Positions 1-31,832 of a stretch of DNA of 31,832 bases are shown one piece after another (position 1 is the first letter of the stretch; the number at the start of each line of letters is the position of its first letter). The notes under the pieces are model-generated. The model saw only the letters and a program-made list of their open reading frames with translations. It had not been told where the DNA came from and ran no database searches. Origin of the DNA: a virus. The stretch is from positions 1 through 31,832 of the IMG/VR virus record IMGVR_UViG_3300047287_000662. One strand, 5' to 3'. The position numbers and the translations under genes are program-made.

Positions 1-282
1 GGTACTTGTGCGGCTCGTCAAGCGCCGTCATTCGGTACCGCAACTGCATCAGGTAACAACGGCACTATTGCGCTATCAACGGCTCGTACCTTCTCCATCG
101 TGGGTACTGACACCATCAAAGGTGTATTCCTGTTATGTAAAACCTCTGCCGGTGTAGCACCGACTTCAACCGTGGGTAATACAGCAGGTGCCTTATACTC
201 TGCTGGCTTATTCACAGGTGGTGATAAGTTGGTTGGTAACGGTGATACCCTCAGTGTAAGCTACACAGGCAACTTGACTTAA
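1..282 (+). CDS. C-terminal part of a phage virion structural protein (5' end outside window)
   Basis: The frame is open from base 1 to the TAA at 280-282, giving 93 residues of the C-terminal end; the start lies upstream. The sequence is rich in Thr, Ala, Gly and Ser with alternating hydrophobic residues, as in a beta-sandwich. It ends with a GDKLVGNGDTLSVSYT stretch. Tails of this kind (ATGDK, then DGDTLNVTYT) are familiar from small structural proteins of about 200 aa encoded near the capsid or tail genes of many siphophages. That resemblance is from memory and was not searched. A second virion-type gene follows after a 58-bp gap, so it probably belongs to the same late operon. The exact role is unknown; a decoration or minor virion protein is most likely. 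Confidence 0.6.
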   Translation, partial: GTCAARQAPSFGTATASGNNGTIALSTARTFSIVGTDTIKGVFLLCKTSAGVAPTSTVGNTAGALYSAGLFTGGDKLVGNGDTLSVSYTGNLT

Positions 283-295
283 TAGTTGCTGAAAA

Positions 296-322
296 GTGTT
301 ATTGGCCATAGGCCAATAACAC
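296..322 (+). promoter_or_regulatory. Perfect 12-bp hairpin between two structural genes
   Basis: Bases 296-307 (GTGTTATTGGCC) and 311-322 (GGCCAATAACAC) are perfect reverse complements around a 3-nt loop. No T-tract follows, so it does not look like a classic intrinsic terminator. It could be an mRNA processing or stabilising hairpin, or a weak attenuator. It fills most of the 58-bp gap between the genes. Confidence 0.6.
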
Positions 323-340
323 ACCTCTCATAGGTATGTT

Positions 341-1717
341 ATGGCAGACAATACTACGTTAAACGCGGGAAGTGGTGGTGACGTCATCGCCACTGACGAC
401 ATTGGTGGCGTTAAATACCAGCGGATGAAACTGGTATATGGTAATGACGGCCAAAACCATGGGGACGTTAGCCATGCCAACCCATTTCCGATTGATATTG
501 TTGGTGCCCATACCGAGTTTGGGGCTTTAGCTATAGCCCAAAGAACCAATCAAATTGAAGCCGCTTTTGCTGCATCGGGTACGCTATCAACCCTGCTGAC
601 ACTTGCTAACACGGGTTCTGGTGCTTCCGATTGGGGTACTACAACCCCAGGTATGGCTACCTTTTCAACGGGTGCCACTAACCCATCTACTGCTAAGGGT
701 ACAAGCCTAACCAGTATCCTTTATCGGTCTGGTGAGGAAGTGTATGCCATGTTCACTGCCGCGTTTACCGCAGGGGTGGCAGGAACATTTCAACGGGTAG
801 GTTTGACTGATGAGGCCGAGGGTTTCTTCATGGGATACGAAGGAACTTCCTTCTGTGTATCCTATATTACGAACTCCGTTGTAACGAGCGTTGCACAAGC
901 AAGCTGGAATATAGATACTGCTACAGGTCAGGTAGGTTCCGACTTTACTAGCAGTGGTGTAGTCCAAACGCTCGACCCAACCAAGTTAAATCTATACCGG
1001 ATACGCTTTGGATGGCTGGGTATAGGACCTGCCGACTTTGAAGTTATGGCACCTGATGGCGCATGGGTATCCTTGCATCAATTTAAATTTCCTAACTCGC
1101 AAGCTACACCATCAATACGCACCCCGAACTTGCCAATGAAATTTTGGTTATCAAGTACGGGTAGTAACTTGGTTGTTAAATCATCCTGTATTGGCGCGGG
1201 TACCGCTAACCAGATGGTACAGAAGGCCTCACAGCCATTGTACGCAATGCCCATCCAGCAAATGCACAACAGTGGTAGAACACACGTTAATTACTTCGCT
1301 GTGGCTGCAGCGGCGGGTGCGACGACTATTGAGACGGCCATTACATTAACAAAGTCCAGTGGTACAGCAGCGACAACCACGGGTACGTCATTTGTTATTC
1401 CTGCCGGTAAGCGTTTTAGGATTACTGCACTTTCTGTGGCAACCAGAGGTAACGCCACGGCTACCATACAAACCACTACATTCAACTTACGTATAAATAC
1501 GGGTGGTGCGGTAACAACAACCTCCACACCTATTCTCCTATCTGCAAGGTCAGCAACACCCGCAACAGCATCCGCATGGGATCGCGTAATGATACCAATA
1601 CCTGATGGTTTTGAAATTGCTGGGGATGGTGTACTGCAATTCGGCATTACCGCCGCCGCGACGTTTACAACAAACGCACCGACCTGGGACGTCACCATTA
1701 TTGGCTTTGAGTACTAA
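341..1717 (+). CDS. Virion structural protein with DDIGGVKYQR N-terminal module
   Basis: This is a 458-aa protein. Residues about 18-51 hold a segment (DDIGGVKYQRMKL, then GDVSHANPFPI) that recurs at the N-terminus of phage structural proteins as DDIGGV-YQ...K...G-DG....DVS..NPLPV. The middle third is rich in aromatic residues and Gly and looks like a beta-sandwich. The last about 110 residues contain a SFVIPAGKRFRITAL segment and end in TIIGFEY, also a common ending in this group. There is no signal peptide or membrane segment. A Shine-Dalgarno-like AGG lies 7 nt before the ATG. The stop is 3 nt from the next gene, so the two are likely co-translated. Its assignment as a virion protein rests on the N-terminal motif and the neighbours; its place in the particle is unknown. 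Confidence 0.65.
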   Translation: MADNTTLNAGSGGDVIATDDIGGVKYQRMKLVYGNDGQNHGDVSHANPFPIDIVGAHTEFGALAIAQRTNQIEAAFAASGTLSTLLTLANTGSGASDWGTTTPGMATFSTGATNPSTAKGTSLTSILYRSGEEVYAMFTAAFTAGVAGTFQRVGLTDEAEGFFMGYEGTSFCVSYITNSVVTSVAQASWNIDTATGQVGSDFTSSGVVQTLDPTKLNLYRIRFGWLGIGPADFEVMAPDGAWVSLHQFKFPNSQATPSIRTPNLPMKFWLSSTGSNLVVKSSCIGAGTANQMVQKASQPLYAMPIQQMHNSGRTHVNYFAVAAAAGATTIETAITLTKSSGTAATTTGTSFVIPAGKRFRITALSVATRGNATATIQTTTFNLRINTGGAVTTTSTPILLSARSATPATASAWDRVMIPIPDGFEIAGDGVLQFGITAAATFTTNAPTWDVTIIGFEY

Positions 1718-1720
1718 GCC

Positions 1721-4309
1721 ATGTTGCTGCTACAGACGCTTGTTGGCCCCAAGGTCCACAACGTAACTGTTGCGGAGTCTGTTCAAGCGACTGAAACAGT
1801 AAGCGATGTAATCGATTACCCCGTTAGCGCAACCGAAACTGTAGCGGGTTCTGATTCGCTTAGTGTCAGCGCACTATTAGGTGTATCAGCATCTGAATCA
1901 GCGACGGCCACATCGACAACTGATTTCATACCTGGGCAGACCTTCAGTGTCAGCGTTACTGAGTCGTCAGCGGGAACAGAAACACCCAGCGCGACATCGG
2001 CTACGTCAGCTTCCAATACCGAATCTGTCAGCAGTACGGATAGCCCATCAGCGGTAACGACCGTAGTGGCCTCCACCAGTGAGTCAGCCACTGCCACGGA
2101 GACTCCGTCTGCAGTCACAACTTTAGTTTCATCAGTCACTGAGAGTAGCACTGGAAGCGACACGGCAAACGGCACAGCCCTAGCAGTTTCAACGCTAACG
2201 GAATCCGCTACCGCATCGGATACCCCATCAGTAACTGCAGCAATGGGCTCTTCAATAACAGAGTCCTCCACAGGCATGGAATCGACTTCTGGGGTCAAAA
2301 CAGCGGTTGCATCGCTGACAGAATCATCCAGCAGTACAGAGACTGTCTCTACAGCCTACGCTGGCGTTGTTTCCATTACGGAGTCAGTTCAGGGCACAGA
2401 TGTGCCTACTGCAAACTTCAGCACCAATGCGTCAACCTCAGAATCAGTATCGTTTACCGAGTCTGCAAACAGCGGATCCACAGCCACAGCGGCAACTTCA
2501 GAGGGTGTCAGTATATTGGACACCCTCTCAACGACCTTGTCCGCCAGCGTATCGCTTTCGGAATCAGTTACATCCACAGAGTCAATCTCACAGGCTTACC
2601 AAGCGAATGTAACCTTGACTGAAGCCTTAACTGGTACGGAATCTACCAGCGCATCAGCAGTTGCCACGTCAGCAATTTCAGAGTCTTTAACAGGTACGGA
2701 CAGTAACTCTGTTACAGCCGCAATGGGCGTCTCACTTTCAGAATCAACAACCGGTTCTGAGTCCACCAGTGCGTTATCAACGGCAACAGGTTCGGTAACC
2801 GAAAGTGTAGTACCGAGTGATACAACATCAGGAACATATACTGCAGGCGTTTCAACGTCAGAGTCTGCCTCAGTAACGGATACACTTTCTGGATCCTACT
2901 CAACTAATAGTAGCATCACGGAATCATCCACGGGCAGTGATGTACCAAACGGCATCAAGGTTACACCTGCATCCGCTACTGAAAGTGCGGCATTAACAGA
3001 GACGACTACGGGTGTTTCTAGCCTAGGCGTTAGCAGTACTGAAACGGTCGCATCAACGGAGACACCGACGGCAGTAGCTCAATGGGTAGGCTCCATTTCT
3101 GAGTCCCTCTCAACGAGTGATACCCCCAGTGTCCAGGGTGTGGTCTATCCGGTTTCAGCCTCTGAATCAAGTACGGTAACCCACGCACAAACTACAGGTC
3201 TTGCTACTAGCGCAGCCACGTCTGATACTGTCTCAGTAACTTCCAGTCAGAGCGTTATCGCCGCACAGGGTGTCTCTACGACGGAGTCGGTTGCAGGGTC
3301 CGATACCGGCAATAGTGCAATGACCTACGCCACCAGCGTATCGGAATCCTCCTCGACACAGGATTCAACCAGCAATACGATGGTAATGCTGGTAGCTGCC
3401 ACTGAGACAGCTGCAGTGACTGACAGTCTATTCGGTAACTACTCAGCGGTAGCATCGGCCACAGAATCCACAGCGGGTAATGAATCCATCAATAGCAATC
3501 TTTTGACGGGTGCCGAAGCGGATGAGACATCTGTAATCACGGAAGCTGTCGCAGGGGTGGCAGTCTACCCGGTCTCTGCCACGGAAGCGGTTGAAGTCGC
3601 CGATAGCAGTCTTGCTGCACAGATCATGTTGGCAACTGCCACGGATTCATTGAGCGCAAGCATGGTGGCCTCAGGGGATAGACTGACCAACGCATCTATT
3701 GAAGAGACCTTGGCAATTACCGAATCCAATACCAGCGTCAAGATCTCTGTAGTCAGTGTCGTCGAGTCAGTATCCTACCAAGATGCGTACTCTGGAATAG
3801 GCTCCATAAATGGATCTGTTTTAGAAAACCTAAATTCAGGGGATAGTGCTGCTTCAAGTTACCAAACCCTTGCTGCCTTAATCGAGGTGGCGACTTTAGG
3901 GGAAACTACCTATAGGTATGTGACTTTACAAGCAGCTATTACGGAATCGTCTACAGGTGTAGACCTGCTAGACGTTCTTGCAACGATTGTAGTAGCAGCG
4001 AATGAAACTGTCAGCCTGGATGCACAGACGGGTGTCACTACCACTTATGGAGCCTTTATACAGGAGACCGTACAAGCTTTAGAGACGTCAAATAGATTAG
4101 GTCGACCCTATGCGTTGCAGGATCACCATGAAGTTATCATAAAATTTGACTCCCTTACTTCCGTGATACAATCTGTTAGTAATCAAGCTCTTATGCAGTT
4201 CTCCGGCCAAAATGTGATTGTTAACGATGGGCATAGTTCCGCCTTGGTAACCCTACCGGATCAATCTGCCGTTGTAGAAGCACCAGAGCTATCAACCCTA
4301 AATGCATAG
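1721..4309 (+). CDS. 862-aa protein of 20-residue Ser/Thr/Glu repeats, probable virion surface protein
   Basis: Residues about 15-785 are a near-continuous array of a 20-aa repeat of the form xxSxTESxxxT(D/E)TxSxxx: one Glu, a second acid six residues later, then a small hydrophobic half. Glu19, 39, 59, 81 and 101 show the spacing, with one 22-aa step. The last about 75 residues are not repetitive (HHEVIIKFDS to ELSTLNA) and could be a folded cap or anchor. There are almost no Lys, Arg or Cys residues in the array, so the protein is very acidic. Such composition suits an extended fibre or beta-solenoid, perhaps binding cations (inference). The start ATG has only a weak ribosome site and sits 3 nt after the previous stop, which suggests coupling. 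Similar ESVTATD repeats occur in other phage virion proteins, but no function is established here. Confidence 0.6.
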   Translation: MLLLQTLVGPKVHNVTVAESVQATETVSDVIDYPVSATETVAGSDSLSVSALLGVSASESATATSTTDFIPGQTFSVSVTESSAGTETPSATSATSASNTESVSSTDSPSAVTTVVASTSESATATETPSAVTTLVSSVTESSTGSDTANGTALAVSTLTESATASDTPSVTAAMGSSITESSTGMESTSGVKTAVASLTESSSSTETVSTAYAGVVSITESVQGTDVPTANFSTNASTSESVSFTESANSGSTATAATSEGVSILDTLSTTLSASVSLSESVTSTESISQAYQANVTLTEALTGTESTSASAVATSAISESLTGTDSNSVTAAMGVSLSESTTGSESTSALSTATGSVTESVVPSDTTSGTYTAGVSTSESASVTDTLSGSYSTNSSITESSTGSDVPNGIKVTPASATESAALTETTTGVSSLGVSSTETVASTETPTAVAQWVGSISESLSTSDTPSVQGVVYPVSASESSTVTHAQTTGLATSAATSDTVSVTSSQSVIAAQGVSTTESVAGSDTGNSAMTYATSVSESSSTQDSTSNTMVMLVAATETAAVTDSLFGNYSAVASATESTAGNESINSNLLTGAEADETSVITEAVAGVAVYPVSATEAVEVADSSLAAQIMLATATDSLSASMVASGDRLTNASIEETLAITESNTSVKISVVSVVESVSYQDAYSGIGSINGSVLENLNSGDSAASSYQTLAALIEVATLGETTYRYVTLQAAITESSTGVDLLDVLATIVVAANETVSLDAQTGVTTTYGAFIQETVQALETSNRLGRPYALQDHHEVIIKFDSLTSVIQSVSNQALMQFSGQNVIVNDGHSSALVTLPDQSAVVEAPELSTLNA
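1760..4087 (+). repeat. About 39 coding repeats with 60-bp period
   Basis: The period is 60 bp (20 codons), kept with few exceptions from about 1760 to 4087. Copies differ strongly in nucleotide sequence while the Glu, Asp/Glu, Ser and Thr positions are kept. This argues for old duplication followed by selection on the protein pattern rather than recent expansion. Confidence 0.8.
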
Positions 4310-4318
4310 GAGCCCAGG

Positions 4319-4804
4319 ATGCAGATCTATCTAGCGACTCAGAAAGGCCCACTCAAAATGTCGGCCATCCTAGACCCAGATGACGTGATCGCCGTCAGGG
4401 TGTACTACTCCGCACCACCGTTCGAAGCGAACGTCGTCTACCGTGAGGGTATGGTAGTAGCTCCGACAGTGGACAATGGCTACTATTACGTCTGTACGGT
4501 TAATGGTAAGGCAGGATCCACCGAACCAACCTGGACACAGTCAAAGGTAACCAGCGGTACAGCGGTATTTACGGCTACACCTTACGACCTCTGGGTATTA
4601 CCCACTGAGACACTGACAGCTTCAGAGTGGACAGCGACCATTGCTGGTGTCCTAAGCCAACAACAGCATGACGATCAAGTAGCCTCTGTATGGGTAGGAC
4701 CATTACCTTCTGGCACGACTGAAGTTTCATTGACCAACTCTGTGACTAAGTCGACTGGCGAGAAAATCAACAGAACTTTGAAATTCAAAGTAGGGGAACA
4801 ATAA
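4319..4804 (+). CDS. Small phage structural or accessory protein (161 aa)
   Basis: A GGAG ribosome site lies just upstream at 4309-4312, supporting this start over the internal Met at residue 14. Residues about 40-85 carry a compact pattern (VVYREGMVV, then NGYYYVCTVNGKAGSTEPTW) that recurs in phage and chitinase-like proteins as GdvV....G..Y.c...G.sG..eP.W, a small beta module sometimes annotated as carbohydrate-binding. The C-terminal end (TLKFKVGEQ after a KSTGEKINR stretch) resembles the ending of small accessory genes that sit just before holin genes in other phages. The stop overlaps the holin start by 1 nt (TAATG). Function is unproven; a virion-associated binding or fibre-linked role is possible. 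Confidence 0.55.
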   Translation: MQIYLATQKGPLKMSAILDPDDVIAVRVYYSAPPFEANVVYREGMVVAPTVDNGYYYVCTVNGKAGSTEPTWTQSKVTSGTAVFTATPYDLWVLPTETLTASEWTATIAGVLSQQQHDDQVASVWVGPLPSGTTEVSLTNSVTKSTGEKINRTLKFKVGEQ

Positions 4805-5010
4805 TGGAAAAGATCTTAGGTGCATTTTGGTATTTAAAAGACAGGCTTAAGGAACCCTCCACGCTGGTAGCCTTAGCTGTCATTACGGATAAGGCAGGCG
4901 TCCACATCGATCAAACAATGATCGACAGCGCCTTAAACCTAGTATCCATCGCAGCAGGTATGGCCGGTTTTTTCATGTCAGAGGGAAAGGCATTAGGGCG
5001 TGTATCCTAA
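4804..5010 (+). CDS. Holin-like small membrane protein
   Basis: This 68-aa protein starts with an amphipathic segment (FWYLKDRLKEPST), followed by a moderately hydrophobic stretch at residues 20-34 and a clear membrane-length segment at about 43-58 (LNLVSIAAGMAGFFM), then a short charged tail. The LKEPST box near residue 15 and an EGK near the end are typical of a family of small phage proteins usually annotated as holins. Holins form the timed lesions in the inner membrane that begin lysis. No endolysin gene lies in the window. The start overlaps the preceding stop (TAATG) and has an AGGGG just upstream. A GGGAAAG heptamer in slippery phase lies at codons 60-62, described separately. Confidence 0.6.
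   Translation: MEKILGAFWYLKDRLKEPSTLVALAVITDKAGVHIDQTMIDSALNLVSIAAGMAGFFMSEGKALGRVS
4983..4989 (+). other. Candidate -1 frameshift heptamer GGGAAAG
   Basis: In the holin frame the bases read G GGA AAG, matching the X XXY YYZ pattern and identical to the heptamer used for the G/GT frameshift of phage lambda. A -1 slip would leave the holin frame six codons before its stop and enter the lipoprotein-like frame, giving a fusion of about 120 aa. A 6-bp inverted repeat (ATTAGG at 4992, CCTAAT at 5006) begins only 2 nt downstream, closer than the usual 5-9 nt, so a stimulatory role is doubtful. Confidence 0.35.
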
Positions 5011-5165
5011 TCCTGGCACTATTGATTCAGGGCTGCTCTTGCACTAGCTATGTGGCACCCCTGATAAAATGGACCAACGGTACTGAGTTTAATCCGTCAT
5101 TGGACGGTGTACAGTACAACATAGATTGTAAGGAGCTTTATGAAAATAAAAGCAGTAGCGATTAA
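4992..5165 (+). CDS. Small lipoprotein, possible outer-membrane spanin (Rz1-like); AUU start or frameshift product
   Basis: In a frame different from both neighbours, 4893-5165 is open. It encodes a near-ideal lipoprotein signal: from codon 4992 it reads (start)RACILILALLIQG|CSCTS, with Arg at position 2, an 11-residue hydrophobic core and the modifiable Cys at codon 15. The mature part is about 43 aa and ends 26 nt inside the next gene. No ATG, GTG or usable TTG lies upstream in frame. The best start is ATT at 4992, which has GAGG 7 nt before it; AUU starts are known (infC, pcnB). The alternative is a -1 shift from the holin frame at 4983-4989. Position after a holin suggests an Rz1-like spanin, but the mature part is not proline-rich and no clear inner-membrane partner is seen. 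It fills the only gap in this operon. Confidence 0.5.
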   Translation: MRACILILALLIQGCSCTSYVAPLIKWTNGTEFNPSLDGVQYNIDCKELYENKSSSD

Positions 5166-5376
5166 AAGTTTTGCTACTTTCATACTAGGTGGCGGTGTAT
5201 TTTCTCAGATCCATAAGGCCGTGGAAGCGTGGGAAGATAAGGAATTATCTGGACCATTAAAGAGGCAGGCCGTCCAGCATTATTTGATGGATGCGTTGCA
5301 AGAAATCGGTAGCTGGGCTATAAACCTGGGTATCGAGCTGGCTGTTGCCTATATGAAAGAGAAACAAAATGGCTGA
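5140..5376 (+). CDS. Small helical protein of the holin cassette, unknown function
   Basis: This 78-aa protein has a strong ribosome site (AAGGAG, 5 nt before ATG). It is mostly helical: a hydrophobic N-terminal stretch (AVAIKSFATFILGG), a charged segment with a GPLKRQAV motif, then an amphipathic helix (INLGIELAVAYMKEK). Small proteins with a similar E(D/E)..LSG..KR.AV pattern and a closing IELAV helix occur beside lysis genes in other phages, but I cannot name a function. The N-terminal segment is short and polar for an inner-membrane spanin, so that role is only a possibility. The gene overlaps the lipoprotein frame by 26 nt upstream and the next gene by 8 nt. Confidence 0.55.
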   Translation: MKIKAVAIKSFATFILGGGVFSQIHKAVEAWEDKELSGPLKRQAVQHYLMDALQEIGSWAINLGIELAVAYMKEKQNG

Positions 5377-5806
5377 TATCTTATACACCACTGCAGATGC
5401 CATCCGGTCAACCATAGGTATCGATGAGAATGACGTCAGTGATGCCATGCTGTTAGCGCAGAACCTCGATCTGCAGATGATCGAACGGTTGGAAGTTTTC
5501 TTGCCGACCTATGAAGCTGTTTATGACGGATCCGATGCTGGGGAAAGACGCCTGACATTGTGGTGCCAGTATTTCGGGGCGTTGCAACTGATCGAAAACT
5601 CAGCTCTTGGCATCCCGCAAAAGATCCAAGCAAACAACGATCAGCTGGCCAGATTCCAAGTCGACTTTGACAAGCTTGTCGAGAAGTTAAGGAACAAGCT
5701 TGTAGCCCTTGAGACTAAGATGATTGAATCTGTTACGGGGCTACCTGTTATTCAGTTCTCCTTGATGGGCAAATCCACTCCAGATTTTAATCCGGTGACA
5801 GGATGA
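5369..5806 (+). CDS. Head-tail connector, adaptor-like (gp6-like) protein
   Basis: This 145-aa, mostly helical protein begins with a YTTADAIRSTIGIDENDVSD pattern, as in proteins that bind below the portal in HK97-type connectors. A helical middle (TLWCQYFGALQLIEN) and a C-terminal tail (FSLMGKSTPDFNPVTG) follow. The ending ...G-stP-yDPVTG is common in this phage family. Size and position, first in a run of four overlapping genes that precede the major tail protein, fit the adaptor ring formed on the portal after DNA packaging. The ATG lies inside the end of the preceding gene (8-nt overlap), so translation is probably coupled. The adaptor assignment comes mainly from gene order and fold-like pattern and was not confirmed by search. 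Confidence 0.55.
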   Translation: MADILYTTADAIRSTIGIDENDVSDAMLLAQNLDLQMIERLEVFLPTYEAVYDGSDAGERRLTLWCQYFGALQLIENSALGIPQKIQANNDQLARFQVDFDKLVEKLRNKLVALETKMIESVTGLPVIQFSLMGKSTPDFNPVTG

Positions 5807-6393
5807 AACTAAGCCAAGCCTCACGCAAACTATCGCTAACCAAAGCGTATGGCTATGACCATTCAATCGATGCGTGGGAAGAGCTAACCTTTAAGATCAG
5901 CTACCCACCTGACGGACGGTTTATTGGTAGGCAGGTCTCGTTCTATGATAGACGGACGCTGATTTCCCCTGAGGAGATCCCTGCGAAGTATTCGCTACTT
6001 CGCTTGGGATCGAATCAAACTGAAGAAGTCATGATCTATGCGGGTCAGGAAAACATTAACAGGGACGAAACTTACCTGTTCTCCTACACCGTATTTAATA
6101 TCATGGGTAACGCCACCATCAAACGGTTGGTGAAAACCACGACGGCTTCAGGTGTCGGTGGTAAGTCAACGGAAACCATTGTCGGCGCTTACCCAATCAT
6201 CCTTGAAAAGGGTTTCTCTGGTCCTGGTAACGACATGGCTGCGGGGGTCTACAACACCCGTGTTAGCGGTTACGTACCTTTGTATGCTGACGTAAAGATG
6301 AGCGACATACTCTATTTTGGTACGGACGTGTTTACCATTGATGAGATGTTTCAAGAACTGCAACTCCGCTACCTACAGTTGACCAAACGATGA
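5803..6393 (+). CDS. Head-closure (stopper)-like connector protein
   Basis: This 196-aa beta-rich protein is linked by ATGA overlaps on both sides. It contains an FISYPPDGRF-like turn region (actual KISYPPDGRF), paired strands with many aromatic residues and a late DVKMSDILYFGTDVFTID segment. The latter resembles the G D.v...g..y.V... strand pair of head-closure proteins that plug the adaptor ring and receive the tail. Its place second in the connector set also fits. It is longer than the usual 100-120 aa stopper, so extra loops or a different role remain possible. No enzymatic motif is visible. Confidence 0.45.
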   Translation: MKLSQASRKLSLTKAYGYDHSIDAWEELTFKISYPPDGRFIGRQVSFYDRRTLISPEEIPAKYSLLRLGSNQTEEVMIYAGQENINRDETYLFSYTVFNIMGNATIKRLVKTTTASGVGGKSTETIVGAYPIILEKGFSGPGNDMAAGVYNTRVSGYVPLYADVKMSDILYFGTDVFTIDEMFQELQLRYLQLTKR

Positions 6394-6845
6394 GTGAAGC
6401 CACATTCCTGCTTGCGATTAAGAGCACCATTGATAAGCTGGGTAGTTCATTAGCCGCTGCTCAAACACCCCCTGTTAGGTTCGTTGATCTGGACGATTCC
6501 ACGGCTGTGGAGGAAGTGTTTACTTCCATGGATCCAGCGATCATTTGGGAATTCACTGGGCTAGAAGATGCTCCCGCAGATCCGTTGTACACGGCGATCT
6601 TTAGTATCGGTGCCAGGACCACTAATGATGCTGCCAATTACTCCATCCTCAATCTGGTGGGTAAGGTGAGAGCCATCTTTCCTGTTGGTGGGATGATCGA
6701 CATCTTGGATTACTCAGATACTGTTGCCTCTGCGAAGCAGGGAAATCTGGTCGTGACATCTGTTTCAGTCAACCCACAAGCGTATGACAGAACCGCAGGT
6801 ATACGGCTGATTACGATTACCGCAAGAGCCCAACGCTTTGTATGA
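6390..6845 (+). CDS. Tail terminator-like connector protein
   Basis: This 151-aa protein starts with a helix, followed by alternating strands (FSIGARTTN, ILNLVGKVRAIF, GNLVVTSVSVNP, GIRLITITARAQRFV). That alpha/beta layout, a size close to 150 aa and a final strand ending in an aromatic-basic motif match tail terminator or tail completion proteins, which cap the finished tail tube and join it to the head. It follows the head-closure candidate with an ATGA overlap and precedes the gp10-like gene the same way. The assignment is by shape and order; sequence similarity within this family is low, so confidence is moderate. Confidence 0.5.
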   Translation: MSEATFLLAIKSTIDKLGSSLAAAQTPPVRFVDLDDSTAVEEVFTSMDPAIIWEFTGLEDAPADPLYTAIFSIGARTTNDAANYSILNLVGKVRAIFPVGGMIDILDYSDTVASAKQGNLVVTSVSVNPQAYDRTAGIRLITITARAQRFV

Positions 6846-7627
6846 CGAACATCCCGTCCAAGGACATTGCTAAAGCCCTGAAGCTATCGATCACGGTAGG
6901 TAAGGGGATTACTCATGATCTCGTTAGCAAAGAACTTTCGAATGCGTCTAATAGGCTAATTGGCTACAAATCCAGGGATAAGGGCGGGCTTGCTTACGTA
7001 CTAAGCGATGATATGCATAAGGCAGCAATCGAGGGTATTGACCTTGTCAATGCACTTTTGAAAGCAGGTATACAGGGCGCTTCTAGTAACCCTAGTCCCA
7101 TAACAGGGGTACCAACCAATTGGAAACCTTTATCCAAAAGCTGGATTAAACGCAAGGAAGCTAGATCTAGGGACCTGTACTGGAAAAATGCTGGGGATGT
7201 TTTCGGTGTCAAGGGTAAGGGTCGTAAACCCGGTGGTTTAGCCCTGGGATTCAATAATATCGCCAACAACTATAGACGTGCGATAAATGCACATGGTCCC
7301 CTGGTCACAACTAGAAGCCGCAAGCTGATCGTTGGTAAGCCTTATAAGTATGACATACGGATATCTCTGCCTACTCATAGATCGCCAATCATTCAAAGAA
7401 TTCTAGCGGAAGCTTTTGTGAAGGAACTATACCTGAATGAAAAGCTTACTCCTGTGGGTGACACCGATACTTTAATTTCGTACCTAGAGATTGATGAAGG
7501 TCGAACATCCAGACCTTTCATAGCCAAAATTATGGCCATGAAAGGTTCAAGATTTAGGGATGAGCTGAAGGCGACAGTCACCAAAATCCTGTCGTCCAGC
7601 ATGTGGTCAGTAAAATTAAAAACCTAA
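6842..7627 (+). CDS. Tail completion / gp10-like neck protein
   Basis: This 261-aa basic protein has a helical N-terminus and a WKPLSKSWIKRKE segment near residue 98, followed by LYWKNAGD. A W.pLs..y...K.....lW..tG pattern is typical of HK97 gp10-like and Mu virion-morphogenesis proteins. Near the C-terminus SRPFIAKIMAMKGSRF resembles the PF(l/i)rPAl... ending of the same group. It is larger than typical gp10 (about 120-180 aa). The gene overlaps its predecessor by 4 nt. Its stop codon lies within the last 12 bp shared with the convergent minus-strand gene, and I see no terminator between the two, so transcripts from both sides probably run into each other. Confidence 0.5.
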   Translation: MTNIPSKDIAKALKLSITVGKGITHDLVSKELSNASNRLIGYKSRDKGGLAYVLSDDMHKAAIEGIDLVNALLKAGIQGASSNPSPITGVPTNWKPLSKSWIKRKEARSRDLYWKNAGDVFGVKGKGRKPGGLALGFNNIANNYRRAINAHGPLVTTRSRKLIVGKPYKYDIRISLPTHRSPIIQRILAEAFVKELYLNEKLTPVGDTDTLISYLEIDEGRTSRPFIAKIMAMKGSRFRDELKATVTKILSSSMWSVKLKT

Positions 7628-8179
7628 TCGTTTCAACGCTTTCTTACCTTCATCAGTGGTTAAATCATGGACATTTGCCTTGCTGCCTCCCTTATCATCC
7701 TTATATTTTCCCCCGAATCCATACATGGCCGCCTCCATGTTCAGCAGACCTTCCTCGAGGAGCCCTGTCATATATTCGTTGACAAGTTTCATGGCATCAT
7801 CTCGATCTAACTCACAATAGATCTTTTTGGCCACATCAAAGTTATAACCCACCATCCTCAGGATACGACTATCCACCATGAGGTTGCTTAAGTATTCATG
7901 GTAAGCAGTCCCGAATGACCGGACTGCTTTCTTAGTCTCTTGAGTCTCGTTCTGCTCCATCTCCTTACGCAATGCATCCAACCGATCAACGAAATAAGTT
8001 AAGTCCTCGTCTGTTGGCTGGCGTACCCCACAAATATCAGTAATGACCCTAAAGAACACATCGAATACCTCGTCCTCAGTCGTACAATGACGAGCTTCAT
8101 CCGAGTAAATTTCGATCGCTAACAGAGGTATCGGAAATCTTCTTCCTTTTAATTGATTAAAGAATATACTATTGCTCAT
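7616..8179 (-). CDS. Minus-strand protein of unknown function between connector and major tail genes
   Basis: This 187-aa protein is the only convincing minus-strand gene. Its ATG (8179-8177) has GAGGA 7 nt upstream, and no good plus-strand gene competes over 7628-8179. It is acidic and mostly helical, with Glu/Lys-rich amphipathic segments (residues about 56-85 and 130-150) and a Gly/Lys-rich C-terminal tail ending KKALKRLGF. No membrane segment, signal peptide, helix-turn-helix or catalytic motif was found. Tail assembly chaperones of similar size and character usually lie between the major tail and tape measure genes, a position left empty here, so this could be a displaced chaperone (weak inference). 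A moron or regulator is the alternative. It is transcribed divergently from the major tail gene and converges with the connector operon. Confidence 0.65.
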   Translation of the reverse strand: MSNSIFFNQLKGRRFPIPLLAIEIYSDEARHCTTEDEVFDVFFRVITDICGVRQPTDEDLTYFVDRLDALRKEMEQNETQETKKAVRSFGTAYHEYLSNLMVDSRILRMVGYNFDVAKKIYCELDRDDAMKLVNEYMTGLLEEGLLNMEAAMYGFGGKYKDDKGGSKANVHDLTTDEGKKALKRLGF

Positions 8180-8202
8180 GTAGGGTTCCTCGACAAATGC
8201 TA

Positions 8203-8231
8203 TTGCATTGTATTGTAAGGGGTTTTACAAT
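8203..8231 (+). promoter_or_regulatory. Candidate sigma70 promoter of the major tail protein
   Basis: TTGCAT at 8203-8208 and TACAAT at 8226-8231 are separated by exactly 17 nt. The -10 matches consensus at five of six positions and the -35 at three of six. Transcription would start near 8238, giving a leader of about 36 nt before the ATG at 8274. It lies in the 94-bp divergent gap and would let the major tail gene be expressed apart from the connector operon. Confidence 0.45.
8212..8231. promoter_or_regulatory. 7-bp inverted repeat overlapping the promoter
   Basis: ATTGTAA at 8212-8218 and TTACAAT at 8225-8231 are perfect inverted arms around 6 nt. The right arm overlaps the proposed -10 box, so a dimeric DNA-binding protein sitting here would block the promoter. 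The repeat also places a TACAAT box on the minus strand, toward the divergent gene, but without a good -35. Confidence 0.4.
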
Positions 8232-8245
8232 CGGGATTACTTAAA

Positions 8246-8261
8246 CTTTTTTCGAAAAAAG
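8246..8261. promoter_or_regulatory. 16-bp perfect palindrome in the major tail gene leader
   Basis: CTTTTTTCGAAAAAAG is perfectly self-complementary. Its last base begins the ribosome site GAGGG (8261-8265), which is 8 nt before the ATG. In RNA it could fold into a 6-bp stem with a TCGA loop near the 5' end, as a stabilising or translation-tuning element; as DNA it could be an operator. Confidence 0.5.
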
Positions 8262-8273
8262 AGGGTGTAAAAA

Positions 8274-9089
8274 ATGGCCAAATTAGGTTCAGCTCAAACA
8301 GACAATTTTGCCATTGGCGTTGCTGAGGTTCGCCTTGGTGAAATGACCAGTGCTGGCAAATTACCGCAATCTTCTAGTATCGGTCTGGTAGACGACGCAA
8401 CTGTTACAGTTGCTCAAGATACCGTTGAGCTGGAAGGTGGCTTTCCCCGTAAACTCGTTACCTCTGCGATTGTAAAACAAACAGGTACCGTTTCTGCGAC
8501 ATTCCGTGAGTACTCACGTCGCAACATGAACATCATTCTTGGTAATGGTATTCCTGCGACTGTAACAGCGGCATCGACCACAATCACAGCTGATGTATTG
8601 ATCGGTGCAACCACTGTTGTAACTGCTGATTCAGCAGGTTTTGCAGCTGGCGACGTCTGCGTTATCTATCAAGAAGGCAAACCAGAATCTGTGTCCGTCG
8701 TTAAATTAACTGCGGTTGATACTGTTGATCCAGACGGTTTGACTTTCGCAGCAAACTCGCTGACTCAAGCCTACGCGACTGCGAATGGTGTTATCCGCGT
8801 TTACAAAGCCAACCCTGTAAAAATTGGTGCTGTAACACAGATCAACTACTTCTCTGCTACCTTGATCCAACAAGGCGCTTCAGGCCAACCAGTTATCTGG
8901 AACTTCTGGAAATGCGCTATCGGTGGCAACATGGACTACAAAACCAATGCGACTGACTACGCATCTTCAACTCTGGAGCTCAAAATTCTGGAGCCTGCTG
9001 CGACTGACTACGCTACTGGCGGTCCATTGGAGCACGTTGCTACTACCATTGCAGACCACCCAATGGGTCTGGCCGTGTTGGATGACTAA
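8274..9089 (+). CDS. Major tail (tube) protein
   Basis: This 271-aa beta-rich protein polymerises into the tail tube. Evidence is its place after the connector genes and directly before the tape measure gene, a size in the usual range, an own promoter and strong terminator as expected for a high-copy product, and its pattern. Residues 1-97 give strands around GLVDDATVTV and a TGTVSATFREYS segment; the core resumes at about 183-271 (INYFSATLIQQG, STLELKIL). Residues about 98-182 (TTITADVLIGATTVVTADSA onward) look like a separate beta module inserted between two tube strands. It reads as a loading or surface domain, often seen as an Ig-like or spacer insertion in tube proteins. The ribosome site GAGGG is well placed. 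No sheath gene accompanies it. Confidence 0.8.
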   Translation: MAKLGSAQTDNFAIGVAEVRLGEMTSAGKLPQSSSIGLVDDATVTVAQDTVELEGGFPRKLVTSAIVKQTGTVSATFREYSRRNMNIILGNGIPATVTAASTTITADVLIGATTVVTADSAGFAAGDVCVIYQEGKPESVSVVKLTAVDTVDPDGLTFAANSLTQAYATANGVIRVYKANPVKIGAVTQINYFSATLIQQGASGQPVIWNFWKCAIGGNMDYKTNATDYASSTLELKILEPAATDYATGGPLEHVATTIADHPMGLAVLDD

Positions 9090-9101
9090 TCATCCTTGAT
9101 T

Positions 9102-9139
9102 AAAAGGCGGCCTATCGATTCGGTAGGCCGCCTTTTTTT
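9102..9139 (+). terminator. Strong Rho-independent terminator after the major tail gene
   Basis: The arms GGCGGCCTA (9106-9114) and TAGGCCGCC (9124-9132) pair perfectly. They are flanked by AAAA and TTTT that extend the stem to 13 bp, and the run is T7 in total (9133-9139). It starts 12 nt after the stop codon. Partial read-through here would lower tape measure expression relative to the tube protein. Confidence 0.9.
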
Positions 9140-9167
9140 ATGCCTGAAAAACAGTTACACTTCGAGT

Positions 9168-9181
9168 GTGCGGTTCCGCAC
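9168..9181 (+). promoter_or_regulatory. Short GC-rich hairpin before the tape measure gene
   Basis: GTGCGG and CCGCAC are adjacent inverted arms separated by TT, giving a 5-bp stem with a 4-nt loop. It is the only other structure in the 117-bp gap between the major tail and tape measure genes. The tape measure ATG has only a weak ribosome site (GAG, about 9 nt upstream). No clear promoter was seen in the gap. Confidence 0.35.
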
Positions 9182-9206
9182 GTCCTCCAACCTCTGAGTT
9201 TGCATC

Positions 9207-12200
9207 ATGGCCAATCAATCTGCACAAATCGATTTAGCTGTCACAGTTAATGCCCTGGTCGATAAGATCACGGTACAGGAAAACCAGCTTAAGAAAGCGA
9301 TTTCCACGCTAGAAGAGAATTTTAAAAAGCAGAAGATAGATCTTAAAGCGCCAACAACGATCACTCCACAGTTGGAGACAGACCTTACTGCCTTTAAGAA
9401 AGAGGTTGCCAAGATCAAGACTGCTTTGACGAAAGAGTTGAAATCTGCAACCCAGCTGAAGGATGTGTCTCTTGGTATTGCTGATGCGATCAAGAAGGAA
9501 TTACAGGACGCCAACAGCAAGATTATTCCCCAGGAAGGGAAGAAGGTTATCACGGGACTTAAATCATTCCTCGATGACCTGCTTAAGGAAAATACAACCC
9601 TTACTAAAGGGCAAAAGAAGAACCTTATTTCAGGCCTGCTGACGATAGAGGGAGCCACCTTAAGTTCTGCCAAGCGCACCATTAATGACTTTCAAAAGGA
9701 TGTTGTAGCGGCATCCGATCAAGCATTAGCCAAGGTAGGCCGCATACAGCAGCTGTTGGCCCAACAACCTGGGCAAGTAAAAGCCTTACGTTCTGAGCTT
9801 GCCGGTGGTGTGCCATCAGGTATCGCTGCGGCTAAGAAAGATGCTGAAGCACTGGTGGACCTCTACAACTTATTGAGGAAAAGCTCCGGCAAGATGGAGC
9901 TTACAGGGACCACCTCAAAAGATATTGAAAACCTGCAACTGCGTATCAGTTTGATACGTAAGAGCATGGACGACCTCGCCCGGTTAAACGCTGAAATGGC
10001 GAGGAACCCAAGCAGATCCGTCGACTTCGGGTTCACCCCACAGCAGGGCTTGGAGAAGATGGACGCCTTTAGAAAGGCGTTAGCCCAAACACGAGATACC
10101 CTTGCAGAAATCAAGAAAGAAGCATCAGGCATTGCTGATGTTGAGAAAGCGACCAAGAAAGCTGCTGAGACCCAAGCAGTTGCAGATGCTGCCCGTGCTC
10201 AAGGTGCTCAAGGTTATATTAAATTATTGCGAGAGCAGTACACAGCTCAGTTGGCACTTGATAAGAAGAGCAAAGATTTTGGGGCATCTGATGCCATTCT
10301 TGTTCAACTAAACCAAGAACTCGAAATCAGAAAGCGCCTGGATGATGTCACCAAACGCCAACGCACAGGTATCGACAAGTATCAGGAAGCATTGTTTGGC
10401 GTAGCCAATGCAGCCAAGATTGACCTGGATACCGAGTTAAAGGCCAGAAACCAACTGCTCTCTGTCATGGAGAAGCAGGCGATCAGCAGTTTGAAATTCA
10501 GCGCCGATGAGCTTAAAGCTGAACGCGACATCATCGCAAACATCAAGCAGGAAATAGCTGAACGTAACAGTCTTGCCAATCTGCAAAAACAATCGGCAGA
10601 AAATGTAGCCTTAATGAAGGCTAAGAACCTGACGGTACAAGAGCAGGTCACCATACTTAAAGACCAACTTGCTGTCCAAACAAAACTACAGGCTCTGACG
10701 GGTAAGGAATCCGAACAGATACCTCTGCTGCAGCGCATGATCGCCGCACGGGAGAAAGTGGTCGACCGCCTCAATGCTGAAGAAGCTCTACGAGCTAAAG
10801 TCGAAAAGAGCATGATCGACGCCAGCAATGCGGAAGTCATTAGCACGGAGAAAGCACTAGCCGCTTATAAGCGATTACAAGAAGTCTTGATTGCTGGTGG
10901 CAACATCACTAAGCAGTTATACCAAGCCGAAGAGGCCTATGTTGCTAACCGCATAAGGGATCTGGAACACGAGATCGCTTTAAGTAAGCAGCTGGCAGCG
11001 GAGCAGACTCAGTTAGCCAACATACAAAAGTCCTTTGGTAAATTCACTACAGGGGCCCAGGCTCTATCCAGTGGTGGGTTGAACCTAACGCAGTATAAGG
11101 AAGCCTCCAACCAGATCGATCAATTTAAATCCAAGCTTGTTGAGCTGGAGAAATTAGCAACATCTGCTGATGCCCAGATTGCGTCAGCAGCACAGCAAAT
11201 GATTGACGTTTACAAACGTGAGTCATCCGCTATAGAGACGCTACTTATAAACGAAAAGCAACTGGTTGAGATTAGAACAGCAAGCAGTCGTGCGGCTACT
11301 GCACAAACGGATGAGAACAGAATCAAGGCGTTGCAGCAGCAGGCTAGGGCTGTACAGGAGCTGATCACCGCTCTGCATGATCAAGGTAAGGCAGGTACCG
11401 CAGTAGCTGCCAACATGCGGGATTTCCATGCACAGCTTACCCAGCAAATCGCAGCGACTAAGTTGCAAATTGCAGAGACACGCTCACTTGAATCTTCCTA
11501 CACTAAGTTAGGCAATGCCTTTAGATCGTTTGTTAGATACGGCCTTGAATATGCCGCGTTTTACAAGATTCAACAAGCCATTACAGACGTTGTTAAGGGC
11601 GTCGTACAATTAGAAGACGCTTTCAAATCGGTGCAGGCTGTAGCTGGCGCTACTTCTGCCGAAATGGAAAGCGTTATTGCGGCCATTAAAAAGGTTGCAA
11701 TAGAGACGGAGTTCTCAACCAATCAAATCGCTGAAGCGGCACAGACTCTGGCACAGGCTGGTTTAGCCATCAAGGACGTAGGTGCAGCTCTTGATGCAAC
11801 GGCCAAGTTTGCCTCCGCAACCGGCACAAGCCTGAAGACATCCGCAGACCTCATGACCACCATGAAGAATGTCTTCCAGGACATGAGGTTCGATCAGATA
11901 GCGGATCAGCTCACCAGCACAATCAACCTATCCAAGTTATCCGGGGAAGGCCTAGCAACGATCCTGTCCAGAGCGGTTGAGGTATCGGATAGCTTTAAGA
12001 TCATCCCAGAGCAAATGCAAGCGGCCTTTGCCGTCTTGAAAAATGCGGGTATCAAAGACAGCACCATCTCAACAGGCTACAGACAAGCGCTGCTTGAGCT
12101 TTTTGCACCTGACGAAAAATTACTCAAGTATCTGCAAGGCCGTTATGCAGAGATGGGTAGGAATCTATCCAAAGAAACGATTGCAGCCATGTTCCAGTCG

Positions 12201-15200
12201 TTTACACAGGAGAAGAGCCCAATCCTTGCGGTACTGACGGAGCTGGATAAATTAGGGTTTGCGACCACCCATGCCGCTGAAGCCGCTAGGGTGTTTGATG
12301 TTAGAGCCAAGAACGTAATCGACGTTCTGATCAAACAAAAAGAAGAATTTGCCAGCTTAACCACCCAGATAGGCGCACACGGTACAGCGGCACAGGGCGC
12401 AAGGACACAGTTGGAGTCCTTGGGTAAAAGCTGGGATAACCTGGGTTCTGTCATATCCGTAATCGCTACGGATCGCATGGGCGGAATGATGAAGTCACTT
12501 GAGGGTATTGTTGACCTCATGACCGATCTTATCCAGAAGTCGGGTGAGGCATCCAATGCTCTTGTTAAGATCCAGGGGTCCTCTGGAGCTGCCTCTGCAG
12601 CCATCACAGGAGTTTTAACCGGGTTAGGTACATTCTTCAAGACGGGTAGTGGCCTAAAGGGTGTCCTGGCAGGCGCAACTGCAGGTGGCCTCGCCGGTCA
12701 GCTAGAAAATATCGTTACATCCTACGTTAAGAAATTTGGTGACGATGTTACCCGTGGTGTGTCTACCACGATGGAGGTCGTCTCCACATTCTTTGCTGGA
12801 AAATTCCTATGGGATTCGTTGAAGAAACGTCTAGCGGTAGATTTAGCTGCAGGTGTAGCGAGTTACTTACCACCACAGGGCAAACTCATTGCGATGGCTG
12901 TTGCGGCTGTTGGCGCTACTTACCTTGCTCTACGCGGTTCAGTCACAGAGCGCATCAAAGCTATCCAAAATGACTTAGAGAAATCCAAGGCTGAACTCGA
13001 CCAATCTAAATCTAAGCTTGGAGAACGTAAGCAAGATAAAGAAGCTTATGACAATTTAATCATCGCAACTGATAAAGCCAATAGAGCTTTGCAGGACTTA
13101 CTTGCAAGTAATACCTCCGGTGTAGATAACCTTGCTGGGATCGCTAATAAGGCAGCGGAGGATTTGCGTGGTAAGTCTCTTGACCTCAGTGGTACTGAAT
13201 TCCAGGATGCCATTGCTAGGTTAGAGCAGGAGACAGGTGGATTAGCCAAAACATTCGACCCTTCCGCGTATGCTGACAGTATACGCCGCGTTAATGAAGT
13301 AGTATCCCAATGGGACGGTGAGCGACTCAAATACTTCGACCAAATAAGCCGTGCTTATGAGACCTCAGAGAAGGATAGAACTGAGGATCAGAAACGTGTC
13401 TTAGCTGCGTTTGAGGGTATGTCGATCAGCCAGAAGGGCATGCTGCTAAAAGAGATAAAAAATCTGGATGACGTCAAGGCTTTCACTGATAAGAAGGACG
13501 GCTTTGTCAGTCAGTTCTACAACGAAGTCCTGAAACCAGTTGGCGACACTAGCGAGAAATACCTACAGCAGCAACGTGAGGAGGCTAAAGCTTTAATAGA
13601 GAAAGCTATTGAAGAGGATAACTTTGGTGAGCTTTATTCCAAAGTCCTTTCTTCTTTCAAAGAAGGAAACATTTCCCTCCTAAATATGCTGGAAAAGCAA
13701 ATTAATGAGGAATTGCTGAGAGCAGAATCCAATCTAGCTATCCGTAGGGAAAGGATACTTAAGCAAAATGAAGGTGATCCTGCTAAGGCGCAGGAAGCTT
13801 TACGTAAAGATAAAAGGACACAGGAACTTCAAGGTATATTGGACCAGCGCCTAAGCGTAAAGGACTTCCTATCTGAGTCTCAATCTAAGGCCGCCTCGGC
13901 TGCGGTTGATAAAGCTATTAAGTCACTCGAGGATATGGCATCAAAGTATGCCGAGACACGGGACACTTTTGTAGCATCGCTTAGTCAGCAAGAGCTGCAG
14001 CGTCTAGGTATTGCCCAAAATGCCGTTAAGCAGCACCTGGAGGACGTCAACGCTGTTGTTAAAGACTTACCTGACGAGTGGAAGGGTGTCTTTAAAACGG
14101 TTGTTGCCCAGGGCATGAAGGCCAGGGATATCGTAAATTACCTGGAAAGTGAAAAGAATGCTCGTGGTGATATGCCACAGGCAGTGCAAGATCTCCTTGA
14201 TAAAACTAAGGAACAAGCCGCTGCTGAAGAGAAGAATAATGAATTTGTTAATGAGAGGCAGGCGAAGCTAAAAGAAATCGTAGACAGCGCAGAGGGATTT
14301 AAGCAACGTGCTCTAAAGATGGCGGCACAAGAAGAAGAAATACGTGCCCAACTTGAAAATGAAAATCTATCCGTAAAAGATCGATTAGTTCTGTATGGGA
14401 AACTTGCTCTTATATCAGCGAATAGAATTAATCTGGCGCGGGATATTGAGAAGCAGGAAGAACGTGGCTCCGCAATACAAACCGAGATCAACAACGCCAC
14501 TGGTGTACAGCAGCGTATCGTAGAAGAGCGCAACACCAAGCTGAAAGAGTTCTTTAAAGAGCAGGATCAGAATGCCAGGGCATCTGCCAAATCGATTAAA
14601 GCTTTGGAAGATACCAGAGCAAACTTACTCGAAAGTGGGAATGCCCAAGCAGTACTCACTGGAACCCTTGAGAAGGACATCTACAATAAGAAGGTAAGCG
14701 AAGAGGCCAGACGTCAGGAGGACGTCAAAGGTCAGCTTATGATGAATAAAGAATTTCGTGAGAAATTCGCGCAGTACAAAGACAGCATTGCCGACTTTGC
14801 CGACTTCCTGAAAAGCCCCGAGGGTCAAGCATGGATGGCGGAGCAGAAGGACATAGCGCCTCTTCTGAAGGACCTGGGTACCAGCGTTGATAAGGCCCGT
14901 GGTGCGTTTGATGACATGGCTGCTAATCTTGAAAAAGATTACTCAGTCCTGTCCGCCGAGATGCAGAAGCGGCTTTCAACCAGCACTAAAATGACAGAGA
15001 TTGGGCAGGCCCAAAGTGTCCAAGGTGCCGTGCTAAACAACAAGTTGGTAAATGACACAGCCAATCTTGAAAAGACACTTACTGAGATTACGATCGCTGG
15101 AATAAAAGATCGTGAACAGGCACAACAGGAATATACCAACACCCTGGCTGCAGCAAGAGATCAGATCTACGCCGCTGAAGTTAAAGCAGTCCAGGATTCA

Positions 15201-17978
15201 GTTGATTCCGAGGCTGACAAAACTAAGAAGTTAACAGCCATTAATAAAACGTATTACGACGGAAAACTCTCCTTACTCACATCTGAGTTAGATTCCCGTA
15301 AGCAGAATCTTGACGCTCTATATGCTGCGGAAAAGAAGCATGCGGATCGCGTTAGACAGCTTGATCAGGAACTGAGACAGGTAAGGATTGCAGATAGGGA
15401 TTTTTTAAATAGCATTCTTAGAGCAAACCTACAAGATAACGAACAGTTCTGGTTTGACCAGAATGTAGCTGCCACGAAATTTTATGAGGCTAAGGCATTA
15501 TTAGTTAAAAAGGACTACGTTAACGGAAAGGACGCTATCGACAGTGCCATTTCAGCACAGCAAGCCTATGTTCAAGAAGTAGATGCTGCTGAACGTGCTG
15601 GTCAAGTAGCCTACGGTACGACCTATAACGCTCTCTTGGATTTATCTGTGATGCAGAAAGAGCGTACAGATGCTATTCAACGTCAGAGGTATATTGAGGA
15701 GAAAGCCCGTCTGGAAGCTGAGAAAGCGGTTGCAGATCAATTAAAAGCCACGCAAGATCTAGTACAGGCTATCAATCTGCTTAATGTTAACATCACTAAG
15801 ACGCCAAAGATGGACCTTGGCTTGGATGCCCAGATAGATAAGGCTAAGGCATTAGAAGAAGCAATCGCCAGCGCGGAAGCTGCTGCTAATGCAGCTAAGG
15901 CAGCTAAGGGACCTTCTACCGGTGAGTTGGCCGGCACCATGAAGATGACCACTGGTGGTGCTGGTGACGCTGGTGCCACAGGTGGTTTTGGTGCATCAGG
16001 TGACATAGGCGTAACTACAGGGGCAAATGGTGAACAATCCTACTTCTCAAAATCATTAGCTGCACAAAAAGAGTATTACAACAGCTTAAAGTTAACCAAT
16101 GAAGAGTTAGCCAAGCACGGTAATGAGATTGTAAAGGTTGTAGATGCCCAAGGTAAAGTAACCTACACGACGGGGGCAGCTGCCAGTGCAATGGATCTTG
16201 AGGGGTCCAAGGTAAAGATCCTAAATGAGGCGACTGCAGAAGCGGGTATTACTCATAACAACCTGCAAAAATCCATGGATGGAACCAGTAAGTCAGCTGA
16301 TGGTGTAGCCTCTTCCATCACTGCGATACCCTCTGATAAACAAATTAACGTAGATGCGAATACAGAGCAGGCGCAGACTAATGTAGATGGCGTAAAAGGT
16401 AGTGTGGAAAACATTCCAACTACCGTAACCACCACCGTTGATGCGAATACAGAGCAGGCGCAGACTAATGTAGATGGCGTAAAAGGTAGTGTGGAAAACA
16501 TTCCAACTACCGTAACCACCACCGTTGATGCGAATGTTGCTGACGCACAAACGAAAGTGGGTGAGATAGACAAGACAACGACTGATCTTGATAACAAGCA
16601 AACCAAGCCTGTCATTGAAGCCGACGGTAAACCTGCTGTTGAGGAACTCAACTCCGTACTTAACTTTTTCACGCAGGTATTCCAGAATCTGAATGCCTCG
16701 CAGATTAAGCTTACTGCGGATGCGTCTGGGGTATTTACCGTCTTACGCCAGATTGATGAGGCCATCGCTGTACCACGTACAATGACAATTTATGTCAAGA
16801 AAAGGCCTGCAGGTAGTGGTGCCGATGGTGGTGATACTGGTGGTGATACTGGTGGCGACATTGGAGGTGGCGGGTACTCCACTGGGGGTCTGATTAAAGG
16901 TAGAGGTACCGGAACATCCGATTCCATCCCAGCTATGCTTTCTAACGGGGAGTATGTCATCCCTGCGGACGTTGTTAAGAAAGTAGGTTTGCCGTATTTG
17001 GAGCAGCTACGGAATGGAGGTATGCAGACCTTTGCTAAGGGTGGGTATGCATCTACCAAGCGGCTTTCAACTGAGGATGAGATAGCCTCCCAAATCCTAA
17101 ATAACAATTACCGTGGTAGTTTGAGTGACCCTGCGTTTCTTGAGTATATGAAAAACTCACCAAAGGGGTCTTTGATTGCGACATCGGAACCAGATAGAGT
17201 CATAGGGCAAGCTTCGGCCCAAGGTGGAAAAGCCTCATACGTTGTATCCGGTAAATTGGATTACGAGCAAGCTGTAAGGCTTATGAACGGCCTACCACCT
17301 AAATTTTTGAACGGGCATGGCGCTTATACGCTGGCTAAGAAGATGATGTTATTACGCATCTTCAGCAAAGAGGAGATTACAAAGCTACAAGAAGCCCAAG
17401 CTAAGGTAGTTGAGGAAAAGAAAGCGGCCACCCAAAAGGCAGAAGCACCAACACCTGCCCCAGCACCTGCCCCCGCAGCCGAACCAGTCAAAGCTGCCGA
17501 GGATCCATGGAAGCAAGTCCAGTCTAGCTTAGGTGGTCAGTTCCAGATCTCTGACTCAATGAAAAGTGAATTGATGTCCACCGCAGAAAGATTCATGCGA
17601 GGCGAATTTACCCCACAAGAGCGAGACCTAAAAGTTAGGTTTGCCGGTAAGAGTTTGCCGCAGATCCTGGAATACCTTGCCTACGAAAGCCGTATGAAGT
17701 CATACAAGGATGCCATGTCAAAAGCACCTCCTATGGCTGCTGGTGGCTTGGCTTCCGCCAATGCGGCATTCAACCCAAAACCTGTCGTAGGTGGAATTAG
17801 CAACTTGACTCAATCTGTGAATAGCACTACCTCACAACCCAGTGTACAATCTGCAGGCATACATCAAGTGCTGATCCGTAGTGACGTGGGTCGCTCTGCA
17901 AACCTCCAAGGCACAAGTCAACAGGTCGATGATCTGCTTGGCGTTCTAAAATCCCTTAAAGGCGTGACAATCCAATGA
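9207..17978 (+). CDS. Tail tape measure protein (2923 aa)
   Basis: This very long protein is dominated by Ala/Lys/Glu/Gln coiled coil (residues about 10-760 and 1260-2230). Residues about 772-1075 form the conserved tape measure core (PhageMin_Tail type), with VVQLEDAFKSVQAVAGAT, QTLAQAGL and a KSWDNL closing motif. Hydrophobic stretches at about 1150-1175 and 1222-1243 (LIAMAVAAVGATYLAL) fit the membrane-active region thought to help DNA cross the inner membrane. Two exact 29-aa repeats lie at 2383-2440. A Gly/Asp linker precedes the tape measure motif GTGTSDSIPAMLSNGEYVI near 2567. A Pro/Ala linker near 2750 and a conserved-looking end (DDLLGVLKSLKGVTIQ) complete it. At about 1.5 angstrom per residue it predicts a tail of roughly 430-440 nm. 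No peptidoglycan hydrolase motif was recognised. Confidence 0.92.
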   Translation: MANQSAQIDLAVTVNALVDKITVQENQLKKAISTLEENFKKQKIDLKAPTTITPQLETDLTAFKKEVAKIKTALTKELKSATQLKDVSLGIADAIKKELQDANSKIIPQEGKKVITGLKSFLDDLLKENTTLTKGQKKNLISGLLTIEGATLSSAKRTINDFQKDVVAASDQALAKVGRIQQLLAQQPGQVKALRSELAGGVPSGIAAAKKDAEALVDLYNLLRKSSGKMELTGTTSKDIENLQLRISLIRKSMDDLARLNAEMARNPSRSVDFGFTPQQGLEKMDAFRKALAQTRDTLAEIKKEASGIADVEKATKKAAETQAVADAARAQGAQGYIKLLREQYTAQLALDKKSKDFGASDAILVQLNQELEIRKRLDDVTKRQRTGIDKYQEALFGVANAAKIDLDTELKARNQLLSVMEKQAISSLKFSADELKAERDIIANIKQEIAERNSLANLQKQSAENVALMKAKNLTVQEQVTILKDQLAVQTKLQALTGKESEQIPLLQRMIAAREKVVDRLNAEEALRAKVEKSMIDASNAEVISTEKALAAYKRLQEVLIAGGNITKQLYQAEEAYVANRIRDLEHEIALSKQLAAEQTQLANIQKSFGKFTTGAQALSSGGLNLTQYKEASNQIDQFKSKLVELEKLATSADAQIASAAQQMIDVYKRESSAIETLLINEKQLVEIRTASSRAATAQTDENRIKALQQQARAVQELITALHDQGKAGTAVAANMRDFHAQLTQQIAATKLQIAETRSLESSYTKLGNAFRSFVRYGLEYAAFYKIQQAITDVVKGVVQLEDAFKSVQAVAGATSAEMESVIAAIKKVAIETEFSTNQIAEAAQTLAQAGLAIKDVGAALDATAKFASATGTSLKTSADLMTTMKNVFQDMRFDQIADQLTSTINLSKLSGEGLATILSRAVEVSDSFKIIPEQMQAAFAVLKNAGIKDSTISTGYRQALLELFAPDEKLLKYLQGRYAEMGRNLSKETIAAMFQSFTQEKSPILAVLTELDKLGFATTHAAEAARVFDVRAKNVIDVLIKQKEEFASLTTQIGAHGTAAQGARTQLESLGKSWDNLGSVISVIATDRMGGMMKSLEGIVDLMTDLIQKSGEASNALVKIQGSSGAASAAITGVLTGLGTFFKTGSGLKGVLAGATAGGLAGQLENIVTSYVKKFGDDVTRGVSTTMEVVSTFFAGKFLWDSLKKRLAVDLAAGVASYLPPQGKLIAMAVAAVGATYLALRGSVTERIKAIQNDLEKSKAELDQSKSKLGERKQDKEAYDNLIIATDKANRALQDLLASNTSGVDNLAGIANKAAEDLRGKSLDLSGTEFQDAIARLEQETGGLAKTFDPSAYADSIRRVNEVVSQWDGERLKYFDQISRAYETSEKDRTEDQKRVLAAFEGMSISQKGMLLKEIKNLDDVKAFTDKKDGFVSQFYNEVLKPVGDTSEKYLQQQREEAKALIEKAIEEDNFGELYSKVLSSFKEGNISLLNMLEKQINEELLRAESNLAIRRERILKQNEGDPAKAQEALRKDKRTQELQGILDQRLSVKDFLSESQSKAASAAVDKAIKSLEDMASKYAETRDTFVASLSQQELQRLGIAQNAVKQHLEDVNAVVKDLPDEWKGVFKTVVAQGMKARDIVNYLESEKNARGDMPQAVQDLLDKTKEQAAAEEKNNEFVNERQAKLKEIVDSAEGFKQRALKMAAQEEEIRAQLENENLSVKDRLVLYGKLALISANRINLARDIEKQEERGSAIQTEINNATGVQQRIVEERNTKLKEFFKEQDQNARASAKSIKALEDTRANLLESGNAQAVLTGTLEKDIYNKKVSEEARRQEDVKGQLMMNKEFREKFAQYKDSIADFADFLKSPEGQAWMAEQKDIAPLLKDLGTSVDKARGAFDDMAANLEKDYSVLSAEMQKRLSTSTKMTEIGQAQSVQGAVLNNKLVNDTANLEKTLTEITIAGIKDREQAQQEYTNTLAAARDQIYAAEVKAVQDSVDSEADKTKKLTAINKTYYDGKLSLLTSELDSRKQNLDALYAAEKKHADRVRQLDQELRQVRIADRDFLNSILRANLQDNEQFWFDQNVAATKFYEAKALLVKKDYVNGKDAIDSAISAQQAYVQEVDAAERAGQVAYGTTYNALLDLSVMQKERTDAIQRQRYIEEKARLEAEKAVADQLKATQDLVQAINLLNVNITKTPKMDLGLDAQIDKAKALEEAIASAEAAANAAKAAKGPSTGELAGTMKMTTGGAGDAGATGGFGASGDIGVTTGANGEQSYFSKSLAAQKEYYNSLKLTNEELAKHGNEIVKVVDAQGKVTYTTGAAASAMDLEGSKVKILNEATAEAGITHNNLQKSMDGTSKSADGVASSITAIPSDKQINVDANTEQAQTNVDGVKGSVENIPTTVTTTVDANTEQAQTNVDGVKGSVENIPTTVTTTVDANVADAQTKVGEIDKTTTDLDNKQTKPVIEADGKPAVEELNSVLNFFTQVFQNLNASQIKLTADASGVFTVLRQIDEAIAVPRTMTIYVKKRPAGSGADGGDTGGDTGGDIGGGGYSTGGLIKGRGTGTSDSIPAMLSNGEYVIPADVVKKVGLPYLEQLRNGGMQTFAKGGYASTKRLSTEDEIASQILNNNYRGSLSDPAFLEYMKNSPKGSLIATSEPDRVIGQASAQGGKASYVVSGKLDYEQAVRLMNGLPPKFLNGHGAYTLAKKMMLLRIFSKEEITKLQEAQAKVVEEKKAATQKAEAPTPAPAPAPAAEPVKAAEDPWKQVQSSLGGQFQISDSMKSELMSTAERFMRGEFTPQERDLKVRFAGKSLPQILEYLAYESRMKSYKDAMSKAPPMAAGGLASANAAFNPKPVVGGISNLTQSVNSTTSQPSVQSAGIHQVLIRSDVGRSANLQGTSQQVDDLLGVLKSLKGVTIQ
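16353..16526 (+). repeat. Two perfect 87-bp tandem copies inside the tape measure gene
   Basis: Bases 16353-16439 and 16440-16526 are identical, encoding VDANTEQAQTNVDGVKGSVE and on to TTT (29 aa each, counted from the Asp codon). A third diverged copy begins at 16527 (DANVADAQTKVGEI). The unit is in frame. Identity at every third position marks a recent duplication. Confidence 0.95.
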
Positions 17979-20900
17979 CCATTTCAGAAACCGACTTAAA
18001 ACTCCTCAAGTCCGAACGCATGACCGATTATGAGGACGGTGGTGGGAAGATGACATCTAACGTGGTTGTCGATGGGGAGGTAAACAACCTCTTCAACGAC
18101 ATCTCACAATTGGACAGAACCTATGGTCGTGTCTCCCTGAGAAAGGCCTACTCAGCGGTCCATACCGCATCCACGGATACGTACTTAGGTTCACACATCA
18201 TCCTGACGGATCCGCCAGATGATGCCAATGTCCTGGTCACGATGTTCAGTACGGAGAGCTGGACGGACGAACGGCTGGTCGCACAGGAATACATCGAACG
18301 CTATAACATCAAGGCCACTGAAAGCCGTTGGAAGCTGTTTGGTTCTTACGTATTGAATCAGATGTCCGTCACAATGTTCTCTTTGTCAAACGCCAAGGAC
18401 GCAGACACATCCTCTGGCACAACGGTACCTGAAGTCGGTGAAACATTCGTTCTGTACGATGTAACGCATGGTTATGAACAGATGTTCCGCGTTACCGATA
18501 TCCTGTATACCGGCATTCAGGTGTTCACGGATAGCCAAGGCGATTTCTATAAAGATGTCATCGTCCTAGCGGTTACCGGGAAGATGAAATACGCCTTCTC
18601 TGGTGCCCAGGTCCCAGGCAGGTTTTCAAGCTCCAACACGGTTACAGCGCCTGAAGACTATCGCTCATACGTTAAAGTATTGACGACTCAGATTGCGGAC
18701 GTCTCTGAATACTATGGTGTCAAGAAGATCACCCTGCCCCTAAGTATCGGTGACGTAACCGCTAAGGTCGATTCGCCCTACAACGCAATCGTCCCTTCAT
18801 CGCGTAGTGAGACAGCGATCATCGATTTGCAAGCGGGGTACGGTGCAGAGCGTATGTTCCCCACAGGCCCAGAAAACGGCTTGACCTATTCAGGCTCTAT
18901 TTCTGCAAATACATCGCCATACCAAGTCAGCCGGTACCTTGGCTACGGAATAAAAACCTTTAGCGTCACAGTCACATTTGGCGGGACCACTTTGACGGAT
19001 GACGGTGCGGGTAACCTTGTTGCATCAAACACGGGCTCCACCTTTGCTGGCTATGTCGATTACGCAGCGGGTGTTGTCACCGTAACCAACACTACTAGCT
19101 TTTCAGGCACATTGAATATCACGGCATCCCCTGCTGTGAGTATGTTCAATATCTCTGATAGCTTAGGCGTTGAAATCAATGAGCAAAACCGCAGATACGT
19201 TTACACCGAAACCCTAGATCCAACTCCAGCCCCAGGAACAGTCTCCGTAGACTTCCGTGCGCTAGGCAAGTGGTATCGAATTATTGATAACGGTAACGGT
19301 AGTCTTTCAGGCCAGGGCGGTAATGGCACAGTCAACTATTCCACAGGATCTATTGCAATCACGCTTCTGGCCATGCCAGATTTTGGTAGCACCATTATCT
19401 ATTCGTGGGGCAGCCCGATCTACACATCGTTACCTTATGCGTTGGAGTTGGGTAAGGCCGTATTGAAGTTTCAGTTGGATGACCCCCTGATAGACAATGA
19501 CAGTCTGACCATCAGCTGGTCTGGAGGATCTGTTACTTGTGACACAGCAGGTAACTTAACAGGATCAGCAACGGGCAACGTCGATACCACTGGGTTAGTC
19601 ACTCTGATACCGACCACCTTTCCAAGTAGCAGTACGGCAATCACTATCCATTATGACCAAGTTGCCTACGATTCTGACATAACAGAACAGGCAGTTACCC
19701 TGGCTTTAACTGGTCCAAATAGTCGCCTAGCATCGGTAGTTCTCGGAACCACGGGTGTACTTACGCCATTTTCAGTAAGATTAAAAAATTCAAAATGGAT
19801 GTTTTGGGACGACGGATCAGGCGGAATTGTCCGTGCCAGCACTAGCCAAGGTTTCCCCGGTAAGGTACACACGCTGCATGAGCAGGATGTTGAGGGGGTA
19901 ACGTCATTAACTCTACCTGTGGGTTACACCCCTGGTAATACGATAGTCAGATTCACAGTTTCCGCAACATCTGCCGCACCTGTTGATGGTGCCACTGGCG
20001 TAGGAACGATCGTATTCAGTGACACCACTACACCCGGCGTAATGGCCATGGTGGATTCTAACCTGCCTAGTGGCACAACCATCACAATGCAGCCATCTTA
20101 TCTTGGTGGAGTATTGACCTTCAGTGTGTATGCGGCCACTCGCGTTGATATGGACGTTATCTTTACCTCGGTAAGCTCCGCTATCACGCTGAGTGGGGCA
20201 TCGGTCGACTATACAACGAGAACGGTGACCATTCCAAAGTCAGCATTAGGCTCTAAAGGTACCTCCATCATCGGTTTCCGTACAGCGGGTGGCGCTAATA
20301 AGGTCGTGGTGTCATTCAACTCCACCTCCTACGCTTTTACAGCATCCTACGCATTCGGATCTGCCACAGTCACTTCTAAGACTAAAGTATTCAGCGGTGC
20401 TGGCAGTATCGTCCTATCGATAGGTACAAGCCTAATACCACGTTCACTTAAGTTCACGATGGGAGGCCATACCTATGTGGATAATGGTTCTGGCACACTA
20501 CTTCAGGATGTGTCGGCAACCACGGGCGTAGGTTCGGATGTGGGGGTTGTAGATTACTCTACAGGGCATATCACCTTTGGTATTCCATACTCATCGATGT
20601 CCAATAACCCCGTCTTGCTTTATTCTGCAAAGAAAACCTCTGATGTACGTGTTAAACACATGGTGTTCCGCGTACCTGGGGCACCCACTGCGATAGGTAG
20701 CTTCCAGCTTAATGCTGGTGGACTTCATGCCGAAGCTGACTTCAATGGCAATATCACAGGCGATCAAGTCATCGGTACAATAGACGATGAAAGCGGTGCC
20801 GTAAACATTACATCATTCGGCGATAGCGGCAACCTGTTTGTGAATGCAGCCGACGTTCTTTACAACTGCGTCCTGCTCTCCTACATCCCACTAGACCCCG

Positions 20901-21760
20901 ACATCCTGGGTATCGACACCGTCAAGCTACCCTTGGACGGTAAAGTCCCGATCTACAAAGTCGGTGGCGTGGGGGTTGTCCACAATACCCAGAATACTAC
21001 CTGTCCTAACCCAGTAACTGCCGGTTCTACCGTCAGCTGCGGCAGAACATTATTGAGTTATGCCAAGGTCTTTGATGCCTCTGGAGCAGTCGTTCCGACA
21101 ACCAAATACACCACGAATTTGGACGCCGGTACCGTTACGTTTGGTACGCCTTTAGATTTGACTGGGTACACCCAGCCGTTGTACATTGAGCATCGAATTG
21201 AGGACATGGCGTTAATCACTGACGTCCAGATCACAGGCCAAGTCAAACTGATGAAACCTTTGAGACATGCCTATCCTGCCAACACGACTTACTTGAGTAG
21301 TGCTCTGGTTATCGGGGATCTTCAAGGTCGTACAACCAACATGTTTGACCAGCAAACCTGGACCAGCGTATGGAGTGACTCACTGATCGGGTCAGCCGCG
21401 AACTCATCATTCAATGATGTGCTGTATCCAATCACCACAACAAATGTCGGATCTATACAGGAACGCTGGGCGATTGTATTTACAGCATCCACCGCTTTTA
21501 GTTGCTACGGTGAATACTCAGGCTTAGTCGCTGTAGGTACTACAAGTGCAGACTTTGCTCCGGTCAATCCCGTCACAAGTCAGCCTTATTTCACCATTAA
21601 CCATCTAGGTTGGGGGTCTGGCTGGGCATCCGGTAACGTATTACGGTTCAATACCAAAGGTGCAAACTTCCCGATATGGTTGGCTAGAACCACCTTGCAA
21701 TCTGATCCGCAGGTTTACACCGACAACTTTAAAATGCAAATAAGAGGGGACGCTAACTAA
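17975..21760 (+). CDS. Large tail-tip structural protein with tandem beta domains (1261 aa)
   Basis: The start overlaps the tape measure stop (ATGA). The N-terminal about 220 residues include an RMTDYEDGGGKMTSN box, VVDGEVNNLFNDIS and YGRVSLRKAYSAV, a pattern I recognise from large tail proteins placed right after the tape measure in some siphophages. The middle repeats a beta module with the signature (D/N)-x-G-x-G-x-L...G-x-V-(D/N)-Y-x-(T/S)-G-x-(V/I) near residues 342, 438, 523, 612, 835 and 922, some copies partial. The C-terminal about 140 residues (from NMFDQQTWTSVW, through QERWAIVFTAS, YFTINHLGWGSGW and LARTTL to FKMQIRGDAN) look like a conserved end domain. Position suggests a distal tail or tail-tip role. 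It has no lectin or enzyme motif that I can identify. Confidence 0.65.
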   Translation: MTISETDLKLLKSERMTDYEDGGGKMTSNVVVDGEVNNLFNDISQLDRTYGRVSLRKAYSAVHTASTDTYLGSHIILTDPPDDANVLVTMFSTESWTDERLVAQEYIERYNIKATESRWKLFGSYVLNQMSVTMFSLSNAKDADTSSGTTVPEVGETFVLYDVTHGYEQMFRVTDILYTGIQVFTDSQGDFYKDVIVLAVTGKMKYAFSGAQVPGRFSSSNTVTAPEDYRSYVKVLTTQIADVSEYYGVKKITLPLSIGDVTAKVDSPYNAIVPSSRSETAIIDLQAGYGAERMFPTGPENGLTYSGSISANTSPYQVSRYLGYGIKTFSVTVTFGGTTLTDDGAGNLVASNTGSTFAGYVDYAAGVVTVTNTTSFSGTLNITASPAVSMFNISDSLGVEINEQNRRYVYTETLDPTPAPGTVSVDFRALGKWYRIIDNGNGSLSGQGGNGTVNYSTGSIAITLLAMPDFGSTIIYSWGSPIYTSLPYALELGKAVLKFQLDDPLIDNDSLTISWSGGSVTCDTAGNLTGSATGNVDTTGLVTLIPTTFPSSSTAITIHYDQVAYDSDITEQAVTLALTGPNSRLASVVLGTTGVLTPFSVRLKNSKWMFWDDGSGGIVRASTSQGFPGKVHTLHEQDVEGVTSLTLPVGYTPGNTIVRFTVSATSAAPVDGATGVGTIVFSDTTTPGVMAMVDSNLPSGTTITMQPSYLGGVLTFSVYAATRVDMDVIFTSVSSAITLSGASVDYTTRTVTIPKSALGSKGTSIIGFRTAGGANKVVVSFNSTSYAFTASYAFGSATVTSKTKVFSGAGSIVLSIGTSLIPRSLKFTMGGHTYVDNGSGTLLQDVSATTGVGSDVGVVDYSTGHITFGIPYSSMSNNPVLLYSAKKTSDVRVKHMVFRVPGAPTAIGSFQLNAGGLHAEADFNGNITGDQVIGTIDDESGAVNITSFGDSGNLFVNAADVLYNCVLLSYIPLDPDILGIDTVKLPLDGKVPIYKVGGVGVVHNTQNTTCPNPVTAGSTVSCGRTLLSYAKVFDASGAVVPTTKYTTNLDAGTVTFGTPLDLTGYTQPLYIEHRIEDMALITDVQITGQVKLMKPLRHAYPANTTYLSSALVIGDLQGRTTNMFDQQTWTSVWSDSLIGSAANSSFNDVLYPITTTNVGSIQERWAIVFTASTAFSCYGEYSGLVAVGTTSADFAPVNPVTSQPYFTINHLGWGSGWASGNVLRFNTKGANFPIWLARTTLQSDPQVYTDNFKMQIRGDAN

Positions 21761-22941
21761 TGGCCGGTACAGAAGTCATACTATTAAGAAGCACCGACAC
21801 CGGGGCCCCTGTCTTAACAGGTCAAGCAGGCTCCCTAATCACCTTGTTGGATGCCTGTTTGGTCAACGGATACAATTCAAAGACCATCACCATTACCCGG
21901 TCGGGAACCACCGCAACCGCTACCTGTGCCACAGCGCACGGGTTTGCTGCTGACGGGGTGAAGGTACAGATTAGTGGGGCGAACGAGGCCGCCTACAACG
22001 GTATCTTCCTCATATCCAATGTGAGCACTTATACCTTCGACTTCACGGTAGCAGGCTCACCCGCCACACCTGCGACGGGTACCATAACCGCAAAGATGCC
22101 TGCCTTAGGTTGGACCAAGCCATTCTCGGACGTTAACTTAGCGGCGTATCGAGGGGATGCAGCGAGCACGGGCATGTATATGAAGGTTAACGATACAACG
22201 ACTTCACACGCCAATGTTCGTGGTTACGAAACCATGACCGACATTAATACGGGTACGGGCTTATTTCCAACGGTTGCTCAGATAGCATCTGGGACCTATT
22301 GGGTTAAGTCGCAGACGACGGATGCGACTGCTAGGTCCTGGATTGTTATTGGTGATGGCTATGAGTTTTTCTTGTACGTATCCACCCACACCTCCTATAC
22401 ATCCAGAAAGGGTTTCCATTTCGGTGACCCAAAGTCAGAAATGGCAAGTGACCCCTACGGTTGTTTAATTATTGGAGACATCGCTGCCGTTAGTACGTAT
22501 CCAGATACTAACTGTTATCAGCCCTGTATCAACACTAATACCACATCTATAACAAATATTACGACTATGCTGGGCCATTATTTTGCTAGAGCCTACACCC
22601 AGACGGGCTCCTCAGTGGCCGGGTGTAAGATAGGGCCATCTATATCTTTTATGGCGCAAAGCGGTAGCAATGCTACCCCAGGCACCAATGGAGGAATAGC
22701 CTATCCTTCCCCTGTAAATAACGGTTTATACATAGCCCCTATTTTTCTAGTGGATACTCTAGGGCTTAGGGCGCAGATGACGGCCATGTGGTGTCCAGGG
22801 CATACAAGGCCTCTTGGGGACAGTACCTTTTTAAGTGCAGAGGCTTCCCCAATTGGCCGTAGACTACTATCAATAGCGTCAATAGGGTCCAGCGGCTCCT
22901 TAGGAGAAGTTCACATGGACATCGACGGGCCTTGGAGATAA
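21760..22941 (+). CDS. Tail-tip protein, paralogue 1 of 3, with inserted FCCH-like module
   Basis: This 393-aa protein starts within the previous stop (TAATG). Residues 1-40 (LRSTDTGAPVLTGQAGSLIT, then LDACLVNGYNS) and about 114-393 (GWTKPFSDVN, WIVIGDGYEFFLY, then RRLLSIAS and HMDIDGPWR) match a conserved phage tail protein pattern. Between them, residues about 41-113 carry an extra module (SGTTATATCATAHGFAADG, VQISGANEAAYNGIF, FDFTVAGSPATPATGTI). This resembles the module annotated in phages as ubiquitin-activating enzyme E1 FCCH-like, an HG(L/F)..G..V.isGa....YNG...i pattern; no enzyme activity is implied. Two tandem paralogues follow. It is likely a virion tail-tip or fibre component; the number of copies suggests variation of the host-contacting surface. 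Confidence 0.6.
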   Translation: MAGTEVILLRSTDTGAPVLTGQAGSLITLLDACLVNGYNSKTITITRSGTTATATCATAHGFAADGVKVQISGANEAAYNGIFLISNVSTYTFDFTVAGSPATPATGTITAKMPALGWTKPFSDVNLAAYRGDAASTGMYMKVNDTTTSHANVRGYETMTDINTGTGLFPTVAQIASGTYWVKSQTTDATARSWIVIGDGYEFFLYVSTHTSYTSRKGFHFGDPKSEMASDPYGCLIIGDIAAVSTYPDTNCYQPCINTNTTSITNITTMLGHYFARAYTQTGSSVAGCKIGPSISFMAQSGSNATPGTNGGIAYPSPVNNGLYIAPIFLVDTLGLRAQMTAMWCPGHTRPLGDSTFLSAEASPIGRRLLSIASIGSSGSLGEVHMDIDGPWR

Positions 22942-22944
22942 AAC

Positions 22945-24117
22945 ATGGCTGGGAAAATGGTCAGCTTATTTCGAAGTACCGATACGGGAGCCCCGACTTT
23001 AAATGGGGTTGCCGGTAGCCTTATTACGGTTTTGGATGCTTGCCTAATCACGGGTTACAACTTCAAAACCGTGACCAGCATCAATCGGTCTGGACAAACC
23101 GCTACCGTGTACGTCCAGACAGGCCACGGCCTTCCAGCCGATGGCGGCCCCAAGGTAAACATTTCTGGGGCAAACCAATCAGCCTACAACGGTAACTTCC
23201 AATACACCTACGTCGATGCCAACTACTTCACCATTACGGTAGAAGGCACCCCGACGACCCCAGCAACGGGTAGCATATCCTCATCCATCGCACCCCTTGG
23301 CTGGAACAAACCTTTTACAGGCACGAATCTAGCGGCCTACCAATCGACGGCCTCGGACTCAACAAAGATGTATTGGCGGGTGGATGATACGGCCAGTCAA
23401 GTTGCTAGTCATCTCGGCTGTGAGCTTATGACTAGCATAACTTCCTACAGTAATACCTTTCCCAGTTCTTCGCAGAATAGTGGTAACCCACTTTATGTAA
23501 TCAAGTCATACACCGCCGATTCCGTGAGTAGACGTTGGATTATAGTGGGAGATGGGTACGAAGTTTTTATCTTTTCAGCTCATAACTATGGGGGCTCCGA
23601 GTATATGTTTGCCACTACCCATTTTGGGGACCCTTGTTCTGAGATGTTAAGCGATCCCTATGGTTGTTTAATTTATGGCACTTATAATCCTGCGACTTCG
23701 GCGTATTCCGATGGATACTCATATTCACATCAGTTAAGTGATTCTCTTTCACTACAACAGGGGGATAGAGCGCATTATTTTGCAAGAAGCTACTTACAGA
23801 CGGGTAGGTCTGTTTTCGCCCATAAACACGGTAACTTCAATTTAGGTTCACAATACCTTGGACGAGGCGTAGTACCGTACCCCAACCCAGCGGATAACGG
23901 ATTACACATTGGTCCTGTATTCTTAACTGACCCCTATGGGATACGGGCACGGCTTAGAGGTCTATGGCAACCACTCCACACAAAGCCCCTGGGTCATGGG
24001 TATTTACTACCCGCTAACCAGTCACCCATAGGAAGGAGGTTATTCGCCATTTCTAACGTACACGCTAGTACCGTAGGGGGAGAAACTCACATGGACATCG
24101 ACGGACCTTGGAGATAA
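22945..24117 (+). CDS. Tail-tip protein, paralogue 2 of 3, with inserted FCCH-like module
   Basis: This 390-aa protein is collinear with its neighbours on both sides: LFRSTDTGAPTLNGVAGSLI, then LDACLITGYNFKT at the start, the inserted module at residues about 42-113 (GQTATVYVQTGHGLPADGGP, NISGANQSAYNGNF), then GWNKPFTGTN, RWIIVGDGYEVFIF, FGDPCSEMLSDPYGCLIYG and the shared end HMDIDGPWR. The middle surface region (residues about 230-290) is the most diverged from the other copies. The ribosome site GGAG for this gene lies in the last codons of paralogue 1. Same likely role as paralogue 1; divergence at DNA level shows the duplication is not recent. Confidence 0.6.
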   Translation: MAGKMVSLFRSTDTGAPTLNGVAGSLITVLDACLITGYNFKTVTSINRSGQTATVYVQTGHGLPADGGPKVNISGANQSAYNGNFQYTYVDANYFTITVEGTPTTPATGSISSSIAPLGWNKPFTGTNLAAYQSTASDSTKMYWRVDDTASQVASHLGCELMTSITSYSNTFPSSSQNSGNPLYVIKSYTADSVSRRWIIVGDGYEVFIFSAHNYGGSEYMFATTHFGDPCSEMLSDPYGCLIYGTYNPATSAYSDGYSYSHQLSDSLSLQQGDRAHYFARSYLQTGRSVFAHKHGNFNLGSQYLGRGVVPYPNPADNGLHIGPVFLTDPYGIRARLRGLWQPLHTKPLGHGYLLPANQSPIGRRLFAISNVHASTVGGETHMDIDGPWR

Positions 24118-24120
24118 CTT

Positions 24121-25302
24121 ATGGCTGGAACAACCGTTAACGTATTTCGAAGTACAGACGCAGGCGCACCTGTACTATCTGCTGCCCAGGGTACAGTCAT
24201 CAATGTCCTCGATGCTTGCTTAATCAACGGATACAACTCAAAAACTATCACCATTACAAGAACAGGGCAGACCGCCACGGCCTCTTGTACATCACACGGC
24301 TATGCGCTAGACGGCGCAACAAAAGTTAGGATTAGTGGAGCAGGCCAAGCCGAGTATAACGGTGATTTCACGATCTTCAACGTCACGACCAACACCTTCG
24401 ATTTCACGGTTACAGGTTCACCCGCATCACCTGCAACCGGAACGATTACCTCCATCGTGGCCCCCCTGGATTGGAGTAAACCCTTCTCCAGCACTGGTCT
24501 AGCTGCCTACAGATCAAACGCTGTAACGGGTACCCGCCTTTACTTGAGGATCAACGATAATAACCCTGACGCTAATACTTACCAAACAGCAAGGATGATT
24601 GGGTATGAGTCAATGTCAGACATCAATACGGGGTTAGCCCCATTCCCAACCACCGCACAAATATCGGGTGGTTTATGGATCAGTAAATCATACAATGCCT
24701 CAGGGGTCGCAGTACCTTGGGTCTTAATCGGTGATGGGTACTCCTTTTATTTTTTTAATGTGCCTTATCTCACATCCTATAGCGGCTACAGGATTTATCA
24801 CTTTGGAGACATTGCCTCATTTAAGCAGAGTGATCCCTACGGTTGCTTTATCGCCGGGGACCTCGCTAATGCCACGCTCCAAGCACCGGAGGGGTCTAGC
24901 AACATAGTAGCAACTAGCACACAGACCACACTCGTGGATTCCGCACAAGGTAGGTATTTGGCTAGAGCCTACACTAATCTTGGTGGCTCCATAATAACGC
25001 TGCTACAGGGTAACTACACATTAGGGGGTACCGTCTCAGGGTACTCGGGGGTCGTCCCATTCCCAAACCCCTGCAATAACGGATATTACTTATCTCCTTT
25101 TTACTTATCAGAAGCATCGTGCCTGAGGGGTAAGCTAGGTGGCATGTGGCAAACCCTACAGATAAGGCCATTCAACGCCTCTAACGTAATAATTCCAGCC
25201 TCTCAAAACTCTGTTGGGCGGAGGTTATTGATACTGCAAACAGGTGGTGTTAGTACCACCTACGGAGAAAGGGCTTTCGACATCGACGGGCCTTGGAGAT
25301 AA
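24121..25302 (+). CDS. Tail-tip protein, paralogue 3 of 3, with inserted FCCH-like module
   Basis: This 393-aa protein keeps the same order: VFRSTDAGAPVLSAAQGTVI, then LDACLINGYNSKT, the module at about 42-115 (GQTATASCTSHGYALDGATK, RISGAGQAEYNGDF, FDFTVTGSPASPATGTI), then DWSKPFSSTG, PWVLIGDGYSFYFF and QSDPYGCFIAGDL. The end is RAFDIDGPWR rather than HMDIDGPWR. Its module is closer to that of paralogue 1 than to paralogue 2 (shared FDFTV and GSPA.PATGTI). The final bases again provide the ribosome site for the next gene. Role as for the other copies. Confidence 0.6.
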   Translation: MAGTTVNVFRSTDAGAPVLSAAQGTVINVLDACLINGYNSKTITITRTGQTATASCTSHGYALDGATKVRISGAGQAEYNGDFTIFNVTTNTFDFTVTGSPASPATGTITSIVAPLDWSKPFSSTGLAAYRSNAVTGTRLYLRINDNNPDANTYQTARMIGYESMSDINTGLAPFPTTAQISGGLWISKSYNASGVAVPWVLIGDGYSFYFFNVPYLTSYSGYRIYHFGDIASFKQSDPYGCFIAGDLANATLQAPEGSSNIVATSTQTTLVDSAQGRYLARAYTNLGGSIITLLQGNYTLGGTVSGYSGVVPFPNPCNNGYYLSPFYLSEASCLRGKLGGMWQTLQIRPFNASNVIIPASQNSVGRRLLILQTGGVSTTYGERAFDIDGPWR

Positions 25303-25305
25303 AAC

Positions 25306-26295
25306 ATGGCCGATCCTTATTACGACCAAACTGTCCTTTATGTCCCAGGTGAGGCTGACGCTCCAGCGTTAAGAGTTCCATATGACTATTCCAAATACCG
25401 CAGGCCGATCTATGAGCTATATGCAAATACTGCTGCCCTCTCCACAACAGTAAAAAAGAATGGCACAGCTAGTATCACTAACCTAACCTCTACTGCTAAA
25501 AATGTACTTTATGTCAACCCTAGCAGTGAATTGGTAATAGGTACCCAAGATTTCACGATTGAAGTATGGATGTACCAGCCAGTGGCGGGTGGGCAGATAA
25601 AAACCATCTTGTACCAAAATGACGGTATTTCTTATGTCTTTAACTTTTGGATAAGTTCTGGTGTAGGGGTGGGTACCCTAAATTTTGATAGTAAAATATC
25701 ATCCGCGTATGTAAATTTATCAACATGGAGACACCTTGCTGTTGGTCGATCAGGTGGCTTTTTATACCTTTGGATTGATGGTGTCTCTGCTGCCACACCA
25801 GTAGCCAACTCCACGAATTACTCATCTACAGCCACTCGGTATGAAATGTACTCGGCTACGCCGAACAACGGGGCCGATACCTGTTATATGGATGACTTAC
25901 GATTTACCGTGGGAGTTAATAGATACACAGCTCCTTTCACCCCGCCAACAAACATCCTGGCTGATTACACAAGTGGTGCACCGACCTTTACACCACGAAG
26001 CATTCCCACCTGTAGCGGTGCGCGAATCGATTACAAAGACACCTACTTTGGTAGCCAGTCCCTTAGCACAGCCGGTTCCATATCTGGCATCGTCAAGAAC
26101 GGTAGTGTTCCCGTGCAGCGACGGGTAAGATTGTATGAGTCATCCTCTGGAAACTTTGTACGGGAAGTTTGGGCGGGACTGGATGGTACGTTCGTCTTCA
26201 AGGGGTTAGACAAGAATAAACGGTTTACAATCACATCACATGACCACCTAACCGGGTACAACGACGTTATAGCAGCCAGGGCGACACCAGTATGA
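25306..26295 (+). CDS. LamG (concanavalin A-like) tail protein, paralogue A
   Basis: This 329-aa protein starts MADPYYDQTVLYVPGE. Residues about 65-210 form a LamG/jelly-roll lectin-like domain: LVIGTQDFTIEVWMY, WRHLAVGRSGGFLYLWIDG and DTCYMDDLRFTVGVNRYTAP, the usual order of strands ending in DD.Ri..g..Ry. Residues about 255-329 form a small beta domain (GSISGIVKNGSVPVQRRVRL, VREVWAGLDGTFVFKGL, GYNDVIAARATPV) with the G.v...g.pv...vrl......tdgtG.f.f pattern of carboxypeptidase-regulatory-like modules. Between lie one copy of a 21-aa unit found four times in paralogue B. LamG domains commonly bind sugars, so contact with host surface glycans is likely but unproven. The stop overlaps the next gene by 4 nt. 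Confidence 0.65.
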   Translation: MADPYYDQTVLYVPGEADAPALRVPYDYSKYRRPIYELYANTAALSTTVKKNGTASITNLTSTAKNVLYVNPSSELVIGTQDFTIEVWMYQPVAGGQIKTILYQNDGISYVFNFWISSGVGVGTLNFDSKISSAYVNLSTWRHLAVGRSGGFLYLWIDGVSAATPVANSTNYSSTATRYEMYSATPNNGADTCYMDDLRFTVGVNRYTAPFTPPTNILADYTSGAPTFTPRSIPTCSGARIDYKDTYFGSQSLSTAGSISGIVKNGSVPVQRRVRLYESSSGNFVREVWAGLDGTFVFKGLDKNKRFTITSHDHLTGYNDVIAARATPV

Positions 26296-27485
26296 GCGAT
26301 CCTTATTACGACCAGACTGTATTATTTTTGCCGTTTGAGCCAACGGCAAGTAGCTTGGTAGGTACCGCAACTTATCCCTATGACTATTCAAAATATCATA
26401 GGGTAGTCAAAACGCCTGCGTTATCAAATATCACCTCTATCACTAACCCAAAATATGGTGCCTATGCTGGGTATTTTAACGGTAGCAACACTGTAAAGTA
26501 CGACGCTAGTTCAGGGTTAGACTTTGGTACTGGTGATTTCACCATTGAGTTTTGGGTATACCCAACCGTTACTTGGAGTACTCAATCCAGTCCAGGGTTA
26601 ATAGGTAAAAAGACAACAGACACTACCTCTGGTTGGCAGATTTATAAAAACAACGCCCTAAGTACCACTAAGATGGGGGCTAGGCTTACCTCAACCTTAG
26701 ACTTTTTCTCGAATACGGATGTCCCTAACAACACTTGGTCCCATTGGTGCTTGCAGAGGTCAGGCACCAACCTTTATTGGTTCTTTAATGGTAACTTGGA
26801 TAAGTCGGGTACTTCGACAGCTAATATATCTGATACTGCTGACCTAAACTTGGGCTACTCTCAGACTTGGGGTGGCTACTTTAATGGGTATTTAGACGAT
26901 ATTAGAATCACTACAGGAGTGGCGCGGTACCCGACATCTGGTTTCACACCATCCCAGATAACAATCGCTGATTACCCCACCCAGACAGGCACCTCCCGCG
27001 TTATCCAGGACCATTACAACAAGTCGCATTTTGATTTCAACTCATTATCAAAAACAAAACGGGTTATCACAGACCATTACAACAAGTCCCATTTTGATTT
27101 TAATGCGTTAGCCAAAGCTGGCCGCTTGATACCAGTTCGTGAAAAGAATTCCATACGGGACTGGTCGGCTTTAGCCCGTGTAGGCCGTACTTGTGTTAAA
27201 GAAGAGAATGCCAGGAATGATTTTAATAGTGCCGCTTTCGGGTCCCTAAACATCGCGACCCAGGGGACCATCTCTGGCATCATCAAAATTTTCGGGAGCC
27301 CCGTTAAAAGAAAGGTTCGCTTGCATGAGTCCCAATCTGGGGCTTTTGTTAGGGAGATGTGGTCAGGTGATGACGGGACTTACCTATTTACAGGACTTAG
27401 GAAAGAACTCCTTTATACGATTACAGCCACAGACTACGCCGAGCAGTATAATGACGTTATTGGCACCAACATTTCACCTATTTGA
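26292..27485 (+). CDS. LamG tail protein, paralogue B, with four 21-aa repeats
   Basis: This 397-aa protein opens SDPYYDQTVLFLPFE like paralogue A. The LamG-type domain is at about residues 60-215 (LDFGTGDFTIEFWVY, WSHWCLQRSGTNLYWFFNG, GYLDDIRITTGVARYP). Residues 236-319 are four 21-aa repeats, the first two nearly identical (RVIQDHYNKSHFDFN and RVITDHYNKSHFDFN). Residues about 325-397 repeat the C-terminal beta domain (GTISGIIKIFGSPVKRKVRL, VREMWSGDDGTYLFTGL, QYNDVIGTNISPI). The domain order is thus lectin-like head, repeat stalk, and C-terminal module that probably attaches to a common partner (inference). Its 3' end contains GAGGA, the ribosome site for the next gene. Confidence 0.65.
   Translation: MSDPYYDQTVLFLPFEPTASSLVGTATYPYDYSKYHRVVKTPALSNITSITNPKYGAYAGYFNGSNTVKYDASSGLDFGTGDFTIEFWVYPTVTWSTQSSPGLIGKKTTDTTSGWQIYKNNALSTTKMGARLTSTLDFFSNTDVPNNTWSHWCLQRSGTNLYWFFNGNLDKSGTSTANISDTADLNLGYSQTWGGYFNGYLDDIRITTGVARYPTSGFTPSQITIADYPTQTGTSRVIQDHYNKSHFDFNSLSKTKRVITDHYNKSHFDFNALAKAGRLIPVREKNSIRDWSALARVGRTCVKEENARNDFNSAAFGSLNIATQGTISGIIKIFGSPVKRKVRLHESQSGAFVREMWSGDDGTYLFTGLRKELLYTITATDYAEQYNDVIGTNISPI
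26997..27248 (+). repeat. Four in-frame 63-bp repeats in LamG paralogue B
   Basis: The Arg codons at 26997, 27060, 27123 and 27186 mark an exact 63-bp period. Copies 1 and 2 share most bases; copies 3 and 4 have drifted but keep R-x-x...DF/DW-N/S-x-(A/L). It reads as a growing stalk of short linker units. Confidence 0.85.
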
Positions 27486-27494
27486 GGATAGTCC

Positions 27495-27908
27495 ATGCCT
27501 GCCTATTTCGCTGATACATTACGTACCAACCGATCACAAAAGATTATAGATGCCGTTGATGCAGGCACGGGTCCTGGCGTAATGAAGTTTTACACTGCCC
27601 CAAGGCCCACCCCAAAGGGTGCAGCCGTGACGACTCAGACCCTACTGGGTACCGTCACTTTTGCTGATCCGAGTGGAGCCACTTCCAATGGGGTCTTGAC
27701 GTTCAACCCTTTGACCGACGACTCCAGCGCAGATGCAGATGGGGTTGCCGCTTGGGTTCGGGTTTTAGATAGTGCAGGTACCTTTGTGATGGACATGGAC
27801 GTAACCGACAATGCGGGTACAGGGCCTGTAAAAATGCCCTCCACTCAAGTCTATGCCGGTGGTGTTATCCATATCACCAGTGCTGTTATGACCGAGGGTA
27901 ACAACTAA
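27495..27908 (+). CDS. Small conserved phage structural protein (137 aa)
   Basis: This protein has FADTLRTNRSQKIIDAVDAG at the start, then GPGVMKFYTAPRPTPKGAAV, VTFADPSGATSNGVLTF, DGVAAWVRVLDSAGTFVMDM and an end of VIHITSAVMTEGNN. I recognise this layout (R...l.a....g.....l.iY.g.rP......g.L.f......sADadGtAtWfRi.d..g......i.ItegN) from a widespread small phage and prophage virion protein found among tail genes. It is compact, all-beta, with no signal or membrane segment. The ribosome site GAGGA overlaps the preceding stop. It ends in TAATG, shared with the next tiny gene. Precise virion location is unknown. Confidence 0.65.
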   Translation: MPAYFADTLRTNRSQKIIDAVDAGTGPGVMKFYTAPRPTPKGAAVTTQTLLGTVTFADPSGATSNGVLTFNPLTDDSSADADGVAAWVRVLDSAGTFVMDMDVTDNAGTGPVKMPSTQVYAGGVIHITSAVMTEGNN

Positions 27909-28033
27909 TGCCAGTCCTTTCTGGAATCTATGACAAGGTGCTATTACAGGTATCTTGCCAAGATCGTAATGCATTGGGGGCCCTGCAAAAGGACAACACA
28001 CACAAATACCTTCCAACCATTAAAGTGGCGTAA
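27908..28033 (+). CDS. 41-aa conserved-position mini-protein, unknown function
   Basis: This small frame exactly fills the space between its neighbours. Its ATG shares one base with the preceding stop (TAATG at 27906-27910) and its own stop shares one base with the following start (TAATG at 28031-28035). GAGGG lies 9 nt before the ATG. The product begins MPVLSGIYDKVLLQV and ends with a Lys/Pro-rich tail. It has two Cys-free halves except for one Cys in the middle and no membrane segment. The double coupling and ribosome site are the evidence that it is translated. No family is recognised. It may be a small tail accessory protein, or a coupling frame that keeps ribosomes on the message. Confidence 0.55.
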   Translation: MPVLSGIYDKVLLQVSCQDRNALGALQKDNTHKYLPTIKVA

Positions 28034-28917
28034 TGGCTATCACAAATTACGAGCAATGCGTCTTACTATTACCCATGAGTGGTAGTAATAATGGCACGAC
28101 GTTTATGGATTGGTCACCTACATCACGAAGGATGTCTTCAGAAATTAAGCTGACTGGCAATGTGATTACTTCAACGGGGCAGGCTAAATACTACGGTAGT
28201 AGCGGGTATTTCGACGGTGTTGGCGCCTACATCACGGTTGCCGAGCACACGGATTGGCAACTTGGTACCAGTGATTTTACTATTGAGATGTGGGTAAAAA
28301 CATCGGATTCCAATGCAGTGTTAGTGGATCATTATACGTCCACACAAGCTGGCTCATGGCAACTAGGTCTTAATCCTTCTGGTTATTTACTCTGGTATAC
28401 CAATATCGGGATAAAAACAGGCTCTGTGGCGATTAACAACAATGCATGGCATCACATTGCCGTGACACGCTCGTCAGGCAATTTGTCATTTTGGGTGGAT
28501 GGGGTACAAGATGGGGTACCTACCTCGCACTCTACGAATCTCAATTACACATCGGCGTCCATCGTTTTAGCGATTGGCGCTCAAGTGACGACACGCAATA
28601 CCACCTACGATTTTTCTGGATACATCAACGATCTGGGTATCTGGAAAGGCGCGGCTCTGTATGGAGCCACCTTTACGCCCCCCACCAAACGTATCTGTTC
28701 TATCAGTGGCACCATCAAAGACGATACTAATACGGGTACAACACGAACGGTTATCGCTGTTACGCGATCAAACCCTACCAGAGCCTTTAGCACTACGTCA
28801 GCAAGCGACGGTACTTACTCGTTATCCGTTCCTGATATTGAGTGCAGTGTAATCGCCCTGGACGACACCGTAGGAACGCTTTACAACGACTTGATTGCCC
28901 GAGTTATCCCAGGATGA
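28033..28917 (+). CDS. LamG tail protein, paralogue C
   Basis: This 294-aa protein starts by TAATG overlap. Residues about 55-210 give a clear LamG/concanavalin A-like domain: YFDGVGAYITVAEHTDWQLG, then DFTIEMWVKT, NNNAWHHIAVTRSSGNLSFW, VDGVQDG and GYINDLGIWKGAALY. The C-terminal about 75 residues (CSISGTIKDDTNTGTTRTVI, DGTYSLSVPD, TLYNDLIARVIPG) are a diverged version of the C-terminal beta domain in paralogues A and B. It lacks the 21-aa stalk repeats. It is separated from A and B by two small genes. Likely role is glycan binding at the tail tip (inference from the LamG fold family). The stop overlaps the hub gene by 4 nt (ATGA). Confidence 0.65.
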   Translation: MAITNYEQCVLLLPMSGSNNGTTFMDWSPTSRRMSSEIKLTGNVITSTGQAKYYGSSGYFDGVGAYITVAEHTDWQLGTSDFTIEMWVKTSDSNAVLVDHYTSTQAGSWQLGLNPSGYLLWYTNIGIKTGSVAINNNAWHHIAVTRSSGNLSFWVDGVQDGVPTSHSTNLNYTSASIVLAIGAQVTTRNTTYDFSGYINDLGIWKGAALYGATFTPPTKRICSISGTIKDDTNTGTTRTVIAVTRSNPTRAFSTTSASDGTYSLSVPDIECSVIALDDTVGTLYNDLIARVIPG

Positions 28918-31196
28918 GTTATAACTACCCGGACTATAATGCTCTGACATTTAGCTGGGCCGGGGAGGGGTGGTACCCATACCCGGAATATAATGCGGCA
29001 AATCTCTCGTTTAGCCCACCGGGCAACTTAATTAATACGGTGCTGGATAGTGTTTCAGCATCGGTTCAAGTCGCTCAAGGATACACTCAGCTTACTTCGC
29101 TTTCAGGGGTACTGGAAGATGTGGGTATTACCATTGAGGCTACCCGATCCAGTATCTACTCATTCAATAATGAGTTGATTCACCAGGGGGCTTACACACC
29201 ACCCCTGGCATCCGTCGCTAACTTTGATTTCAACCCACCACCGGCTAACTTCCACTACCCCTACTGGGACTTTGTACTCGACGACGTAACAGGCATTATT
29301 AATATTGCCTATACGATGAACGTCAGTGTGAATGCCACACTTGACGATGCTATCGTCGTTGTTAGCTGTATTCCACCACGCTATGCGTCTTTCGACCTGT
29401 TACTAGACGACGCGGAGGGTCTTGATTACGCTATCTGGGCTCCTCCTGTCACAATTGACTGCCAGTTAGAAGATACCACCATGGTGGCTGAAGGGCTTTG
29501 GTTCTCAGGAGTGTGGAGAGGATTATGGACATCACTTGGATTTCCGCAGGAGACTCTGAAAGAGCTCGTGGATCTGCCCGTGAGGATGCCGCACCAGGAA
29601 ACGTCTCGGCTTAGATCAGCGCCTAAACTACCTTGGGTTGCTGCGCTAGCCACGCCACATACTCAAGGCATTTCATGGGTCGTTCCAAAGCACAATCCTG
29701 TACATCAGCATGTGCCTTGGGAAGCTGCGAATAAGCTCGCTACCAGCCTCAGGGATGGCTATGCATCCCCAGAGAAGCATCATGTTCATCTAAAGAACCC
29801 TTGGGAAGTCGCCGATATATTCTCTGTTAATAAGAGCTCCATATACAGCAGCCCACCACACAAGGATCTGGCAGCCGACTTCCTGTTTGACAAATCAAAC
29901 TTCAAGCAGACCAATTACTGGTTCCCGTTTGGGTGGGCAGTGTACAGACAAACAGGTGAGAAGTTACCTTGGGAAGTCGGCACTCCACACTCCTGGATAT
30001 GGGGTGGATGGCCGGATCCTCCGCCACCTCCGCCACCACCACCTTACGTCCCATCGCCCAATTTAGAGTTCTATCAAACGATGTTAGACTATGTGGGTGG
30101 CGCTATAATGCAACACAGCGCACCTTGCTACGCATGGCCGCTGGACTACGTACCTGAGCCACCACCTGTTGGCCCATCCCCTGGAGTTGTTATCGTGATC
30201 CATTCACTTGCTGTTAAACGGTTACCCGATATGGTTAATGTACCTGTGCAGAGCATCTCTGCAAGGTTCGACCGTAACAGCTGGGCATGGCAAGCCTCCT
30301 TGAGTCTACAGGGGGAAGCGGCTATGGATCTGATCAAACCAGTGAGTGGGGAGCCAAGAAGTGTGCGTATTGAGATGGACGGGTTCTACCTGACCATCAT
30401 GATCGATGAGTACACAAAAGACGAATCCTTTGCTGAAGTGCGCTACAACGCAAGTGGTAAATCACCATTAGCCCTGTTTACAGAGCCGTACTCTGCTGTC
30501 AGATCCTATACCAGTACTGGTCAAGCGACAGCCTCACAGCTGATCGACTACGAATTATTGAATACCGGCTGGTCGGCACAGTACCACTCTTCCCTGTCAC
30601 AACTTTTCACAACCGATTGGTTAGTAGGAGCAGGTGTCTGGTCCTATCAGAATAAGACACGGATCGATGCATTGACTACGATTGCCAAAGCGGTTGGTGC
30701 AAGGGCTTTCGCGGATAAGTCATTGCCAATCGTTCATATTGAGCCTATGTATCCTGTGTCACCTTGGAATTGGTCAACAATTATGCCTGACAAGACGGTA
30801 CCAGAGTGGCTGATTCGTAACCAATCGATCCAACTGGCAACACGTCCTGCCTACAACCAAGTGTATGTCCTGGGTGAGAACCAAGGAGTCGGTGTGAACG
30901 CTGTGAGGGATGGTTCAGGTGGAGACATTCCTGCTCCAATGGTAACTGATAGACTGATCACGATCGTGGGCGCTGGGTCGGAAGCCGCTCGTAATATCCT
31001 GAGTGCTGCGGGTCGACAAGAGATGGTGACGATTGATTTACCAATCAACAGCACCACTGGACTACTTGAGCCGGGTACCATTGTTGAAGTACAGGGTACA
31101 TCAGCCTCCTGGAGGGGTATTGTTGAGTCGCTTGATATCTCAGCGCAACTAGGTGCTGCAGCCCAGCGGGTTACTATTGAACGACATTACTACTGA
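28914..31196 (+). CDS. Baseplate hub-like tail protein with variable N-terminal half (760 aa)
   Basis: The ATG at 28914 (ATGA overlap with the preceding stop) is chosen over an in-frame ATG 72 nt upstream inside the previous gene. Residues 1-220 carry short repeated units such as NLSFSPPGN and NFDFNPPPANF and acidic LDD/LED units. Residues about 220-360 hold PWE-A/V motifs (VPWEAANKL, NPWEVADIF, LPWEVGTPH). A run of nine prolines near residue 368 is followed by a second Pro-rich stretch. Residues about 424-760 look like a folded hub domain: SISARFDRNSWAWQASLSLQ, VRIEMDGFYLTIMIDEYTKD, and a late TGLLEPGTIVEVQGTSASWR, GIVESLDIS. This ordering is typical of gp27-like/tail-hub proteins at the base of the tail. 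The following OB-fold-like gene fits a hub complex. Confidence 0.65.
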   Translation: MSYNYPDYNALTFSWAGEGWYPYPEYNAANLSFSPPGNLINTVLDSVSASVQVAQGYTQLTSLSGVLEDVGITIEATRSSIYSFNNELIHQGAYTPPLASVANFDFNPPPANFHYPYWDFVLDDVTGIINIAYTMNVSVNATLDDAIVVVSCIPPRYASFDLLLDDAEGLDYAIWAPPVTIDCQLEDTTMVAEGLWFSGVWRGLWTSLGFPQETLKELVDLPVRMPHQETSRLRSAPKLPWVAALATPHTQGISWVVPKHNPVHQHVPWEAANKLATSLRDGYASPEKHHVHLKNPWEVADIFSVNKSSIYSSPPHKDLAADFLFDKSNFKQTNYWFPFGWAVYRQTGEKLPWEVGTPHSWIWGGWPDPPPPPPPPPYVPSPNLEFYQTMLDYVGGAIMQHSAPCYAWPLDYVPEPPPVGPSPGVVIVIHSLAVKRLPDMVNVPVQSISARFDRNSWAWQASLSLQGEAAMDLIKPVSGEPRSVRIEMDGFYLTIMIDEYTKDESFAEVRYNASGKSPLALFTEPYSAVRSYTSTGQATASQLIDYELLNTGWSAQYHSSLSQLFTTDWLVGAGVWSYQNKTRIDALTTIAKAVGARAFADKSLPIVHIEPMYPVSPWNWSTIMPDKTVPEWLIRNQSIQLATRPAYNQVYVLGENQGVGVNAVRDGSGGDIPAPMVTDRLITIVGAGSEAARNILSAAGRQEMVTIDLPINSTTGLLEPGTIVEVQGTSASWRGIVESLDISAQLGAAAQRVTIERHYY

Positions 31197-31198
31197 TT

Positions 31199-31444
31199 AT
31201 GAATTTATTTCAAGAATTTCAAAGTCTAATCCCAAAAGCCACGCAGATTATTGGCGTTGTTCAGACTGAAAATAGTGATGGGACAACCTCTTGTCTCACG
31301 CTGGATAACCAGTTGATTCGAGTCAAAGGTGTGGGTGGAAGAGCGACAGGATCAAAGGTATTCATTGCCATTGATCCCAAGCTTGGGTCTTACATACTGG
31401 ATTCAGCCCCCGATCTAACCATCTCAACAGTCACCATTTACTAA
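31199..31444 (+). CDS. Small OB-fold-like tail hub accessory protein
   Basis: This 81-aa protein has one short helix (LFQEFQSLI) followed by five predicted strands: TQIIGVVQTEN, SCLTLDNQLIRVKGVG, GSKVFIAIDPKLG, SYILDSAPDLT and TISTVTIY. The Ig.V...n.dGt..v.l..g..l.vkG.g...G..V.i pattern is what an OB-fold beta-barrel of baseplate and spike proteins looks like (gp45/gp5 N-domain type). It sits 2 nt after the hub gene stop and just before another conserved tail gene, consistent with capping or plugging the hub. The assignment is pattern-based and was not searched. Confidence 0.5.
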   Translation: MNLFQEFQSLIPKATQIIGVVQTENSDGTTSCLTLDNQLIRVKGVGGRATGSKVFIAIDPKLGSYILDSAPDLTISTVTIY

Positions 31445-31448
31445 GCCT

Positions 31449-31832
31449 ATGACTATCACATTAGATAATCTCACCTTGTCAAACGACTTGATGTGGAACT
31501 CCCAATATAACTGGTCACCGGTTGTACAAACAGTGAGTTATGCCATCGACGGGACGATGATTGTTGAGGCAGGTACGAAGATGAAAGGCCGCCCCGTTTC
31601 ATTAACGGGAGGCAGCAATTTCGGGTGGATGCAGAGAAGTTTGATAGACCTCCTGTATGCCAAGGCAGTCACAGCAGGTCTAACGATGACGTTGAATTAT
31701 AAAGGCCAAACACACACGGTGATGTTTGACCATGAGCGGGGTGCGCTTGACTTGGCTCTAGCCCTGCCATACTCGGAGTATGCGACGAATGATTGGATCC
31801 AAGTCAATGCGATTAACTTTATAACGGTATAA
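31449..31832 (+). CDS. Conserved phage tail protein (127 aa) ending at the window edge
   Basis: The TAA is the last three bases of the window, so the gene is complete. The protein reads LTLSNDLMWNSQYNWSPVVQ, YAIDGTMIVEAG, KMKGRPVSLTGGSNFGWMQR, LTMTLNYKGQTHTVMFDHER and ends WIQVNAINFITV. The pattern L.L...l.W.ne..W.pV.qs....dGtl.i........GRpitL.g....gw..r.t...L...a......l.l.....f.V.F.h is one I recognise from small tail genes next to the hub in several siphophages. It is all-beta with no signal peptide. Its role in the tail tip is unknown, but it probably assembles with the two genes just upstream. Confidence 0.65.
   Translation: MTITLDNLTLSNDLMWNSQYNWSPVVQTVSYAIDGTMIVEAGTKMKGRPVSLTGGSNFGWMQRSLIDLLYAKAVTAGLTMTLNYKGQTHTVMFDHERGALDLALALPYSEYATNDWIQVNAINFITV

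Follow-up and report, generated by a model that had tools for sequence, protein, structure and literature searches.

A putative overlapped lysis lipoprotein gene with a proposed ATT start one base away from an ATGA junction

In the window—the whole stretch of 31,832 nucleotides of viral DNA analyzed here—the frame at positions 4992–5165 probably represents a real, independently initiated phage lysis lipoprotein gene, which would start at AUU and encode a probable o-spanin, and whose ATT would derive from an ATGA junction. Ordinary gene finders would miss this gene because its proposed start is an unusual ATT and not an ordinary codon. An earlier note had described a lipobox frame behind the holin gene and offered two routes into it, an AUU start and a −1 frameshift; its coordinates for the frame, the holin, the ATT, the GAGG, and the slippery heptamer all proved correct on recheck.

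The stop-to-stop frame 4893–5165 (+ strand) is open and lies in −1 phase relative to the holin-like open reading frame. It contains RACILILALLIQG followed directly by CSCTSYVAPLIKWTNGTEFNPSLDGVQYNIDCKELYENKSSSD. The absence of an ordinary start codon that the earlier note had claimed is borne out by a codon-by-codon list: neither ATG nor GTG occurs anywhere 5′ of the lipobox cysteine, and the sole TTG ahead of it (5022) sits within the signal core and comes too late. Read from 4992, the coding frame (+) gives a 57-residue precursor, which begins with the hydrophobic lipobox signal MRACILILALLIQG and continues directly with CSCTSY, and a mature part of about 43 residues from Cys15. The lipobox I-Q-G-C occupies 5025–5036 (+), with the cysteine codon at 5034–5036; the order of basic residue, hydrophobic core, and lipobox cysteine is the predicted signal of an o-spanin precursor. 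This coding frame shares its first 19 nt with the 3′ end of the holin-like gene, and its last 26 nt are also the first 26 nt of the next gene. This downstream gene (5140–5376, +; 78 residues) begins with ATG behind a good Shine–Dalgarno (SD) site, AAGGAG, at 5130–5135.

The holin-like gene itself (4804–5010, +) runs from an ATG to a TAA at 5008–5010 and encodes a small membrane protein of 68 residues with a KDRLKEPST motif. Its label is based on this architecture and on similarity to a protein of one relative, L002, which matches a PHROG holin family; the window protein gives no significant match of its own. Its C-terminal LGRVS reaches beyond the end of the relatives, as the proteins of L002 and L004 terminate at approximately window residue 63. 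A 6-bp inverted repeat (4992–5011, ATTAGG…CCTAAT) covers both the ATT and the stop codon of the holin-like gene; its hairpin is weak and overall no stronger than in shuffles.

The lipoprotein is very probably real. In a relaxed scan for a hydrophobic signal plus cysteine over nine phage stretches (280,374 codon positions), the background was approximately 0.03 matches per 1000 codon positions, which corresponds to approximately 0.3% for a 90-codon frame, and the lipobox frame is the only such match on the + strand of the window. It is also alone among the six frames in being free of stops over 5011–5139. Hence, the frame stands out beyond the chance occurrence of such a signal. Its codon usage is equivocal, with a score between those of coding and wrong-frame stretches. 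Against PHROG, the lipoprotein shows no significant spanin family match—the best is the Rz-like spanin PHROG 1804 at E 0.11—and neither a Pfam match nor a tblastn match in the phage collection was found.

The hidden lipoprotein overlapping the holin-like gene, as the earlier note had it, gains support from a syntenic relative. Among the viral contigs scanned, for which the holin-like, downstream, and tail proteins served as queries, the same cassette was found in only one, an 85.7-kb phage contig (L005, of which 17 kb was examined as L021); scans of genome contigs for the cassette found none. The gene order of L005 matches that of the window, with 62% identity for the downstream gene, 59% for the one after it, and 59 to 73% for the head and tail neighbors. 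Its holin-like gene encodes 60 residues and has a similar layout (FKEETTW…), and within this gene a lipoprotein-like frame, MTRSSFLGWLCALLLILTVPSC…, begins at a true ATG (3575) and is followed by the 62%-identical gene. On the coding strand of the 17 kb, this is the single signal-plus-cysteine frame, and it sits at the place syntenic to that of the window. Other relatives carry something else there: L006 an unrelated coiled-coil/transmembrane protein, L015 and L016 a short gene only. The L005 lipobox is atypical (VPSC), and the two lipoproteins are too divergent, with too weak a residue match, for their pairwise alignment to be used; a K-x-S-S-D common to both falls in a stretch whose other frame is under constraint from the downstream gene. 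What we claim from these sequences is conservation of position and type, and not proven homology. The comparison with relatives thus stands for the lipoprotein-like frame at the syntenic place, whereas the heptamer, the ATT, and the −1 relation are not kept in this one relative.

For the lipoprotein, initiation at 4992 is favored. The ATT (4992–4994, +) lies at a proper distance from an SD-like GAGG (4981–4984, +), 7 nt upstream, with no better start in frame; only 2.5% of all ATT triplets have an SD-like tetramer 5 to 9 nt upstream. Two other codons, CTG 5013 and TTG 5022, would leave no signal sequence as starts, and ATC 5004 and ATC 5010 come without a basic N-region and without an SD site at a fitting distance. 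The SD spacing of the ATT is normal and the holin stop follows 16 nt downstream, an arrangement that might be well suited to coupled initiation. AUU starts are rare and weak; infC and pcnB are genes initiated in this way. In Yersinia pestis, an AUU start with an SD site works for RcsD-Hpt, within rcsD (PMC10191623). The AUU route of the earlier note is plausible and the one we favor, its GAGG verified.

What the earlier note had missed is that this ATT is a single base away from an ATGA start–stop overlap. Together with the next base it reads ATTA, which differs from ATGA only at 4994 (T to G). A G at this position would at once create an ATG start for the lipoprotein and a TGA stop for the holin-like gene after residue 63, about where the L002 and L004 relatives end; ATGA overlaps are found at six other gene junctions in the window. 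Hence, the ATT is most readily understood as derived from an ATGA junction, or as a sequencing error in one, and the simplest history is one in which such a junction was altered by one base, in nature or in assembly. The second of these, in which the T at 4994 would be either a minority variant or an error of the consensus, and the start an ordinary ATG within an ATGA overlap (holin of 63 residues, lipoprotein of 57), is an unlikely though by no means negligible alternative. The six further junctions, the end of the holin-like relatives at that very residue, and the ATG of the L005 frame all speak for it, as does the origin of the sequence from a single environmental contig. On the contrary, the rest of the contig bears no obvious broken genes, and substitution errors are uncommon in consensus sequence. 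We also consider that the missing start might mark a decayed or untranslated remnant, a gene that is eroding. The lack of a canonical start and the intermediate codon usage would fit such decay; yet, the frame remains open until its stop, which falls within the next gene, and neither the signal sequence nor the SD site is damaged, which makes this the most improbable of the accounts.

The frameshift route rests on the heptamer GGGAAAG at 4983–4989 (+), which is in −1 slippery phase of the holin-like frame (read G GGA AAG) and opens directly into the lipobox frame. Ribosomes shifting here would produce a holin–lipoprotein fusion of approximately 120 residues, from which signal peptidase II might free the identical mature lipoprotein by cleaving at the internal lipobox. 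The heptamer is an exact lambda-type site and the only in-phase GGGAAAG in 10,076 codons, and G_GGA_AAG is highly shift-prone in Escherichia coli (PMC5009743); in-phase heptamers of the general X XXY YYZ type number 22 in the window, three of them in the holin-like gene. However, RNA folding near the site as a stimulator is no better than in shuffles (z −0.3 and −0.4), the nearest hairpin begins just 2 nt past the heptamer, and the purine run is explained by the overlapping SD-like GAGGGA. In L005, moreover, the lipoprotein-like frame is +1 to the holin-like gene—as opposed to −1 in the window—with its own ATG, and the holin-like gene has no in-phase slippery heptamer. Because of these three features, frameshifting is not a mechanism common to both phages; from the sequences, the shared mechanism appears to be an overlapping gene with its own start. 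The fusion reading is hence disfavored and rated as quite unlikely, and the −1 route of the earlier note does not carry over to the relative. For the setting of the ratio of lysis proteins, which the earlier note had envisaged, the analysis gave no support. A combination, in which AUU initiation at a low level and −1 shifting at GGGAAAG, with the fusion cut at the internal lipobox, would yield the same mature lipoprotein and tie spanin output to holin translation, is very unlikely. The literature searched yielded no paper describing phage lysis cassettes in which a holin and a lipoprotein are linked by an AUU start or a frameshift.

As to function, the likeliest role of the lipoprotein is that of an o-spanin, since an endolysin and an Rz-like candidate without an embedded o-spanin are encoded upstream in the relative. 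In the same late operon of L021, the endolysin (PHROG 7, E 2e-46) is accompanied by a protein with an N-terminal transmembrane segment and a coiled coil (10554–10946, − strand), whose match to an Rz-like spanin family is weak (E 0.008). This Rz-like candidate contains no embedded o-spanin or lipoprotein, so within the 17 kb examined the nested lipoprotein is the sole candidate for an o-spanin. In the window, an i-spanin partner is not visible; the contig begins downstream of that point.

With independent initiation as the preferred reading, ribosomes would start at codon 4992—AUU as sequenced—by using the GAGG, probably coupled to ribosomes finishing the holin-like frame at the UAA at 5008–5010. 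The product would be lipidated on Cys15 and then sent to the outer membrane, where it would most likely pair, as the o-spanin, with an Rz-like inner-membrane protein whose gene lies upstream, beyond the contig, and would probably be used to break the host outer membrane. The AUU is probably one base removed from an ATGA start–stop junction. If the AUU start is true, this would be a phage lysis gene of a rare kind, with a weak start codon and an overlap with a holin-like gene, and it illustrates how spanin genes escape annotation. Should the T at 4994 be an error, only an overlapped, unannotated gene remains unusual, and the case becomes a warning that one base can make an ordinary overlapped gene look exotic.

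The rest of the window bears several further features. At 1721–4309, the structural operon encodes an 862-residue Ser/Thr-rich repeat protein, at the place of which the relative has a Leu/Gln-rich repeat protein. A gene at 7616–8179 (−), flanked by the tail completion gene and that of the major tail protein, is encoded on the strand opposite to the whole tail operon. Its homologs in L015 and L016 (28–29% identity) immediately follow the major tail protein on the + strand, in the tail-chaperone position, and similar proteins occupy the inverted place in L010 (2389–2961) and L011 (830–1405); the gene has the look of an inverted tail-assembly chaperone. The stretch that separates the major tail protein from the tape measure gene (9090–9206) has no chaperone gene or G/GT frameshift pair, and a terminator-like hairpin with a T run lies there at about 9107–9140. 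Three consecutive paralogous genes for proteins of approximately 390 residues each span 21760–25302; upstream of genes two to four in this run, the SD regions are nearly identical (CTTGGAGATAA).

Compared with known systems, the candidate shares with the AUU-initiated infC, pcnB, and RcsD-Hpt an SD site followed by AUU and a start within another gene, but it would belong to a phage lysis cassette and lie one base from an ATGA junction. The lambda G/GT pair uses the same GGGAAAG; the window candidate, however, is not a tail chaperone, its frame relation is not conserved, and its downstream frame has an SD site and a signal sequence of its own at the start. Spanins offer the closest parallel. 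o-spanins are commonly overlapped and unannotated, with 196 missed in one survey, and Rz1-type o-spanins, like the candidate, are short lipoproteins with a lipobox signal and extra periplasmic cysteines, encoded close to lysis genes, overlapped with a second gene in a different frame, and missed by gene finders (PMC6139136). In the window, by contrast, the partner gene is holin-like and not Rz, the start is ATT instead of ATG, GTG, or TTG, a significant spanin family match is lacking, and the i-spanin candidate, which only the relative shows, is encoded separately.
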